A stretch of DNA of 64,000 bases from Janthinobacterium silvisoli (GTDB lineage Bacteria > Pseudomonadota > Gammaproteobacteria > Burkholderiales > Burkholderiaceae_D). A program made the translations under genes and the position numbers. The notes beneath the pieces are model-generated. The model was given only the letters and a program-made list of their open reading frames with translations, was not told the DNA's origin and did not search any database. The stretch is taken from assembly GCF_014200725.1 (NCBI RefSeq), contig NZ_JACHCL010000001.1, positions 682,001 to 746,000 on the forward strand, given 5' to 3'. Shown here piece by piece: positions 1 through 64,000 of this stretch; positions within the stretch are counted from its first letter, which is position 1; each line of letters opens with the position of its first letter.

Positions 1-105
1 GAACTGACCGATACCCTGGTCTACAAATCGGGCTTCAACCTGTCGGCCAATGTCGTCAAGGCCGCCGACCAGGCGCTGGGCAGCCTGATCGACGTCAAGT
101 CCTGA
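1..105 (+). CDS. C-terminal end of a flagellar rod/hook-like protein (partial)
   Basis: The reading frame is open from the first base and stops at 103-105, leaving 34 residues that include YKSGFNLSANVVKAADQALG. A helix of this type, with an aromatic-rich start, an N-x-x-V-x-x-A-D core and a leucine-rich end, resembles the C-terminal helix of axial flagellar proteins (FlgC/FlgE/FlgG family), where it packs against the N-terminal helix. Family assignment rests on this short tail only. The start lies before the window, and the next gene is convergent. Confidence 0.5.
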   Translation, partial: ELTDTLVYKSGFNLSANVVKAADQALGSLIDVKS

Positions 106-131
106 TCAGCCGCAACTAGCAAGACCGTAGT

Positions 132-728
132 CTAGGCCAGTGCCAGATCGAGTGGCGCCATGGCCGGAACGATCAGCGCCAGCAGGCGTGCTGCGGCAAT
201 GCCATCGCGCGCCTGCACCGACAAGCCATGCAGCAGCGCCGCATAATAATCGCCCAGCGCCTGCACATCGGCGTCTTCGCGTAGCTCGCCCTTGGCTTGC
301 GCGTCGCGCAGGCGTTCGATGAGACTTTGCGTGCGTGCGCGGCGGTGCTGCGCCAGCCAGTCGGCGATACCGGCGTTTTCCGCACTGGTGTTGGTGGCCG
401 CCGTGACCACCATGCAGCCTTGCGGCTGGCCGCTGCGCGTGTACAGCAGCACGGCTTCTTCCAGCATGCGGACCAGCGCGTTACGTACGTTGAGCCTGGC
501 GGCCAGTGCGTGCACGGCAAAAGCGCCCTCGCCTGTTTCATACAACTCCACCGCTTCGCGAAATAACTGCTCCTTCGAGCCAAACGCCGCATAGATGCGC
601 GCCGAAGCGATACCCAGCGCCGCGACCAGATCGGCCATCGATACCCCTTCATAACCACGCGTCCAGAACAAGTCACGTGCTTTTGCCAACGCCTGGGCGC
701 GGTCAAATTCCCTCGGTCTTCCTGCCAT
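132..728 (-). CDS. TetR/AcrR family transcriptional regulator
   Basis: A 198-residue protein. Residues 1-50 form a TetR-type helix-turn-helix (MAGRPREFD start, then GYEGVSMADLVAALGIASARIYAAFGSKE in which the recognition helix ends in the family Y-x-x-F-x-S-K-E). The remainder is a helical ligand-binding/dimerisation domain with the TetR_C pattern GCMVV. An ATG six bases upstream (734) is also in frame, but the AGAGGA ribosome site sits 5 nt before the ATG at 728 and would overlap the earlier one, so 728 is preferred. It is divergent from the isomerase/hydrolase operon starting at 869 and likely regulates it. Its inducer cannot be told from sequence. Confidence 0.9.
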   Translation of the reverse strand: MAGRPREFDRAQALAKARDLFWTRGYEGVSMADLVAALGIASARIYAAFGSKEQLFREAVELYETGEGAFAVHALAARLNVRNALVRMLEEAVLLYTRSGQPQGCMVVTAATNTSAENAGIADWLAQHRRARTQSLIERLRDAQAKGELREDADVQALGDYYAALLHGLSVQARDGIAAARLLALIVPAMAPLDLALA

Positions 729-810
729 TATCATCCTCTGCTAGCAAACTGGCGGCCAGTATAACGCCTGGCCGCGCGAGCCGTTTGCGCTTTTATTTTC
801 CATCGACATC

Positions 811-839
811 TTGACCGCAGCAGCAATTTCGCCTATTCT
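811..839 (+). promoter_or_regulatory. sigma-70 promoter for the isomerase/hydrolase operon
   Basis: TTGACC (811-816), 17-bp spacer, TATTCT (834-839). It lies about 30 bp before the start codon at 869, in the divergent gap with the TetR gene, so a repressor bound here could control both directions. Confidence 0.6.
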
Positions 840-868
840 TTGTCGATCGCCAAACAATAGGAGCCGAT

Positions 869-1930
869 ATGAAAACCATTCAAGGACCCAGCTTGCACCT
901 GGCGCAATTTGCCGCCGATACGGCGCCCTTCAACAGCTTGCCGGCAATCGCCGAATGGGCCTCTGGCCTGGGCTTCAAGGCCCTGCAGATTCCCGCCTGG
1001 GATGCGCGCCTGTTCGACGTGGCGCAAGCGGCCCACAGCCAGGCGTATTGCGACGAACTGGTGACCATGCTGGCCAGTCACGGCCTGGTCATCAGCGAAT
1101 TGACCACGCATATCTTCGGCCAGCTGGTGGCCGTACACCCGGCCTATGACGCACTTTGCGACAGTTTTGCCCCGCCCGACCTGCAAGGGCGGCCGGAAGC
1201 ACGCACTGCCTGGGCCATCGAGCAGATCAAGCTGGCGGCGATGGCATCAAAACGCCTTGGATTGACGGAGATGGGAACGTTTTCAGGTTCCTTCGCCTGG
1301 CCTTATCTGTTCCCGTTTCCACAGCGTCCACCCGGTTTGATCGAGACAGCATTCGATGAACTGGCGCGCCGCTGGCTGCCGATACTCGACGTGTGCGAGG
1401 AACAGGGTATCAATCTGTGCTACGAAATCCACCCTAGCGAAGACTTGCATGACGGTGTCAGTTTCGAGATGTTTTATGAGCGCACAGGGCGCCACCCGCG
1501 CTGCAAGATGCTGTTCGATCCCAGCCACTTCGTGCTGCAGCAGCTGAACTATCTCGATTTCATCGACATCTATAAAGACCATATCCACATGTTCCATGTG
1601 AAGGATGCGGAATTCAATCCGACTGGGCGGCAAGGCATTTATGGCGGTTACCAGTCATGGGAAAACCGCGCCGGGCGTTTCCGTTCGCTCGGTGACGGCC
1701 AGGTCGATTTCAAGGCGATTTTCTCGAAGATGGCGCAATACGATTACGCCGGCTGGGCCACCCTGGAATGGGAATGCTGCCTGAAGGACCAGGAGGCAGG
1801 CGCGCGCGAAGGCGTGGCCTTTATCAATGCCCACATCATTCCCGTGACAGACAAGATCTTCGACGACTTCGCCGGCGCGCCTGTCAGCGCGCAACAGATC
1901 AATACCCTGCTCGGCATTCAAAACAATTAA
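869..1930 (+). CDS. sugar phosphate isomerase/epimerase family protein (xylose isomerase-like TIM barrel)
   Basis: 353 residues with the layout of the AP-endonuclease-2/xylose-isomerase-like barrel. An early ISELTTH strand is followed by a metal-binding set: E in CYEIHPSED (about residue 189), D-P-S-H in LFDPSHFVLQ (about 217), H-x-K-D in MFHVKDAEF (about 247) and E in TLEWECCL near residue 308. These are the usual divalent-metal ligands of sugar isomerases and epimerases. AGGAG precedes the ATG by 6 nt. It is the first gene of a three-gene run with two alpha/beta hydrolases (17-nt gap to the next). The substrate is unknown; proteins of this kind are often paired with sugar oxidoreductases, which are absent here. 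Confidence 0.85.
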   Translation: MKTIQGPSLHLAQFAADTAPFNSLPAIAEWASGLGFKALQIPAWDARLFDVAQAAHSQAYCDELVTMLASHGLVISELTTHIFGQLVAVHPAYDALCDSFAPPDLQGRPEARTAWAIEQIKLAAMASKRLGLTEMGTFSGSFAWPYLFPFPQRPPGLIETAFDELARRWLPILDVCEEQGINLCYEIHPSEDLHDGVSFEMFYERTGRHPRCKMLFDPSHFVLQQLNYLDFIDIYKDHIHMFHVKDAEFNPTGRQGIYGGYQSWENRAGRFRSLGDGQVDFKAIFSKMAQYDYAGWATLEWECCLKDQEAGAREGVAFINAHIIPVTDKIFDDFAGAPVSAQQINTLLGIQNN

Positions 1931-1947
1931 TTAAGTAAGGACGCACC

Positions 1948-2814
1948 ATGCATCAACACGAAAACCACATCACTCACGACTACGTGCGCATCGCTGGCCA
2001 GCGCCTGCACTGTGCCATTACAGGAACTGGCAAGCCGGTGCTGCTGATCCCCGGCTGGCCTCAAACCTGGTACGCCTGGCGCCATGTGATGGCGGCTCTG
2101 GCCAGCCAGGGGTATCAAGCAATCGCCATCGACCCGCCAGGCAGCGGCTATTCGGACCGCCCGGCCGGCGGCTACGATACGGGCGCCGTGGCGGCGACCC
2201 TGCATCGCGCCATGCTGGCCCTGGGCCACACGCAGTACGACGTGGTGGGCCACGATATCGGCATGTGGGTAGGCTATGCGCTGGCCAGCGATTTTCCACA
2301 AGCCGTAACAAAACTGGCGCTGACGGAAGCCGTGATACCCGGCCTGGCGCCCGCGCCGCCCATCTTTGTCGCCCCTGCCGACAATATCTTTTTGTGGCAT
2401 TTCATGTTCAACCAGGTGCTTGACCTGCCGGAAATGCTCACGGCCGGCAAGGAGCGCGAATACATCCGCTTCATCTTCGACCGCTGGTCTTACCGGCGCG
2501 ACAAGGTCGCCGTGGACGTATATGCCGAGGCCTACGCCACGCCAGGCGCGCTACGCGCCGGCTTCGCCTACTACCGTGCGATACCCGAAACCATACGGCA
2601 AAACCTGGAACGGGCCAAACGCTGCCTGGCCATGCCGGTGCTGGCCATCGGTGCCGACCATGCGACCAATGATGCGCCGCTATTGACCATGCAGGGCAAG
2701 GCCAGCAATTTGGCGGGCGCCATCGTTGCCGAATGCGGCCACTTCATCATGGAAGAGCAGCCGGAAGCGTTTATCGCCCACTTGCTGCCCTTCCTGGCGG
2801 GAGAGCCGGCATGA
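1948..2814 (+). CDS. alpha/beta hydrolase, epoxide hydrolase/haloalkane dehalogenase-like
   Basis: 288 residues. The oxyanion segment PGWPQTWYAW (about residues 31-40), the nucleophile elbow VVGHDIGMW with Asp as nucleophile (about 100), and the C-terminal CGHFIMEEQPEAF histidine near residue 265 match the Asp-nucleophile branch (soluble epoxide hydrolases, fluoroacetate and haloalkane dehalogenases). No signal peptide, so cytoplasmic. An AAGGA ribosome site lies before the ATG. Its stop overlaps the start of the following esterase (ATGA), so the two are translationally coupled. Confidence 0.85.
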   Translation: MHQHENHITHDYVRIAGQRLHCAITGTGKPVLLIPGWPQTWYAWRHVMAALASQGYQAIAIDPPGSGYSDRPAGGYDTGAVAATLHRAMLALGHTQYDVVGHDIGMWVGYALASDFPQAVTKLALTEAVIPGLAPAPPIFVAPADNIFLWHFMFNQVLDLPEMLTAGKEREYIRFIFDRWSYRRDKVAVDVYAEAYATPGALRAGFAYYRAIPETIRQNLERAKRCLAMPVLAIGADHATNDAPLLTMQGKASNLAGAIVAECGHFIMEEQPEAFIAHLLPFLAGEPA

Positions 2815-3734
2815 GCCTCGATCCACGCATCGCCGCCTATCTGCGTCAGACGCAAGAGGCACCGCAGCCCGCCTCGCTGGCAGAGCTGCGGGCGGCCACC
2901 GATACCGCGTTGCGCCAGTTGCATGGCCCCCTGGAAGAGGTGGCCTCGATCAAGGATTATGTACTGCCTGGCGAGCCTGCGCTGACCGTGCGCGCCTATG
3001 TGCCCGCCGGTGCGGACGCTGCCAGCGCCTTGCCCGCCATGGTGTTCGCGCATGGCGGCGGCTGGTGCCTGGGCTCGCTGGACGTGTATGACAACCCTTG
3101 CCGCGCGCTGGCCAATGCCACTGGCAACGTCATCTTTTCCGTGGATTACCGGCTAGCGCCTGAACACCCATTTCCGGCGCCACTGAACGATGTGTACCGC
3201 GCCCTGTGCTGGGTGGCCGAACAGGCAGCGGAGCTGGGTATCGATGCAGGCCGGCTGGCCGTGGGCGGCGATAGCGCGGGAGGCAACCTGGCGGCGGCAG
3301 CGGCCCTGATGGCGCGCGACCTGGATGGCCCTGCGCTGGTCCATCAATTGCTGCTGTATCCGGCACTCGACTTTGCCTTCGACACGCCGTCTTACCAGCG
3401 CTACGCCGAAGGGTATTCGCTGACGCGCGAAGTCATGCGCTTTTGCTGGTCGGCCTATCTTGCCACCCCGGCCGATGGCAAGCAGCCGTATGCGGCACCG
3501 CTACGAGCCACGTCCTTGCGCGGCTTGCCGCCGGCAACGGTGCTGGTATGTGAATACGATCCGCTGCACGACGAGGGTGTGGCCTACTCCCAGCGCCTAC
3601 GGAATGCGGGCGTGGCCGTTGACTGCCTGCGCCTCGATGGTCTGATCCACGCAGCCATCCATATGCTGGGGCTGACGCCCAAGGCGCGCCAGTTGTTTGA
3701 GCACGCCAGGCAGGCCATGAGCAAGCCGGCTTAA
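2811..3734 (+). CDS. alpha/beta hydrolase fold-3 esterase (hormone-sensitive lipase family)
   Basis: 307 residues from the ATG that overlaps the previous stop. An in-frame upstream ATG at 2733 lies inside the preceding gene and lacks a ribosome site. HSL-family marks are clear: HGGGW oxyanion motif (about residue 82), GDSAGGN serine elbow (about 154), acid in CEYDPLHDEG (about 249), and His in DGLIHAAIHM (about 281). It likely hydrolyses short-chain acyl esters in the cytoplasm. It ends the TetR-linked run; its stop codon overlaps the convergent molybdopterin-like gene by 4 bp. Confidence 0.88.
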   Translation: MSLDPRIAAYLRQTQEAPQPASLAELRAATDTALRQLHGPLEEVASIKDYVLPGEPALTVRAYVPAGADAASALPAMVFAHGGGWCLGSLDVYDNPCRALANATGNVIFSVDYRLAPEHPFPAPLNDVYRALCWVAEQAAELGIDAGRLAVGGDSAGGNLAAAAALMARDLDGPALVHQLLLYPALDFAFDTPSYQRYAEGYSLTREVMRFCWSAYLATPADGKQPYAAPLRATSLRGLPPATVLVCEYDPLHDEGVAYSQRLRNAGVAVDCLRLDGLIHAAIHMLGLTPKARQLFEHARQAMSKPA

Positions 3735-4267
3735 TCAGCCAGCTTGCGCACTTCGATACGGTTCAGCCACTTCACGTGGCGCGGTCCCGTGCGGATATCC
3801 TTGGCCGAGATCAGCGCGATCTCGCCATCGCTCTCGTCGAGCACCTTGCCATTTTTCTCGACATACACGATCACGCTATCGCCGGCGGGCGAGTTATACA
3901 GCTCGCCCCAGGAAAACACCACCGCGTAGCCATCGGTGGCGCTGGCGATGATGGCCAGCTTTTTCACATCGTTGTGACCGGGCGCATCCAGCACCGCCTT
4001 GTCGAGGATGTCGCGCAGGCGCACGCCCTTGTAGCTGGTGATCGTCTCGGCCTTGCCGCCGTTCTGGCGCGTAACCGCCAGCTCACCCCCATTGACAGGC
4101 GCCATCTGGCGCAGCTCGGCCACCGTCAGGATCAAAGGCGTTTTCACGCTACCCGTCACCTGCAGGCTATGGCTCATGCTGTCGCGCGAGGGCGCCGGCG
4201 GCCCTGCCTGCGCGCTGACGGGAAGCAGGCAGGCCATCAGGGCCAACAATCGAATAATGTTCAACAT
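3731..4267 (-). CDS. periplasmic molybdopterin-binding-oxidoreductase-like protein (YuiH/sulfite-oxidase-like fold)
   Basis: 178 residues from the ATG preceded by AAAGGA; an ATG 33 bp upstream lacks a site. Residues 1-21 are a signal peptide (MLNIIRLLALMACLLPVSA then QAG). The mature part has the order found in short oxidoreductase-molybdopterin-binding domain proteins: VTGSVKTPLILTVAELRQM, a YKGVRLRDILD segment, DGYAVVFSWGELYN, and a final GPRHVKWLNRIEV. No cysteine occurs at the cofactor-ligand position, so it may bind a ligand rather than catalyse. It stands alone between a convergent esterase and a divergent IclR gene. Confidence 0.75.
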   Translation of the reverse strand: MLNIIRLLALMACLLPVSAQAGPPAPSRDSMSHSLQVTGSVKTPLILTVAELRQMAPVNGGELAVTRQNGGKAETITSYKGVRLRDILDKAVLDAPGHNDVKKLAIIASATDGYAVVFSWGELYNSPAGDSVIVYVEKNGKVLDESDGEIALISAKDIRTGPRHVKWLNRIEVRKLAD

Positions 4268-4459
4268 GGTGCGTCCTTTCTTTTGCTGCACGGCCCACAT
4301 ACGAAGTTCGCAATATACGCAGGTAAATAACGATCTTCAAGCAACGTTTTTTGATCTTCTTTTCTCGCATTGCAGCATTTCGCTGTGCGAACGAATGTTC
4401 CACAAAACGATTGACATGCTGTGCCCGCCTAGGCAAACTGGTTTGCAAGGGGGACGCAA

Positions 4460-5296
4460 ATGAACGCCAAAACAAGCCATCACCAGCCAGCAGCAGATCC
4501 GGATTTGATCGTCTTCAGCGATGATGAGGAAGGCAAGGACCGGCAATTCGTCAACGCGCTGGCGCGTGGCCTGGAAGTGCTGCGCTGCTTTCGCCCCGGC
4601 GAAGTGTTCCTGTCGAATGCAGAGATGGCCAAGCGCACGGCCATCCCCAAACCCACCATCTCGCGCCTCAGTTATACCCTCACCAAGCTGGGTTATTTGA
4701 GCTACTCCGAACACCAGGGCAAATACCAGTTGGGCGCCGGCGTGCTGGCCCTCGGCTACCGCATGCTGTCCAATCTCGACGTGCGCAAGATGGCGCGCCC
4801 CCTGATGGAAGAACTGGCCGAACATGCGCAAGCTTCCGTGGCGCTGGGCACGCGCGACCGCCTCAGCATGGTGTACGTGGAAACCTGCCGCAGCAGCGCC
4901 AACGTCACCTTGCGCCTCGATGTGGGTTCGCGCATTCCCCTGATGACGACCGCCATGGGCAAGGCCCTGCTATGCATCCTGCCGCAATCGGAACGCGACT
5001 ACCTGATGGACCATGCGCGCCTGCATGACACGGAGCGCTGGCCGCGCATCAAGGCCGGCATCGAACAAGGCTACAAGGATTACCAGGACCGGGGCTTTTG
5101 CATCTCGGCCGGCGAATGGCAAACCGACGTACACGCGGTGGGCGTGCCCATGCGGGATGCCGATGGCGGGCCGGTGATGGCCTTCAATTGCGGCGGCCCG
5201 GCCTTTCTGCTCTCGCGCGACAAGCTTGAAAACGATCTGGGGCCACGCCTGGTGGCCCTCGTAAAAACAGTTGAAACCAATCTGGGACGCGGTTAG
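4460..5296 (+). CDS. IclR family transcriptional regulator
   Basis: 278 residues. After a polar 30-residue leader comes a winged helix (VNALARGLEVLRCF..., LSNAEMAKRTAIPKPTISRLSYTLTKLGYL, about residues 30-85). The IclR effector domain follows, with YVETCRSSANVTLRLDVGSRIPL, TAMGKALL and a C-terminal GEWQTDVHAVGVPM. GGGGG stands 6-10 nt before the ATG. It lies 38 bp ahead of an acyl-CoA dehydrogenase on the same strand and probably regulates that catabolic and transport operon. An inverted GAAC-gaat-GTTC lies at 4389-4400 in its upstream region and could be an operator. Confidence 0.92.
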   Translation: MNAKTSHHQPAADPDLIVFSDDEEGKDRQFVNALARGLEVLRCFRPGEVFLSNAEMAKRTAIPKPTISRLSYTLTKLGYLSYSEHQGKYQLGAGVLALGYRMLSNLDVRKMARPLMEELAEHAQASVALGTRDRLSMVYVETCRSSANVTLRLDVGSRIPLMTTAMGKALLCILPQSERDYLMDHARLHDTERWPRIKAGIEQGYKDYQDRGFCISAGEWQTDVHAVGVPMRDADGGPVMAFNCGGPAFLLSRDKLENDLGPRLVALVKTVETNLGRG

Positions 5297-5334
5297 ACTG
5301 CGCGCCCCTCTCTATCAAGTCTCCGAGGACCCCG

Positions 5335-6489
5335 ATGATACGCGACCAAGAAACCCTCAACATCCTGCTCGACAGCATAAGCCGCTTCGTGCGCGAAGTA
5401 CTGGTGCCGAACGAGGCGCTGGTGGCCGAAACCGACACCATCCCGCCAGCCATCGTGGCGCAGATGCGCGAACTGGGCCTGTTCGGCCTGTCCATACCAG
5501 AAGAATACGGCGGACTGGAATTGAGCATGGAAGAAGAAGTAAGGGTGGCCTTTGAAATCGCCCGCACCTCGCCCGCCTTCCGCTCCTTGATCGGCACCAA
5601 TAACGGCATCGGTTCGCAAGGCATCGTCATCGACGGCACGCCGGAACAAAAACAAAGCTACCTGCCCAAGCTGGCGGCCGGCGAGATCATCGGCTCGTTC
5701 GCCCTGACGGAAGCGGGATCGGGATCGGACGCCGCCTCGCTGCGCACCACGGCCGTGCGCGATGGCGACTTTTATATCCTGAACGGCAGCAAGCGCTATA
5801 TTACGAACGCGCCGGAAGCGAGCATTTTTACCGTCATGGCGCGCACCGATCCGGCCAAGCGCGGCGCTTCGGCCATCTCCGCCTTCATCGTGGAAAAAGA
5901 TACGCCAGGCCTCTCGCTGGGCAAGATCGACAAGAAGATGGGCCAGCAAGGCGCGCATACCTGCGACGTGATCTTTGAAAACTGCCGCGTGCCGGCCGCC
6001 AATCTGATCGGCGGCAAGGAAGGCGTGGGTTTTAAAACCGCCATGAAGGTGCTCGACAAGGGCCGGCTGCATATCGCCGCCGTCTGCGTGGGTGCGGCCG
6101 AACGCATGCTGGCCGATGCGCTGGCCTACGCGATGGACCGCCAGCAGTTTGGCCAGCCTATCGCCGAATTCCAGCTGATACAAGCCATGCTGGCCGACAG
6201 CAAGGCCGAAATTTATGCGGCCCGCAGCATGGTGCTCGACGCCGCCCGCCGCCGCGACAACAAGGAAGACATTTCGACCGAAGCGTCGTGCTGCAAGCTG
6301 TTCGCCTCCGAGATGTGCGGCAGGGTGGCCGACCGCTCGGTGCAGATCCACGGCGGCGCCGGCTATATCAGCGAATACGCGGCCGAACGTTTTTACCGCG
6401 ATGTGCGCCTGTTCCGCATCTATGAAGGCACGACGCAGATCCAGCAAATCGTGATTGCCCGCAACATGATCAAGGCAGCGCAAAAGTAA
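5335..6489 (+). CDS. acyl-CoA dehydrogenase
   Basis: 384 residues, the usual length for the family. Signature segments are LTEAGSGSDAASLRT (FAD/substrate loop, about residue 125), the central YITNAPEA, and GAGYISEYAAERFYRDVR. The catalytic glutamate sits in RIYEGTTQIQQ near residue 368. It catalyses FAD-linked alpha,beta-desaturation of an acyl-CoA, passing electrons to ETF in the cytoplasm. GAGGA precedes the ATG. With the ligase that follows 12 nt later it makes the activation and first-oxidation steps of an acid catabolic pathway. Chain length and branching preference cannot be read from sequence. Confidence 0.93.
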   Translation: MIRDQETLNILLDSISRFVREVLVPNEALVAETDTIPPAIVAQMRELGLFGLSIPEEYGGLELSMEEEVRVAFEIARTSPAFRSLIGTNNGIGSQGIVIDGTPEQKQSYLPKLAAGEIIGSFALTEAGSGSDAASLRTTAVRDGDFYILNGSKRYITNAPEASIFTVMARTDPAKRGASAISAFIVEKDTPGLSLGKIDKKMGQQGAHTCDVIFENCRVPAANLIGGKEGVGFKTAMKVLDKGRLHIAAVCVGAAERMLADALAYAMDRQQFGQPIAEFQLIQAMLADSKAEIYAARSMVLDAARRRDNKEDISTEASCCKLFASEMCGRVADRSVQIHGGAGYISEYAAERFYRDVRLFRIYEGTTQIQQIVIARNMIKAAQK

Positions 6490-6500
6490 TGGAGACCGTG

Positions 6501-8045
6501 ATGGATATCCCTGCCCTGCTGGCCAGCTTGCCGGCGCGCCTGTCGGCCATTCCTGCACACTGGGCGGCGCGCACGCCCGAGGCGCCCGCCCTGCACGAAG
6601 ACGGCCGCCACTGGACTTACGCCCAGCTGCAGCACAGCGTGGACAGTGCCGCGCAGCTGTTGCATAGCCTGGACGTGCGGGCCGGTGACCGTGTGATGGT
6701 GGTCGGCGAAAACTGCGCGCAGCAAGTGGCGCTGATCTTCGCTGCCGCCAGCATCGATGCCTGGATCGTCAACGTCAATGCGCGCTTGTCGCCACGCGAA
6801 GTCGACACCATCTTTGCACACGCCGGTGCACGGCGTGTGCTGTTCTTAAACAATAACTCACCGGAGGCAGCAGCCCATGCGGCGCGGCGCGGCGCACTGC
6901 CTGCCAGTATCGATGGCATGGGTGGGCTGCTGGCGGGAGAACTCAATACGTCAGCCGTGGCGGAAAACACCGTGGCCAGCAATGAACAAGTGGCCGCGCT
7001 GATCTACACCACCGGCACCACGGGGCAGTCGAAAGGCGTGATGCTGACGCACCGCAACCTGCTGTTTATCGCTGCCGTCTCCAGCACCTTGCGCGGCCTG
7101 ACCCGCAGCGACCGCGCGTATGGCGTGCTGCCGATTTCACATGTCTATGGCCTCGCTTCCGTTACCCTGGGCACCTTGTATGCGGGCGCCAGCCTGTATC
7201 TGGTACCGCGCTTTACCACCGCCGGCCTGCTGGCGGCGTTGAAGGATGATGGCTTGACCATCGTGCAGGGCGTGCCCGCCATGTATGCCAAGCTGCTGCA
7301 AACCCTGGGCGGCGCCGACACACCGCTGCCGACGCAGCTGCGCTTTGCCTATGCCGGCGGTTCGCCGCTGGCGCCATCGCTCAAGCGCGATGTGGAAAAG
7401 CTGCTGGGTACCCCACTGCACAATGGCTATGGCATGACGGAAAGTGCGCCCACCATCAGCCAGACGCGCCTGGAGACACCGCGCCATGACGATTCCGTCG
7501 GCACGCCGATACCAGGCGTGGCCGTGCGCGTGGTCGACGTGGCGGGCAACGATGTGGCGCAAGGCGAACCGGGCGAACTGTGGATACATGGGCCGAACAT
7601 CATGGCTGGCTATTACCACGAACCGGCGATGACGGCTGCCACCATGCGTGCAGGCGGCTGGTTAAATACGGGCGACATGGCGCGCCAGGATGCAGACGGC
7701 GCGCTATTCATCGTCGGGCGCACCAAGGAGCTGATCATCCGTTCCGGTTTCAATGTCTATCCGCTGGAAGTGGAAACGGCCTTGAATGCTCACCCGTCGG
7801 TGGTGCAATCAGCGGTGGTCGGGCGCAGCGTAGCCGATGGTAATGAGGAAGTCATCGCCTATGTGGAACTGGACCCGCGCCAGCCGGTGACAGTAGCAGT
7901 CCTGCACGACTACCTGGCGCACACACTGTCGCCCTACAAATGCCCGTCAGCCATCATCGTCATGGATGCACTGCCGGCGGCGGCCACCGGCAAGATCTTG
8001 AAAGGCCAGTTGCGGCAGATGGCGCAACTGGCAGTAGCAAAGTAA
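6501..8045 (+). CDS. AMP-dependent acyl-CoA synthetase/ligase
   Basis: 514 residues from the ATG at 6501, which has GGAG 6 nt before it; another ATG at 6489 overlaps the previous stop and has no site. ANL-superfamily motifs: YTTGTTGQSKGVMLTHRN phosphate loop (about 165), GYGMTES (about 311), NTGDMARQDADG, GRTKELIIRSGFNVYP hinge, and the adenylation lysine in ATGKILKGQL near the C-terminus. It activates a carboxylic acid as acyl-AMP then acyl-CoA. Position between the dehydrogenase and a Liv-type importer suggests that its substrate is the imported compound. Confidence 0.92.
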   Translation: MDIPALLASLPARLSAIPAHWAARTPEAPALHEDGRHWTYAQLQHSVDSAAQLLHSLDVRAGDRVMVVGENCAQQVALIFAAASIDAWIVNVNARLSPREVDTIFAHAGARRVLFLNNNSPEAAAHAARRGALPASIDGMGGLLAGELNTSAVAENTVASNEQVAALIYTTGTTGQSKGVMLTHRNLLFIAAVSSTLRGLTRSDRAYGVLPISHVYGLASVTLGTLYAGASLYLVPRFTTAGLLAALKDDGLTIVQGVPAMYAKLLQTLGGADTPLPTQLRFAYAGGSPLAPSLKRDVEKLLGTPLHNGYGMTESAPTISQTRLETPRHDDSVGTPIPGVAVRVVDVAGNDVAQGEPGELWIHGPNIMAGYYHEPAMTAATMRAGGWLNTGDMARQDADGALFIVGRTKELIIRSGFNVYPLEVETALNAHPSVVQSAVVGRSVADGNEEVIAYVELDPRQPVTVAVLHDYLAHTLSPYKCPSAIIVMDALPAAATGKILKGQLRQMAQLAVAK

Positions 8046-8082
8046 CAGGAAAGCCGACAATAAAAAAACAGCGGCTTACGAA

Positions 8083-8106
8083 GCCGGCGCCCATCCTGGC
8101 GCCGGC
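8083..8106 (+). other. GC-rich hairpin in the leader of the ABC transporter genes
   Basis: GCCGGCGCC (8083-8091), a 6-nt loop and GGCGCCGGC (8098-8106) form a perfect 9-bp stem 22 bp before the binding-protein start. It has no T-tract, so it is more likely a processing or stability element than a terminator. Confidence 0.4.
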
Positions 8107-8128
8107 GCATATCACGGGAGGAGACAAG

Positions 8129-9295
8129 ATGAAGCACACACTGACACGTATTGCCCTGGCTGCAGCCATTTCCAGCGCCTGGATACCCCATGCCAGCGCC
8201 GAGGAATTCCTGGTCGGCGCCGAAATCCCCCTGACCGGCAATTTGGCGCGCGTCGGCGCCGGCATGCAGGAAGGGATCATGGTCGCCGCCGAGGTCTTCA
8301 ACAAGACTAACGGCAAACACAAGATCAAGATCGTCACCGTCGACGATGAATCGGCGCCTGCCAAGGCGATTGCGGCCGTGGAAAAACTGGCCAGCCAGGG
8401 CGTGGTGGCCATCACGGGCGGCTACGGTTCCAATAATATTTCGCCCGCTTCCGACACGGCCAATAAACTGGGCCTGGTCTACATCACCTCGGGCGGCGTG
8501 GACGACAGCCTGGTAGCTAGCGGACGCAAGAATTTTTTCCGCATCAATAACACGGCAGGCTACGAAAAAGCCATGCTGGGATTGCTGCAGGAGGTAGGCG
8601 CCAAGTCCGTCTCGATCATCTATTCCACCAAAGACGCCACCACCGGCCTGGCCAAGGATGTGGAAAAGGCACTGGCAGCGAAGGGAGTGAAAGTGACCGC
8701 CCACTCGTTCGACCCTGCCATCACGGACTTCAAGCCCATCATCAACAAGATCAAGCTGCAGGATAAATCTGAAGTGGTCGCCATGGTCGGCTATGAAAAC
8801 GATTATGTGGGCATCATCCGCGCCGCGCGTGTGCTGAAACCCAAGGTCAAGGCCATGGTGGGCGTATGGTCGCTGGCCACGCCCAAGATGGCGGCCGACT
8901 TCCCCGACCTGATGCCGAACGTGTTCGGCACGGCGCTGCTGCCCTTCCCCACCGAATTCAAGACGGCCGACGGCAAGGCCTTCAGCGACAGCTACCGCCA
9001 GTTGTACAAAAAGGAGCCCGACTACCTGGGCCAGTTCGGCTATGTGCAATCGATGCTGCTGTTCGAAGCGATTGCGCGTGCGGCCGACAAGGGCACGATC
9101 AAAAAGGGCGGCGTGGCCGAAGAAATGCGCAAGACCGACCGCGAAACGCTGATCGGCCGGGTGCAGTTCGCCGCCAATGGCGACAACCAGAACTTCGTAC
9201 ACCGCATGGCGCAGCACCAGGACAAGAAAGTGGTGATCGTCTGGCCGAAGGAAAACGCCACCGGTAAACTCATCTACCCAGCAGTGCCCTGGTAA
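8129..9295 (+). CDS. branched-chain amino acid-type ABC transporter, periplasmic substrate-binding protein
   Basis: 388 residues from the ATG preceded by GGGAGGAG. In-frame codons upstream reach back into the ligase and are ignored. A signal peptide ends at ASA before EEFLVGAEIPLTGN. The mature protein is a type I periplasmic binding protein (LivJ/LivK family): PLTGNLARVGAGMQEG, ITGGYGSNNISPASDTANK, YITSGG, and YGYVQ-like QFGYVQSMLLFEA. It captures ligand for LivH/LivM/LivG/LivF encoded downstream. Given the acyl-CoA ligase and dehydrogenase in the same run, the ligand may be an aromatic or aliphatic acid rather than leucine; this is inference from context. Confidence 0.9.
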   Translation: MKHTLTRIALAAAISSAWIPHASAEEFLVGAEIPLTGNLARVGAGMQEGIMVAAEVFNKTNGKHKIKIVTVDDESAPAKAIAAVEKLASQGVVAITGGYGSNNISPASDTANKLGLVYITSGGVDDSLVASGRKNFFRINNTAGYEKAMLGLLQEVGAKSVSIIYSTKDATTGLAKDVEKALAAKGVKVTAHSFDPAITDFKPIINKIKLQDKSEVVAMVGYENDYVGIIRAARVLKPKVKAMVGVWSLATPKMAADFPDLMPNVFGTALLPFPTEFKTADGKAFSDSYRQLYKKEPDYLGQFGYVQSMLLFEAIARAADKGTIKKGGVAEEMRKTDRETLIGRVQFAANGDNQNFVHRMAQHQDKKVVIVWPKENATGKLIYPAVPW

Positions 9296-9313
9296 CTCTT
9301 CCCCTGCATACGC

Positions 9314-9334
9314 ACACGCCCGCCCCGGGCGTGT
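9314..9334 (+). other. intra-operon hairpin between binding protein and permease
   Basis: ACACGCCC, a 5-nt loop and GGGCGTGT make a perfect 8-bp stem just after the binding-protein stop. Such hairpins often stabilise the upstream mRNA so that binding protein exceeds permease. There is no real U-tract. Confidence 0.45.
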
Positions 9335-9386
9335 TTCGATCAACGGCAGTACTGGCCAGCGCCGGGCTGCCTGACGGGATAACGAC

Positions 9387-10259
9387 ATGACAGAATTAAT
9401 CCTGCAAGCCCTGTATTCGGGCCTGCTGCAGGGCGGTTCCTACGCCCTGATCGCGCTAGGCCTGGCGCTGGTGTTCGGCACCATGAAAGTGATCAACCTG
9501 GCGCACGGAGAACTGGTGCTGCTGGCCGCCTATATCGCCTATAGCGTGGAATCCGGCCTGGGCCTGGGGCCGATGTTCGCCATCCCCATCGCGCTGGTGA
9601 TCGTCAGCCTGACATCGGTCGGCGTGTACGCCATCGTCAGCCGCATCAAGAAAGACCGCGAAATCAATTCGCTGATCCTTACCTACGGCATCGGCGTGAT
9701 CCTCACCAACGCCATCCTGCTGATATGGAAGGCCGATATCCGCTCGACGTCGTCCAGCTGGCTGCAGGAAGGCATCGAGATCGGACCGTTCTTCAGCATG
9801 CGCAGCGAAGTCATTTTCTTCGGCGTCAGCCTGGTGCTGATGGCAGCCCTGTGGCGCTGGCTATCGACCAGCTGGTATGGCCGCGCCGTGCGGGCCGTCT
9901 CCAGCAACCGCGACGCGGCCAAGCTGATGGGCATCGATCCGGGCCGCACGGAACTGGTCTCCTTTCTGGTGGCCGGCATCCTGGCCGCGTTTGCGGGCGT
10001 GGCCCTGTTCAGCTATGGCGTGATCCAGCCAGCCTACGGCGGCGCACTGACGGTCAAGGCTTTCATCATCACCGTATTGGCAGGCATCGGCTCCATTCCC
10101 GGCGTGCTGCTGGCGGCCGTGCTGCTGGGCATCGCTGAAGCCTTGACCGTCACCCTGGCCAGTTCGGCGCTGCAAGAATTGTCGGGCATGGTGCTGTTCC
10201 TGCTGGTCCTGTTCATCATGCCGAATGGCTTGTTCGGTGCACAGCGGAGGCGCGGATGA
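9387..10259 (+). CDS. livH: branched-chain ABC transporter permease, LivH type
   Basis: 290 residues, almost entirely hydrophobic with about eight membrane segments. LivH hallmarks: LLQGGSYALIALGLALVFGTMKVINLAHGEL at the start, RAVSSNRDAAKLMGIDPGR (the EAA-like loop contacting the ATPases, about residue 168), and the glycine-rich VLAGIGSIPGVLLAAVLLG. It forms half of the inner-membrane pore with LivM. Its stop overlaps the livM start (ATGA), giving coupled translation. Confidence 0.93.
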   Translation: MTELILQALYSGLLQGGSYALIALGLALVFGTMKVINLAHGELVLLAAYIAYSVESGLGLGPMFAIPIALVIVSLTSVGVYAIVSRIKKDREINSLILTYGIGVILTNAILLIWKADIRSTSSSWLQEGIEIGPFFSMRSEVIFFGVSLVLMAALWRWLSTSWYGRAVRAVSSNRDAAKLMGIDPGRTELVSFLVAGILAAFAGVALFSYGVIQPAYGGALTVKAFIITVLAGIGSIPGVLLAAVLLGIAEALTVTLASSALQELSGMVLFLLVLFIMPNGLFGAQRRRG

Positions 10260-11233
10260 AACGTTCAACAATATTCTCGTTCACCCTGCTGCTGGCGGCC
10301 TACCTCGCCGTGCCGCTGGCCCTGGGCGGCAACCAGTATGTGATGAGCATGGTGGTAGCGGCGCTGATCATCGGCGGCGTGGCGCTGTCGTGGGCATTGC
10401 TGGGCAATCTGGGTGGCATGGTCAGCTTCGGCCATGCGGCCTTCTTTGGCGTGGGCGCTTACGTGTCAGCCTTGCTAAGTGTGAAACTGGGCTTGCCCGT
10501 ATTTGCCGCCATGCTGCTGGGCGGCGCGGGTGCCGCTATGGCAGCGATTATCATGCTGCCCGTGCTGCGCCTGCACGGGCCATATTTTGCGCTGGCGATT
10601 TTGGCTTACGCGCATATCTTCCGCATCCTGGCCACCGAATGGAGTTCCGTCACGGGCGGCGCCGGTGGCGTGAACAATATCCCTGCCCTGCCCACCGTTT
10701 TCGGCTTCGACCTGGCCAGCAAGACGGGCGCCTACCTGGTGGTGCTGACCCTGGTGGTGGCGTGTGCGTTTGCCTACAGCCGCATCCGTTCCAGCCATTA
10801 CGGCATCGCCCTGCGTGCCATGCACGACAGCGAAGACGCGACGCGCGTGGTCGGCGTCAACAGCACGCTGTTGAAAGGCATGATGCTGCTGGTGTCAGCC
10901 TTTATGGCAGGCCTGTTCGGCGCCTTCAATGCCCACTACATCAATTTTCTGGAACCCGACTATGCCTTCAACAGCCTGTGGGTGACCTTGCCTATCGTGG
11001 CAGCCATCTTCGGCGGCTACCGCACCATCCTCGGCCCGGTACTCGGCGCGGTGGTGGTGTATCTGGTCGACCAGTTGATCTTCAAGTCGCTGATACCCAC
11101 CGGCCACCAGCTGGTACTGGGGGTGCTGCTGGTGGCGATGATCGTGTTCAGCCCGAACGGCTTGCTGCCGCTGCTGCGCAAGCTGTTCAAGGGTAAAGAG
11201 AAGGCCAAGGCCGAGGGAGAAAAACATGCTTGA
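10256..11233 (+). CDS. livM: branched-chain ABC transporter permease, LivM type
   Basis: 325 residues with many membrane helices. Family segments are LLGNLGGMVSFGHAAFFGVGAY near residue 45, GPYFALAILAYAHIFRI, a TGGAGGVNNIPA loop, RAMHDSEDATRVVGVN (ATPase-contact loop, about residue 187) and IFGGYRTILGPVLGAVV. The C-terminus is a basic tail (KLFKGKEKAKAEGEKHA). It pairs with LivH; its end overlaps livG by 8 bp. Confidence 0.93.
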   Translation: MKRSTIFSFTLLLAAYLAVPLALGGNQYVMSMVVAALIIGGVALSWALLGNLGGMVSFGHAAFFGVGAYVSALLSVKLGLPVFAAMLLGGAGAAMAAIIMLPVLRLHGPYFALAILAYAHIFRILATEWSSVTGGAGGVNNIPALPTVFGFDLASKTGAYLVVLTLVVACAFAYSRIRSSHYGIALRAMHDSEDATRVVGVNSTLLKGMMLLVSAFMAGLFGAFNAHYINFLEPDYAFNSLWVTLPIVAAIFGGYRTILGPVLGAVVVYLVDQLIFKSLIPTGHQLVLGVLLVAMIVFSPNGLLPLLRKLFKGKEKAKAEGEKHA

Positions 11234-11939
11234 ACTCGATAATGTCTCGGTGCGCTTCGGCGGCCTGACTGCCGTCGACCGTGTCACCCTGAATGTGGGC
11301 AGCCACGATGTGATCGGCCTGGTGGGCGCCAATGGCGCCGGCAAAACTACCCTTTTCAATGCGATTTCCGGCCTGGTGCGCCCCACCAGTGGCGCCATCC
11401 GCTTTGAAGGGCGCGACATCATGGCCACGCCCATGTACCAGCGCGCGCGCCTGGGACTGGGCCGCACCTTTCAGATCCCGCAGCCTATGCATGAATTGAC
11501 GGTGCGCGAAAACCTGATCGTGGCGCAGCGCTTCGGCACGGGCAAGGTGGACATGCGCAAGATCGATGAAATACTGGACTTCACCAGCCTGGCGAACAAG
11601 GCCGGACGCGATGCGGCCAGCGAACTGGCGCTGACGGAATTGAAGGCGCTGGAAGTGGCGAAAGCACTGGCCACGAATCCCAGGCTGCTGCTGCTCGATG
11701 AAGTGCTGGCCGGCCTGGAAACCAACGGCAAGCGCCGCTTCATGGGCATGCTGAAAGAGCTGCATGCGACATTCGGCGTGGGCATCGTGATGATCGAGCA
11801 TGACATTGAAACCATCAGCAATCTGTGCCAGCGCGTGGCCGTGCTCAATTTTGGCCAGCTGATCGCCGACGGCGCGCCGGAAACCGTGTTCCGAGATCCG
11901 GCCGTGATCCAAAGCTATACGGGAGCCGTCCATGCTTAA
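11226..11939 (+). CDS. livG: branched-chain ABC transporter ATP-binding protein, LivG type
   Basis: 237 residues. Walker A is GANGAGKTT (about residue 34), the Q-loop lies in GLGRTFQIPQPMHELTV, Walker B is LLLLDEVLAGLE (about 157), and the switch His is in MIEHDIETIS. The ABC signature region reads ASELALTELKALEVAKAL, which replaces LSGG with a degenerate LALTE; this variant also occurs in some LivG homologues acting on aromatic acids. It energises import together with LivF, with which it overlaps by 8 bp. Confidence 0.92.
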   Translation: MLELDNVSVRFGGLTAVDRVTLNVGSHDVIGLVGANGAGKTTLFNAISGLVRPTSGAIRFEGRDIMATPMYQRARLGLGRTFQIPQPMHELTVRENLIVAQRFGTGKVDMRKIDEILDFTSLANKAGRDAASELALTELKALEVAKALATNPRLLLLDEVLAGLETNGKRRFMGMLKELHATFGVGIVMIEHDIETISNLCQRVAVLNFGQLIADGAPETVFRDPAVIQSYTGAVHA

Positions 11940-12633
11940 GATAGAGAATCTGCGCGCCGGTTATGGCGCCATCAACGTGCTGTGGGATGTCTCGCTGGAT
12001 ATCGAGAAAGGCAAGCTGACCACCATCATCGGCCCGAATGGCGCCGGCAAGACCACCCTGCTGCGCGCCATCATGGGCTTGCTGCCAGCTGCCGCGGGGC
12101 AGATCATCCTTGATGGCCATGTCCTCAACGGCACCCCCACCTGGAAGATGGGCGACACCGGCGTGACCATGATCCCCGAAGGGCGCATGACCTTCCGTGA
12201 CATGAGCGTGGAAGAAAACCTGATCATGGGTGCCTTTCCAAAAGCGCACCGGGCACACTGCAAGGCGCGCCTGGAAGAAGCCTGGGCCATGTTCCCCCGC
12301 CTGCACGAGCGGCGCCGCCAGCTGGCCGGATCGCTGTCGGGCGGCGAGGCGCAGATGCTGGCGATGGCGCGCGGCCTGATGTCCGATCCATCGCTATTGA
12401 TCATCGACGAACCGTCCTTGGGCCTGGCGCCGCTGGTAGTCAATGAGTTGTTCGAAATCCTCGAACGGCTGAAGGATGGCGCGCGCACCATCATCCTGGT
12501 CGAGCAGAATACAGCGCGCGCCGTGGGCGTGGCCGACCATGTCTACCTGTTGCAAAGTGGTAAAGTGGCGCTCTCGCAGCCAGCGTCCGAGGTGGACCTG
12601 GAACATCTGCATGCGCTGTATTTTGCCAGGTAA
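11932..12633 (+). CDS. livF: branched-chain ABC transporter ATP-binding protein, LivF type
   Basis: 233 residues. Walker A GPNGAGKTT (about 34), signature LSGGEAQMLAMARGLM (about 132), Walker B LLIIDEPSLGLAP, and H-loop-like VEQNTARAV, where Gln-Asn stands in place of the switch His, as is usual in LivF. It ends the eight-gene catabolic and transport run that begins with the IclR regulator. No clear terminator follows, only a 7-bp CTGGGCT hairpin at 12670-12690 in the convergent gap. Confidence 0.93.
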   Translation: MLKIENLRAGYGAINVLWDVSLDIEKGKLTTIIGPNGAGKTTLLRAIMGLLPAAAGQIILDGHVLNGTPTWKMGDTGVTMIPEGRMTFRDMSVEENLIMGAFPKAHRAHCKARLEEAWAMFPRLHERRRQLAGSLSGGEAQMLAMARGLMSDPSLLIIDEPSLGLAPLVVNELFEILERLKDGARTIILVEQNTARAVGVADHVYLLQSGKVALSQPASEVDLEHLHALYFAR

Positions 12634-12709
12634 GCATGAACGGCGCCTGAGGTACAAGACTTTCTTGATCTGGGCTGGACCGAAGCCCAGGTCTGGGAAC
12701 AAGACTGAT

Positions 12710-13102
12710 CTATTCTGCGCGGTGGCAGCAGACGCACAGCTTGTTGCCATCACTATCGCGGAAGTAGGCGCCATAATAATTGGCGTGGTAATGCGGCCGC
12801 AGGCCCGGCGGGCCTTCACAGACGGCGCCCTGCGCCAGCACCGCTGCGTAGCAGCGATCCACTTGCGCGCGGCTGCTGGCCAGGAAGGCAATCATTTGTC
12901 CATTGCCGGGCGTTGCCTGCAGACCGTCGTAGGGCGCGCTCAACACGAACAGCGGTTGCGGCGCGTCCTTCGCCATCCAGCCCGCGATCGGCTTGGCCGG
13001 GTTGTGGAATTTCTCGGTCAAATCCAGTTCGCGCATCAGCGCCGTATACAAAGGGTAAGCGCGGGGGAAATCGTTGGTGCCGATAAAAATATGAGACAGC
13101 AT
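12710..13102 (-). CDS. VOC (glyoxalase/bleomycin resistance) family protein
   Basis: 130 residues in one vicinal-oxygen-chelate fold: LSHIFIGTNDFPRAYPLYTALM opening, a central FVLSAPYDG strand, and the closing HYHANYYGAYFRDSDGNKLCV. Metal-ligand candidates are H4 (SHIF), H104 or H106 in HYHANYY and the Asp of RDSDGN. GAAGGA precedes the ATG. The C-terminus ends in Cys-Cys-His. The substrate is unknown; it is a single-gene unit convergent with livF. Confidence 0.85.
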   Translation of the reverse strand: MLSHIFIGTNDFPRAYPLYTALMRELDLTEKFHNPAKPIAGWMAKDAPQPLFVLSAPYDGLQATPGNGQMIAFLASSRAQVDRCYAAVLAQGAVCEGPPGLRPHYHANYYGAYFRDSDGNKLCVCCHRAE

Positions 13103-13184
13103 ATGCTTCCTTCATGAGGGGAGTCGGTGCGCGGCAAAATGCGCCGCATGATTATAATGGCGCAACTCTTTTTAACGAGCACCC

Positions 13185-13724
13185 ATGTCAGATTTCAATC
13201 ACATCCAGCTGCACCCGCTCGCCAGCGCCGACACACATGAACTGCTGGCTTTCGAGCTTGAAAACCGTCGCTACTTCGAAACCTGGGTCGCCGCCCGCGC
13301 GCCCTCCTATTACAGCCTGGAAGCCATCGCCGCCGTCATCGAGCAAGCCCAGCGCGAACGCCAGCAAGACCTCTCGCACCAATACCTGGCAAGGCATGAT
13401 GGCCAGATCGTCGGGCGCGTCAACCTGACCGCTGTCACGCGCCCGTATTTCAACAAGGCCCAGTTGGGCTACCGCGTGGGTGAAAAATTCGGCGGACGCG
13501 GCTATGCCACGCGCATCGTGGCGCTGCTGCTGGAAGAAGCCTTCGGCAAGCTGGACCTGTGGCGTTTGGAAACGACGATACAGCCACAAAACCTGGGCTC
13601 GATCGCCGTCATGCAGCGCAATGGTTTCAACCAGTATGGCAGGGCAGAAAAGGCCATGCTTTTCCAGCAAGAATGGTCGGACTTGCTGTACTTCGAACGG
13701 CGCAATGAGAGGCTTGGCATTTAA
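13185..13724 (+). CDS. GNAT family N-acetyltransferase (RimJ-like)
   Basis: 179 residues. The RimJ/RimL-type order is present: LHPLASADTHELLAF, a QYLARHDGQIVGRVNL strand, LGYRVGEKFGGRGYATRIV as the acetyl-CoA pyrophosphate loop (Q/R-x-x-G-x-A form, about residues 87-105), and TTIQPQNLGSIAVMQRNGF, the family asparagine and C-terminal signature. It probably acetylates a protein N-terminus or small amine in the cytoplasm. It is a single gene divergent from the VOC protein. Confidence 0.9.
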   Translation: MSDFNHIQLHPLASADTHELLAFELENRRYFETWVAARAPSYYSLEAIAAVIEQAQRERQQDLSHQYLARHDGQIVGRVNLTAVTRPYFNKAQLGYRVGEKFGGRGYATRIVALLLEEAFGKLDLWRLETTIQPQNLGSIAVMQRNGFNQYGRAEKAMLFQQEWSDLLYFERRNERLGI

Positions 13725-13742
13725 TTAAAAACGAGGGTTTTC

Positions 13743-13789
13743 CTGGCATAAACGCTCTTTTTTCAGCATGGCGTGCGACTTTATGCCAG
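13743..13789. repeat. 10-bp inverted repeat with 27-bp spacer
   Basis: CTGGCATAAA (13743-13752) and TTTATGCCAG (13780-13789) are perfect complements in the gap after the GNAT gene. The T6 run lies in the loop, not after the stem, so it is not a standard terminator. Confidence 0.5.
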
Positions 13790-13875
13790 CGCAAGCCAGA
13801 ACACGATTGGACTGATAACGTCTAGCTTAGTGAATCTTTAAACCTTTGAACCTTTTCCAGCTAGCAGAGTCCAAC

Positions 13876-14127
13876 ATGAAACTGCGCAACCGCCTGTTTG
13901 AACATGTGCTGCTGATGCTGGCGTTAGCCATCGTGATTTTTGCTGCCGCCATCATACTGGCATGGATGACGCAATGGGTGGAAGCGCATGAATTACCTGC
14001 CTACCTGGCGCAGGGCATGCACCTGATTGGCATGGCGCTGTTTTTTCTCGATGGCTGCTTCGTCATCGCTGCCAGCAGCATCCTTGCCGCCCGGTTGTAC
14101 CGCCTGTTATCGAAGGAGGACCTATGA
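13876..14127 (+). CDS. small two-helix inner-membrane protein, function unknown
   Basis: 83 residues from the ATG at 13876; an earlier in-frame TTG at 13846 is possible but has no ribosome site. There are two strong membrane segments, VLLMLALAIVIFAAAIILAW (about 11-31) and GMALFFLDGCFVIAASSILAA (about 52-73), joined by an acidic loop with EAHEL. I do not recognise a family. Its stop overlaps the next small membrane gene (ATGA), so the two probably make a coupled pair. Confidence 0.65.
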   Translation: MKLRNRLFEHVLLMLALAIVIFAAAIILAWMTQWVEAHELPAYLAQGMHLIGMALFFLDGCFVIAASSILAARLYRLLSKEDL

Positions 14128-14390
14128 ATGAACAGATGGATGAGCTACAGCAGCTATTCACCCTCAGGCATCCGCGGCGCTTCTGGTGGAGTTCCCTCGC
14201 CATCGCCATCATTTCGGCCGTGTTGCTGGGGCCATGGCTGGACGGTACGCCGTGGCTGGTCGGCATTCCCTTTATCGCAGGCGGCTTGCTGGTGGCCGTG
14301 GGCGAACTGTGGGAAGAACTGGGCGGCAAGCAACTATCCCAGGGAACAAGCAGGAAAGACGACCCGCAGTCGCCTTGCCGGCGCCGGTAA
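14124..14390 (+). CDS. small membrane protein, function unknown
   Basis: 88 residues starting within the stop of the previous gene. An amphipathic, charged N-terminus (MNEQMDELQQLFTLRHPRRF) leads into two hydrophobic segments around residues 23-40 and 45-60, then an acidic-basic tail rich in Gln, Lys and Arg. No recognised motif. Overlap with the upstream two-helix protein suggests that both work in the same membrane complex. Confidence 0.6.
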   Translation: MNEQMDELQQLFTLRHPRRFWWSSLAIAIISAVLLGPWLDGTPWLVGIPFIAGGLLVAVGELWEELGGKQLSQGTSRKDDPQSPCRRR

Positions 14391-14566
14391 AAGCAGCTTG
14401 GGCTGACGCTGGCTTGTAACATACGCCACCTCTTAAGCATTCTGTACCGCTTTTAAAATGACTATTTAAGACAATCTTCAGTCTCACTCTGCATTGTTGC
14501 TATTACGCGAAAGTAACATGACGCGTATTCCCAACGATCACGGGCACAGGCACAGAGCGAGACACG

Positions 14567-15244
14567 ATGAAACCATGGATGCGGGCCAACAAGGGCTTTT
14601 TACTGTTTTTGCTGCTGTTCGGCGTATTTCGCACGGCCGTAGCTGACTGGAATCCCATCCCGTCCGGCTCCATGCGGCCGAACTTGCTGGAAGGCGATGT
14701 GGTGTTCGTCAACCGCCTCGCTTTTAACTTGAAAGTACCGCTGACCAATATCGTGCTCCAGCGTCTGGGCGAACCGGAACGCGGCGATATCGTCACCTTT
14801 TTCTCACCCAAGGATGGCACGCGGCTGATCAAGCGCGTCATTGCCCTGCCCGGCGATACTCTGGAAATGCGCGATGAACACTTGACCATCAATGGCCAGC
14901 CGGCCCAGTACACCATGCTCGATAGCGTGCCGGAAAGCGTCGACCATGTAGGTCAATTGACGGCCCAGCACATCAGTGAAAGCAGCGCCGTAAACGGCGG
15001 CCATGCGCACCGTATCCAGGTTCTGGCACAACTGCCGGCATTGCGCAGCTTTGGCCCCGTCACCGTGCCTGCCGATCATTATCTGATGCTGGGCGATAAC
15101 CGCGACAATAGCGCCGATTCGCGCTACTTCGGCTTCGTGCCACGGGAGCTGCTGATCGGCAAGGCCGAACGCATCCTCGTTTCGGCCAATATCGAGGATC
15201 ATTGGCAACCGCGCCTGCAGCGCTTCGGCATGAAGCTGGAATAA
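14567..15244 (+). CDS. lepB: signal peptidase I (S26 family)
   Basis: 225 residues with the full set of type I signal peptidase boxes: one N-terminal membrane helix (residues 10-26), the nucleophile in PIPSGSMRPNL (Ser about 36), box C LEGDVVFVNR, the general-base lysine in GTRLIKRVIALPGD (about 89), and GDNRDNSADSRYFGFV near residue 178. It cleaves signal peptides at the outer face of the inner membrane. It has only one membrane helix and is shorter than the main E. coli enzyme, so it may be an accessory signal peptidase; no lepA or rnc is adjacent. Confidence 0.93.
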   Translation: MKPWMRANKGFLLFLLLFGVFRTAVADWNPIPSGSMRPNLLEGDVVFVNRLAFNLKVPLTNIVLQRLGEPERGDIVTFFSPKDGTRLIKRVIALPGDTLEMRDEHLTINGQPAQYTMLDSVPESVDHVGQLTAQHISESSAVNGGHAHRIQVLAQLPALRSFGPVTVPADHYLMLGDNRDNSADSRYFGFVPRELLIGKAERILVSANIEDHWQPRLQRFGMKLE

Positions 15245-15266
15245 AGCGGTACATCACACAGGCGCC

Positions 15267-16157
15267 ATGCTTCGGTTAGTATGGCGCATCATGCAAACTT
15301 TTTCCCTTTTCAGCCCACAGCCCGACAGGGAACAACAAGCGGCCGAACAGCTGGCGCAATTCCTGCTGCGCCACCCGGACGTGCTGCTGCTGACGGGGGC
15401 CGGCATCAGCACGGCGTCCGGCATCCCCGATTACCGCGACGCGGATGGCGTGCGGCGCGGCAATGCTCCCGTACAGGGACCCGAGTTTCGCCGCCAGGAA
15501 GCCGTGCGCCGCCGCTACTGGGCGCGCAGCATGGTCGGTTGGCCACTACTGTCGCGCGCGCTGCCCAATGCGGGTCACCTGGCGATTGCCCAGCTGGCGC
15601 AGCAAGGCCGCATCGGTGGCTTGATTACACAAAACGTGGATGGCTTGCATCAGCAGGCAGGCAGCAAGGATGTAACGGAATTGCACGGCAGCATACATGG
15701 CGTGGTCTGCCTGGCGTGCCATGCCAGTTACACGCGCCGCTTCATCCAGGACATGCTGGAACAAAGCAATCCGCAGATGGCAGGCGCCATCGCCACACCG
15801 GCGCCCGATGGCGACGCCCTGCTGGAACCATCGCAACTGGCCACCTTTCATGTGCCGCACTGCCCGCAATGCGGCGGCGTGCTCAAACCGGACGTGGTGT
15901 TTTTCGGCGACGGCGTGCCGCCAGCCTGTGCGGCCGAAGCGCAGCGCAAGATGGAGCAAGCGAGCGCACTGCTGGTGATCGGTTCATCCGTGATGGTGTA
16001 TTCCAGTTTTCGCCTGTGCCGGATGGCGGCCGAAACGGGCAAGCCCGTGGCCGCCATCAACCTGGGCAAGACACGCGCCGATCATTTGCTGGTTTTTAAA
16101 ACTGAAGCACCGGCGCAAGCCATCCTGCCGTCTGTCGCGGCGCTGCTGAACAGATAA
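15267..16157 (+). CDS. NAD-dependent protein deacetylase (Sir2 family, class II-like)
   Basis: 296 residues (288 if the ATG at 15291 is used; neither start has a strong ribosome site). Sirtuin motifs: LTGAGISTASGIPDYRD, TQNVDGLHQQAG, catalytic His in ELHGSIH (about residue 142), zinc cysteines as CLACH and CPQCGG, and the NAD pocket VIGSSVMVYSSFRL. The spacing of zinc pairs and the PDYRDADG loop resemble SIRT4/class II proteins. It removes acyl groups from lysines using NAD in the cytoplasm. It stands alone 22 bp after lepB. Confidence 0.92.
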   Translation: MLRLVWRIMQTFSLFSPQPDREQQAAEQLAQFLLRHPDVLLLTGAGISTASGIPDYRDADGVRRGNAPVQGPEFRRQEAVRRRYWARSMVGWPLLSRALPNAGHLAIAQLAQQGRIGGLITQNVDGLHQQAGSKDVTELHGSIHGVVCLACHASYTRRFIQDMLEQSNPQMAGAIATPAPDGDALLEPSQLATFHVPHCPQCGGVLKPDVVFFGDGVPPACAAEAQRKMEQASALLVIGSSVMVYSSFRLCRMAAETGKPVAAINLGKTRADHLLVFKTEAPAQAILPSVAALLNR

Positions 16158-16329
16158 CAGCGCTGACTTTCTCCGCGATGCTGCCATAGCGCAGGCCATC
16201 GCCCGCGCCGCACGCCCCAAATGCGATAACGACTACAAGCAGCAAATCAGTAACGTCAGGTTTGAGGGCCTGGCGAACACCCCCTTCCTGCTAAAGGGCG
16301 CCACCGGCGACAGCGGCTGCAAGTGGTAA
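16150..16329 (+). pseudogene. C-terminal gene remnant, hypothetical
   Basis: A frame open from 16150 to the TAA at 16327-16329 gives about 59 codons of protein-like composition (it includes DFLRDAAIAQAIARAARPKC and ends GATGDSGCKW). It has no ATG, GTG or TTG start and begins right after an in-frame TGA. The codon choice matches that of neighbours. It looks like the tail of a larger gene left behind by deletion. I cannot identify the parent family. Confidence 0.5.
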
Positions 16330-16336
16330 AGGCAAG

Positions 16337-17395
16337 TCAGGCGACAGGAATAAATGGCCCCCGCAGCAAGGCGCCCTGCCCGCCCGTGATATTGCCCGCG
16401 CTATTGGCAATCGCCTCGAATGGCGCACCGAGGGCAATAGTGCTGGCAGTGTCGAGGCGCTGCAGCTGTTCTGGCGTCAAGCTCAGTGCCAAAGCACCCA
16501 GGGTGGCGTCAAGCTGGGCCCGCGTGCGCGAACCGAGGATGGGTACTAGCGCTGTCGATGAGCGCGCCGCCCTGGCCAGCAGCCAGGCGATGGCGATTTC
16601 ACCGGGTGCAACACTTAGTTCAGCGGCGATGGCCAGCACGGCATCGAGGATGGCAGTTTCACGTGTGCTTTTTTCGGTATGCACCAGCACGCCACCCAGA
16701 CCCGTCAAGCGGCCTTCCTTGCTGTCGCGATATTTGCCGGTCAATAAGCCGCCACCCAATGGCGACCATAGCGCCGCACCCAGGCCCAGTGCCTCGGCCA
16801 TGGGCAGCAACTCCCGGTCAGCGCTGCGCTCGACCAGGCTGTATTCGGTCTGGATGGCGATCAATGGCGCCCAGCCGCGCAACTCGGCCAGCAGCTCGGC
16901 GCGGGCAATGCGCCAGGCGGGAAAGTTCGACAAGCCCGCGTACAGGATTTTTCCGGAGCGCACCAAATCGTCAAAGGCACGCATGATTTCATCGATGGGT
17001 GTGACACCATCGCTGAAATGCGCCCAGTACAGGTCGATGCGGTCCGTCTTGAGCCGCTTCAGGCTCGCTTCGACGGACTGGACCATGTTCTTGCGGCTAT
17101 TGCCCGTGCGCGACAAACCGCCATTCGGCGCACCACCGAGCGTATATTTGCTGGCCAGCACGAAATGATCACGCTCGGCAGCGATGAACTCACCGACCAT
17201 TTGTTCCGATTGCCCCACCTGATAGGTATCGGCCGTGTCGATAAAATTACCGCCAGCCGCCACATAACCGTCAAACACGGCCTTGGCCTCTGCGCGCTCC
17301 GAGCCATACCCCCAGCCCGTGCCGAAATTTCCCGTGCCCAAAGCCAGTTGCGAAACGCGCAGGCCCGTGCGGCGGCCAAATGTACTGTATTGCAT
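16337..17395 (-). CDS. aldo/keto reductase
   Basis: 352 residues in one (beta/alpha)8 barrel. The catalytic tetrad is visible: Asp in FIDTADTYQVGQSE (with Tyr four residues later, about 54-58), Lys in FVLASKYTL (about 84), His in LYWAHFSDG (about 126). The NADPH end of the fold shows WSPLGGGLLTGKY and ILGSRTRAQLDATLGAL. It reduces an aldehyde or ketone with NADPH in the cytoplasm. GGAG precedes the ATG. It is divergent from S-formylglutathione hydrolase across a 152-bp gap holding two copies of an operator-like sequence. Confidence 0.92.
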   Translation of the reverse strand: MQYSTFGRRTGLRVSQLALGTGNFGTGWGYGSERAEAKAVFDGYVAAGGNFIDTADTYQVGQSEQMVGEFIAAERDHFVLASKYTLGGAPNGGLSRTGNSRKNMVQSVEASLKRLKTDRIDLYWAHFSDGVTPIDEIMRAFDDLVRSGKILYAGLSNFPAWRIARAELLAELRGWAPLIAIQTEYSLVERSADRELLPMAEALGLGAALWSPLGGGLLTGKYRDSKEGRLTGLGGVLVHTEKSTRETAILDAVLAIAAELSVAPGEIAIAWLLARAARSSTALVPILGSRTRAQLDATLGALALSLTPEQLQRLDTASTIALGAPFEAIANSAGNITGGQGALLRGPFIPVA

Positions 17396-17425
17396 GATTT
17401 ATCTCCGGTGATTAGATCAAGTATT

Positions 17426-17443
17426 AGATGACGATCATAATTT
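17426..17443. promoter_or_regulatory. operator-like repeat, copy 1
   Basis: AGATGACGATCATAATTT, with an internal ATGA-cga-TCAT dyad. Seventeen of its 18 bases match copy 2 at 17469-17486; centres are 43 bp apart, about four helical turns, in the gap between the reductase and S-formylglutathione hydrolase genes. Confidence 0.55.
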
Positions 17444-17468
17444 TTGCAGCATACACCCGATACCGCAT

Positions 17469-17486
17469 AGATGTCGATCATAATTT
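17469..17486. promoter_or_regulatory. operator-like repeat, copy 2
   Basis: AGATGTCGATCATAATTT; a single A-to-T change from copy 1 breaks the dyad. It lies 62 bp before the hydrolase start. The regulator is not encoded next to it. Confidence 0.55.
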
Positions 17487-17547
17487 ATTCAACCAGGTGC
17501 TGGCCCATGCCACTCTGGCTATACTGTGGGATTGACAAGGAGAATTC

Positions 17548-18408
17548 ATGCTGGAACTGTTGAGTGAGCACGCCTGTTTTGGCGGCGTACAACGTTTTTA
17601 CCGCCACGATGCGCAAGCGATCGGCTTGCCGATGCGTTTTTCCGTGTTTATTCCGGCTGGCGCGCAAGACGCCAAGGCCGACAAGAAACACCCTGCCCTG
17701 TTTTACCTGGCGGGCCTGACCTGTACCGAAGAAACGTTCATGATCAAGGGTGGCGCCCAGCGCGTGGCAGCCGAAGAAGGCTTGGTGCTGATCGCGCCCG
17801 ACACCAGCCCCCGTGGCGCCAATATTGCCGGAGAAAGCGAGTCCTGGGATTTCGGCGCGGGCGCGGGCTTTTATGTCGACGCCACCGAAGCGCCGTGGAG
17901 CAGCCACTACCGCATGTATAGCTACCTGCTGGAATTGCGGACCCTGCTGGTGCAGGAACTGGGCATCGATCCGCAGCGCACCGGCATTTTTGGCCACTCG
18001 ATGGGCGGCCATGGCGCGCTGGTACTAGCCTTGCGCAATCCCCACCTGTTCCGCTCCGTGTCGGCCTTTGCACCGATCGCCGCACCATCGCAGTGTGCAT
18101 GGGGCAAGAAGGCATTCACAGGCTATCTGGGCAGCGATGAAAGCAGCTGGCAGAAATACGACGCCAGCGCGCTGGTACGCAGCCGGCAAGGCAAGCAGCC
18201 GTTATTTCCGAATGGAATATTGATCGACCAGGGCCTGGCCGACAAATTCTTGCCGGAACAATTGTTCCCTGAAGTCTTCGAGGCAGCCTGCTGCGATGCA
18301 AACCAGCCCTTGCAGCTGCGCCGCCACGCCGGCTATGACCATGGCTATTATTTTATCGCCACTTTCATGGAAGAGCACTTGCGCTTCCATGCCCGCAATC
18401 TGCGCTAA
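17548..18408 (+). CDS. fghA: S-formylglutathione hydrolase
   Basis: 286 residues, full family length. Esterase-D signatures: YLAGLTCTEETFMIKGGAQR (about 52-71), the serine elbow GHSMGGHGAL (Ser about 149), and the catalytic His in AGYDHGYYFI (about 262) with the acid in DQGLADKF. It hydrolyses S-formylglutathione to formate and glutathione, the second step of formaldehyde detoxification. AAGGAGAA precedes the ATG. The usual partner, class III alcohol dehydrogenase, is not adjacent. The formate made could feed the formate dehydrogenase encoded at 41-45.7 kb (inference). Confidence 0.95.
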   Translation: MLELLSEHACFGGVQRFYRHDAQAIGLPMRFSVFIPAGAQDAKADKKHPALFYLAGLTCTEETFMIKGGAQRVAAEEGLVLIAPDTSPRGANIAGESESWDFGAGAGFYVDATEAPWSSHYRMYSYLLELRTLLVQELGIDPQRTGIFGHSMGGHGALVLALRNPHLFRSVSAFAPIAAPSQCAWGKKAFTGYLGSDESSWQKYDASALVRSRQGKQPLFPNGILIDQGLADKFLPEQLFPEVFEAACCDANQPLQLRRHAGYDHGYYFIATFMEEHLRFHARNLR

Positions 18409-18419
18409 CCCTCGTAAAA

Positions 18420-19088
18420 CTACTGGACCGTACTGGCATGCCCGTTGAAATGATGGGTGTACCAGTCCGTGGCCAGCAAGGCAGCCTGATGGCGGGCGTC
18501 CAGGCCGCCCGGTGCGGCGATCTGTTCCAGCTGTTTATCGCAGCGCAAGGTGGTAAACGCCATGCGGTTCAAGCCCAGCACATCGGGATCGTGGCCACCC
18601 ACCATCAGCAGCGAGGGCACGCGCACATTTTCCAGCGCCGCCTTGCCCGCCATTCCCATTTGCCCGTCGCATACGGCCAACGCCGCAATCTGGCTACCGC
18701 GCCAGGCCGCCAGTTGCATCACCACGGCGGCACTGACGCCATCGCCATACAAACCGCAGGGCAAATGCCGGGTGGACGGGTCAAGCTTGAGCCAGGCCAG
18801 CGCCTTTTCCAGCTGGCTCGCCAACAAGACGATATCGCTATGAACAAAGTAGGCATGGCCATTGCTGCCACCCGCCGGGCTGACTTCGCCCTGGTCAAAA
18901 CGCAGGGTGGCGATGCCAGAACGTAAAAAATCCTGGGAAGTAGCATGGCTCGATGCGTTCAGATAATCACCGGAACCTGGATCCGCGCCATGGGCAAACA
19001 GCACAACGCCAACCGCGCCTTCCGGCACGGATAGCACGCCGTCCAATTGAAGTTCATCCGCCGTGATGCTGACAAATTGTTCTTGCAT
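18420..19088 (-). CDS. dienelactone-hydrolase-like protein with an altered catalytic triad
   Basis: 222 residues from the ATG preceded by GGAGG; the ATG 48 bp upstream is not supported. The fold matches the small dienelactone-hydrolase relatives: GVVLFAHGADPGSG, FLRSGIATLRFD, LYGDGVSAAVVMQLAAW and LLMVGGHDPDVLGLNRMAF. At the nucleophile elbow, where relatives have G-x-S-x-G, the sequence reads Y-G-D-G-V-S, and the usual ATHLF histidine region reads APGGLDARHQ. Asp in VGGHDPDV is kept. It is probably non-catalytic or uses another residue. It is convergent with fghA. Confidence 0.7.
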   Translation of the reverse strand: MQEQFVSITADELQLDGVLSVPEGAVGVVLFAHGADPGSGDYLNASSHATSQDFLRSGIATLRFDQGEVSPAGGSNGHAYFVHSDIVLLASQLEKALAWLKLDPSTRHLPCGLYGDGVSAAVVMQLAAWRGSQIAALAVCDGQMGMAGKAALENVRVPSLLMVGGHDPDVLGLNRMAFTTLRCDKQLEQIAAPGGLDARHQAALLATDWYTHHFNGHASTVQ

Positions 19089-19228
19089 GTCTGCCTCCAC
19101 AATCGAGCTGGTTGGACCAAACCGGGCGCGGGCCACTACACTATTTTCAGCACCAGGCGGCAGCCTTTAGTGTAACAGCCTGCGCCGGCTCACGCAGGGG
19201 CACGAAAGCAACTGTGTGATCAAGCTGA

Positions 19229-21505
19229 TCACACAGCGCCATACCGGTCCAGCGCCTTCAATACCGCTTCCGGCCGTATCGGCAAATGCCGCACGCGCGC
19301 CGCTACCGCGGCAAAGATGGCGTTGCCGATAGCGGGTGCCACCACAGTTACGGGCGGTTCGCCCAGGCCCGTCGCCATCTCCGTACTGCAGATAAATTCA
19401 ATGTCCAGTTCCGGCACGTCGGCCATGCGCAAGGGCAAGTAGGAATTCAGATTGCTATCCTTCACGGCACCGTTCAAAAACGCCGTACCTTCATGCAGCG
19501 CCATGCTCAGGCCCAGCAGTGCGCCGCCCTCGGCCTGGGCCAGCGCGCCATCAGGGTCAATAATCACGCCCGCATCGATCACCAGGGTCAGTTTTTCGAC
19601 TTGCACCATGCAGGTCTTGCGGTCTACCCGCACCCTGGCTACGCAAGCCGTCCAGGTCGGCATGCCGCGCTCCTGGCCGCCCGTAGCGGCGATACCCAGC
19701 CCCGTGTCGGCCGGCATGGCGGCGCCCCAGCCGGCTTTTTCCGCAGCACGCCGCAGCACGTGGGCCAAGCGTTCGGCGCCGCCCGCATTGCGGCCCTTCC
19801 CCTGCAATAGCGACAAACGGAAATCGAGCGGATCGGCCTTGGCCGCCTGCGCCGCCTCGTCCATAAAACTTTCCACCGCCCAACTGGTCCAGGCCGGACC
19901 CGTGCCACGTAGCCAGCCGGGCCGGAAACTGCTATTGGCCTGGTCGTTGGAAACAGTGCGCACGCGCTGCGCTCCCACCGTGTACCAGTGGTCGGCGCCG
20001 GCGATGGCGGACGGATCATAGGGGTGGCCTTGCTTATCCTTGACCAGCCAGGCGGGGAACATCACCTGCGCGGGCCAGCCGGCGCTGGCTTCATGCTGCA
20101 TGGCAATCACTTTACCCGCCCCATCAAAAGCCAAACGCAGATGCTGCAAGGAAGGTGAGCGGGGCGAGTCAACATGGCTATCGTCGGCACGCGTACAAAT
20201 CAGCTTGACGGGACGGCCCAGTGCCTGCGCCGCCAGCGCGGCCGGCACGCAATAATCGCCATTCAGGCGCCGGCCCATGTTGCCGCCCAGCAGATAGGTA
20301 TGCAAGACGATGTGGCTTTGCGCTACCTTCAATGCCTGCGCCAGCACGGGCAAGATCAGCGATGGCGCCTGATTGCCCGCATGCACATGCCATATGCCAT
20401 CGATTTGCTGCACCAGCGCATTGAGCGGTTCCAGCTCGAAATGCAGCACGGTACTGGTGGTGTAGTGGCGCTCCAGGGTCAGCGCTGCCCCCTTGAATGC
20501 TTGCTCCAGACCATCGTCATCGACCACGCGCGCGCCCAGGCTGGCATCGTGGAGCTGCCTGGTGGCATAGGCCAGAATGTCCTGCTCCGACACATGCGCT
20601 GCCGCTCCCGTGCGCCATTTCACTTGCACCAGCTCGGCGGCGCGGCTGGCCGCCGCGTAGGAATCGGCATACACCATGACCCAGCCGGGCACCGTATTGC
20701 TGGGATCGTTCAAGGCGGCAGCCCCGATATAGCCCTTGATTTTACGGGCGGCCGTGTCGTCGATGGAAACGACCTTGGCGCCATGGCGCGTGGGTGGAAT
20801 TTTTGGCCGCGCATGCACCATGCCTGCTACCTGGACATCGATGCCATAGACGGCCGAGCCATCCGTTTTGGATGGAATATCGAGCGCCTGCACGCTCTGG
20901 CCGATCAGGGTACGCTGCTGCGGTGTTTTCAGCACGATGGCCTGTAATTGCGCGGGCGTGTAGTGGCGGGCCAGCTTGCCACGGCGCACGATCTCGCCAT
21001 ACGACACGGAGCGGCCACGTCCATGCACCACGCCTAGTTTGGCCGTGCACGCGGCAACAGGTACGCGCAACAGCCTGGCGCCCTCCTCGATCAGCGCGAT
21101 GCGTCCAGCCGCGCCGGCACGGCTGAGCGGATCGAAATCTTGCCATACGGAGCGGCTGCCAGCCGTCACCATCGGCCCCCACCTGGGATCGCTATCGACA
21201 TACTGCAGGCGCACCTTGTCCCAATCGGCTTCCAGTTCCTCGGCAACGATGCGCGCCAGCGCCGTGCCGATATGCTGGCCCACTTCTGCCCTGGCGATAT
21301 TGACGGTGACGATGCCGTCGCGGCCGATCCCGAACCAGATGCCGGGATCGAACGCAGGCGCGGCTTCTGGTCCGGATATCGCCGGCGCCAGCTTGCTATC
21401 GGCCAGGGAACTGTCGGCACGCAAAAAGGCCAAGGTAAAACCGGTGCCGGCGGCGGCGATCAGGAAACCGCGGCGGCCCGGCGAGACAGGTATGGAGTCA
21501 TGCAT
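19229..21505 (-). CDS. iorB: xanthine dehydrogenase-family molybdopterin subunit (isoquinoline 1-oxidoreductase beta-type)
   Basis: 758 residues from the ATG overlapping the small-subunit stop by 8 bp. The N-terminus is a twin-arginine signal ([20 protein letters not shown]), so the cofactor-loaded protein is exported folded. The body has the duplicated aldehyde/xanthine oxidase molybdopterin-binding domains ([59 protein letters not shown] near the end with the conserved Glu of the active site). It hydroxylates an N-heterocycle or oxidises an aldehyde in the periplasm. It lacks an FAD partner; electrons likely go through the 2Fe-2S subunit to the triheme cytochrome c encoded upstream. Confidence 0.88.
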
Positions 21506-21971
21506 GGGGCGGCATCTCCTGCCCACTGGCGGCCGCCAGCTTGATCGCCTTGCGGATGCGTACATACGCCATGCAGCGGCACAGGTTGCCACTCATCACG
21601 GCATCGATGTTGGCATCGGTCGGTTGCGGATAATCGCGCAGCAAGGTGGCCGCTTGCATGATCTGGCCCGGCTGGCAATAACCACACTGTGGCGCTTGCG
21701 CCGCGATCCACGCTTGCTGCAACGGGTGTTTTCCATCGGGCGACAAGCCTTCGATGGTGGTGATGGCGCACGCCTCGACAGAAGCAACCGGCGTGATGCA
21801 CGAACGCACGGCGCGCCCATCCACATGTACGGTACAAGCTCCGCACAGGCCGATGCCGCAGCCAAACTTGGTACCGGTTAATTGGGCGACCTCGCGCAGC
21901 ACCCATAGCAAAGGCGTTTGCGGATCGACATCGGCGGCGAGTGGCTGCCCATTGACAATAATATTATGCAT
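21498..21971 (-). CDS. iorA: (2Fe-2S)-binding small subunit of the molybdenum hydroxylase
   Basis: 157 residues with eight cluster cysteines in the order of the xanthine-oxidase small subunit: a plant-ferredoxin loop [18 protein letters not shown] (about 36-53) plus one more Cys in VRSCITP, then the helical cluster domain [12 protein letters not shown] (about 95) and [11 protein letters not shown] (about 129). It carries electrons from the molybdenum site of IorB. It has no signal peptide, so it is probably carried out with IorB by the Tat system. Stop and start of the two genes overlap. Confidence 0.93.
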
Positions 21972-21989
21972 ACTGGTCTTTCAATTCAA

Positions 21990-23270
21990 TCACTGGGCAG
22001 CACGGGCGCGGACCACCGCCGCTTCCAGCTCGGGCCACGCCGGCTGGCTGCTGCGGCTACGGCGCAGATAAGCGGCCAGCTGGGCAATATCAGCATCCGA
22101 CAGCGCCTGCGCAAAGCCCGGCATCAAGCCTGGATTGTTTGATCCATGCAGTATCACCTGCAGCAGATTGGCCGGATCGGGCAAACTGACAGCGCTGTTC
22201 AAGCTCAGCTCGGGGCGCACCGCCACCGGCCGGCCATCGCTATTCGAGTGGCACGCGGCGCAAGCCGCCACATACAGGCTGGCGCCACGGTCATTATCGA
22301 CCAGGCTGACCTTTTGCGAGTGGGCAATCGCCGCCTTGACGACCGCATCCACATCGGTCTTGCTGTGTTCCGCATCGGCCACATCGGCAAAATAGATGGC
22401 CAGCGCGCGCACGTCGCTGTCAGGTGCGCCCTTCAAGCCCTGCACGACTGTCGACATGGGTCCGGCCGCCACACCGTGCAAGGCGGTGGCGCCCGTGCGC
22501 AAGAAAGCAGTCAGCTCATCCTTCGTCCATGGCAGTGGCGCCGTATTGGCGCTGGTCAAGGCTGGCGCATACCAGTGGGCCATGGGACGGCCCAGGTAAG
22601 CGGAGCTGGCAATTTCGGCGCCCAGCGCATTGCGCGGCGTATGGCAGGCGGCGCAATGGGCCAGCCCTTCGGCCAGATAGCGGCCCCGGTTCCAGTCTTG
22701 TCCATGTGCAGCATCCGGCGCCAGCGCGCCTGGCTTGAAGTACAGCAACTTCCAGCCCGCCTGCAGCGCGCGCAAGTTCAGGGGAAACGGCAAGGTATTC
22801 GCGCGCGGCGCCGCATAGACAGGCGGGCGCGTCATGAAATAGGCGTACAGGGCCGTCAAATCGGCATCATTGACGTGGGTAAAATGTGTGTAAGGAAAAG
22901 CTGGATACAGATGGTCGCCATCGCGGCGCACGCCTTCGCGCATGGCGCGCTGAAATGCGGCCAGCGACCAGCGGCCGATACCGGTCTGCGTATCGGGCGT
23001 CAGATTGGTGGCGTAAATCGTGCCAAACGCGGTGGCCAGGCCGCGCCCGCCCGCATAGTCGGCGCCGTCTTTGGCCGTGTGGCAGGCGGCGCAATTGCCA
23101 ATGCCGGCCAAGACCCGGCCTTGTTCGACCAGTTGCCGTGAAAAAGTCTCCGCGGGCGGCGGATTGATGGGCGCTATGGCGGGACGCCAGTAATAAGCGG
23201 CAACAACGCCGGCCAGGGCAAGTAACAGGGCCAGCAATATGGACAGGCCGGCAACAATCTTCTTAATCAA
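21990..23270 (-). CDS. triheme cytochrome c, electron acceptor of the molybdenum hydroxylase
   Basis: Three CAACH heme sites (about residues 58, 210 and 340 of 426) with late methionine ligands (for example NPGLMPGFAQAL) define three class I cytochrome c domains. A hydrophobic N-terminal segment (IVAGLSILLALLLALAGVVAAYYW) anchors or exports it. Start choice: TTG at 23270 has GGAA 7 nt upstream and puts the signal helix at the very N-terminus; an ATG at 23327 adds a cysteine-rich stretch with no ribosome site, so it is less likely. This gene, iorA and iorB form one operon (18-bp gap), giving an enzyme that delivers electrons to the respiratory chain. Confidence 0.88.
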   Translation of the reverse strand: MIKKIVAGLSILLALLLALAGVVAAYYWRPAIAPINPPPAETFSRQLVEQGRVLAGIGNCAACHTAKDGADYAGGRGLATAFGTIYATNLTPDTQTGIGRWSLAAFQRAMREGVRRDGDHLYPAFPYTHFTHVNDADLTALYAYFMTRPPVYAAPRANTLPFPLNLRALQAGWKLLYFKPGALAPDAAHGQDWNRGRYLAEGLAHCAACHTPRNALGAEIASSAYLGRPMAHWYAPALTSANTAPLPWTKDELTAFLRTGATALHGVAAGPMSTVVQGLKGAPDSDVRALAIYFADVADAEHSKTDVDAVVKAAIAHSQKVSLVDNDRGASLYVAACAACHSNSDGRPVAVRPELSLNSAVSLPDPANLLQVILHGSNNPGLMPGFAQALSDADIAQLAAYLRRSRSSQPAWPELEAAVVRARAAQ

Positions 23271-23437
23271 ACGATAATTCCATTCAAAACAGGCTGGACA
23301 CGCGGTGCAACAAACAGCGAACGGCATGGCAGTGGGATGCCCAATCTTACCCGATTGCGACTTGTTGCATGTACGCAAAGACAAGCCTGCCGATGGGTAT
23401 CCACAGCAGGCGGGCACGGCTGAGGGGCACTGCGCTT

Positions 23438-23443
23438 TATAAT
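23438..23443 (+). promoter_or_regulatory. TATAAT -10 element before the antiporter gene
   Basis: A perfect TATAAT lies 33 bp before the ATG at 23476; I see no matching -35 hexamer at 16-18 bp. Confidence 0.4.
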
Positions 23444-23475
23444 CGTCTTTTCAGCACGCCGGCCTCGTTTCTCCC

Positions 23476-25128
23476 ATGCATACCGTTACCGTAATCCTTA
23501 TCCTGGTCCTGACCGTCGTCCTGTGCGGCTTTGCCGCCCGTACACGCTGGGTCAGACTACCGCTGCCGCTGGTGCAAATTGCCGGTGGCTCGGTGCTCGC
23601 CCTGCTCGGCATGCAATTGCCGCTCGACCCCGATATTTTCTTTCTGCTCTTCATTCCGCCGCTGCTGTTCCTCGATGGCTGGCGCATTCCCAAGGGGGCG
23701 TTTTTCAGCGATGCCCGCTCGATCCTGATGCTGGCCATCGGCCTGGTGCTGTTTACCGTGCTGGGCATGGGCTTCTTCATCGACTGGCTTATCCCCAGCG
23801 TACCGCTGGCCGTGGCCTTTGCCCTGGGCGCCATCCTGTCGCCGACCGATCCGGTAGCGGTGTCGGCGATTGCGGCCGGCAATCCGATTCCGCCACGCCT
23901 GATGCATATCCTGGAAGGCGAATCGCTTCTGAATGACGCATCGGGCCTGGTCTGCTTTACCTTTGCCGTGGCGGCCATGATGACGGGCGGCTTTTCCATC
24001 GGCGCTGCCTCGCTGAGCTTTTTACGCGAAGCGGGCGGTGGCATCGTCATCGGCCTGGCTATTTCCTGGGGTGTGGGCCTGGCCAATAAGTGGCTGGTCA
24101 GCAAGGTCGGAGAAGAACCGGGCTTGCAAATCCTGATCAGCATTCTGATTCCGTTCGCCGCCTATCTGGGCGCCGAGCAAATTCATGGCTCCGGCATTCT
24201 GGCCGCCGCCACGGCCGGTGTTTCCATGCATTACGCCGACCTGATCGGCCGCCCGCTGGCCGCTACCCGCACCCAGCGCAAGGCCGTCTGGGATACCGTA
24301 CAACTGGTGTTGAATGGCGCCATCTTCGTCATGCTGGGCGCCCAATTGCCCGCCAGCATAGGCAGCCTGCAGGCGGCGTCCATCGAAGTGGGCGCCGGCA
24401 GCGCCTGGAAACTGCCGCTGTATGTGGTGGCGATCACCGTCGGCCTGACCTTCATGCGCTTCCTGTGGGTCTTCATTTCCATGAAACTCACCTTGTTCAA
24501 GCAAAACAAGAAAGACGGCCTGGCAGGCAAGGAGGGCAAGCAGCTGGTGCGTCCCAGCCTGCGCTTGCTGCTGGTAGCCTCGTTTGCGGGCGTGCGCGGC
24601 GCCCTGACCCTGGCCGGCATATTGACCCTGCCGCTCTTCTTGCCGGATGGTACGCGTTTTCCTGCACGCGACCTGGTCATTTTTATTGCCATGGGCGTGA
24701 TCCTGCTGTCCTTGATCCTCGCCAGCATCACCCTTCCCCTGCTGACCAAGGGCCTGGTGTTTGCGCCGCCGGCCCGGCGCTCCAGCGAAGAGCGCAATGC
24801 GCGTTCGGCAGCGGCCGAAGCGGCCATCGCGCGGCTGGAAAAAGTATGCGAAGGCGTCAGCACGGAAGGCAAGCAGCAAGTCGTCACGGAAGCGGCGAAC
24901 CGCTTGATCGAAGCTTACCGGCGGCGCCTGGCGTATGGCGAAAGCAGCAATGATGAAGCGGCCCGCATGCAGGAACTGGCCAAGGCGGAACGGGCGCTGC
25001 GCCTCGAAGCCTTGACGGCCGAACGCGATGAACTGTTCCGGCGCCGCATTTCCGGCGAACTCGATGACGCCATCCACTTGCGCCTGCTGCGTGAAATCGA
25101 TTTACTGGAAGCCACCCTGGAAGAGTAA
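23476..25128 (+). CDS. Na+/H+ antiporter, CPA1 family
   Basis: 550 residues. About 12 membrane helices occupy residues 1-425, with CPA1 ion-site motifs ALGAILSPTDPVAVSAIAAG (about 116-135) and ILEGESLLNDASGLVCF (about 145). SFAGVRGALTLAGILTLPLF is the conserved arginine helix near residue 375. A cytoplasmic, charged helical tail (residues 430-550) is rich in Glu, Arg and Ala and may regulate activity. It exchanges cytoplasmic Na+ (or K+) for protons in pH and salt homeostasis. A monocistronic unit, divergent from the cytochrome/ior operon. Confidence 0.92.
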   Translation: MHTVTVILILVLTVVLCGFAARTRWVRLPLPLVQIAGGSVLALLGMQLPLDPDIFFLLFIPPLLFLDGWRIPKGAFFSDARSILMLAIGLVLFTVLGMGFFIDWLIPSVPLAVAFALGAILSPTDPVAVSAIAAGNPIPPRLMHILEGESLLNDASGLVCFTFAVAAMMTGGFSIGAASLSFLREAGGGIVIGLAISWGVGLANKWLVSKVGEEPGLQILISILIPFAAYLGAEQIHGSGILAAATAGVSMHYADLIGRPLAATRTQRKAVWDTVQLVLNGAIFVMLGAQLPASIGSLQAASIEVGAGSAWKLPLYVVAITVGLTFMRFLWVFISMKLTLFKQNKKDGLAGKEGKQLVRPSLRLLLVASFAGVRGALTLAGILTLPLFLPDGTRFPARDLVIFIAMGVILLSLILASITLPLLTKGLVFAPPARRSSEERNARSAAAEAAIARLEKVCEGVSTEGKQQVVTEAANRLIEAYRRRLAYGESSNDEAARMQELAKAERALRLEALTAERDELFRRRISGELDDAIHLRLLREIDLLEATLEE

Positions 25129-25172
25129 AAGCATGCCATATGGCAATAAATGCAAGCTTTTGATTAAGTGTT

Positions 25173-25178
25173 TATAAT
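25173..25178 (+). promoter_or_regulatory. TATAAT -10 element upstream of yfiR
   Basis: TATAAT sits 115 bp before the yfiR start in an AT-rich gap of 165 bp; no good -35 is seen. The long leader (25180-25293) has no clear terminator. Confidence 0.35.
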
Positions 25179-25293
25179 GCAAGGTTTTCGTGGTGATAGT
25201 GATTTACTTTCATCACACAGTTCCGTACAGTTTATGTGTGTGCTGTATTTACCACCTGACCTTGCTTGTAAATAATTAAAGATAGCCATCGCC

Positions 25294-25872
25294 GTGCCTT
25301 TCCTCTTCCGCCCCTGGCGCCGCCTGCCACTGCTGCTCGGCTGCCTGTTGCTGGCCTGCGCCACCGTCGGCACGGGTACGGCGTCGGCGCAAGGCGCGGC
25401 GCCGGCCACGCCCGCCAGCGCCGAAGCCAGGCGCCCGGCCGATATCGCCCAGATACTGTTCGGTATCATCAGCTATGTGCGCTGGCCTTTGGCGCGGCCG
25501 GAAGTACGCGTCTGCATGGTCGGCAACGTGCGCCAGGAAAATGCGATTACCGACACCCCGGCATCGAGCATGGGGCAGCGCGTCCGCCTGAAGATCCAGA
25601 CCGCCGTCGGCGCCGCCAGCGAATGCGATGTCGTGTATCTGGGCAGCCTGCCCGACACCGAACGCGAGCAGTTGCTGGCGCAAATCATCGGCAAGCCCAT
25701 CCTGTCGGTCAGCGAACCGGGCACTAGCTGCATCACCGGCACCATGTTTTGCCTGCGCCTGGTCGACACCCAGATCGGTTTTGACGTCAACCTCGACGCC
25801 ATCGCCCGCAGCGGCTTGCGCGTGCATCCGAACGCGCTGCAGATCGCCCGCCGCAAGGCCCCTTCGCCATGA
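25294..25872 (+). CDS. yfiR: YfiR family periplasmic repressor of a diguanylate cyclase
   Basis: 192 residues from a GTG start. A signal peptide (LLLGCLLLACATVGTGTASA) directs it to the periplasm. The mature domain is DUF4154/YfiR: ADIAQILFGIISYVRWP, VRVCMVGN, a CDVVYLGSLPD segment, GKPILSVSEPG, and IGFDVNLDAIARSGLRV before the end. Four mature cysteines (in VCMV, ECDV, TSCIT, MFCLR) fit the disulphide-dependent folding known for Pseudomonas YfiR. By family knowledge it binds the periplasmic domain of YfiN and holds it inactive. It overlaps yfiN by 4 bp. Confidence 0.88.
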   Translation: MPFLFRPWRRLPLLLGCLLLACATVGTGTASAQGAAPATPASAEARRPADIAQILFGIISYVRWPLARPEVRVCMVGNVRQENAITDTPASSMGQRVRLKIQTAVGAASECDVVYLGSLPDTEREQLLAQIIGKPILSVSEPGTSCITGTMFCLRLVDTQIGFDVNLDAIARSGLRVHPNALQIARRKAPSP

Positions 25873-27128
25873 AATCCATGACCATCAAGAAACCCCGGCC
25901 CACCCTGGATAGCGTCTTGCGGCGCGCCCATCTGAGCGTCTCGCTGATCGCCGTGCTGGCGGCCGGCCTGACACTGACGGCCGTGGCGCTGCTGGCCCTG
26001 CGCGTGTATTCAGACCAGAATTTGCGCCTGGTGGCACGCTCGATGAGCTACACGGTGGAAGCGGCCGTGGTATTTGGCGATCCCATTGCCGCCAAGGAAG
26101 CGCTGGCCCTGATCGGCGTCAATGAAGATATAGACCAGGCCTGGGTCAAGGATAAGGAAGGCAAGATTCTGGCCCGCTGGGAACGGGGTGAACACGGCAC
26201 GCGCTACTATATCGAGCGCGCGCTGACGGGCTGGATGCTGCCCGACCAGCTGACGTTTCCCATCACCCATGACGAGCAGGCGATCGGCAGCATCGCGCTG
26301 GTGCCGCACAGCCGCAGCCTGCTGCCCTTCTTGCTCACCGGCCTGTCTTGCCTGCTGGGCTGCCTGGTACTGAGCCTGGCCGTGGCGGTGCGCATGTCGC
26401 GCCGCATGGAAATCGACATCACGGCGCCGCTGCGCCATCTGGCTGAAACAGCGCACCGCGTGCGGCGCGAGCGCTCGTTTGAATTGCGTGTGCCAAGCGC
26501 CAATATTGCCGAACTCAATCAGCTCAATGATGACTTTAACGCACTGCTCGACGAGCTGGAAGCATGGCAAAGCCATCTGCAAAAGGAAAATGCCTCACTG
26601 TCGCACCGCGCCAACCATGACAGCCTGACGGGCTTGTCCAACCGTGCCTTTCTGGAAACGGAACTGGAGCGGGCCGTCAGCGAAGCGCGTATCAGCAATG
26701 GCAAGGTAGCCGTGCTGTTTCTCGACAGCGACCGCTTCAAGTACATCAATGACACCTACGGCCACGCGTCGGGCGACCGCGTGCTGGTAACGATCGCCGC
26801 CCGCATCAAACAGCAATTACGCGAAGGCGACCTGGTGGCGCGGCTGGGCGGCGATGAATTTGCCATCCTGCTCAAGCCGCTGCGCCACAGCAGCGACGCC
26901 ATGCATATCGCCGACAACATCATCGCCGTCATGTCGCAGGCGATCGAATTGCCGACCGGCGAGAGCATCGTGACTTCGCTGACCATCGGCGTGGCCGTCT
27001 TCCCCGACCACGCCATCGATTCTGCCTCGCTGGTGGGCGCGGCCGACGAAGCGATGTACCGCGCCAAGCAGGCCCAGCGCGGCACGCGCGAAGTGGCACG
27101 CCTGTCGTGCAACCATCCTCCAACATGA
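25869..27128 (+). CDS. yfiN: YfiN/TpbB-type membrane diguanylate cyclase
   Basis: 419 residues. TM1 at about 21-45, a periplasmic CHASE8-like domain (YTVEAAVVFGDPIAAKEAL...), TM2 near 152-175 (LLPFLLTGLSCLLGCLVL), a HAMP segment, then a GGDEF domain. The catalytic motif RLGGDEFAIL is intact (about residue 327), and the REGD five residues before it is the canonical RxxD product-inhibition site. It makes c-di-GMP from two GTP. Encoded between yfiR and yfiB, it should be inhibited by YfiR and released when YfiB sequesters YfiR on envelope stress. The ATGA overlap with yfiR supports balanced synthesis. Confidence 0.93.
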   Translation: MKSMTIKKPRPTLDSVLRRAHLSVSLIAVLAAGLTLTAVALLALRVYSDQNLRLVARSMSYTVEAAVVFGDPIAAKEALALIGVNEDIDQAWVKDKEGKILARWERGEHGTRYYIERALTGWMLPDQLTFPITHDEQAIGSIALVPHSRSLLPFLLTGLSCLLGCLVLSLAVAVRMSRRMEIDITAPLRHLAETAHRVRRERSFELRVPSANIAELNQLNDDFNALLDELEAWQSHLQKENASLSHRANHDSLTGLSNRAFLETELERAVSEARISNGKVAVLFLDSDRFKYINDTYGHASGDRVLVTIAARIKQQLREGDLVARLGGDEFAILLKPLRHSSDAMHIADNIIAVMSQAIELPTGESIVTSLTIGVAVFPDHAIDSASLVGAADEAMYRAKQAQRGTREVARLSCNHPPT

Positions 27129-27145
27129 TGACAAGGAGCTTCACC

Positions 27146-27649
27146 ATGCATTTTATTTATCAGCGTCTACGCCTGGGTTTCCTGGGATTGCTCATGCTGA
27201 GCCTTTTGGCCGCTTGCCAGAGCACGCCAGCAACGACATCGCCCTTCAATGCCGCCCAGGTAGCCACCTTGAAGGAACAGGGTTTCTATCAAACGGATGA
27301 AGGCTGGGAGCTGAGCTTTACCGACAAGCTGCTGTTCGACTTCGGCGCATCGAGCCTGAACAGCGCCAGCCGCAACGGCATCCAGAAAATCAGCGCAGCC
27401 CTGTTGAAAGTCAACATCACCCACTTGCGCGTGGAAGGCCATACCGACAACGAAGGGGCCGAAGCGCTTAACAACAAGCTGTCGCTGGCGCGCGCCAACG
27501 TGGTGGCCGACGCCATGGGCACGGCAGGGATTCCACGCAACAACATGATCGTGCGCGGCCTGGGCATGAGCAAGCCGGTAGCGTCGAACGCCAGCAAGGC
27601 GGGTCAGGCTGAAAACCGCCGCGTTACCGTCATCGTCACCTCGCCATGA
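27146..27649 (+). CDS. yfiB: YfiB-type OmpA-domain lipoprotein
   Basis: 167 residues from the ATG after AAGGAG. The lipobox is LSLLAAC with Cys about 23 as the lipid-carrying residue; Gln and Ser follow, so it should go to the outer membrane. The C-terminal OmpA-like peptidoglycan-binding domain shows LLFDFGASSLNSAS, LRVEGHTDNEGAEALNNKLSLARA and RGLGMSKPVASNAS. In the Pseudomonas system YfiB binds YfiR at the outer membrane and frees YfiN; gene order here (R, N, B) is the same. It overlaps the next gene, a gluconokinase, by 4 bp. Confidence 0.9.
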   Translation: MHFIYQRLRLGFLGLLMLSLLAACQSTPATTSPFNAAQVATLKEQGFYQTDEGWELSFTDKLLFDFGASSLNSASRNGIQKISAALLKVNITHLRVEGHTDNEGAEALNNKLSLARANVVADAMGTAGIPRNNMIVRGLGMSKPVASNASKAGQAENRRVTVIVTSP

Positions 27650-28155
27650 CGGCAAGCCGGACAAACACGCTGCGCTGGGTCGTGATGGGCGTGTCCGGCT
27701 GCGGCAAGAGCAGCGTCGGCAGCCTGCTGGCCAGCCAGTTGAAAGTGGACTATGTGGAAGGCGACGAGCTGCACCCGCCAGTCAACGTGGCCAAAATGGC
27801 GGCCGGCGTGCCGCTCACCGATGCCGACCGCGCCGGCTGGCTGGCCACCTTGCGCGAGCGTATCGCACTGGCGCGCGCGCAAGGCGTCGGCCTGGTGGTC
27901 TCGTGCTCAGCGCTGAAACGCGCTTACCGCGATCTCTTGCGCGAGGGCGATCCCGCCTTGCGCTTTGCCCACCTGGCAGGTCCGCGCGAAGTGCTGCAGC
28001 AGCGCATGCAGCGCCGGGAGCACTTCATGCCGGCCAGCCTGCTGGACAGCCAGTTACAGACTTTGCAGCCACTGCAGGCCGATGAAGCAGGCATCGTGCT
28101 CGATATCCGCCAGTCGCTGCCTGACCTCGTGGAACAGATACTGCAAGCGGCTTGA
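27646..28155 (+). CDS. gntK: gluconokinase
   Basis: 169 residues. P-loop VVMGVSGCGKSSVG (about 12-25), substrate segment VEGDELHPPVNVAKMAAGVPLTDADR (about 37-62) and VSCSALKRAYRDLLR, with the lid arginines in QQRMQRREHFMPASLLDSQ. It phosphorylates D-gluconate to 6-phosphogluconate. Its start overlaps the yfiB stop, so it is co-transcribed with the c-di-GMP switch although the roles are not obviously related. No gluconate transporter or dehydratase is close by. Confidence 0.93.
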   Translation: MTASRTNTLRWVVMGVSGCGKSSVGSLLASQLKVDYVEGDELHPPVNVAKMAAGVPLTDADRAGWLATLRERIALARAQGVGLVVSCSALKRAYRDLLREGDPALRFAHLAGPREVLQQRMQRREHFMPASLLDSQLQTLQPLQADEAGIVLDIRQSLPDLVEQILQAA

Positions 28156-28225
28156 ACCTTGTCCTGGCGGCTGGACAGCCTGCAGCGCGCTGTGTAGACT
28201 GGCATGCACTTTCATGAGGAGTTGT

Positions 28226-28531
28226 ATGAGCACACCAAAAACGGCCCCCGAATTCTGGGAACGGGCTGACCAGATCATCGCCGTAGCCAATCAGCAATGC
28301 GAGCACAGCAATGGCGGCGAAGTAGCGACTTCGCTGCTGTATGCCGCTGCCCGCTTCAACGCCTTCCTGGTCGCCAGCAAGACCAATGACCCGGTCAAGA
28401 TGCAGCAAGAAAAAGAAGAAGCCGTCGCCTTTTTCACCGAGCAATACAAGCGCATGCTGAACGATAACTTCAACGACTATATCGCCAACTTCGCCAAATA
28501 CACCGATCCTGCCGCCGCTCCCAAGGCTTGA
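28226..28531 (+). CDS. DUF3144 family protein
   Basis: 101 residues from the ATG after GAGGAG. It is an all-helical small protein with the family segments FWERADQIIAVANQQ, TSLLYAAARFNAFLVAS and FFTEQYKRMLNDNFNDYIANF. It is acidic and soluble, with no signal. Function is unknown in the family. It lies 70 bp after gntK on the same strand. Confidence 0.8.
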   Translation: MSTPKTAPEFWERADQIIAVANQQCEHSNGGEVATSLLYAAARFNAFLVASKTNDPVKMQQEKEEAVAFFTEQYKRMLNDNFNDYIANFAKYTDPAAAPKA

Positions 28532-28565
28532 TCTTTACGCCGGCCAAGGACACCCACGCCTGCCG

Positions 28566-29108
28566 TCAGGCGTCATCCTTGCCGGCCAGGTAATTGTTCT
28601 TCACACGCACATAGTGCTCGGCCGAGTAGCGCAGGTAGGCGATCTCGGCTTCCGTCAGGGCGCGCACTTTCACGGCCGGCCGGCCCACGTACAAATGCCC
28701 GCTTTCCAGCACCTTGCCGGGCGACACCAGGCTGCCGGCGCCCAGCATCACGTTTTTCTCGACCACCACATCATCCATGACGATGCTGCCCATGCCGATC
28801 AGGCATTCATCGCCGATGGTGCAGCCGTGCAAGATGACGGAATGGCCGATGGTCACGTATTTGCCGATGGTCAAAGGCGAACCCTCGGGCTTGGACGCGC
28901 TCTTGTGCGACACATGGCCCATGGAAAAGTCTTGCACATTGCTGCCCTCGCCGATGACGATGCGGTTCACGTCGCCGCGCAGCACGCTGTTGCACCAGAT
29001 CGAGCAATCGTCGCCGATCTGTACATCGCCGATCACTTGCGCCGTGCCGTGCAGATAAACACGTTCACCGACCACGGGACGGGTATTGAGGTAAGAACTC
29101 AGAGGCAT
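28566..29108 (-). CDS. gamma-class carbonic anhydrase-like protein (YrdA/CaiE type)
   Basis: 180 residues with hexapeptide repeats of the left-handed beta-helix (VIGDVQIGDDCSIWCNSVLRGD, IGEGSNVQD, TIGKYVTIGHSVILHGCTIGDECLIGMGSIV). The three zinc-site histidines are visible in SMGHVSHKS and TIGHSVILHG. A C-terminal helix follows. A trimer binding zinc or iron is expected; many relatives lack measurable anhydrase activity, so the enzyme function is uncertain. It is convergent with the DUF3144 gene. Confidence 0.9.
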   Translation of the reverse strand: MPLSSYLNTRPVVGERVYLHGTAQVIGDVQIGDDCSIWCNSVLRGDVNRIVIGEGSNVQDFSMGHVSHKSASKPEGSPLTIGKYVTIGHSVILHGCTIGDECLIGMGSIVMDDVVVEKNVMLGAGSLVSPGKVLESGHLYVGRPAVKVRALTEAEIAYLRYSAEHYVRVKNNYLAGKDDA

Positions 29109-29145
29109 GGTTTTCTCGCTTCAGACTAAAAATAAACAAACAGTA

Positions 29146-29880
29146 TTACACCCAGCCGGCTGCCAGCGCAAAAATCGCCAGGCCATGCGCCAGCGACGCA
29201 CCCAGCAAACCGGCACGACTATATACCAGCCCCGCCACCACGCCTTCGATCACGGTAAACACCAGAATGGGCGCACCCACCTGGGTGACGGTGGTAGCCA
29301 GGAAAGCATGGCACAGGCCAAACAGCAGGCCCGACACCAGCGCCGCGCGCGCGGCCGGCATGTGTTCCTGTAACTGCTGCTGCAGCAAGCCGCGAAACAG
29401 CAGCTCTTCATAACAGTTGGCCGCCAACGCAAATACCAGCAACAGCGGCAGCAAAGAGGTCTCGACAGGCGGCAAGGACGGCAAGCCGGACAGCGCTTTC
29501 AACATCATGGCCAGCAACACCACCAGCGCTGCGCCGGCCAGGCCCCAGGCGGCAGAGATGGCATAGCCCTCCCCTTTCCAGCTAATGCGCGATCGCATCT
29601 CTTTTTCCAAACCACAAATGCTACCCACCAATCCCAGCGATATGGCGCCCAGCGCCAGCAAGATCAACGGAGGCGCTGTAAAGCGCAAGCCTCCGGCCGC
29701 CACTTGCCAGTAACCATGGATTGTCATCGCATCGCGCGCCAGCACGAAAAACAGTATATGCACCAGCACGCGCAGCAGCGCCAACTGGCGCGGCACGGTC
29801 AGCAGCAAGGCGCCGCAGACGACAAACGCGGGGGTAATGGCCAGCAGGTATTGCATCAGGGACTGCAGTTCAGGCATCAT
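29146..29880 (-). CDS. CPBP family intramembrane glutamic endopeptidase
   Basis: 244 residues from the ATG at 29880. The frame is open further upstream, but that part covers the ompW terminator, so the start is placed after it (no clear ribosome site, start uncertain). About seven membrane helices. The CPBP (CaaX protease/bacteriocin-processing) motifs are EELLFRGLL (E-E-x-x-x-R, about 144-152), FGLCHAFLA with the conserved His, and SLAHGLAI. It likely cleaves membrane proteins or peptides within the inner membrane. It is a single gene on the minus strand. Confidence 0.85.
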   Translation of the reverse strand: MMPELQSLMQYLLAITPAFVVCGALLLTVPRQLALLRVLVHILFFVLARDAMTIHGYWQVAAGGLRFTAPPLILLALGAISLGLVGSICGLEKEMRSRISWKGEGYAISAAWGLAGAALVVLLAMMLKALSGLPSLPPVETSLLPLLLVFALAANCYEELLFRGLLQQQLQEHMPAARAALVSGLLFGLCHAFLATTVTQVGAPILVFTVIEGVVAGLVYSRAGLLGASLAHGLAIFALAAGWV

Positions 29881-29954
29881 CAAAAGGGAAATGCATGCAA
29901 AAGTGCCAATCGACACGACGGCAGCAATTGTATGCGGCAACAAAAGAAATAGGC

Positions 29955-29983
29955 GAAAAAAATCCGGCTGCGTGAGCCGGATT
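29955..29983 (-). terminator. intrinsic terminator of ompW
   Basis: On the minus strand AATCCGGCT, loop CACGC, AGCCGGATT, then a T-run (29955-29960). Perfect 9-bp stem, 20 bp after the ompW stop. Confidence 0.9.
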
Positions 29984-30002
29984 CCATGACAGCGCGAGTT
30001 GC

Positions 30003-30620
30003 TTAGAAGCGATAACCGACGCCCACGCCGATCAGCCATGGATCAACTTTGACCTCGCTGGCCTTGGCGCCCGAGATAAACACATCGCTGCGGATCTGCA
30101 CTTTCTTGACGTCGAAGTTCAGCGACCAGTTCTTGTCGAACTTGTAGTCAGCGCCCGCTTGCAAGGAGAGGCCCCAGCTGTCGTGTTCAAGGCGGCCGGC
30201 GCCGTCCAGCAGATTGACGCCCGACATGGTGGTGTAGTTCACGCCCGCGCCCACATAAGGGCTGAACTGTTTTTCCGGCGTGAAATGGTATTGCAGGGAC
30301 AAGGTCGGCGGCAAATGTTTGAAGGTGCCGATCTTGTTGCCGTCGAGCGTGACGTCATGCTTTTGCGGGTAGGTCAGGATCAGCTCGGAAGCGATATTGG
30401 GGGTAAAGAAATACGAGATATCGATTTCAGGAATCGTCTTGCTGCTGACATGCAAACGATCGGATGCGCCCACGCCGCCGATCGGAGCAGACTTGTCGGC
30501 CGGGTCAATATGCACGGCGCGGACGCGGACCAGCCACGGGCTTTCCTCTGCCATTGCATTGCCGGCGTAGGCGCCGAGGATGGCCAGGACGAGTGCTGCT
30601 GCAGTTGCGGACTTTTTCAT
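30003..30620 (-). CDS. ompW: OmpW family outer membrane protein
   Basis: 205 residues from the ATG giving MKKSATAAALV; an ATG 69 bp upstream lies inside the promoter. The signal peptide ends AMA before EESPWLVRVRAVHIDP. The eight-stranded barrel of the OmpW family shows ISYFFTPNIASELILTYPQKHDV, TLSLQYHF, FSPYVGAGVNYTTM, DYKFDKNWSLNFDVKKVQ and the terminal GVGVGYRF with aromatic end residue. It forms a small hydrophobic-compound channel. Upstream is a consensus FNR site at -41.5, so expression should rise at low oxygen. It ends in a strong terminator. Confidence 0.93.
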   Translation of the reverse strand: MKKSATAAALVLAILGAYAGNAMAEESPWLVRVRAVHIDPADKSAPIGGVGASDRLHVSSKTIPEIDISYFFTPNIASELILTYPQKHDVTLDGNKIGTFKHLPPTLSLQYHFTPEKQFSPYVGAGVNYTTMSGVNLLDGAGRLEHDSWGLSLQAGADYKFDKNWSLNFDVKKVQIRSDVFISGAKASEVKVDPWLIGVGVGYRF

Positions 30621-30652
30621 TTCATTCTCTCTGTCGTTAAGTAACGCTGTGC

Positions 30653-30694
30653 AGTCTAAAAGTGCAGTGCAGCAAAAACTTTGATCCACATCAA
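30653..30694 (-). promoter_or_regulatory. class II FNR/Anr-activated promoter of ompW
   Basis: TTGATCCACATCAA (30681-30694) is a perfect TTGAT-N4-ATCAA dyad. Reading on the minus strand, TAGACT (30653-30658) is a 4/6 -10 hexamer placed so that the dyad centre falls at -41.5 from the predicted +1 near 30646. That is the exact class II spacing. Confidence 0.85.
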
Positions 30695-30752
30695 ATAGCT
30701 CCCGATGACGATCACAGAGGGATTTTTTCCTTTACCTAAGTCAAAAAGCGGC

Positions 30753-31649
30753 TCAATGCACGCCGGCAAACAGGCTGGCCAGCCAATCCGCAAACACGCG
30801 CACCCGGGACGACAGTTGCCGGTGATGCGGATACATCACGGAAACGGGGACAGGATCCGGACGCAGTGCCGGCAAGATTTCACACAGCTCGCCAGCCGCA
30901 ATCGATGACGCCAGATGATAACGGGGCGCCTGTATCAAACCCATGCCCGCGCGGCAACAGGCGTGATACGCATCAGCATTATTGACCGACACCGTGCCCG
31001 GCAATTCCAGGCTCTGCAGCTGGCCATCGACCTTGAATTCGAATGGCCACAGCTTGCCGGTATGGGCAGAAAAGAAATTGACGGCGCGATGGCCCTGCAA
31101 ATCGGCCAGCGTGTGCGGCGTGCCGTGCGCAGCCAGGTAGGCGGGACTGGCGCACGTTACCTGTTCCAGCAGCGCCACCCGGCGCGCCACCATGGACGAG
31201 TCCGTCAACACGCCCACCCGCAAGACGCAATCGACACCTTCGCGCACCAGATCGACCAGGCGGTCGCCCATGCCGATTTCCAGCTCGATCAGCGGGTAGC
31301 GGACGCAGAACTGGTCCAGCACGGGCATCACGAAATGCATGCCCAGGGTGCTATGCATATCGATGCGCAACTTGCCGGCTGGCTGCTGCACGGCTGCCGA
31401 AAACACGTTTTCCGTCTCTTCCAGGTCCGCCAGCAAGCGCACGCAGCGCTGGTAATAAGCCTGGCCATCGAGCGTAGGCGTCACCTGGCGCGTGGTCCGG
31501 TGCAACAGGCGCACGCGCAGCCGCGCTTCCAGTTGCTTGATCGCATGCGTCACCGTCGCCTTGGGAAAACCCAGATCATTGGCCGCCTGCGTAAAACTGT
31601 TCAGCTCCACAATGCGCGTAAATATCCGCATCGCATCAAATCGGTCCAT
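30753..31649 (-). CDS. LysR family transcriptional regulator
   Basis: 298 residues. Winged helix at 1-60 (MDRFDAMRIFTRIVELNSFTQAANDLGFPKATVTHAIKQLEARL) followed by the periplasmic-binding-like effector domain (RLLHRTTRQVTPTLDGQAYY, RIDMHSTLGMHFVMPVLDQF). The pattern is that of the LysR subgroup near AaeR/DmlR types. The target is not obvious: it is divergent from fur at 31826 and shares the gap at 30621-30752 with ompW only head to tail. It ends 59 bp from the FNR site. Confidence 0.9.
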   Translation of the reverse strand: MDRFDAMRIFTRIVELNSFTQAANDLGFPKATVTHAIKQLEARLRVRLLHRTTRQVTPTLDGQAYYQRCVRLLADLEETENVFSAAVQQPAGKLRIDMHSTLGMHFVMPVLDQFCVRYPLIELEIGMGDRLVDLVREGVDCVLRVGVLTDSSMVARRVALLEQVTCASPAYLAAHGTPHTLADLQGHRAVNFFSAHTGKLWPFEFKVDGQLQSLELPGTVSVNNADAYHACCRAGMGLIQAPRYHLASSIAAGELCEILPALRPDPVPVSVMYPHHRQLSSRVRVFADWLASLFAGVH

Positions 31650-31740
31650 AGTCGCCTCATTGTTTATCCTTACTGCACAGTGTAGCGATATCGCTCAGGC
31701 CTTTCCAGTTGTATCAACAAATTCATGCCGCACAGAACAA

Positions 31741-31775
31741 ATGAGAATAGTAATTATTATCATTTGCGATATAAT
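31741..31775 (+). promoter_or_regulatory. Fur box overlapping the fur promoter
   Basis: A near-palindrome at 31741-31763 (ATGAGAATAG / TAATTATTATCAT) matches the Fur consensus, and a perfect TATAAT lies at 31770-31775. This predicts iron-dependent autorepression of fur. Confidence 0.75.
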
Positions 31776-31825
31776 ATTGTGGTACGCCAAGGCCATAGTC
31801 AGGGCATCCACAAGAAAGGGAGACA

Positions 31826-32263
31826 ATGGATATATTGAGGGAACTGCGGGATTCAGGTTTGAAAGTCACGATCCCCCGTTTGCGCATCTTGCAGCTGTTT
31901 CAGGAAGGATCGATCAAGCACTTGAGTGCGGACGATGTCTATAAGCTCTTGCTGGCTGAAAAAATCGATGTGGGCCTGGCCACCATTTACCGCGTGCTGA
32001 TGCAGTTTGCCGAAGCGGGTATCTTGTTTCGCCGCCATTTTGAATCGGGCCACGCGGTGTTTGAACTCAATGAAGGCCAGCACCACGACCATCTGGTCTG
32101 CACAGGCTGCGGCAAGGTCGATGAGTTCGTCGATGAAAGCATCGAGCTGCGCCAAAATGAAATCGCCGCCGAACGCGGTTTCGTGCTGCACGAACATGCG
32201 CTGTCGCTGTACGGCACCTGCGCCGATTGCACGGCCAAAAAAATTCCTCCTCGCAAGGTCTGA
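31826..32263 (+). CDS. fur: ferric uptake regulator Fur
   Basis: 145 residues. N-terminal winged helix (LKVTIPRLRILQLFQEG, LSADDVYKLLLAEKIDVGLATIYRVLMQF), then the dimer/metal domain: VFELNEGQHHDHLVCTGCGKVDEF, with the H-H-D-H regulatory site and a first CxxC, and YGTCADC as the second CxxC (structural zinc). It represses iron-uptake genes when Fe2+ is bound. A Fur box covers its own promoter, and another precedes the TonB receptor gene at 45968-48121. Confidence 0.96.
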   Translation: MDILRELRDSGLKVTIPRLRILQLFQEGSIKHLSADDVYKLLLAEKIDVGLATIYRVLMQFAEAGILFRRHFESGHAVFELNEGQHHDHLVCTGCGKVDEFVDESIELRQNEIAAERGFVLHEHALSLYGTCADCTAKKIPPRKV

Positions 32264-32283
32264 GCGCGCCAGGCATCACGCGA

Positions 32284-32307
32284 TCTGGCAAGCCAAGGCT
32301 TGCCAGA
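32284..32307. repeat. 24-bp palindrome downstream of fur
   Basis: TCTGGCAAGCC, AA, GGCTTGCCAGA: a perfect 11-bp stem 21 bp after the fur stop. It lacks a T-run but could still end or insulate transcription. Confidence 0.5.
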
Positions 32308-32457
32308 CATCCATCTTTCATGCGCTTTTGACACATTCCACAGCGGCTGGTAATCAAGCTGTCATATTCAGCGGCTACCATGGTGATATTGCCTTTTTGC
32401 CAGTCGCCTTGCAGTAGCGGCAACAGGGTACCGACCGTTATGTAAAGGTAGCCGCCT

Positions 32458-33675
32458 GTGGAGTTCAACGCCTCTCGTCTGCATCTTCCCCGTTATCGCT
32501 CTTCCGTGGCGGCCGACCTGTGCATCGCCACCGAGTCGGTGCAGGCCGACGCCAGCAATTTCGATGTGCTGGAACTGTTTACGGAACGGCGCGACATGAT
32601 GAGCCTGCCCGTGACGGAACAGCAGCGCCCGATCGGCTTGATCAGCCGCAATATCTTCATGTCGCAAATGTCCAAGCCCTTTTATCACGAGGTGTATGGC
32701 AAGAAGAGCTGCATCGCCTTCATGGACAAGGAACCGCTGATCGTCGATGCGGCCATGAGCATCGAAGACCTCACCTTCCGCGCAGTGGAAGCGGGCGAAA
32801 AGGCGCTGGCCGACGGCTTCATCATCACCGAAGATGGCGCGCTGTCCGGGGTGGGTTTTGGGTTACAGCTGATGAACGTGGTGGCCACCATGCAGGCCGA
32901 GAAAAACCGCCAGATCATGCACAGCATCGATTACGCCAGCGTGATCCAGCGCGCCCTGCTGCGCACATCAAGTGCCGAACTGTCCGCCACCCTGCCCGAT
33001 GCGCACCTGGAATGGCAGCCGCGCGACGTGGTCGGCGGCGACTTTTATTTTTTCGAACGCCATGCAGGCGGCTGGTTCGCCGCCATCGCCGACTGCACCG
33101 GCCACGGCGTGCCCGGCGCCTTCATGACCCTGATCGCTTCGTCCGCCTTGAGCCAGGCCTTGCGCGAACTGGGGCCGCATGATCCGGCCGCCCTGATCGG
33201 CGCCGTCAGCCGCGCCATCAAGACCCTGCTGGGCCAGGATGGCAGCGCCACCGGTTCGAACGACGGCATGGACTGCGCCTTTTTATGCTACGACACCGCC
33301 AGCGCCAGCCTGCGTTTCGCGGGGGCGAAACTGGCGCTGTACCAGCTGGCGCCTGGCGACGATGCCGTGCGCGCCATCGATGGCGCGCGCATGGGCGTCG
33401 GTTATGTCGACACGCCGGCCGGCTATTGCTGGCATAACGAAACACTCGAAACACCGCAAGGCAGCCTGCTGTTCATCACCACCGATGGCTTGCTCGACCA
33501 GATCGGCGGCAGCCGCGATATCGCCTATGGCAAGCGGCGCATGCGCGAACAATTGCTGGCCCGCCGCGATGCCCCGGCCCGCGAGGTGGCGGCTGCGCTG
33601 CTGCACGATATCGCCGCCTGGCAGGGCGCGCAGCCACGCCGCGACGACCTGACCTTTTTCTGCTTTCGCCTTTAA
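32458..33675 (+). CDS. siaA: SiaA-like PP2C phosphatase with N-terminal CBS pair
   Basis: 405 residues from a GTG start with AAAGGT upstream. Residues 1-150 form a CBS pair of the kind found in CBS-GGDEF proteins (LPVTEQQRPIGLISRNIFM, KSCIAFMDKEPLIVDAAMSI, DGFIITEDGALSGVGFG). Residues 165-405 are a SpoIIE/PP2C phosphatase with metal-site motifs DVVGGDFYFF, IADCTGHGVPGAF, TTDGLLDQ and RRDDLTFFCF. By family knowledge SiaA dephosphorylates SiaC so that it can activate SiaD. The Pseudomonas SiaA is a membrane receptor with a HAMP domain; this one has no membrane segment, so its input must be cytoplasmic (a CBS ligand such as an adenine nucleotide is inference). Confidence 0.85.
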   Translation: MEFNASRLHLPRYRSSVAADLCIATESVQADASNFDVLELFTERRDMMSLPVTEQQRPIGLISRNIFMSQMSKPFYHEVYGKKSCIAFMDKEPLIVDAAMSIEDLTFRAVEAGEKALADGFIITEDGALSGVGFGLQLMNVVATMQAEKNRQIMHSIDYASVIQRALLRTSSAELSATLPDAHLEWQPRDVVGGDFYFFERHAGGWFAAIADCTGHGVPGAFMTLIASSALSQALRELGPHDPAALIGAVSRAIKTLLGQDGSATGSNDGMDCAFLCYDTASASLRFAGAKLALYQLAPGDDAVRAIDGARMGVGYVDTPAGYCWHNETLETPQGSLLFITTDGLLDQIGGSRDIAYGKRRMREQLLARRDAPAREVAAALLHDIAAWQGAQPRRDDLTFFCFRL

Positions 33676-33746
33676 CTCGCCTGTAGCCCGCCTTCAGGCC
33701 TTCCATCCACATCACGCCGGGGTACCGGCCAGCCAGGAGCACTGTC

Positions 33747-34304
33747 GTGCTGTACGAAGAATTCAACGAGTTTTGGGATGTGGCGCGCAAGCGCAATATC
33801 ATCTTTTTTTACGTGGGCTACTTTTCGCAGCACGTGGTCAGCGCGATTTCCGAAACCATCAAGGCGCGCCTCGATACGGCCGGTGCGGCCGGTCCCACGC
33901 GGCGGCGCATTTTTTCCTCGTTCATCGAAATGTCGCAAAACATCATGCACTACTCGTCGGACAGCCTGACGCCCGATGCGCAGCTGGACCAGCAGATGCG
34001 GCGTGGCTCGTTTTGCATCGGCACCCGCGGCGACAGCTTTTTCCTGTTGTGCGCCAATCCCGTTTCGACCGATAACGTGGCGAAAATCCGCACCCGCCTC
34101 GAACCGCTGCACACCATGACCATGGAAGATATCCGCCTGGCCTACAAGCGCGCCCTGCGTGAAGATACGCCCACCGACAGCAAGGGCGCCGGCCTGGGCT
34201 TTCTGACCATGGCGCGCGACGCCAGCGAACCGCTGGAATTCGAATTTGCCCAGGACGCGCAGGAACCGGGCAGCACCATCTTCTGCATCAAAGCCATCAT
34301 TTGA
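33747..34304 (+). CDS. siaB: SiaB family protein kinase
   Basis: 185 residues from a GTG start (AGGAG 8 nt before; an in-gene ATG would lose the conserved N-terminus). The SiaB/DUF6272 fold is a small GHKL-type ATPase: N-box-like EMSQNIMHYSSD (about 60-71) and the ATP lid region SKGAGLGFLTMARDAS (about 145-160). It opens with EEFNEFWDVARKRNIIFFYVGYFSQ. It phosphorylates SiaC on a threonine or serine, opposing SiaA. It lies between siaA and siaC with short gaps. Confidence 0.85.
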   Translation: MLYEEFNEFWDVARKRNIIFFYVGYFSQHVVSAISETIKARLDTAGAAGPTRRRIFSSFIEMSQNIMHYSSDSLTPDAQLDQQMRRGSFCIGTRGDSFFLLCANPVSTDNVAKIRTRLEPLHTMTMEDIRLAYKRALREDTPTDSKGAGLGFLTMARDASEPLEFEFAQDAQEPGSTIFCIKAII

Positions 34305-34326
34305 AAGAGCCGACTCAGGAAAGCAT

Positions 34327-34725
34327 ATGCAATTACCGTCACCACTGTTCATCACCGCGACCCCGAGTTCGCCCGAAATCGATTTCCGCTTCGAGCAGCA
34401 CACCCTGTCGATCAAGGGCGAGTCCTATCCGGAAAACGCAGCCGCTTTCTATGGCCCGCTGATCGCCGCCGTGCGCAGCTACCTGGAAGGCTGCCGCGAG
34501 GCGGAAATCAGCGTCAATGTCTCGCTGGCCTATTTCAACAGCTCCAGCACCAAGATGCTGTTCACCCTGTTCGATATCCTGAACCAGGCGGCCATCGACG
34601 GCAACCACGTGCGCCTGAACTGGTACCACGACGAAGACGACGACACCATCCTGGAGTTTGGCCAGGAACTGCAGCTCGACTTCACGGCGCTCGATTTCTG
34701 CGACCATCCCGTGCGCGGCAACTAA
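34327..34725 (+). CDS. siaC: SiaC family regulatory phosphoprotein (DUF1987)
   Basis: 132 residues from the ATG preceded by AGGA. The domain has the family opening ITATPSSPEIDF, the central GESYPENAAAFYGPLIAAVRSYL, and AYFNSSSTKMLFTLFDILN, where the Ser/Thr cluster at 72-75 corresponds to the phosphorylation site of Pseudomonas SiaC (alignment by eye). LNWYHDEDDDTILEFGQEL follows. Unphosphorylated SiaC binds and activates SiaD. Gene order and short gaps match the siaABCD operon. Confidence 0.88.
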   Translation: MQLPSPLFITATPSSPEIDFRFEQHTLSIKGESYPENAAAFYGPLIAAVRSYLEGCREAEISVNVSLAYFNSSSTKMLFTLFDILNQAAIDGNHVRLNWYHDEDDDTILEFGQELQLDFTALDFCDHPVRGN

Positions 34726-34740
34726 GGCATGGGAACAGCG

Positions 34741-35469
34741 ATGTCCGAGTCCAGCCTGGAACCCGATCTGTTTACCGTAGAAGCGGCGGCGCTGGCGGCC
34801 GCCCGCAGCATGCACGCCGATCTGAGCGCGCCCGGCGCGGAGCAGCGGCGCGTGCTTGGCGAGCTGATCGTTCATTACGAGCGCCTGATGCGTGAAACGC
34901 GCCGGCTGATACGCCGCAGCGACCGCGCCGAGCGCGACATGAATCAGCTGAACCGGCAATTGCAGGAGCTGGCCAGCCAGCTGGAATACCGCGCCACGCA
35001 CGACCCGCTGACGGGCGCCCTGAACCGCGGCGCCGTGATCGAACACGCGCAAAGCCGCCTGGCCTTGGGCGACATGGCCCTGATCGTGCTCGATATCGAC
35101 CTATTCAAGCAGGTCAACGACGACTTTGGCCATCCAGCGGGCGATGGCGTGATACAGGCCGTGGTCGATTGCCTGAAACGCCTGCTGGGCGATGAAACGG
35201 CCATCGGCCGGGTCGGTGGAGAAGAATTTTCCGTGGTCTGGCCCACCACCTCGCGCGACGACGCCGTCAAGGTGGCGCAACAGATTTGCGACACTATCGG
35301 CCGTCACCACCATGCGCCCCCCATCTCGCGCGCCATCACGGCCAGCGTGGGCCTGAGCTGGAACCGCGCCGGCACCGCATTCGAGACAGCCTACAGCCAC
35401 GCCGACCAAGCCTTGTATCAAGCCAAGCGCGAAGGACGCAATTGCGTTCGCCTGTGGCAGGAAAATTGA
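34741..35469 (+). CDS. siaD: SiaD-type diguanylate cyclase
   Basis: 242 residues from the ATG with GGGA 6 nt before it (the ATG at 34729 is too close to its site). Residues 40-90 form a coiled stalk (ERLMRETRRLIRRSDRAERD, QLNRQLQELASQLEYR) that in SiaD binds SiaC. The GGDEF domain runs from THDPLTGALNRGAV to the C-terminus, with catalytic VGGEEFSVVW (about 159). The position of the RxxD inhibitory site reads GDET, so product inhibition is not expected. It has no signal or membrane segment. It makes c-di-GMP when SiaC is dephosphorylated. Confidence 0.9.
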   Translation: MSESSLEPDLFTVEAAALAAARSMHADLSAPGAEQRRVLGELIVHYERLMRETRRLIRRSDRAERDMNQLNRQLQELASQLEYRATHDPLTGALNRGAVIEHAQSRLALGDMALIVLDIDLFKQVNDDFGHPAGDGVIQAVVDCLKRLLGDETAIGRVGGEEFSVVWPTTSRDDAVKVAQQICDTIGRHHHAPPISRAITASVGLSWNRAGTAFETAYSHADQALYQAKREGRNCVRLWQEN

Positions 35470-35472
35470 TCT

Positions 35473-36195
35473 TCAGTAGGAACTATCGTGGCGCGCCATG
35501 CTGCCATCGCGGCGCATGGCTTGCACGGCGCGCTGCATGGCAGCAAGCTGCGCTTCGGGCACGCGCTTGTTACAGGCCAGATAAGTCTGCACCCGCTTGA
35601 ATGTCAGCAGCGGCACCACCCGCGCATCCCAATCCTTGCCGGTGAACGGATTGCTGCCGACCGCCTTGCCGACCGCCCACAGGTCGATACGGCCCAACAG
35701 CAGCTTTTGCGGATTGATCCAGTCCTGCGTTACGGGCGCCACATTGAAACCGCGCTGGCGCAGATACTCTTCGCGCGCATCGCCCAATACCGTGCCTATG
35801 ATCAAACCGCGCGCATCATCGAGCGTGCGCAGCGCCAGGCGCCGGCCCGCCAGTCCGTACAAAACCCATTCGGCTTCGTTGAGGGGGCCTATCCAGCGGA
35901 ACAGCGCTTCGCGGTCCGGCGTGCGCGTGGTGGAAAACACGCAGGTGTCGGCATCGCGCAGCGCCTGCGCATACGCGCGTTTCCATGGCAGCAGCACCAT
36001 GCTGTAGCCTATGCCGGTACGCGCCATGATATCGCGCACCTTGGCCGTTTCGCGGCCCACGATCTGGTCGCCGTCCATCATGCTCGATGGCGCCAGATGC
36101 TGTTCGCCGACGATGCGCAGCCCGGCGGCCGCTCCGGCATTCGCCGCCAGCAGCAGCGCCGCTACCAGCAGCCATGCCCTTCGTCCCTGCTTCAT
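35473..36195 (-). CDS. periplasmic solute-binding-like protein (SBP_bac_3 fold)
   Basis: 240 residues. Signal peptide at 1-24 (AWLLVAALLLAANAGA). The rest has the layout of class 3 amino-acid-binding-like proteins of the kind without a linked transporter: LRIVGEQHLAPSSMMDGDQIVGRETAKVRDIM, VLLPWKRAYAQAL, CVFSTTRTPDREALFRWIGPL and LGDAREEYLRQRGF. This MxWxRA-type subgroup is common in beta- and gammaproteobacteria and its ligand is mostly unknown. It is convergent with siaD (3-bp gap), and no permease lies nearby. Confidence 0.85.
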   Translation of the reverse strand: MKQGRRAWLLVAALLLAANAGAAAGLRIVGEQHLAPSSMMDGDQIVGRETAKVRDIMARTGIGYSMVLLPWKRAYAQALRDADTCVFSTTRTPDREALFRWIGPLNEAEWVLYGLAGRRLALRTLDDARGLIIGTVLGDAREEYLRQRGFNVAPVTQDWINPQKLLLGRIDLWAVGKAVGSNPFTGKDWDARVVPLLTFKRVQTYLACNKRVPEAQLAAMQRAVQAMRRDGSMARHDSSY

Positions 36196-36398
36196 GCTCG
36201 CCTTCTTGTGCCTGTCTTATTATCGTGCCAGACCGCCAGACACCGCGCCCAGCCTGCTTCTGCCACCGGTTCGATGTTAGCATCCGATTCAGTTTTTCCG
36301 TTAGGAAATGTTGCTTGTAAGGTCATTATTTGATCGCGACGTGGCGGCAAGCCAACGCTGCAGGCGATCAGGGGGAAGAGCGGGAAGAAAGAAGGACT

Positions 36399-36494
36399 TG
36401 GCGGAAAACAGTAGGAGTCGAACCTACGGGAGAACGTCTGACGCCCTCCACCGGGTTTGAAGCCCGGCCACATCACCGGATGAGTGTGCTTTCC
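36399..36494 (-). tRNA. selC: tRNA-Sec (anticodon TCA)
   Basis: 96 nt including the encoded CCA. The 8-bp acceptor stem (GGAAAGCA with TGTTTTCC), a long 6-bp D stem, anticodon loop CTTCAAA (anticodon TCA, reads UGA), an extended variable arm and the T arm GTAGG-TTCGACT-CCTAC identify selenocysteine tRNA. It lies 12 bp after selB, so Sec insertion genes are complete here: selA, selB, selC and a UGA-containing fdnG. Confidence 0.97.
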
Positions 36495-36506
36495 GTAGTG
36501 CCTGAG

Positions 36507-38462
36507 CTAGATATTGATGGGACTGCTGCTATACGACCACTGCGCATGCGGCCGCAATAAATGCCCATTACCAACACGGCGAGTATAACCGACACGGTCA
36601 AAAAACTCCAAAACCTGTATCGCCCGCTTGCGCCCCAGGCCGCTGGCGTCGCGGAACACGGCCGCGCCGACGGCGCCGGAACCCGTTTCCAGCCCCGCAT
36701 CCACTGCCGCTTTTTCAGCCAGCTCGCGCGCCAGCTGGGCCAGTTCGGCCAGCGCCGCCGGATGATAAAACAGGTCGTGCACCACCTGGCTGATCTGGCC
36801 CGCCTTGGCAAGTTTACGCAGCAAACGCCGCGCTTCGTCTTCAGCAAGGCTGAATTCACGCGCCAGGTCGCGCGTCCATGGCGGGTCGAAACGGCCGCGC
36901 GCCAGCGCCGCCAGCATCGGCTCAGCCACCTGCTGTTCCTGCGCCGTCAAGGCCACGCTATGACCGGGCAAATGCAGGCTGGCGCCCAGCGATTGCACCT
37001 CGCCGCCGGCCAGCAATTCATCGACCAGGCCAGTCCACAGCGCGTCTTCCATCTCGGTGTCGACGATGCGTTTCAAACGCCACAGTTCCGGCCCTGCTTC
37101 GTCGGGCGCGCGCGCATGGAAATTCTCCAGCGCCAGCAGCACGCGCTGGCGCAGCGCATCCCAGGCGGCAGGCGCCAGCAGCAAGGCGTCGCCACCGCGC
37201 AAGGCGATGCGCCGCGTATCGTCCGGCAGTGCGATGGCGGCCGCTGGCAGCAGCGACAGGCGCACCAGCAGCGATACGCGCAAACCCAAGGGACTTTGCG
37301 CCAGCAAGGCCGCGTAATCGCCCTGCGCGATAAACGCAGCCAAAGCATCGAGCCAGGCCAGGCGCGCTGGACTGCGCCGCTTGCGCGCCGGGCCGAACGG
37401 GTCGAGCACCAGGCCGCCGCCCACCGTTTGCGTCGCTTGTCCATTGCGCACCACGAACCGGTCGCCGGGCACCGCATGCATGGGCGCCTCGAATACCAGT
37501 TGCACCCTGCCCGTTTCCCCTGGCGACAGGCTGTCGCCATCGAGTGGCACGGCGCGCGCCAGTTGGTGCGCCGCGCCCAGGTGAACATGCAGCGGCGACC
37601 AGGCTTTCAATTGGAGGCCAGCGTCGGGCAGCAGGGTCAGTTCCACATCGATGCGTTCCGAACACTGGGCCAGCTCGGGCGCAACGATCCAGTTGCCCCG
37701 TTCGATGCGTTCGCGGGCGATGCCGGCCAGGTTCAGCGCCAGGCGCTGGCCCGCCAGGCCAGTTTCAGTAGCGCGGTTTTGTGCATGGATGCTGCGCACC
37801 CGCGCCTGCGCGCCGCCCGGCACCAGCTGCAGCGTGTCGCCTGTTTGCGCGCGTCCCGCCAGCGCCGTGCCCGTGATAATGGTGCCCTGTCCCGACAAGG
37901 TGAACAACCGGTCCACGCCCAGGCGGAACAGGCGCCGTTCATCGCGCTGCGGCAGGCTGCGCGACACTTGCGTCAAATGCACCAGCAAGGCGGCCACGCC
38001 AGGGTCGCCATCCATGCTGGCGGCGGTCGGAAAAATCGGGCTGCCGGCCAGCGGCGTGCCATCGAGCAGCGCTTCGATATCGGCTTCCACCTGGGCCACG
38101 CGGGCGCCATCGGCGCGGTCGATCTTGGTCAATGCCACGGCGCCCCGCGTCACGCCCAGCAGCTGCAAAATCGCCAGGTGCTCCTGCGTCTGCGGCATGA
38201 TGCCGTCATCGGCCGCCACCACCAGCAGGGCGAAATCGATGCCGGTCACGCCGGACGCCATGGTGCGGATGAATTTTTCGTGGCCGGGCACGTCGATCAC
38301 GCCCAGCACCGTGCCGTCTGGCAGCGGCAGATAGGCGTAACCGAGTTCGATCGAAATGCCGCGTACCTGCTCTTCCTTCAAGCGGTCCGTATGCACGCCC
38401 GTCAGCGCGCGCGTGAGCGTGGTCTTGCCATGGTCGATATGGCCTGCGGTGCCGACGATCAT
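36507..38462 (-). CDS. selB: selenocysteine-specific elongation factor SelB
   Basis: 651 residues from the ATG that overlaps the selA stop (ATGA); an upstream in-frame ATG lies in selA. GTPase marks are [13 protein letters not shown] (P-loop), [32 protein letters not shown] and LTKIDRAD, then EF-Tu-like domains 2 and 3, and C-terminal winged helices (about 430-651) that bind the SECIS hairpin. It brings Sec-tRNA-Sec to the ribosome at the fdnG UGA. Confidence 0.96.
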
Positions 38463-39865
38463 GGATGCAGCTGCCCGAGCTGCTGCACGAAAGCGGGCAT
38501 ATGCGCTTCTTCCAGGCAGCGCAAATCGAGCCATAAGGTATCTTGCCCGATGCGGCCGATCACCGGTTGCGGCAAGCCCCGCAAGCGCTGCTCCAGCACG
38601 CCGAGCGCATTGCTCAGGCGCGAGCTGGGAGCACTGCGGATGGCCAGGCCACAGCTTGGGAGCTGATCGACGGGCAAGGCGCCGCTGCCGATCTGGCTCA
38701 GCATGGATTCCACTTTGATCACATACTTATCGCCCAGCGCCTGCTGCAGCAGCGGCGCGATTTCCTCTGCCTGGCTGCGCATGGCGGCGGCGGGACGCGT
38801 CAGCAAACGCAAGGTCGTCAGGCGTTCGGTCAGCAAATCCGGCGCGCGGTACAGCTGCAACACCGGCTCCAGCGCGGCCAGGGTCAGCTTGCCGACTCTT
38901 AATGCGCGCTTTAATGGATTGCGTTTGATCTTCGCGATCAGGTCGGCGCGGCCGACGATTACGCCGCACTGCGGGCCGCCCAGCAGCTTGTCGCCGCTGA
39001 AGGTCACCAGGTCGGCGCCCGCCTCGATCGTTTCACGCACCGTGGTTTCATGCGGCAAGCCATATTGCGCCAGATCGACCAGGGTGCCGCTGCCCAGGTC
39101 CACGGCGGTAGGAATCGCATGCTGCGCGGCCAACGGCACTAGCGCATCGAGTTCCACGCTCTTGGTGAAACCGGTAATCGCGTAATTGCTGCAATGGACC
39201 TTCATCAGCAAGGCAGTTTTTTCATTGATACCGTTGGCGTAATCGGCCAGGTGTGTGCGGTTGGTGCTGCCCACTTCGCGCAGCACGGCGCCGGCGCGCG
39301 TCATCACGTCGGGGATGCGGAAGGCGCCGCCGATTTCCACCAGCTCGCCGCGCGAGACGATCACCTCTTTACCCTGCGCCAGGGTATTTAACATCAGCAG
39401 CACGGCGGCCGCGTTGTTGTTGACGACGGTGGCCGCTTCGGCGCCCGTCAATTCGCGCAGCAATTCCTCGACCAGGTCGTCGCGGTCACCGCGTTTGCCC
39501 GTTTCCAGATCAAATTCCAGATTCATCGGCCATTGCAGCGCTTCGACCACCGCCTGCACGGCGCTATCCGGCAACAGCGCGCGGCCCAGGTTCGTATGCA
39601 GCACCGTGCCTGTCAAATTAAACACGGGCTTCAGGTGCGAGCGCGACTGCTCGCGCAGCCGCACGCCTGTCTGGGCCACGATGGTTTCCAAGGTGGCCGC
39701 CTCTTCCAGCGCGGCGCCCGCCAGCATCGCTGCCCGCAGTTCGGCCAGCAGCGCCCGCGCGCACGCCAGGGTTTGCACGCGACCGTATTCGGCGATCAAG
39801 GCCAGACAAGCTGCATGACCAAGGATGCGGTCGACCGAGGGCAGGTGCACGGTTTGTTCGCTCAT
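38459..39865 (-). CDS. selA: L-seryl-tRNA(Sec) selenium transferase
   Basis: 468 residues from the ATG overlapping the fdhE stop by one base (TAATG). PLP-enzyme family: an N-terminal [10 protein letters not shown] segment that contacts tRNA-Sec, [30 protein letters not shown], a cofactor lysine in [18 protein letters not shown] (about residue 289), and a C-terminal [10 protein letters not shown]. It converts Ser-tRNA-Sec to Sec-tRNA-Sec with selenophosphate. The selenophosphate synthase gene (selD) is not in the window. Confidence 0.96.
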
Positions 39866-40905
39866 TACTGTGCGCCCCCTTTGCCCAGCCACAGCAGCGG
39901 ATTGCCGCTGGCGCGCTGGTAGCCGGCTTCGCCCACCAACAGATCGAGCATCAGGCTGGCCAGATCGTCGGCCACCGGTTCGACCTGGTAATCGTGTTCC
40001 TGGTTGAAGACCTTGCGGTAGGTGTGGCAATCGTCGCAGGTTTCCGCGCGCGCCACTTTTTTCGGATCGTTGGCCTTGTTGGGCAATTTGTCGTCCTTGG
40101 CCGTCACCGGGTCGAACGGCGCCGCATCGGCTGCGTCCAATCCCTGATAAGCGATCTTGCCATTCTGTTCGCAAGTCGAGCACTTGACGCGCACCATATG
40201 CCATTCGCTTTCGCAGATGCCGCAATGCAGGTAACGATAACCTTGCGCCTGGCCGCCGATGCGGATCACGCTGGCGACAGGATGCGAACCGCAGACCGGG
40301 CACAAGGTACCCGTTTCCAGGTCGGGCACGCGGGTGGCGCGCAACTGGCTGGCCGAGACCGACCACAGGATTTGCAGGGCGGCCGCGACAAACGGCGCAT
40401 GCATGGGATTGAGGTTGTCGCCATTTTCATCGAGCACGGCGTCGGCGCAGGCTTCCAGCGCTTCGCCATCGAGTGCGCGCAGCTGCGCCAGCACTTGCGT
40501 CAAGCCACCAGCCAGCGCGGGCTGGCGTGCGGCCGTGGCCGCCAGTTCATCGAGCAAACTATTAAAAATCGTGCGCCAGACAGGTGGGCGCGCACCGCTG
40601 ACAGGCAGCACCGGCATGCGATGCTGTATCGCGCGGCCCAGCACTTCGGCGTCCGCCACGGGAACGGCATTCGGCGCCAGGCCCGCTACCACGGCTGCCT
40701 GCGCATCGGCCAGCGCAGCCATCAGCAGCAGATAACCCTGCATGCCCGCATCGACGGGGATGCCCTTGATATTGCCTTGCGCCAATTCACGCAAGCGCAC
40801 AGCGCGCGCCGTAAACAGGCTACTTGGCTGCGGCAGCAGCAGGCGCGGAATCGCGTTGTGGTCCAGGCCTTCGATTTCGCCTGGCTGGAGTATGCGTTGT
40901 ACCAC
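39865..40905 (-). CDS. fdhE: formate dehydrogenase accessory protein FdhE
   Basis: 346 residues from a GTG start (VVQRILQPGEIEGL); no in-frame ATG gives the right N-terminus, and the preceding bases hold GGGAAAA at a fair distance. FdhE marks: a helical N-terminal half, then four cysteine pairs for two rubredoxin-like iron sites: CPVCGSHPV, HCGICESEW, CSTCEQNG and CDDCHTYRK. It is needed for maturation or delivery of respiratory formate dehydrogenase. It is coupled to selA by start/stop overlap, and follows fdnI with a 136-bp gap carrying a palindrome. Confidence 0.93.
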   Translation of the reverse strand: MVQRILQPGEIEGLDHNAIPRLLLPQPSSLFTARAVRLRELAQGNIKGIPVDAGMQGYLLLMAALADAQAAVVAGLAPNAVPVADAEVLGRAIQHRMPVLPVSGARPPVWRTIFNSLLDELAATAARQPALAGGLTQVLAQLRALDGEALEACADAVLDENGDNLNPMHAPFVAAALQILWSVSASQLRATRVPDLETGTLCPVCGSHPVASVIRIGGQAQGYRYLHCGICESEWHMVRVKCSTCEQNGKIAYQGLDAADAAPFDPVTAKDDKLPNKANDPKKVARAETCDDCHTYRKVFNQEHDYQVEPVADDLASLMLDLLVGEAGYQRASGNPLLWLGKGGAQ

Positions 40906-40980
40906 GGAAGTTTTCCCATCAAAAAAGGGCTGTAAAAGTATTTTAGTCGATAACGTTCTATCTAGACGCAACGTAAAACC

Positions 40981-41007
40981 GGGGTCAGACCCGACGGGTC
41001 TGACCCC
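40981..41007. repeat. REP-like palindrome
   Basis: GGGGTCAGACCC, GAC, GGGTCTGACCCC: a perfect 12-bp stem in the fdnI-fdhE gap. On the minus strand it is followed by GGTTTTA, so it may also act as a weak terminator or processing hairpin between fdnI and fdhE. Palindromes with this core are recurrent in related genomes (recollection, not tested). Confidence 0.65.
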
Positions 41008-41041
41008 AGCTCTTGCAGTTGGGCTCAGCAGCAAAGAACCA

Positions 41042-41725
41042 TCAGTCCTTTGAATGCCTCACCACATCCTCAAACCACCGCGGATGATGCTTGCGCGCCC
41101 AGCCGTAGGTGACGGTGCCGCGCACCATGGCGCCGATCGAGCCCTTGACCCACAAGGCCGCATAGATATGCACGATGATGGCGCAGATGATGCCAAACGC
41201 GCACACGGCGTGCAGCACGGCGGCCGCGCGCACGACGTCGATCGGGAAATAGAACGCGAAATAGGCGCGCCAGATCACGATGCCCGAGACCAGCAAGCCC
41301 AGCATGCACAGCAACAGTGTGTAGAACAGCAGCTTCTGGCCGGCATTGTATTTGCCGATCTTGGGCAGCTTTTCTTCCCGGTTGTTGAGCACGTCGTCCA
41401 TCTGTTTCAGCCATTGCTTGTCGCCCTCTTCGAACTTATTGTGGTGCCAGAAGCGCACCACCAGGATCGCGAACGAGACAAACATCACCAGGCCGGCGAA
41501 CGGGTGCAAAATGCGCGTCCATTGGCCGCCGCCGAACAGATTGGCCAGCCACGCCATCGACGGATGGAACATGGACAGGCCGGACAAGGCCAGCATCACA
41601 AACGTAATGGCGGTCACCCAGTGATTCGAACGCTCGTTGGGGTTGTAGCGTTGAATCAAAGGATTACCATCCTTGTCGCGCAGCTTGCCGTCATGGCGCT
41701 CACTATGGGTGTCATTATGGCTCAT
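41042..41725 (-). CDS. fdnI: formate dehydrogenase cytochrome b556 subunit
   Basis: 227 residues from the ATG after GGAGGAGG, overlapping the fdnH end by 11 bp. Four membrane helices carry the FdnI/FdoI pattern: [32 protein letters not shown] (first heme His near position 33), [19 protein letters not shown], and [26 protein letters not shown], with His ligands for two b hemes. It passes electrons from FdnH to quinone. The polar N-terminal 20 residues ([20 protein letters not shown]) are longer than in E. coli. Confidence 0.94.
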
Positions 41726-42638
41726 GATGCTCCTCCTCCCGGATGCGCTGGGCCTCTTCCAAGGCTTCGTGTTCCTCATCCTTGCTCACTTCGTTCGGAC
41801 CGACACGCGTGTAATGGAACAGGCCAGCCAGGGCCGTGACGGCCATGCCGGCCACCGCGAGCGGCTTGGACCAGCCCTTCCAGAAGCCCACCATCGGGCT
41901 GATGCGCGGGCGTTCCGGCAGGTTCGAATACAGCTTCGGCTTGTCCGCATGGTGCAGCACGTACATCACGTGCGTGCCGCCCACGCCCAGCGGATCGTAC
42001 AGGCCCGCGTTCTCGAAGCCGCGCGACTTCAGGTCTTCGATGCGCTCTTCCGCATGCACCTTCATGTCCTCCTTGGTGCCGAAGACGATGGCGCCCGTCG
42101 GGCAGGTTTTCACGCAGGCCGGCTCCTGGCCCACGGCAACGCGGTCCGAACAGAGCGTGCACTTGTAGGCGCGGTCATCCTTTTTCGAAATGCGGGGCAC
42201 GTCGAAAGGACAACCGGCCACGCAGTAGCCGCAACCGATGCAGTTTTCCTGGTGGAAATCCACGATGCCATTCGTGTATTGCACGATGGCGCCCGGCGAA
42301 GGGCAGGCCTTCAGACAGCCCGGATCGTCGCAGTGCATGCAGCCATCCTTGCGGATCAGCCACTCGAGATTGCCTGCCTCGTTTTCGTGTTCGGCAAAAC
42401 GCATCACCGTCCACGATTGCGGCGTCAGGTCGGTCGGGTTGTCATAGGTGCCGTGGTTTTCGCCCACTTCATCACGCAGGTCGTTCCACTCCATGCACGC
42501 CGTCTGGCATGCCTTGCAACCGATGCATTTCGACACATCGATCAGCTTGGCAACGGTGCCGGTGACGGGACTGCGCGCCTGCGGCGGCGTTACCGTGGTG
42601 GCGGACAAGCGCCGGATATCTAAGGATTGCAAAGACAT
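41715..42638 (-). CDS. fdnH: formate dehydrogenase iron-sulfur subunit
   Basis: 307 residues. Four 4Fe-4S clusters: [15 protein letters not shown] (about 39), [21 protein letters not shown] (about 99), [18 protein letters not shown] (about 132) and [22 protein letters not shown] (about 161). A single C-terminal membrane helix ([20 protein letters not shown], about 262) follows and anchors it with FdnI. It wires FdnG in the periplasm to FdnI in the membrane. It starts 13 bp after the fdnG stop. Confidence 0.96.
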
Positions 42639-42651
42639 TATCGATCTCCCA

Positions 42652-45600
42652 TCATGCTTTTTCCACCTTCACGAGGAAGGACTTGAATTCCGGCGTTTGC
42701 GAATTCGCATCCCCCACGCCCGGCGTCAGGGTATTAATCAGATACCCCGGCTTGGCCACACCCGTAAAGCCCCAGTGCAGCGGCAGGCCCACGGTATGCA
42801 CCGGCTTGCCTTCGATGATCAAAGCCTTGATGCGCTTGGTCACTACCGCCTTGGCGATGATATGGCCCCGCTTGGAGCTGACCCTCACCTCGCCACCCGC
42901 CACCACGCCGATGCTCTTGGCCAGCTCTTCGCCAATTTCAACGAATTGCTGCGGCTGGATGATGGAGTTCAGCTTGGCATGCTTGGTCCAGAAGTGGAAA
43001 TGCTCGGTCAGACGATAGCTGGTCGCCACATGCGGATATTCCTCATGCGTGCCGAACATCTTGCGGTCATCGTCGAACACGCGGGCGCCCGGATTGCTGG
43101 TCGCGCGCGGGTTTTTCGGATGCATGGGGTTGTAGCCCAATGGGTTTTCGAACGGCTCGTAATGCTCGGGGAATGGCCCTTCAGCCATCGCTCCGCGCGC
43201 AAAGAAACGCGCCACACCTTCGCCCAGCATGATGAACGGACCCATGCCGTTTTCCGGCGGTTCGTCGACCTTGAAGTCGGGCACGTCGGCGCCGGTCCAG
43301 TTGGTGCCATTCCAGGCGATCAACTTGCGGGTCGGATCGAAAGGCTTGCCCTTCAAGTCGCACGAGGCGCGGTTGTACAGCACGCGGCGGTTGGCCGGCC
43401 ATGCCCAGGCCCAGCCCAGGGTCTGGCCGATGCCCGTCGGGTCGCTATTGTCGCGGCGTCCCATCTGGTTGCCCGCCTGCGTCCAGCAGCCGGCGAAGAT
43501 CCAGCAACCGCTGGTGGTCGTGCCATCGTCGCGCAATTGCGCAAACGAGGCCAGCTGTTCACCTTTTTTCACCAGCAGCTTGGTGGCGTCCTTCGGATCG
43601 TACAGGTCGACCAGCGCCTTGCCGTTGAATTCCCGTGCCAATTCCTCCGGTTGCGGGCTATGCGGCTGCGCATAGTTCCACGTCAGGTTGACGATAGGGT
43701 CAGGGAACTTGCCGCCCTCTTTCTGGTACAGGGTGCGCATGCGCAGGAACAGGCCCGACATGATCTCAAGGTCGCTGCGCGCCTGGCCCGGCGGTTCCGA
43801 CGCTTGCCAATGCCATTGCAAGACACGCGAAGAACTCACCAGCGAACCGCGCTCTTCGGCGAAGCAGCTGGTCGGCAGGCGGAACACTTCCGTCATGATC
43901 TTGCTCGGATCGACTTCGTGGTACTGCCCGTGCGGTTTCCAGAATTCGCCCGTTTCCACCGCCAGCGGGTCCATCACCACCAGGAACTTCAGCTTGGACA
44001 GCGCTTCCGTGACCTTTTGCTTGTTCGGCGCGGACGCGATGACGTTGAAGCCCTGGCAGATATAGCCGGTCATCTTGCCTTGGTGCATCAGCTCGATGGC
44101 TTGCATCAAGTCGTACGGCTTGTCGAGCTTGGGCAGGTAGTCGTAGGCGAAATTATTGTCCGCGGTGGCGAAATCGCCCCACCACGTCTTCATGAAGCTG
44201 ACGTGGAACTTGCGGTAATTACTCCAGTAGCTGAGCTGATTAGGGCGCAGCGGCTTGGTGGCGCGCGCGGCGATAAAGGCGTCGAAATCCTGTTCACCCT
44301 CGTTCGGCAGGGTCATATAACCCGGCAACAAGTTAGACATCAGGCCCAGGTCGGTCAGACCCTGGATATTCGAGTGGCCGCGCAAGGCGTTCATGCCGCC
44401 GCCGGCGATGCCCATATTGCCCAGCAACAGTTGCACCATGGCGCCCGTGCGGATGGTTTGTGCGCCCGTCGAGTGGTGCGTCCAGCCCAGTGCGTACAGG
44501 ATGGTGCCGGCGCGTCCAGGCACGGCGGTCGAAGCGAGCGCCTCCGCCACCTTGTGGAACTTGTCCGCCGACACGCCGCATGTGCGCTCGACCATCTCGG
44601 TCGTGTAGCGCGCATAGTGCTTCTTCATCATCTGGTAGACGCAGCGCGGGTGCTCCAGGGTCGGGTCGACCTTGGCATAACCGTCGGCGCCGATTTCGTA
44701 ATCCCAGGTGGCCTTGTCGGTGTACTTGCCTTTTTCCTTGTCGAAACCAGAGAACAGGCCGTCTTCGAACGCATAGTCTTCGCGCACGATGAAAGGCATG
44801 TCCGTGTAGTTGCGCACGTACTCATGCTGGATCTTGTCGTTCGTCAGCAGATAATTGATGATCGCGCCGAGGAAGACGATGTCCGTGCCGGTACGCGTGG
44901 CGCAGTAGTAGTCTGCCACGGATGCGGTACGGGTAAAACGCGGATCGACAACGATCAGCTTGGCCTTGTTATGCGCCTTCGCTTCCGTTACCCATTTGAA
45001 TCCGCAAGGATGTGCTTCTGCTGCATTGCCGCCCATGACCAAAATCACATCGGCATTCTTGATATCGACCCAATGATTCGTCATCGCGCCACGGCCAAAC
45101 GTCGGGGCAAGACCTGCCACCGTCGGTCCGTGTCATACACGCGCCTGATTATCAAAGGTCAGCATCCCCATGCTGCGCACTGTCTTGTGGGTCAGGTAAC
45201 CGACCTCGTTGCTGCCGGCGGACGCGGCCAGCATGCCGGTGGAGAGCCAGCGGTTGACGGTCTTGCCGTCGGCATTCTTTTCGATCAGGTTGGCGTCCCG
45301 GTCATCCTTCATCAGGCGCGCGATCTTGTCGAGCGCCACGTCCCAGGAGATCGGTTGCCATTCCGTGCCGCCCGGTGCGCGGTATTCCGGCACTTTGAGA
45401 CGGTTAGGACTGTGGATGAAGTCGATCAAGCTGGCGCCTTTCGGGCACAGCGTGCCGCGATTGACGGGGTGATCGGCATCGCCTTCCACGTGGATGATGC
45501 TGGAAACGGCGTTTTTCGCGCCATCGCCCAGTCCATACAGCAGGACGCCACATCCTACCGAACAGTAAGGACAGGTATTGCGTGTCTCGGTGGTGCGAGA

Positions 45601-45723
45601 CAGCTTGTATTGCCGTACTTCCGCCAGCGCCTGGCCCGGTGCAAAACCGAGCATGGCGAGGCTGGAACCAGCAATGGTTGCGCCAGTGACCCTGAGGAAC
45701 TGGCGCCTGGACATCTGAACCAT
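42652..45723 (-). CDS. fdnG: formate dehydrogenase-N major subunit, selenoprotein
   Basis: 1023 residues when the UGA at 45133-45135 is read as selenocysteine (residue 197, in [12 protein letters not shown]). The frame is otherwise open from 45723 to 42652. Twin-arginine signal [22 protein letters not shown]-terminal 4Fe-4S site [14 protein letters not shown] with later TLCPKGASL; molybdo-bis-MGD binding regions follow ([30 protein letters not shown]). It oxidises formate in the periplasm. A SECIS-like hairpin follows the UGA, and selA, selB, selC lie downstream, so the stop is not a frameshift or mutation. GGAGG precedes the ATG. Confidence 0.97.
45106..45135 (-). promoter_or_regulatory. UGA selenocysteine codon and SECIS-like hairpin in fdnG
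   Basis: The UGA (45133-45135, minus strand) is followed by 14 nt and then GGCA-GGTCT-TGCC (45106-45118). The apical GGTCT with a short stem, and the spacing, match the E. coli fdh SECIS elements recognised by SelB. Confidence 0.9.
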
Positions 45724-45775
45724 ATCAGGCCTCCATCATGTGAATAAGTAAAAAATCCTACGGCGCCAGGCAGGC

Positions 45776-45817
45776 GTTATTAAAAAAAGGAATAACGATG
45801 CACTTGTGCCATATCAA
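45776..45817 (-). promoter_or_regulatory. possible FNR-dependent promoter of the fdn operon
   Basis: TTGTGCCATATCAA (45804-45817) matches 8 of 10 specified bases of the FNR dyad. AATAAC on the minus strand (45776-45781) sits where a class II -10 would, with +1 near 45769. A weaker 7/10 match lies at 45866-45879. Confidence 0.45.
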
Positions 45818-45903
45818 CGTATTTTACTCCTCAACCACATCCAAAGCCGAATTCGCCTGACATTATTGCAATTAGTCAATGTTTATTTAATTTTATCGGA
45901 CAT

Positions 45904-45934
45904 AAAAAAGCCCGGCTCCTTGCGGATACCGGGC
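45904..45934 (-). terminator. intrinsic terminator after the TonB receptor
   Basis: On the minus strand GCCCGG, loop with inner TCC-GCAA-GGA, CCGGGC, then TTTTTT; 34 bp past the receptor stop. Confidence 0.85.
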
Positions 45935-45967
45935 CCAGCTTTTGCCTCCACACTGCAGGCTCACTCT

Positions 45968-48121
45968 TTACATGCTGTAGCGCACCGTCAACGCCACGCT
46001 GCGCGGCGCACCTGGCAAGCTCAGGTTCGGGCTGCTGCCGTGGCCGGAAACGATGTAGCGCGTATCGGTGATGTTGTTCACGTTCAGTTGCACTTCATAC
46101 TTGCCAGTGCGGTAAGCAGCCATCACGTCGGCCGTCATATAGCCAGGCAAAATCACCGTATTGCCCGGATTGGCGAAGCGGCTGCCGACGGCATTGGCGC
46201 CGCCACCCACCGTGAAGCCGGAACCGAGGTCTTTGGTCAGCCATAGGTTGCCGCTGTTGCGGGCCGTCAAGGTGGCACGCTTGCCCTTGAATGGCACCGA
46301 ACTGGCAATCGTCGTGCCAGGCAGATTGACGCTCTTGTCGACGGCAATCGAATCGGTGATCACGGCATCGAGGTAGGCATAGCCTGCCGTCATCTTCCAG
46401 CCACCGCTCAAGTCAGCATTAAACGTCAGTTCCAGGCCATCGGTACGCTGCTTGCCGACCGGCACGATCAAGTTGGTCAGCGGATCGGTGGTCTTGATAT
46501 TGTCGCGCTCCAGACGGAATACCGACACGGTAGCGTTGGCGCGGCCGCCCCACAAATCATACTTGGCGCCCACTTCCGTGTTGCGCGTGGTTTCCGGCGC
46601 CAGGTCGGCATTGTTGGCGGCCAGCGCCAGGGTTTCGCCACTAGGCTGGAACGAGCGGCTCCACGACGCGTAGTACGACTGGGTGGCGCCCGGCTGCCAG
46701 ACCAGGCCGGCACGGGGGCTGAGGGCCGAATCGGTGCGCGACAGGTCGGCGGTGGTCACGCCAGCAGCATTGGCCAGGCGCGACTGCTGCTTGAAGCTGT
46801 CGTAGCGCAAGCCGGCCAGCGCCTTCCACTCTGCATTGAGGGTGATCGCATCCTGCACATAGCCAGCCGCCGTATCGTAGACGCCAAAGGTATCGCTGCG
46901 CGGACCCAGCGCCGTGCGGTCGACTTGCGGCAAGACGGGATTGAAGATCGACACATTGGTCGCCACCGTGGTCGCTGCCCAGCTGTTGGCGTTCTTGTTC
47001 TGCTTGCCGAACTCCACGCCATACAGCACTTCGTGGGCCACGTCGCCGGTGACCAGCTTTTGCGTCAGTTCGGTCTGGTTGAACCAGCCGTGTTCGTCAC
47101 GGTTGAGCTTGGCGTGGCCCAGGTTCATCAGACCTTTGACTTCATTGACGTTGCCCGAAATATTCGTGTTGTTGCGGTCCAGGTGATAGTCGTAGTAGCG
47201 GAAGGCATTGCGCAGCGACAAGGTATCGCTGAACCTGTGCGTCAGCGTGGCGGCCGTGGATACCACGCGCGATTGGCTGAAGTCCGCATCGCGCGCATTG
47301 GCCGCGCCGTAATACGCACCCGGATCGACGTCCACCGGACGGCCCTGGTAAGAAGGAATGCCGAAGTCCGTCAGGCGGCGGTCTTCCAGGTAATCGGCTT
47401 GCAACAACAATTTCGTATCGCTGGAAAAACGCACCAGGGCCGATGGCGCCAGCGCCGTGCGGTTCAGGAACTGCTGGTTACGGTAGCTGTCGGACAATTC
47501 GCGCGCGCCTGTCAAACGCCAGTCCACGCTTTCACCGGTGCGGCCCACATCGATTTCGCCACGGCGCCCCGCCGTATTGGTCAGGCTCAAGGCCACGTCG
47601 GTGATATCGATGCCAGGCTTCTTAGTGATGCGGTTAACCAGCCCACCCGAGGAACCACGGCCATACAGCACGGCAGCCGGGCCCTTGATCACTTCCAGGC
47701 GCTCCACGTTCGACAGATCGCGAAAATACAGGGCGTCGTCGCGGAAACCGTCGACAAACTGGTCGCCGATGGCCGTAAAGCCGCGAATGAAGACCTGGTC
47801 GCGCTGGCCGTCGCCGGTGGACAAGCCCACGCCGGGAATATTCTTCATCACGTCCTGGATCGACAGCGCGTGCTGGTCGCGGATGATGGCGGCTGGCACC
47901 ACGTTGATCGATTGCGGCACGTCGCGCAAGGCCATCTCTGTCTTGGTGCCGCTGCTCGAGGTAGGCGCTACGTAGCCATCCTTGTCCTTGGTGGCCGTGA
48001 CAGTCACGGCGGGCAAGCTGTCTTGCGCAGAGGCGAAACCAGGCAAGACGGCAGAAAAGGACAAGGCGCCTAATACGGCGAGGGAAATGAGGGAGAGTGC
48101 AGGCTTGTGGCGCGACGGCAT
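45968..48121 (-). CDS. TonB-dependent siderophore receptor
   Basis: 717 residues from the ATG preceded by AAGGAAC. Signal peptide ends FASA before QDSLPAVTVTA (TonB-box-like). The plug domain reads ALRDVPQSINVVPAAIIRDQ, DVMKNIPGVGLSTGDGQRDQVFIRGF and VERLEVIKGPAAVLYGRGSSGGLVNRITKKP; the C-terminal barrel follows and ends LTVRYSM. The plug resembles Fiu/FhuE-like ferric-siderophore receptors, but the ligand is unknown. It imports ferric siderophore using ExbB/ExbD/TonB energy. A Fur box lies just upstream and a terminator follows, so it is a Fur-controlled single gene. Confidence 0.93.
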   Translation of the reverse strand: MPSRHKPALSLISLAVLGALSFSAVLPGFASAQDSLPAVTVTATKDKDGYVAPTSSSGTKTEMALRDVPQSINVVPAAIIRDQHALSIQDVMKNIPGVGLSTGDGQRDQVFIRGFTAIGDQFVDGFRDDALYFRDLSNVERLEVIKGPAAVLYGRGSSGGLVNRITKKPGIDITDVALSLTNTAGRRGEIDVGRTGESVDWRLTGARELSDSYRNQQFLNRTALAPSALVRFSSDTKLLLQADYLEDRRLTDFGIPSYQGRPVDVDPGAYYGAANARDADFSQSRVVSTAATLTHRFSDTLSLRNAFRYYDYHLDRNNTNISGNVNEVKGLMNLGHAKLNRDEHGWFNQTELTQKLVTGDVAHEVLYGVEFGKQNKNANSWAATTVATNVSIFNPVLPQVDRTALGPRSDTFGVYDTAAGYVQDAITLNAEWKALAGLRYDSFKQQSRLANAAGVTTADLSRTDSALSPRAGLVWQPGATQSYYASWSRSFQPSGETLALAANNADLAPETTRNTEVGAKYDLWGGRANATVSVFRLERDNIKTTDPLTNLIVPVGKQRTDGLELTFNADLSGGWKMTAGYAYLDAVITDSIAVDKSVNLPGTTIASSVPFKGKRATLTARNSGNLWLTKDLGSGFTVGGGANAVGSRFANPGNTVILPGYMTADVMAAYRTGKYEVQLNVNNITDTRYIVSGHGSSPNLSLPGAPRSVALTVRYSM

Positions 48122-48144
48122 ACCGTTCCTTGATGGTGAAATAA

Positions 48145-48165
48145 TAATGCGAATGATTCTCATTA
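48145..48165 (-). promoter_or_regulatory. Fur box of the TonB receptor gene
   Basis: A 21-bp dyad, TAATGcGAAT opposite ATTCtCATTA, starts 24 bp before the receptor ATG. It matches the Fur consensus well. Confidence 0.8.
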
Positions 48166-48472
48166 GATTTTACCAGCAAGATTTACACAGTAATAAGCGC
48201 TAGTTACTATCACCATGCAACTTGATGTAAAAATACAACACAAGAAAATGGTACTAAAAAATCATTTTTTATTTCCCACAGAGACTATTTCATTAAGTAA
48301 ATGTTATACTGATAGCCATCGGATGCGCGTCGATAGCGGCACGCCTCCCCTGCACCAAACCCATCGCCACAGCTTGCCGGCGCGGCAGCTTGTAGCCCCG
48401 ATCTTGCGCACTTCACCGTGCCTGCCCGTCCCGCGACGCGGCGATCTTGATTATTAAACTGTTAGGAAATTC
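48166..48472. other. gene-free, AT-rich stretch before the chemotaxis receptor
   Basis: No open frame of interest. It holds an AAAAAAT-C-ATTTTTT dyad at 48256-48270 and a TATACT -10-like hexamer at 48305-48310 without a good -35. The flagellar sigma-28 consensus is not seen. The receptor leader is about 160 nt if this -10 is used. Confidence 0.5.
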
Positions 48473-50194
48473 ATGAAGAACCTGAAAATCGGCAGCCGAC
48501 TCGGTGTCGGCTTTGGCGCTGTCTTGCTATTGCTCGCAGCCCTGACCACCACCGCCCTGGTACGCATGCAAGAATCCAGTAATCTGGTCGACCGCCTGGT
48601 CAACGTCAGCCTGAAAAACCAGCGCATGGTGGCCGAGTGGACCAAGATTATCGAAGCCAATATCGTGCGCGGTTCGGCCGCCTTCCATATGAGCGATCCG
48701 GTCGAAGAAAAGCTGCTGGACGAGCAGTTGAAAACAGCTGCGGCCAACGCCAGCCAGTTGCAGGAAAAGATAGGCGCTTCCGTGCGCAGTCCGGAAGTGC
48801 AAGCGCAATTCGAGGTGGTGCGCAAAGCACGCGCCGCCTATCTGTCATCGCGCGCGCAGGCGCAAAAAGCCAAGACCGATGGCAACCTGGAGTCGGCCAA
48901 GCATATTTTCGATACTGAAACCATGCCGCTCAGCGTGACTTACCTGGAGCAGGTCAACCTGTTTTCCGCCACCCAGATCAAGGCGGCCGACGCCGTTGCT
49001 GGCAGCGTGCTCGATGCCTACAACAGCACGCGTACCTTGCTGCTGGAGCTGGGCTTGCTGGCCCTGGCGCTGGGCATCGGCTTTGCCTGGAGCATCACCC
49101 GCTCGATCACTGGCCCCATCCGTGCCGCCGTGAAAGTGGCTGAAACGGTGGCTGCTGGCGACCTTAGCAGCAATATCACCGTCGATCGCAGCGACGAAAC
49201 GGGCCAACTGATGCATGCCCTGAAAACCATGAATGACAGCCTGGTGTCCATCGTGGGCGAAGTGCGCAGCGGCACGGACACCATCGCCACCGCCTCGGCA
49301 GAAATCGCCGCCGGCAACCAGGACTTGTCTTCGCGCACCGAGCAGCAAGCCAGCTCGCTGGAAGAAACCGCCTCGTCGATGGAAGAGCTGACCTCGACCG
49401 TCAAGCAAAATACCGACCACGCGCGCCAGGCCAACCGCCTGGCCAGCGAGGCGGCCGACATCGCCAGCCGCGGCGGCGCGGTGGTGGCCGATGTGGTGAC
49501 CACCATGGGCGATATCAACACGTCGTCGAAAAAGATCGTCGACATCATCGCCGTGATCGACGGCATCGCCTTCCAGACCAATATCCTGGCTTTGAACGCA
49601 GCCGTCGAAGCAGCCCGTGCCGGTGAACAGGGACGCGGCTTTGCCGTGGTCGCCACCGAAGTGCGCAACCTGGCGCAACGCTCGGCAGCGGCAGCGAAAG
49701 AGGTCAAGGGCTTGATCGACGACTCCGTGCAAAAAGTTGGCGCTGGCACGGTCCTGGTCGACAAGGCGGGCAAGACGATGGAAGAAATCGTGCAAAGCAT
49801 CGGCTTCGTGACCTCCATCATGAGCGAGATCAGCAATGCCAGCGAAGAACAAAGCGCAGGTATCGAGCAAGTCAACCAGGCCATTACCGAAATGGACCAG
49901 GTCACCCAGCAAAACGCCGCCCTGGTGGAAGAAGCCTCGGCCGCTGCCGAAGCGATGCAGGACCAGGCCAGCGAACTGGCGCGCGTGGTCAGCGTATTTC
50001 GCCTGAGCGAGACCGCAGGCAGCGCCAGCCGTTTCCAGCACAAGCCGGCCGTGCGGCAACCCGCTCAGGCACCGGTTGCAGCCCCTGCGCGCAAAACCGC
50101 TGCCCCAGCGCCGCTATTGTCGCCACAAACGCCCAGCGCCAAAGTGTTGAACAAGGTGAGCAACAGCGCCGATGGCGAGTGGGAAGAGTTTTAA
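48473..50194 (+). CDS. methyl-accepting chemotaxis protein
   Basis: 573 residues. TM1 at about 8-29, a four-helix-bundle periplasmic sensor (30-185, matching Tar-like 4HB ligand domains), TM2 near 186-207, HAMP ([24 protein letters not shown]), then the signalling coil with hairpin tip [44 protein letters not shown] and flanking methylation helices ([24 protein letters not shown]). A Pro/Ala-rich linker ends in the pentapeptide EWEEF, the CheR/CheB-docking type xWxxF. The ligand is unknown. The start follows AGGAAA. Confidence 0.95.
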
Positions 50195-50204
50195 GCTGGT
50201 TTAA

Positions 50205-51098
50205 TCAAGACCCTGACGCATGTTGCAACATCCCCGCCACCAGGGCGTCGAACGTCACCTTGCAGCGGGGGCTGTTGCGCAAGTCTTCATGCACGGTGAT
50301 CCAGGTATCGAGCTGCATGGAAAACTGATCGGGCAAGATGCGCAGCAAGGCTGGCGCGCGCTGCGCCAGCGGCACCTGGCAGATGCCGATACCGGCGCCG
50401 CAACGTATCAAGGCCAGTTGGGCCAGGTCGCTATCGGCCCGCAATGAAAATAATTCCCGCTTGAACCACGTGGCGGCCTTGGAGGCGCTGCGGACATACG
50501 CCGTCATCTGGTCGTAGCCGATGACAGCATGCCGGGCCAGCGCCGCCATGCTGTCGGGCACACCATGTTGCGCCACATACCCCTCGCTGGCAAACAGGCC
50601 CAGCTCGATGCGCCCCACATGGCGCGCAATCAATTGCTCCTGCTGCGGCGCCGTCATGCGCACGGCAATATCCGCTTCCCGCTGCAAGAGATCCTGCACC
50701 TTATTGCTGAGCGTCAATTCCACCTTCAGGTCCGGATGACGTTCACGCAATGCGGCGATTATGGGCGGCAATACTTCCACCCCCACCACTTCACTGGCCG
50801 TGATGCGCACGACGCCACGCACGCCGCCGCCCTGACTGGCGGCCGAGCGTTCGAGCGCCGCCGCCGTGCTGGCCATCGCCTCGGCATGCACGCGCAATGC
50901 CAGCGCCGCTTCGGTCGGTAGCAAGCCCGCTTGCGAACGGGTAAATAACACCAGCTTCAGGGATTTCTCCAGGGCCGTGATATGCCGCCCCACGGTCGGC
51001 TGCGTGATGCCCAGGGCCCGCGCCGCGCCCGACAGCGAGCCTTCGGTCAGGACGCCAAGAAAAGTATGGTACAGCTCCCAGGGAATGGTCGAGTTCAT
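50205..51098 (-). CDS. LysR family transcriptional regulator
   Basis: 297 residues from the ATG giving MNSTIPWELYHTFLGV; the frame is open further upstream but without a ribosome site. Winged helix LSGAARALGITQPTVGRHITALEKSLKLVLF, then an effector domain (VRITASEVVGVEVLPPIIAALRERHPDLKVEL, GLFASEGYVAQHG). The sequence resembles single-gene LysR regulators that act on efflux or glutathione functions, but I do not assign a role. It is divergent from nasT by 122 bp. Confidence 0.88.
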   Translation of the reverse strand: MNSTIPWELYHTFLGVLTEGSLSGAARALGITQPTVGRHITALEKSLKLVLFTRSQAGLLPTEAALALRVHAEAMASTAAALERSAASQGGGVRGVVRITASEVVGVEVLPPIIAALRERHPDLKVELTLSNKVQDLLQREADIAVRMTAPQQEQLIARHVGRIELGLFASEGYVAQHGVPDSMAALARHAVIGYDQMTAYVRSASKAATWFKRELFSLRADSDLAQLALIRCGAGIGICQVPLAQRAPALLRILPDQFSMQLDTWITVHEDLRNSPRCKVTFDALVAGMLQHASGS

Positions 51099-51220
51099 AC
51101 AATAATGTATAGCTCCCCTGGCCTGCCAGTCAAATACAGATTGCTTGTCAAAGCAAAACAATGCTCTGGTTCGATTTTTGCTTAGGTTCAAGGCATATAT
51201 CACCAGCAAGCAAGTACACC

Positions 51221-51877
51221 ATGCCGTCCAGACCACCCCTGTCCAAGCCCTTGCACAAGCTGCGTATCGTGGTGGTCAATACCATCACCGCTGCCGGCCA
51301 TGAGATGGATGCCGCCTTGCAAGCCCAGGCGCAGCGCGGCGCAGCCTTGCGTATCGGCTTGCTGGAAGCGGGCTACGACATCATCGCGTCCTTGCCGGCC
51401 GACATCTATCTGCCGGAACGCATCGCCCAGCTGCAACCGGACATGATCATCATCGACGCCGAATCGGATGCGCGCGATGTGCTCGAACATATCGTCATCG
51501 CCACCCGCGACGAGCGCCGCCCCATCGTACTGTTTACGGAAGACACGACCACCTCCAGCATGGATGCGGCGATGGCGGCCGGCGTGTCCGCGTATATCGT
51601 GGCCGGCCTGCAAACCGAGCGCATCCAGCCCGTGCTGAACGTGGCGCTGGCGCGTTTCAAGCAAGAACAGAAACTGCTGGCGGAGTTGTCGGATACCAAA
51701 CACAAGCTGGCCGAACGCAAGGTGATCGAACGGGCCAAGGGCTTGCTGATGAGCCACCACCAGCTATCGGAAGAGCAGGCATATCAAAAGCTGCGCAGTA
51801 TGGCGATGAACAAGAAATTGAAGCTGGCGGAAATTGCCCAGCGAATACTGGACGTGGAAGATTTGCTCGGCAACTGA
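51221..51877 (+). CDS. nasT: NasT-like ANTAR-domain antiterminator for nitrate assimilation
   Basis: 218 residues from the ATG; an upstream ATG at 51161 is not supported. Residues 15-130 form a receiver-like domain (LRIVVVNTITAAGHEMD, MIIIDAESDARDVLEHI, RRPIVLFTEDTTTSSM). The usual phosphorylated Asp is replaced in context, so it is likely a pseudo-receiver. The C-terminal ANTAR domain (ERKVIERAKGLLMSHHQLSEEQAYQKLRSMAMNKKLKLAEIAQRILD, about 150-210) binds RNA. With NasS next to it, it should free the leader terminator of the nitrate operon at 54 kb when nitrate is present. A target with two hexaloops is seen there. Confidence 0.9.
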   Translation: MPSRPPLSKPLHKLRIVVVNTITAAGHEMDAALQAQAQRGAALRIGLLEAGYDIIASLPADIYLPERIAQLQPDMIIIDAESDARDVLEHIVIATRDERRPIVLFTEDTTTSSMDAAMAAGVSAYIVAGLQTERIQPVLNVALARFKQEQKLLAELSDTKHKLAERKVIERAKGLLMSHHQLSEEQAYQKLRSMAMNKKLKLAEIAQRILDVEDLLGN

Positions 51878-51896
51878 GCATACAGGATAGTGCAAT

Positions 51897-51918
51897 GCAC
51901 CGAAACGGTGCGTTTTTT
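51897..51918 (+). terminator. hairpin terminator between nasT and nasS
   Basis: GCACCG, AAA, CGGTGC, G, TTTTTT: a 6-bp stem with a U-run, 19 bp after the nasT stop and 15 bp before nasS. It may attenuate nasS and cobA relative to nasT. Confidence 0.6.
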
Positions 51919-51932
51919 AGATCAGGAGTGGT

Positions 51933-53048
51933 ATGTCGGACAATATGAGCGCCTGGGTAGCAGGATCGGACAGGCCGGAAAAACAAGTGGTCAGGATAGG
52001 CTTCCTGCCGCTGACCGATTGTGGGTCGCTGATCATGGCCTCGCTGCTGGGTTTTGATGAACAGTTTGGCATCAAGATCGAACTGAGCAGGGAAGCGTCC
52101 TGGGCCAGCGTGCGCGACAAGCTGGGCAGCGGCGAACTCGACGCCGCCCACGTGTTGTACGGCCTGATGTATGGCGTGCAGATGGGCATCGGTGGACAGG
52201 CGCGCGGCATGGCGGTGCTGATGAATCTGAACCATAATGGCCAGGCGGTCACGCTATCGTCCAGCTTGGCGCAGCAAGGCGCCATCGATGGGACCTCGCT
52301 GGCCGGCGTGATACGCAGCACGCCGCGCCCTTATACCTTTGCGCATACCTTTCCCACCGGCACACACGCCATGTATCTGCATTACTGGCTGGCCGCGCAC
52401 GGCATCGACCCGCTGCGCGAGGTGCGCATGGTGACCGTGCCGCCGCCGCAAATGGTCGACAATCTGCGCGCCGGCCGCATGGATGGGTATTGCGTGGGAG
52501 AACCTTGGGGCATGACGGCGGTACACGACGGAATCGGCGTCACGGCGGCCACCACGCAAGACATCTGGCCCGACCACCCGGGCAAGGTGCTGGGCACGAC
52601 CGCCGATTTTGCCGACAAGTACCCGAACACTTGCCGCGCCCTCATCGCGGCTGTGCTGGAGGCGGGCCGCTGGCTGGACGCTTCTGTTGAAAATAAAAAA
52701 ACCATGCTGAAGACCATCAGCCAGCCGCACTACGTCAAGACCGCCCAGGCCTGGGAAGACCAGCATGGCTTGCAGTTCTACAACAGCGGCGCCGTCAACT
52801 TCCCCTATTTGTCAGACGGCATGTGGTTCATGACCCAGCACCGGCGCTGGGGCTTGCTGAAGGATGACCCCGGCTACCTGGCCGTGGCCAGCAAGGTCAA
52901 CCGCATCGACCTGTACAAACAAGCAGCGGAAATGACAGCTACGCCGCTACCGTCCGACGTGCTGCGCAGCTCCACCCTGATCGATGGCGTCGTATGGGAT
53001 GGCACCGAACCCGAACGCTACGCTGCCTCGTTCGCCATCCGCAAATAA
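51933..53048 (+). CDS. nasS: NasS-like cytoplasmic nitrate/nitrite sensor
   Basis: 371 residues of the NrtA/CmpA/NasF periplasmic-binding family (RIGFLPLTDCGSLIMASLLGFDEQFGIKIEL, GELDAAHVLYGLMYG, DGYCVGEPWGM, EWxx-like ends) but with no signal peptide: the N-terminus is MSDNMSAWVAGSDRPEKQ. This is the mark of NasS, which stays in the cytoplasm and binds NasT when nitrate is absent. Its place directly after nasT and before cobA and the nitrate operon supports the role. GGAG precedes the ATG. No nrtB/nrtC transport partners are present. Confidence 0.9.
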   Translation: MSDNMSAWVAGSDRPEKQVVRIGFLPLTDCGSLIMASLLGFDEQFGIKIELSREASWASVRDKLGSGELDAAHVLYGLMYGVQMGIGGQARGMAVLMNLNHNGQAVTLSSSLAQQGAIDGTSLAGVIRSTPRPYTFAHTFPTGTHAMYLHYWLAAHGIDPLREVRMVTVPPPQMVDNLRAGRMDGYCVGEPWGMTAVHDGIGVTAATTQDIWPDHPGKVLGTTADFADKYPNTCRALIAAVLEAGRWLDASVENKKTMLKTISQPHYVKTAQAWEDQHGLQFYNSGAVNFPYLSDGMWFMTQHRRWGLLKDDPGYLAVASKVNRIDLYKQAAEMTATPLPSDVLRSSTLIDGVVWDGTEPERYAASFAIRK

Positions 53049-53059
53049 AGGAATCCATC

Positions 53060-53839
53060 ATGCAACAAGGAAACGTGACACTGGTGGGCGCCGGCCCCGG
53101 CGATCCGGAATTGCTGACATTGAAAGCCGTCAAGGCACTGCAGCAGGCAGACGTGGTCTTGATCGACGACCTGGTCAACCCGGCCATCCTGGCCCATGCA
53201 CCAGCTAGCGCGCGCGTGATCGAAGTAGGCAAGCGCGGCGGCTGCAAGTCGACGCCACAGGAATTTATCGAGCGCCTGATGATCGCCGAAGCCAACGCGG
53301 GCCAGCGCGTCGTACGCCTGAAAGGCGGCGACCCTTATCTGTTCGGCCGCGGCGGTGAAGAGCGCGCCCATCTGATGAGGCAAGGAGTCAGCGTTGAAGT
53401 CGTGCCCGGCATCAGCAGCGGCCTGGCAGCGCCAGCCAGCATCGGCGTGCCGCTGACCCACCGCCGCTGGAGCCAGGGCGCGGTATTTGTTACGGGCCAC
53501 GGCAAGGACGCCGCCTCCGAACCAAACTGGACCGCCCTGGCGCAAAGCCGGCTAACCCTGGTCATCTACATGGGCGTGGCCCGCTGCGCGCAGATCCAGG
53601 CAGGATTATTAGCCGGCGGCATGGCGCCCGACACGCCCGTGGCCATAGTGCAATCAGCCAGCCGCAGCGACCAGCGCCAACTGCTGACGACCATGGGCGA
53701 ACTACCCGCCGCCTTGCTGGCCAGCGGGCTGGGCAGTCCAAGCATTATCGTGGTGGGCGATGTCGTGCGGTGTGCGGATCAGTGGAGTGCCGAGGAAGTC
53801 ACATCGCACGAAATCTATGGCAATGCTGGTTTGCGCTGA
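53060..53839 (+). CDS. cobA: uroporphyrinogen-III C-methyltransferase
   Basis: 259 residues from the ATG after AAAGGAA, 12 bp past nasS. SAM-dependent uroporphyrinogen methyltransferase marks: VTLVGAGPGDPELLTLKAVKAL (about 5-26), VVRLKGGDPYLFGRGGEER (about 86-104), EVVPGISSGLAAPA and PLTHRR. It makes precorrin-2, the precursor of siroheme needed by NirB. This fits its place beside the nitrate/nitrite reductase genes. It lacks the CysG oxidase/chelatase part, so those steps are encoded elsewhere. Confidence 0.93.
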   Translation: MQQGNVTLVGAGPGDPELLTLKAVKALQQADVVLIDDLVNPAILAHAPASARVIEVGKRGGCKSTPQEFIERLMIAEANAGQRVVRLKGGDPYLFGRGGEERAHLMRQGVSVEVVPGISSGLAAPASIGVPLTHRRWSQGAVFVTGHGKDAASEPNWTALAQSRLTLVIYMGVARCAQIQAGLLAGGMAPDTPVAIVQSASRSDQRQLLTTMGELPAALLASGLGSPSIIVVGDVVRCADQWSAEEVTSHEIYGNAGLR

Positions 53840-53857
53840 TTCATCAATGCAATCATC

Positions 53858-53893
53858 GCACCACAATCGCGCATCCCCGCACCATCATCTGGC
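53858..53893 (+). promoter_or_regulatory. possible tandem NtrC sites
   Basis: Two GCACCA half-sites at 53858 and 53879 are 21 bp apart (two turns), about 90-115 bp before the sigma-54 start. The right-hand half-sites are weak (about 4/6 and 3/6). Confidence 0.45.
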
Positions 53894-53946
53894 CTTTCTT
53901 TCGCACAAGTCCCCTGCTCCACCCTGCGTAGCCCCTACAACGTATC

Positions 53947-53962
53947 TGGCACGGCGTTTGCT
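53947..53962 (+). promoter_or_regulatory. sigma-54 promoter of the nitrate operon
   Basis: TGGCACGGCGTTTGCT matches TGGCACR-N4-TTGCW at every defined position. GG is at 53948-53949 and GC at 53960-53961, so transcription should start near 53973, leaving a leader of about 135 nt before the transporter ATG. Confidence 0.88.
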
Positions 53963-54007
53963 AGAGCATAGATGCGGATCAATGGCGATCCCCTGAACAA
54001 TGAGTGT

Positions 54008-54043
54008 CGGTCCAACGAGGGGCTGGCAAGGACAACGGCGTCC
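54008..54043 (+). ncRNA. ANTAR-target leader RNA with two hexaloop hairpins
   Basis: Hairpin P1: CGGTCC-AACGAG-GGGCTG (54008-54025, includes G-U pairs). Hairpin P2: GGAC-AACGGC-GTCC (54030-54043). Each has a six-base loop with A at position 1 and G at position 4, the ANTAR recognition pattern. P2 shares its right arm with the terminator that begins at 54038, so P2 and terminator exclude each other. Confidence 0.8.
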
Positions 54044-54086
54044 GCCCAGCTTGGTTTTTCAAACCTTGCCGGGCGGACGCTTTTTT
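54038..54086 (+). terminator. leader terminator (attenuator) of the nitrate operon
   Basis: GCGTCCGCCC (54038-54047) pairs perfectly with GGGCGGACGC (54071-54080), with inner pairing GGTTT/AAACC, followed by TTTTTT (54081-54086). It lies 21 bp before the transporter gene. Confidence 0.92.
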
Positions 54087-54107
54087 GTTTTTAACGGGAT
54101 ACGAAAA

Positions 54108-55400
54108 ATGGCCAGCAAAGCAAATAGCATCAATCTCTTTTCCCTGGGCACGCCGCAGATGCGGGCCTTCCATCTGACGTGGATGGCGTTCTTTGTCTGT
54201 TTCTTCGCCTGGTTCGCCTGCGCGCCGTTGATGCCTGTGATCAAGGGCGAGTTCCATCTGTCGGTGGGACAGATCGCCAATATCAATATCGCCGCCGTCG
54301 CCATCACGATCCTCGTGCGGCTGCTGGTGGGGCCGCTGTGCGACCGCTACGGTCCGCGCAAAACTTACACGGGGCTGTTGCTGCTGGGTGCAATCCCCGT
54401 GCTGGGCGTGGCCCTGTCGCAAAGTTATGAAAGCTTTTTGATCTTCCGCCTCGGCATCGGCGCAGTGGGCGCCAGCTTCGTCATTACCCAATATCACACG
54501 TCCGTCATGTTTGCACCGAACGTGGTCGGCACGGCCAACGCCACCTCGGCCGGCTGGGGCAATGCGGGCGCAGGTGCGGCGCAGGCGCTGATGCCGTTGC
54601 TGCTGGGTGCGCTGGTAATGCTGGGCGTCACGGAAGCCATGGGCTGGCGTGTCGCTTTGCTGGTGCCAGGCGTGCTGATGCTGGTGATGGCGGCTTTGTA
54701 CTGGCGCTATACGCAAGATACGCCGGATGGCAATTACGATCAGCTGCGTGCCGATGGCGTGAGCATCGACGGTGGCAAGAAAGGCGGCTGGGCCAGCTTC
54801 AAGGCGGCCAGCGCCAACTACCGCGTCTGGCTGCTGTTCGTCACCTACGGCGCCTGTTTCGGGATTGAACTGTTTATCCATGGCGTGGCCGCCGTGTATT
54901 ACGTCGACCACTTTGGTTTGTCGCTGAAATCGGCTGGCTTTGCCGCAGGCAGCTTCGGCTTGCTGGCCCTGTTTGCCCGCGCCCTCGGTGGCTGGCTGTC
55001 CGACAAGCTGGCCTTGCGCGGCAACCTCAATAGCCGTGTCACTCTGCTGTTTATGCTGATGATAGGCGAAGGCCTGGGCTTGCTGTGGTTTGCCCACGCG
55101 GGCAGCGTGACGTTTGCCGTGATCGCCATGCTGGGCTTTGGCTTGTTCACGCACATGGCTTGCGGCGCAACCTATGCGCTGGTGCCGTTTATCGACCGCA
55201 AGGCTTTGGGCGGCGTGACTGGCATTATCGGCGCCGGCGGCAATGTGGGCGCGGTGCTGGCTGGTTTCCTGATGAAAGGCACGGGCGATGTGCAGCAAAC
55301 CTTGAGCATCCTCGGTGCGCTGGTACTGGTCTCGGCTATCTGCGCGATTGCCGTGCGTTTCAGCAATGCCGCCGACCAGGCTGCCATGGCTGCGGCTTGA
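54108..55400 (+). CDS. NarK/NasA family nitrate/nitrite MFS transporter
   Basis: 430 residues from the ATG at 54108; earlier in-frame codons lie in the leader RNA. Twelve membrane helices; nitrate-porter motifs are WMAFFVCFFAWFACAPLMP, RLLVGPLCDRYGPRKTY, the nitrate signature GWGNAGAGAAQALMPLL and the second GGVTGIIGAGGNVGAVLAGF. A conserved arginine in helix 2 (IAVAITILVRLLVGP) is present. It imports nitrate for assimilation. It is the first gene of the nirB-nirD-FAD reductase-nasA operon, 11 bp before nirB. Confidence 0.94.
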   Translation: MASKANSINLFSLGTPQMRAFHLTWMAFFVCFFAWFACAPLMPVIKGEFHLSVGQIANINIAAVAITILVRLLVGPLCDRYGPRKTYTGLLLLGAIPVLGVALSQSYESFLIFRLGIGAVGASFVITQYHTSVMFAPNVVGTANATSAGWGNAGAGAAQALMPLLLGALVMLGVTEAMGWRVALLVPGVLMLVMAALYWRYTQDTPDGNYDQLRADGVSIDGGKKGGWASFKAASANYRVWLLFVTYGACFGIELFIHGVAAVYYVDHFGLSLKSAGFAAGSFGLLALFARALGGWLSDKLALRGNLNSRVTLLFMLMIGEGLGLLWFAHAGSVTFAVIAMLGFGLFTHMACGATYALVPFIDRKALGGVTGIIGAGGNVGAVLAGFLMKGTGDVQQTLSILGALVLVSAICAIAVRFSNAADQAAMAAA

Positions 55401-55411
55401 AAGGTATCAGC

Positions 55412-57937
55412 ATGAAAATCATCGTTATCGGCCATGGCATGGTCGGCCATAAATTCCTCGAGCAACTGGCTGATAGTGGTGCGCCGCTGGAAGTGACCGT
55501 GTTGTGCGAAGAACCGCGCCCTGCCTATGACCGCGTGCATCTGTCGGAATTTTTCTCCGGCAAGTCGGCCGACGATCTGTCGCTGGTGCCACCCGGTTTT
55601 TTCGAGCGCGGCAATGTATTGTTGAAACTCAATGCCCGCGCCAGCGCCATCGACCTGGCAAGCAAGACTGTCACCGTCAGCAGCGGTGAAGTGCTGCTTT
55701 ACGACAAGCTGGTGATCGCCACCGGTTCCACGCCCTTCGTGCCCCCCCTGCCCGGCAAGGACCGCAAGGATTGTTTTGTCTACCGCACCATCGAAGATCT
55801 GCAAGCGATGCTGGAATGCGGTCAGCGTTCAAAAACAGGGGTGGTGATCGGCGGCGGCTTGCTGGGACTGGAATGCGCGAAAGCCTTGCGCGACATGCAG
55901 CTGGACACGCACGTGGTGGAATTTGCACCGCGCCTGATGGCGGTGCAAGTCGATGAAGGCGGCGCGCGCGTGCTGCGCCGCAAGATCGAAGACCTGGGCG
56001 TGACCGTGCACACGCAAAAAAACACCCTGGCGATCACCGATGGCGAGCAAGGCACACACCGCATGGTGTTTGCCGATGGCACGAATCTCGATGCCGACAT
56101 GATCGTGTTTTCCGCCGGCATACGCCCGCGCGACGAGTTGGCGCGTGCCTGCGGGTTAACGGTTGGCCCGCGCGGCGGCATCGCCATCGATGACAGTTGC
56201 TTGACGTCTGACCCGGACGTATATGCGATCGGCGAATGCGCCTTGTGGGGCGGCCAGACCTTTGGCCTGGTGGCGCCCGGTTATGAAATGGCGCGCATCG
56301 CCGCCCGCCATATCCTGGGTGAACAAGGAAGCTTCGCTGGCGCCGATATGAGCACCAAGCTGAAACTAATGGGCGTGGACGTGGCCAGCCTCGGCGATCC
56401 GCACGGGACCACCGCCGGCAGCCGCTCGTATCAATTCACCGATGAGCGCAAGCAAATCTACAAGAAAATCGTCGTCTCCGACTGCGGCAAGTACTTGCTG
56501 GGCGGCGTGATGGTGGGCGACGCCAGCGAGTACGGCACCCTGCTGCAAATGATGCTCAACAAGATAGAGCTGCCGGCATCGCCGGAATTTTTGATCTTGC
56601 CGCAATCGGATGGCCAAAGCAAACCTGGCCTGGGCGTGGATGCCCTGCCGGACAACGCGCAAATCTGCTCGTGCAACGACGTCTCGAAAGGCACGCTATG
56701 CGCGGCGGTGGCGGATGGCAACACGTCCATCGGCGCCCTGAAAAGCTGTACCAAGGCAGGCACGGCTTGCGGCGGCTGCGTGCCGCTGGTGACGCAGATC
56801 ATGAAAGCTGAAATGAAAAAGCTGGGCATGGATGTCAACAACCATGCCTGCGAGCATTTCGCGTACTCGCGCCAGGAATTGTTTCACCTGGTGCGCGTCG
56901 GCAAGATCCGCAGCTTCGAGGATTTGCTGGCGCAACACGGCAAGGGTCTCGGTTGCGATGTCTGCAAACCGATGGCGGCCAATATCCTGGCTTCATGCTG
57001 GAACGACTTCGTGCTCAAGAAGGAGCACGCCAGCTTGCAGGATACGAACGACTATTTCCTCGGCAATATCCAGAAAGACGGCACCTATTCCGTGGTGCCG
57101 CGCATGCCGGGCGGCGAAGTCACGGCCGATGGCTTGATCGCGGTGGGCCAGGTGGCCAAGAAATACGGTCTCTACACCAAGATCACGGGCGGCCAGCGGG
57201 TCGACCTGTTTGGTGCGCGGGTCGAGCAATTGCCGCTGATCTGGGAAGAGCTGATCGCAGCTGGTTTTGAATCGGGCCACGCGTATGGCAAATCCTTGCG
57301 CACGGTCAAATCATGCGTGGGTTCCACCTGGTGCCGCTATGGCGTGGCCGACAGCGTCGGCTTTGCGATAGCACTGGAAAACCGCTACAAGGGCTTGCGC
57401 ACGCCGCACAAGATCAAGTTTGGCGTGTCCGGCTGCACGCGCGAATGCGCCGAGGCGCAAGGCAAGGATATCGGCTTGATCGCCACTGAAAAAGGCTGGA
57501 ATCTGTATGTCTGCGGCAATGGCGGCATGAAGCCGCGCCACGCGGAATTGCTGGCGTCCGACCTCGACAATGCCACCCTGGTGCGTTATGTCGACCGTTT
57601 CCTGATGTTTTATATCCGCACCGCCGACCGGCTGCAACGCACCAGCGTATGGCGCGACAACCTCGAAGGCGGCCTCGATTACCTGAAAGCCGTGGTGATC
57701 GATGACAAACTCCATATCGCGCAAGAACTGGAAGCGGACATGCAGCACGTGGTCGACAACTATGCCTGCGAGTGGCAAGCGGCCGTCAGCGACCCGGCCA
57801 CGCGCCAGCGTTTCCGCCATTTCGTCAACAGCGATGAAAAAGATAACAACGTGGTCTTCATGGAAGAACGGGGGCAGATACGCCCCGCCACGGTGGAAGA
57901 GCGCAAGCGCATTCCTATCATCGCCAAGTCTGCCTGA
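55412..57937 (+). CDS. nirB: NAD(P)H nitrite reductase, large subunit
   Basis: 841 residues, standard length. Domains in order: FAD/NAD pyridine nucleotide-disulphide-type module (KIIVIGHGMVGHKFLEQL; VVIGGGLLGLECAKAL; YAIGECALWGG), a BFD-like 2Fe-2S site (CSCNDVSKGT... SCTKAGTACGGC, about 422-460), a nitrite/sulfite reductase ferredoxin half-domain, and siroheme/4Fe-4S ligands CVGSTWC and GCTRECAEAQ (about 630-680). It reduces nitrite to ammonium in the cytoplasm. AAAGG lies before the ATG. Confidence 0.96.
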   Translation: MKIIVIGHGMVGHKFLEQLADSGAPLEVTVLCEEPRPAYDRVHLSEFFSGKSADDLSLVPPGFFERGNVLLKLNARASAIDLASKTVTVSSGEVLLYDKLVIATGSTPFVPPLPGKDRKDCFVYRTIEDLQAMLECGQRSKTGVVIGGGLLGLECAKALRDMQLDTHVVEFAPRLMAVQVDEGGARVLRRKIEDLGVTVHTQKNTLAITDGEQGTHRMVFADGTNLDADMIVFSAGIRPRDELARACGLTVGPRGGIAIDDSCLTSDPDVYAIGECALWGGQTFGLVAPGYEMARIAARHILGEQGSFAGADMSTKLKLMGVDVASLGDPHGTTAGSRSYQFTDERKQIYKKIVVSDCGKYLLGGVMVGDASEYGTLLQMMLNKIELPASPEFLILPQSDGQSKPGLGVDALPDNAQICSCNDVSKGTLCAAVADGNTSIGALKSCTKAGTACGGCVPLVTQIMKAEMKKLGMDVNNHACEHFAYSRQELFHLVRVGKIRSFEDLLAQHGKGLGCDVCKPMAANILASCWNDFVLKKEHASLQDTNDYFLGNIQKDGTYSVVPRMPGGEVTADGLIAVGQVAKKYGLYTKITGGQRVDLFGARVEQLPLIWEELIAAGFESGHAYGKSLRTVKSCVGSTWCRYGVADSVGFAIALENRYKGLRTPHKIKFGVSGCTRECAEAQGKDIGLIATEKGWNLYVCGNGGMKPRHAELLASDLDNATLVRYVDRFLMFYIRTADRLQRTSVWRDNLEGGLDYLKAVVIDDKLHIAQELEADMQHVVDNYACEWQAAVSDPATRQRFRHFVNSDEKDNNVVFMEERGQIRPATVEERKRIPIIAKSA

Positions 57938-57946
57938 GGAGCCATC

Positions 57947-58288
57947 ATGCACAGGGATTTAATCAATGCTCGCTGGACATCGATTTGCCAGCTGGACGCT
58001 ATCGTGCCAAACACGGGCGTCTGCGCCCTCGTCAATGGCGAGCAGGTGGCGGTATTTCGCCTCGGCGATGAACGTCTGTTTGCCATCGATAATTACGATG
58101 GCAATGCCGGTGCTTCGGTGCTGTCGCGCGGCTTGCTCGGCAGCATGGGCGAGCGCATCGTGGTGGCCTCGCCCATCTATAAACAGCATTTCGACCTGCT
58201 AACGGGCGACTGCCTGGAAGCGCCCGAGCATTCAGTGGCCACCTGGCCCGTCAAGGTGGAAAACGGCCAAGTATGGGTGGGTGCATGA
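57947..58288 (+). CDS. nirD: nitrite reductase small subunit
   Basis: 113 residues with a Rieske-like fold but without the cluster-binding Cys-x-His pairs, as is normal for NirD (DNYDGNAGASVLSRGLLGSMGERIVVASPIYKQHFDLLTGDC, ending WPVKVENGQVWVGA). It supports NirB. It follows nirB by 9 bp, and its stop overlaps the next gene (ATGA). Confidence 0.94.
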   Translation: MHRDLINARWTSICQLDAIVPNTGVCALVNGEQVAVFRLGDERLFAIDNYDGNAGASVLSRGLLGSMGERIVVASPIYKQHFDLLTGDCLEAPEHSVATWPVKVENGQVWVGA

Positions 58289-59505
58289 CAGACGCTAAGG
58301 CAAAGCCATCGCTGGTGGTGATCGGCAACGGCATGGCCGGCATGCGCACGGTGGAAGAATTGCTTAAGCTCACCCCGGACCTGTATGACATCACCGTGTT
58401 TGGCGCCGAACCACACGGCAATTACAACCGCATCCTGCTGTCGCCCGTGCTGGCCGGTGAAAAAAGCATGGACGACATCATGCTCAACACGCGCGAATGG
58501 TATGGGCAGCATGGCATTACCCTGCATGCGGGCGACCCTGTCGTGCATATCGACCGCGTGCGCAGGATGGTGCGCGCCGCCTCCGGCCTGGCCGTGCATT
58601 ACGACAGGCTGCTGCTGGCGACCGGCTCCAAGCCCTTCATGATCCCCGTGCCCGGCCATGCCTTGCCGGGCGTGATCGGTTTTCGCGATATTGACGATGT
58701 AGCAACGATGGTGCAGGCCGCAAAAAACCACCGTCACGCGGTGGTGATCGGCGGCGGCTTGCTGGGACTGGAAGCGGCCAATGGCTTGTTGCGCCAGGGC
58801 ATGGAAGTCACCGTGGTGCATGTCAGCGATACCCTGATGAACCAGCAGCTCGACAAGCCTGCCTCGGCCCTGTTGAAGCAGGCGCTGGAAGTGAAGGGCC
58901 TGCGCTTTCTGCTCAATGCCCACACAGCAGAAATCGTCGGCAGCGAGAGGGTCACGGCCGTGCGCTTCAAGGATGGCTCGGAAATTCCCGCCGACCTGGT
59001 GGTGATGGCGGCGGGCGTGCGGCCCAATATTGCGCTGGCGCAGCAAGCGGGCTTACATTGCGAACGCGCCATCGTGGTCGACGACACCTTGCAAAGCTAC
59101 GATCCACGCGTGTACGCAGTCGGTGAATGCGTGCAGCACCGCAGCGCCACCTTCGGCCTGGTGGCGCCGATCTGGGAACAAGCCAAGGTATGCGCCGCGC
59201 ATCTGGCGGGGAACGGCCACCGCCGCTACGTACAGCAAGCCAGCCCCACCAAGCTGAAAGTGACGGGCATCAACCTGTATTCGGTCGGCAATTTTATCGG
59301 CGGCCCCGACAGCGAAGACCTGGTCTTGCGCGATCCGCGCCGCGGCATTTATAAACGGCTGGTGGTGGAACACAACCGCCTGGCCGGCGCCGTACTGTAT
59401 GGCGACGTGGCCGATGGGTCCTGGTATTTCGATTTGATACAGCAGCGCAGCGATATTTCCGCCATGCGCCAGCGCTTGCTGTTCGGCAAAGCCGCCTCCG
59501 TGTAG
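58285..59505 (+). CDS. FAD-dependent NAD(P)H reductase, likely electron donor of NasA
   Basis: 406 residues from the ATG overlapping the nirD stop. It is a paralogue of the first half of NirB: LVVIGNGMAGMRTVEELL (FAD), VVIGGGLLGLEAANGLL (NAD), YAVGECVQHRSATFGLVAP, and KLKVTGINLYSVGNFIGG. It lacks the Fe-S and siroheme parts. In assimilatory nitrate operons (NasC/NasB-type) such a protein passes electrons from NADH to the molybdenum subunit. Context (between nirD and nasA) supports this; the specific partner is inferred. It shares a 34-bp identical stretch with nirB at the NAD-loop codons. Confidence 0.88.
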   Translation: MTDAKAKPSLVVIGNGMAGMRTVEELLKLTPDLYDITVFGAEPHGNYNRILLSPVLAGEKSMDDIMLNTREWYGQHGITLHAGDPVVHIDRVRRMVRAASGLAVHYDRLLLATGSKPFMIPVPGHALPGVIGFRDIDDVATMVQAAKNHRHAVVIGGGLLGLEAANGLLRQGMEVTVVHVSDTLMNQQLDKPASALLKQALEVKGLRFLLNAHTAEIVGSERVTAVRFKDGSEIPADLVVMAAGVRPNIALAQQAGLHCERAIVVDDTLQSYDPRVYAVGECVQHRSATFGLVAPIWEQAKVCAAHLAGNGHRRYVQQASPTKLKVTGINLYSVGNFIGGPDSEDLVLRDPRRGIYKRLVVEHNRLAGAVLYGDVADGSWYFDLIQQRSDISAMRQRLLFGKAASV

Positions 59506-59520
59506 CATCAGGAAACCATC

Positions 59521-62205
59521 GTGTATCTTTCCTCTCCCCCCTTTTCCGTGCGCACCACCTGCCCGTATTGCGGTGTCGGTTGCGGCGTATCCGCTACGCC
59601 GATGCCGGACGGCGCCATCCAAATTGCGGGTGACACCAGCCACCCGGCCAACTTTGGCAAACTGTGCGTCAAGGGTTCGGCCCTCGGTGAAACCGTCTCG
59701 CTCGATGGCCGCTTGCTGCACCCGCAAGTACGTGGCCCCGACGGTTTGCAAGAAGTAAGCTGGGATGATGCATTGCAAAAAGTAGCCGATGGCTGGAGCC
59801 GCACGATTGCCGAATATGGCCCCGATGCCGTGGCGCTGTATATCTCAGGGCAATTGCTGACGGAAGACTATTACATCGCCAACAAGCTGATGAAGGGCTA
59901 TGTCGGCAGCGCCAATATCGACACCAATTCGCGGCTGTGCATGTCGTCCGCCGTGGCGGGCCACAAGCGGGCCTTTGGCGAAGACCTGGTGCCCGGCTGT
60001 TATGAAGACCTGGACCAGGCCGACATGGTGGTGCTGGTCGGCTCCAACACGGCGTGGTGCCATCCGATCTTGTTCCAGCGCATAGCACAGGCCAAGGAAG
60101 CGCGGCCGGAGCTGAAACTGGTGGTGATCGATCCGCGCCGCACCGCCACCTGCGAACTGGCCGATCTGCATTTGCCCGTCAAACCGGGCACCGATGTGTG
60201 GCTGTTCAATGGCTTGCTATGCTACCTGGCCTTGCATGGTTTCGTCGATGAAACATTTGTTGCTGAACATACCAATGGCCTGTTTGACGCTTTGACGGCG
60301 GCCAGGGTCGATTGCAGCGATCCGGCGGCAGTGGCGAAAATCTGCCGCATCGACGAGCGCGACTTGCTGATCTTTTACCAGTCCTTTGCCGCCACCGGCA
60401 AAGTGGTCACGGCTTTTTCGCAAGGCGTGAACCAGTCGTCGGCCGGCACCGACAAGGTCAACAGCATCATCAATTGCCATCTGGTTTGCGGGCGCATCGG
60501 CCAGCCCGGCATGGGACCATTTTCACTGACAGGCCAGCCTAACGCGATGGGCGGGCGCGAAGTGGGCGGCCTGGCCAATATGCTGGCTGCGCACATGGAT
60601 CTCGATAATGCCGCGCACCGCGAGACAGTGCAAACTTTTTGGGATTCACCGAAGATTGCCAGCAAGCCCGGCTTGAAAGCGGTGGACTTGTTCCGCGCGA
60701 TTGAAGATGGCAAGGTCAAGGCCGTGTGGATTATCGCCACCAATCCCATGGTCAGCATGCCGGACGCCAGCCAGGTACAGCGCGCGCTGGAAAAATGCCC
60801 GCTGGTGGTGGTGTCCGACATCAGCCAGCATACCGACACCAATGCCTTTGGCCATGTGTTGCTGCCGGCCCTGGGCTGGGGTGAAAAAGATGGAACGGTC
60901 ACCAATTCAGAGCGCCGCATTTCACGCCAGCGCGCCTTCCTGCCAGCTCCGGGAGAAGCGCGCGCAGACTGGAAGGCGCTGTGCCAGGTGGCGCAGCGTT
61001 TGGGCTACGACGGTTTCGATTTTGATGCTCCCCACCAGATTTTCGATGAACATGCACGGCTCAGCACATACCGCAACGACGGCGCCACGGCCCGTTTCTT
61101 TACCCTGACGGGCCTGGAAGGCTTGAGTGCGCAACAGTATGACCAGCTCGATCCCGTGCAATGGCCGCTGGACCAGGCCCGGCTGTTCGAAGATGGCTGC
61201 TTTGCGCATGCCGATGGCCGCGCCCGTTTTATTGCCACCACGCCACGCGCGCCCGTCAACGCCGTCAGCGAGGATTATCCGCTGGTGTTGAATACGGGCC
61301 GCGTGCGCGACCAGTGGCATACCATGACGCGCACGGGCAAGTCGGCGCGGCTGGCCGATCATGTGCCGGAATCGTTTGTCGATATCCACCCGCAAGACGC
61401 CTTGCTGTACAGCGTGCGCGAGGGCGAGCTGGCGCGGGTGTCCACGCCGTGGGGCGCGATGGTGGCGAGGGTGCAGCATGGCGGCGGCATCGCGCGCGGC
61501 ACGATTTTTGTGCCCATCCACTGGAATGGCCAAACGGCGTCCGATGCAAGGGTCGGTCCACTGGTCAACCCGGTTGTGGACCCTGTCTCGGGCGAGCCGG
61601 AATTCAAGCATACGCCGGCGCGGGTCGAGCAATTCCGCGTCAACTGGCATGGTTTTGTGCTGAGCCGGCGCGAGCTGGATCTGGAAAGAGTCGCCCACTG
61701 GACGCGTATTCAGGGCAAGGATTTTGCCCGTTATGAGTTGGCGGGCAGGAATACCATCAAGGACTACACAGACTGGGCGCGCCGCTTGCTGCAGGTCGAT
61801 GACGAACAGGCCGACTGGCTGGAATACGAAGACCGCAGCGCCGGCCTGTACCGTGCCGTGCACCTGGTCGATGACCGTATCGATCAATGTGTGTTTTTAT
61901 CGCCGCGCCCGGACTTGCCTTCGCGCGCCTGGCTGGCTAGCCTTTTTGCCCACGAACAACTACCGCCAGCGGACCGGGTAGGCTTGCTGCTGGGCCAGCC
62001 GATAGAAAAAGGTGCAGATACGGGCCCCACCGTATGCTCGTGTTTTGGCGTGGGCCGCAACACCATCTGCGAGACGATCCGCAGCCAGAATCTGGACAGC
62101 GTGGCCCAGGTAACGGCTTGCCTGAAAGCAGGCGGCAATTGCGGATCGTGCGTGCCAGAAATTAAGAAACTGCTGGTGGAAACGCGGGCCGAACAAACCG
62201 CTTGA
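59521..62205 (+). CDS. nasA: assimilatory nitrate reductase, catalytic subunit
   Basis: 894 residues from a GTG start after CAGGAAA. 4Fe-4S site CPYCGVGCGV with later LCVKG; bis-MGD molybdopterin regions SANIDTNSRLCMSSAVAGHKRAFG, VLVGSNTAWCHPI, FSLTGQPNAMGGREVGG, WIIATNPMVSMPD; a dinucleotide-binding C-terminal domain (NTGRVRDQWHTMTRTGK); and an added C-terminal BFD-like 2Fe-2S site (CSCFGVGRN... CLKAGGNCGSCVPE, about 839-880) that should take electrons from the FAD reductase. It reduces nitrate to nitrite in the cytoplasm; no signal peptide. It ends the operon; no terminator is seen before the convergent gene. Confidence 0.95.
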   Translation: MYLSSPPFSVRTTCPYCGVGCGVSATPMPDGAIQIAGDTSHPANFGKLCVKGSALGETVSLDGRLLHPQVRGPDGLQEVSWDDALQKVADGWSRTIAEYGPDAVALYISGQLLTEDYYIANKLMKGYVGSANIDTNSRLCMSSAVAGHKRAFGEDLVPGCYEDLDQADMVVLVGSNTAWCHPILFQRIAQAKEARPELKLVVIDPRRTATCELADLHLPVKPGTDVWLFNGLLCYLALHGFVDETFVAEHTNGLFDALTAARVDCSDPAAVAKICRIDERDLLIFYQSFAATGKVVTAFSQGVNQSSAGTDKVNSIINCHLVCGRIGQPGMGPFSLTGQPNAMGGREVGGLANMLAAHMDLDNAAHRETVQTFWDSPKIASKPGLKAVDLFRAIEDGKVKAVWIIATNPMVSMPDASQVQRALEKCPLVVVSDISQHTDTNAFGHVLLPALGWGEKDGTVTNSERRISRQRAFLPAPGEARADWKALCQVAQRLGYDGFDFDAPHQIFDEHARLSTYRNDGATARFFTLTGLEGLSAQQYDQLDPVQWPLDQARLFEDGCFAHADGRARFIATTPRAPVNAVSEDYPLVLNTGRVRDQWHTMTRTGKSARLADHVPESFVDIHPQDALLYSVREGELARVSTPWGAMVARVQHGGGIARGTIFVPIHWNGQTASDARVGPLVNPVVDPVSGEPEFKHTPARVEQFRVNWHGFVLSRRELDLERVAHWTRIQGKDFARYELAGRNTIKDYTDWARRLLQVDDEQADWLEYEDRSAGLYRAVHLVDDRIDQCVFLSPRPDLPSRAWLASLFAHEQLPPADRVGLLLGQPIEKGADTGPTVCSCFGVGRNTICETIRSQNLDSVAQVTACLKAGGNCGSCVPEIKKLLVETRAEQTA

Positions 62206-62658
62206 TCAAGCCAGTTGCGCTTGTCTTTCCTCGATCAATGTGGCCAGCTCGCGCGGCACCGGACCGGATAAAAAGGCCAGCGCCGCTTCATCGGGATCGA
62301 TGGCGGCGTCCAGCGGCAAGCCATGTTCGAAACCACCCACCATGTAGCGGCAGAAATGCGGCGACTCAGGACGCGTTTCCAGATACCAGCAGCCTGCGTA
62401 TTGCTGCACGAAATATTCGCCGATAAAGTAGCCGAGCATGGTTTTCACCCATTGCCAGCTTTCATCGCGGATCACGATGGTGCGCATGGCGGCATCGATA
62501 TACGGCAGATATTCGGCCGCATTGGTCAGCACTTCATGCGCCGGCTGTATGCCCAGGCGTTCGACGAAATTGACCAGCGCCGACCCCAATTCATCGTAAT
62601 AGGCGTCAAAACCCGCCTGGCTTTGCTCGATGTGCAGCTCTTGTTCCTTGGTCAGCAT
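62206..62658 (-). CDS. conserved protein of unknown function
   Basis: 150 residues from the ATG preceded by GGAGGGG; the upstream ATG at 62682 is not supported. Mostly helical and acidic, with a tryptophan- and aromatic-rich middle (ESWQWVKTMLGYFIGEYFVQ, then CWYLETRPESPHF and MVGGF), and a C-terminal FLSGPVPRELATLIEERQ. No signal or membrane segment. I do not recognise the family. Its stop touches that of nasA, and it is transcribed in the same direction as the SulP gene. Confidence 0.7.
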   Translation of the reverse strand: MLTKEQELHIEQSQAGFDAYYDELGSALVNFVERLGIQPAHEVLTNAAEYLPYIDAAMRTIVIRDESWQWVKTMLGYFIGEYFVQQYAGCWYLETRPESPHFCRYMVGGFEHGLPLDAAIDPDEAALAFLSGPVPRELATLIEERQAQLA

Positions 62659-62688
62659 GACCCCTCCATTGATACGATCCATAAAATC

Positions 62689-64000
62689 CTACACCATCTC
62701 CGCAGCAACACCGGCGCGCTGCAGCAACAACTGATTGCGCGCCGACAGGTTTTTCACCTGCAACTGCTTGCCTGCCTTGCCGTAGCGCTCGTACAAGCTT
62801 TCCAGCGCAGCAATCGCCGAGTGGTCGGCCAGATGCAAGTGGCGGCAATCGATGACCACGCACTGCGGGTCGTCAGCATGGCGAAACAATTCCTGGAACT
62901 GCATGGCCGAAGCAAAAAACAGGGTGCCGTGCGGCGCATAAATACGCAGGCCCGGTGTGCTGTCATCGGTCTCGGTGCGCATTTCTCGCGCATGTTGCCA
63001 GGCAAAATTCAAGGCTGCAATCACGATACCGCACAGCACGGCCGTCGCCAGGTCCGTCAGCACGGTGATCACCGTGACGGCCACGATCACCAGCGCATCG
63101 TGCAGCGGCACCTTGCCCAGCACGCGCAAGGAACCCCAGGCAAAGGTTTGCTGCGCGACCACGAACATCACACCCACCAACGCTGCCAGCGGGATGCGTT
63201 CGATCAGCGGTGACAAAAACAGGATAAACAGCAAGATCATCACACCAGCTGTCAGGCCAGACAGCCGCGTACGCCCGCCAGAAGTCAGGTTGATCATGGT
63301 CTGCCCGATCATGGCGCAGCCGCCCATGCCGCCAAACAGGCCCGAGACTACATTCGATGCGCCCAGCGCCACACACTCGCGGTTGGCCTCCCCGCGCGTT
63401 TCCGTGATCTCATCGGTCAGGTTGAATGTCAACAAGGTTTCCAGCAAGCCCACCATGGCCATCAGCGCCGCATACGGCAAGATGATGTGCAAGGTTTCGC
63501 TGGTGAACGGCACGCTGGGGAAATGCAGGCTGGGCAAGCCGCCCGCGATATGCGCCAGGTCGCCCAAAGTACGCGTGGGCAGGTGCAGCGCTGTGCTCAG
63601 CAGCCCAACGCCAACGATGGCGGCCAGCGCCGGCGGCACGGCTTTGGTCAGGCGCGGCAAGGCATAGACGATGACCATGGTCAAGCCCACCAGCGCGCAC
63701 ATCACGGCCAGGGAAGCGCCCTGCAGCCATTGCTGACCCTGGTGAAAATGTTCCAGCTGGGCCATGGCGATGATGATCGCCAGGCCATTCACAAAACCCA
63801 GCATCACCGGATGCGGCACCATGCGGATCAGCTTACCCAGGCGCAAGATACCGAACAGCGCCATCAGGATGCCGCTCAGCACCACGGTCGCCAGCAGATA
63901 TTGCACGCCATGCCGGGCCACCAGGGCCACGATGACCACCGCCATGGAACCGGCGGCGCCTGAAATCATGCCGGGACGCCCGCCAAAGATGGCGGTCAGT
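62689..64000 (-). CDS. SulP family anion transporter with STAS domain (5' end outside window)
   Basis: At least 437 residues; the frame runs out at 64000 and the N-terminus is missing. Core-domain motifs: TAIFGGRPGMISGAAGSMAVV, PHPVMLGFVNGLAIIIAM, ECVALGASNVVSGLFGGMGGCAMIGQTMINL (SulP signature, glycine-rich), and LIERIPLAALVGVMFVVA. The cytoplasmic STAS domain occupies the last about 100 residues (QCVVIDCRHLHLADHSAIAALESL). It transports sulfate, bicarbonate or another anion, and the DNA does not decide which. It lies 30 bp upstream of the unknown gene. Confidence 0.92.
   Translation of the reverse strand, partial: LTAIFGGRPGMISGAAGSMAVVIVALVARHGVQYLLATVVLSGILMALFGILRLGKLIRMVPHPVMLGFVNGLAIIIAMAQLEHFHQGQQWLQGASLAVMCALVGLTMVIVYALPRLTKAVPPALAAIVGVGLLSTALHLPTRTLGDLAHIAGGLPSLHFPSVPFTSETLHIILPYAALMAMVGLLETLLTFNLTDEITETRGEANRECVALGASNVVSGLFGGMGGCAMIGQTMINLTSGGRTRLSGLTAGVMILLFILFLSPLIERIPLAALVGVMFVVAQQTFAWGSLRVLGKVPLHDALVIVAVTVITVLTDLATAVLCGIVIAALNFAWQHAREMRTETDDSTPGLRIYAPHGTLFFASAMQFQELFRHADDPQCVVIDCRHLHLADHSAIAALESLYERYGKAGKQLQVKNLSARNQLLLQRAGVAAEMV

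Follow-up and report, generated by a model that had tools for sequence, protein, structure and literature searches.

The ANTAR RNA motif is described as a pair of hairpins in the available text of five papers (PMC3369931, PMC7496416, PMC8164766, PMC8934654, PMC3369936). In the dual-hairpin targets of EutV (eut), NasR (nasF) and AmiR (amiE), the hexaloops carry A at the first and G at the fourth position (A1/G4) above a C-G closing pair, and the final hairpin overlaps an intrinsic terminator, according to the parts of these reports that were accessible (PMC3369931, PMC3369936, PMC7496416). Linkers of 5-12 nt are given for eut (PMC3369931), and a range of 2-25 nt was used for actinobacteria (PMC8164766). 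Two hairpins were reported to suffice for NasR, at about 1 uM (PMC7496416). For EutV, the model of Walshe et al. (2022) has the upstream hairpin recruit the dimer, which is then handed to the antitermination hairpin; in the text available, the same authors ask what the pair is needed for, if the dimer binds only one hairpin (PMC8934654). The NasS-NasT systems combine a nitrate sensor with an ANTAR antiterminator. In Paracoccus denitrificans, where nitrate assimilation genes lie downstream of the nasA leader (PMC3795266, PMC5424462), NasS was reported to release NasT upon nitrate (PMC3795266), and for its leader one paper names two hairpins as HI and HII (PMC5424462) and the other speaks of 'a series of regulatory hairpins' (PMC3795266). 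For the nos/nas genes of Bradyrhizobium, a 'NasT-interaction hairpin' is mentioned with the number of hairpins unstated (PMC6759348). A third ANTAR hairpin at the 5' terminus is unmentioned in the accessible portions of these three NasS-NasT papers (PMC5424462, PMC3795266, PMC6759348).

We analysed a 64,000-nt stretch of Janthinobacterium silvisoli DNA (the window), the closest named relative of which is Janthinobacterium sp. S3T4 (98%). It carries an arrangement like those of P. denitrificans and Bradyrhizobium, with an ANTAR-domain NasT encoded beside an NMT1-like NasS and, as in P. denitrificans, nitrate assimilation genes downstream. The leader region (53940-54110) opens with a sigma-54 box, followed by the leader itself and by narK from 54108. 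The features are as follows.

51221-51874, plus strand: nasT, ANTAR-domain regulator (PF03861, 2.2e-20)
51933-53048, plus strand: nasS, nitrate sensor-like NMT1_2 protein (PF13379, 7.7e-94)
53060-53839, plus strand: cobA/sumT, uroporphyrinogen-III C-methyltransferase (sirohaem; TIGR01469 and NF004790, both above cut-off)
53946-53962, plus strand: sigma-54 (-24/-12) promoter, CTGGCACG-GCGT-TTGCT
53976-53991, plus strand: P0, ANTAR-type hairpin GGATC-AATGGC-GATCC, found in folds, at +4 to +19 of the predicted transcript
54005-54028, plus strand: P1, hexaloop hairpin, arms 54005-54013 and 54020-54028, loop AACGAG at 54014-54019
54030-54043, plus strand: P2, antiterminator hairpin GGAC-AACGGC-GTCC, arms 54030-54033 and 54040-54043, loop at 54034-54039
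54038-54086, plus strand: intrinsic terminator, 10-bp stem 54038-54047/54071-54080 with inner pairs, six T's at 54081-54086
54108-55400, plus strand: narK-type nitrate/nitrite MFS transporter, the first gene of the operon (PF07690)
55412-62205, plus strand: nirB, nirD, an NAD(P)H/FAD reductase and an assimilatory nitrate reductase-like molybdoprotein

The nirB models and one nirD model scored above their cut-offs. The names of narK and of the molybdoprotein lean on context, because TIGR00886 (290 bits for the narK product, cut-off 311.7) and the molybdoprotein models fell below their curated cut-offs; the FAD reductase and the molybdoprotein, whose NCBIfam models scored below cut-off, are putatively named from their best families and context. 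Between nasT and nasS, a candidate terminator (51894-51920) with a hairpin and a T-run in the window was rejected, as the closest relative read, L075, had the hairpin but lacked the T-run; among the 11 loci in which this gap was read (in L074 it fell beyond the fetched stretch), a five-T run followed a similar hairpin only in L037.

The earlier note had read this leader as a NasT antitermination switch of a known kind, and anatomy, neighbouring genes and conservation support that reading well. Its two hairpins with loops AACGAG and AACGGC lay where it had placed them, and the 10-bp terminator with six T's enclosing the right arm of P2 was recovered both in the sequence and in folds. NasT and NasS are indeed encoded upstream, with cobA intervening between nasS and the leader. 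The 4-nt gap it gave between the hairpins holds when P1 is counted as 6 bp but becomes 1 nt when P1 is counted as 9 bp, so that the P1-P2 linker is 1-4 nt by the number of P1 pairs counted (the P0-P1 linker is 13 nt with a 9-bp P1). The P1 stem had 9 bp when folded alone and 8 bp in the full-leader minimum, including three G-U pairs. The full set was said to lie within 3 kb, which is true of the window (51221-54108) but not of at least one congener, G030, where nasT (C1:2788857) lies about 1.6 Mb from narK (C1:4418500). The window NasT was 84-86% identical to its six best matches in genus g35, against 81-83% to congeners in the same sample, from which the window's nearest relatives G012 and G016 were absent; these identities and the layout in G030 hint that the history of the cluster may differ. 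What did not stand was the description of the switch as complete with two hairpins: a third ANTAR-type hairpin, P0, lies at the 5' end of the predicted transcript. The two-hairpin antitermination leader is already known, and it is this third, 5'-end hairpin in a NasT leader that appears to be new. Unlike the classic dual-hairpin targets, the leader thus has an extra hairpin at its 5' end, which is better conserved than the upstream member of the pair.

All three loops, AATGGC in P0, AACGAG in P1 and AACGGC in P2, are hexaloops with A1 and G4, and all three are closed by a C-G pair. The 3' arm of P2 (54040-54043) lies entirely within the 5' arm of the terminator, so P2 and the terminator are mutually exclusive. 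When the leader was folded with and without P2 constrained, as the earlier note had proposed, the terminator form reached -59.5 kcal/mol and the form with P0, P1 and P2 -47.7 kcal/mol. The terminator alone was far more stable than its shuffles (z -7.83, 0/200 folding as well). P1 and P2 alone (z -1.23, 24/200 shuffles equally stable) and P0, P1 and P2 together (53974-54047; z -0.40, 67/200) had energies near chance, and the case for the three hairpins therefore rests on comparison. By every feature that could be tested, the leader appears to belong to the ANTAR-target kind, except for its unusually short P1-P2 linker.

An exact match to the sigma-54 pattern YTGGCACGNNNNTTGCW occurred once in the window, at 53946-53962. 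With one mismatch permitted there were 2 matches against 0.73 expected, which is near chance, and support for the promoter therefore comes from where it lies and from its being conserved ahead of narK; a looser pattern was matched in 77/78 named narK leaders. The transcription start (+1) is predicted at 53973, and the consensus suggests nitrogen control through sigma-54. The open reading frame from an upstream in-frame ATG (54000-55400) runs uninterrupted into narK, which would make the leader narK coding region. This ATG was rejected as the narK start, as it is not conserved in 77 leaders and no Shine-Dalgarno-like sequence was seen by eye before it, and we give the coding explanation next to no credence.

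For comparison, 113 stretches around nasT or narK were fetched from genomes of the genus, family, class and phylum, and 112 of them were scanned by script (L086, the other ANTAR locus, was left out). The scan returned 83 leaders that combine two A1/G4 hexaloop hairpins with an overlapping terminator. Removing 13 leaders, found at 12 loci of the same genus, and the implausible L091 (+), and adding the window, gave a set of 70 leaders, mostly near nasT. A second set was anchored on narK and comprised 80 named loci, of which two were too short, leaving 78. From this set we built a 77-row alignment by sequence only (the window and 76 named loci, without L199, L215 and the two short loci) and a 76-row alignment including the window (without L199, L215, L223 and the two short loci), of which 73 distinct rows were tested. 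Leaders in these sets are related to each other, and the hairpin counts are not independent.

Within the genus, P0 was seen by eye in 29/30 fetched leaders, the window included (in L031 the sequence ends within the leader), and it was nearly invariant, with P1 varying more. In the set of 70, 36 leaders showed an additional A1/G4 hexaloop hairpin, with a stem of at least 5 bp, within the 60 nt preceding P1; dinucleotide shuffles gave 0.88 on average and never more than 5, and any other class of first- and fourth-base loop was found in at most 2/70. Features outside the selection criteria were shared as well, namely the C-G closing pair (34/36) and A at the second loop position (35/36); the closing pair was C-G in 61/70 leaders for P1 and in 66/70 for P2. 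Among the 32 P0 leaders with a loose sigma-54 match, 28 hairpins began at 0 to +8 and two later (+16 and +28), and the calls in L066 (-42) and L116 (-13), which precede the predicted start, are probably false. The window's own family contributed 27 of the 36 P0 leaders, and seven credible ones came from beyond it (L060 twice, L069, L072, L129, L137 and L145). In the narK-anchored set, an A1/G4 hexaloop hairpin stood at +3 to +6 in 74 of the 77 leaders with a sigma-54 match, a count that includes L223, in which the 5' hairpin is P1 and a third hairpin is absent. The three misses were L215, with P0 farther from the matched promoter box, and Cupriavidus L224 and L225, with a mismatch in the P0 stem; L199 had three hairpins and no sigma-54 match. 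Another hexaloop class appeared once in the first 32 nt of the narK leaders, and blocks upstream of the promoter held an A1/G4 hairpin in 1/305.

P0, P1, P2 and the terminator were each conserved in the 77-row alignment. The five pairs of P0 were formed in 378/380 cells, and its loop had A1, A2 and G4 in 76/76. P2 was paired in 307/308 cells with the loop AAnGGC in 77/77 leaders and, being nearly invariant, offers no covariation; the terminator was paired in 726/770 cells, and P1 in 531/601 cells over 8 pairs, with compensatory changes. P0 was thus better conserved than P1. In the 73 distinct rows, tested over seven P0 pairs, the five inner pairs were formed in 363/365 cells. P0 pairing and covariation scored above all 500 shuffles, and one of the five measures (further pair types) was reached by 79/500. 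Of the 35 double changes in P0, 27 fell in the two outer pairs, which were formed in only 16 and 29 of the 73 rows. Sliding the partners reduced pairing to 31.5-46.8% from 79.8%, and the covariation score was 0.132 with the partner slid by +3 against 0.159. In distant leaders, the P0 stem sequences differ widely, but these leaders were chosen for pairing. The alignments indicate that P0 pairing is very well supported and that covariation within narK leaders is modest to moderate; the evidence for P0 lies in its pairing, its loop, the closing pair and its position. In a wider search, the P0-P2 pattern TCAANGNCGA-N28..58-GGACAANGGCGTCC occurred in 195/392 genomes of the family, in 8/44 genera, and its backwards control had none among the matches listed. 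On this comparative evidence, P0 is strongly supported as a conserved RNA structure.

P0 could serve RNA stability. The switch would then be a two-hairpin one in which P1 and P2 suffice, with P0 as a hairpin protecting the 5' end of the mRNA and its loop alike by descent. Its place at the extreme 5' end of narK leaders, the 34/70 leaders without P0 by script, and the two-hairpin motifs reported, in the text available, to be enough for EutV and NasR (PMC3369931, PMC7496416) all fit this explanation. However, a stability hairpin needs neither the A1, A2 and G4 that are constant here nor a hexaloop at all, other hexaloop classes are nearly absent, and P0 is retained where a signature P1 is missing, so that we regard mere protection as unlikely.

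P1 was the variable hairpin. Its loop had A1 in 71/77 and G4 in 70/77 narK leaders, and by script a signature P1 was missing between P0 and P2 in 12/77. Four of these (L160, L178, L185 and L192) contain, by reading, a P1-like hairpin with a mismatch. Eight narK leaders without a signature P1 retain P0 and P2: L197, L200, L208, L209 and L215 (Burkholderia/Paraburkholderia), L194, and L224 and L225 (Cupriavidus). A non-ANTAR hairpin occupies the position of P1 in L194 and in Cupriavidus L224 (the middle segment of L225 is assumed to be like that of L224), and nothing of the kind stands there in the five Burkholderia/Paraburkholderia leaders. The opposite case is L223 (Duganella), with P1 and P2 only. 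In the six P1-less loci, of eight, whose genomes were searched (L197, L200, L208, L215, L224 and L194), NasT was 42-51% identical to that of the window, compared with 76% for L223, which is suggestive only of a link between a diverged NasT and P1-less leaders.

These leaders bear on a further explanation, in which P0 and P2 form the functional ANTAR pair on one NasT dimer and P1 is a spacer that shortens the distance between them and can be an ANTAR hairpin or one of another sort, or be missing. It has its view of P0 in common with the three-hairpin reading that we favour and differs from it on P1. The replaced and lost P1 hairpins speak for it, as does the drift of P1 loops, the greatest of the three: AA[ACT]GGC was found in 10/36 three-hairpin leaders against 25/34 of the others, a contrast that can be taken as a hint, since the two groups of leaders differ in taxonomic origin. 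Conversely, the frequencies of A1 and G4 in P1 exceed what a spacer needs, and in the P1-less L200 the distance between P0 and P2 is 41 nt, outside the published spacing ranges. We hold the spacer explanation possible, if doubtful.

The order in which the hairpins emerge was computed by growth-series folding with an assumed polymerase footprint of 12 nt. P0 was predicted to be clear of the polymerase by about 54008, with P1 following by about 54044 and P2 by about 54055, and P0 and P1 formed ahead of P2, with the probability of P1 down to 0.48-0.64 in some growth steps. P2 held from about 54055 to about 54090, and the terminator prevailed once the polymerase had reached 54086-54092, which is the end of the T-run or just beyond it. 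P0 would thus be available about 50 nt before P2, with about 30 nt left for P2 to be captured.

Together, we consider it probable that the leader acts as a NasT-dependent antitermination switch in which P0, one of three ANTAR-type hairpins, recruits NasT. Transcription would begin at the sigma-54 promoter under nitrogen control. Without nitrate, NasS would hold NasT and RNA polymerase would halt at the terminator; by analogy with P. denitrificans, nitrate would presumably cause NasS to release NasT in this bacterium. The freed NasT would dock first on the 5'-terminal P0 as it emerges, be kept close to the polymerase by P0 and P1, and capture P2 in the interval of roughly 30 nt before the terminator forms. 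With P2 held, four bases of the terminator 5' arm would be in its stem and two in its loop, costing the terminator six of its ten pairs, and the outcome would be read-through into narK-nirBD-nas. We infer the docking on P0 and this order of events as a model. The timing of P0 would fit the recruitment-then-handoff scheme proposed for EutV, with P0 as recruiter; unlike that scheme, which in the text available has two hairpins (PMC8934654), the candidate recruiter here is a separate, 5'-terminal hairpin.

A broader proposal, which we regard as evenly balanced between right and wrong, is that, in a three-hairpin class common among the relatives and scattered beyond them, the recruitment partner that P2 cannot do without is the 5'-terminal P0 rather than P1. 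The 'dual hairpin' would then be one case of a modular design of recruiter and antiterminator, with a middle hairpin that can be swapped or lost. P0 makes the need for more than one hairpin in ANTAR targets testable, and natural variants exist for that question: P0, P1 and P2; P0, another hairpin and P2 (L194, L224); P0 and P2 (Burkholderia/Paraburkholderia); and P1 and P2 (L223). Searches for two adjacent hairpins could choose the wrong partner or overlook P1-less leaders. No three-hairpin ANTAR leader was found in those parts of the open-access literature that were available, and supplements may hold unremarked cases (Ramesh Table S2).

Matches of Rfam families over the leader were weak and all far below gathering (RF03032, 20.9 against 43.2; RF00625, 19.0 against 70; RF01744, 21.7 against 65), and 16/80 named loci were without an Rfam match at gathering. 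The consensus structures of these families, narK RNA (RF03032), P11 (RF00625) and livK (RF01744), show ANTAR-type hexaloops like this leader, and those of narK RNA and P11 also have, by reading, a sigma-54-like box as here; unlike here, a third ANTAR hairpin is not visible in the three alignments. The narK RNA consensus reads GGcagCC-AACGGC-GGcugCC and CGAC-AAAGAC-GUCG, the P11 'sRNA' has cuuC-AACGau-Gaag together with GGAC-AAAGGC-GUCC in surroundings that resemble a terminator, and livK has a 3' hairpin GGAC-AcuGuc-GUCC. Judging from these consensus sequences, narK RNA, P11 and livK may be ANTAR targets under other names. The terms 'narK RNA' and 'narK motif' were not found in the available text of open-access papers.

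The genome gave two ANTAR matches, one being the NasT encoded about 2 kb upstream of the leader. The second (G000:C5:151335-151493; L002, L086) is a receiver-ANTAR regulator, adjoined by thiE-like and alcohol-dehydrogenase-like genes named from their translations; the script scan detected no dual ANTAR motif at this locus (L086). The presence of this regulator near a thiE-like gene would allow a different ANTAR protein to read P0, the leader then integrating two signals. Against this, 9 of 25 P0-bearing genomes, picked from the 195, had a single ANTAR match, and NasT is therefore the sole known candidate reader there; we judge a second reader very improbable. The NasT search scored part of the candidates, and G085, unmatched in it, had an ANTAR match separately.

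The earlier note had also suggested a genome-wide covariance search. Our model R2 recovered the leader (E 2e-16), with the window being one of its 32 training rows, but gave no other target better than E 0.4 among the 150 of 3317 candidates scored. A one-mismatch P2 pattern occurred 16 times in the genome and its backwards control 18 times, with no excess. Three of the fetched loci (L037, L041 and L106) carry two ANTAR leaders each: the one ahead of a NasS/NrtA-like gene has two hairpins, and that ahead of narK has three. Elsewhere in the window, a SECIS_3 element (45080-45138, minus strand) and a selenocysteine tRNA (36403-36494, minus strand) scored above their Rfam gathering thresholds, and together they make up a selenoprotein system within the window.
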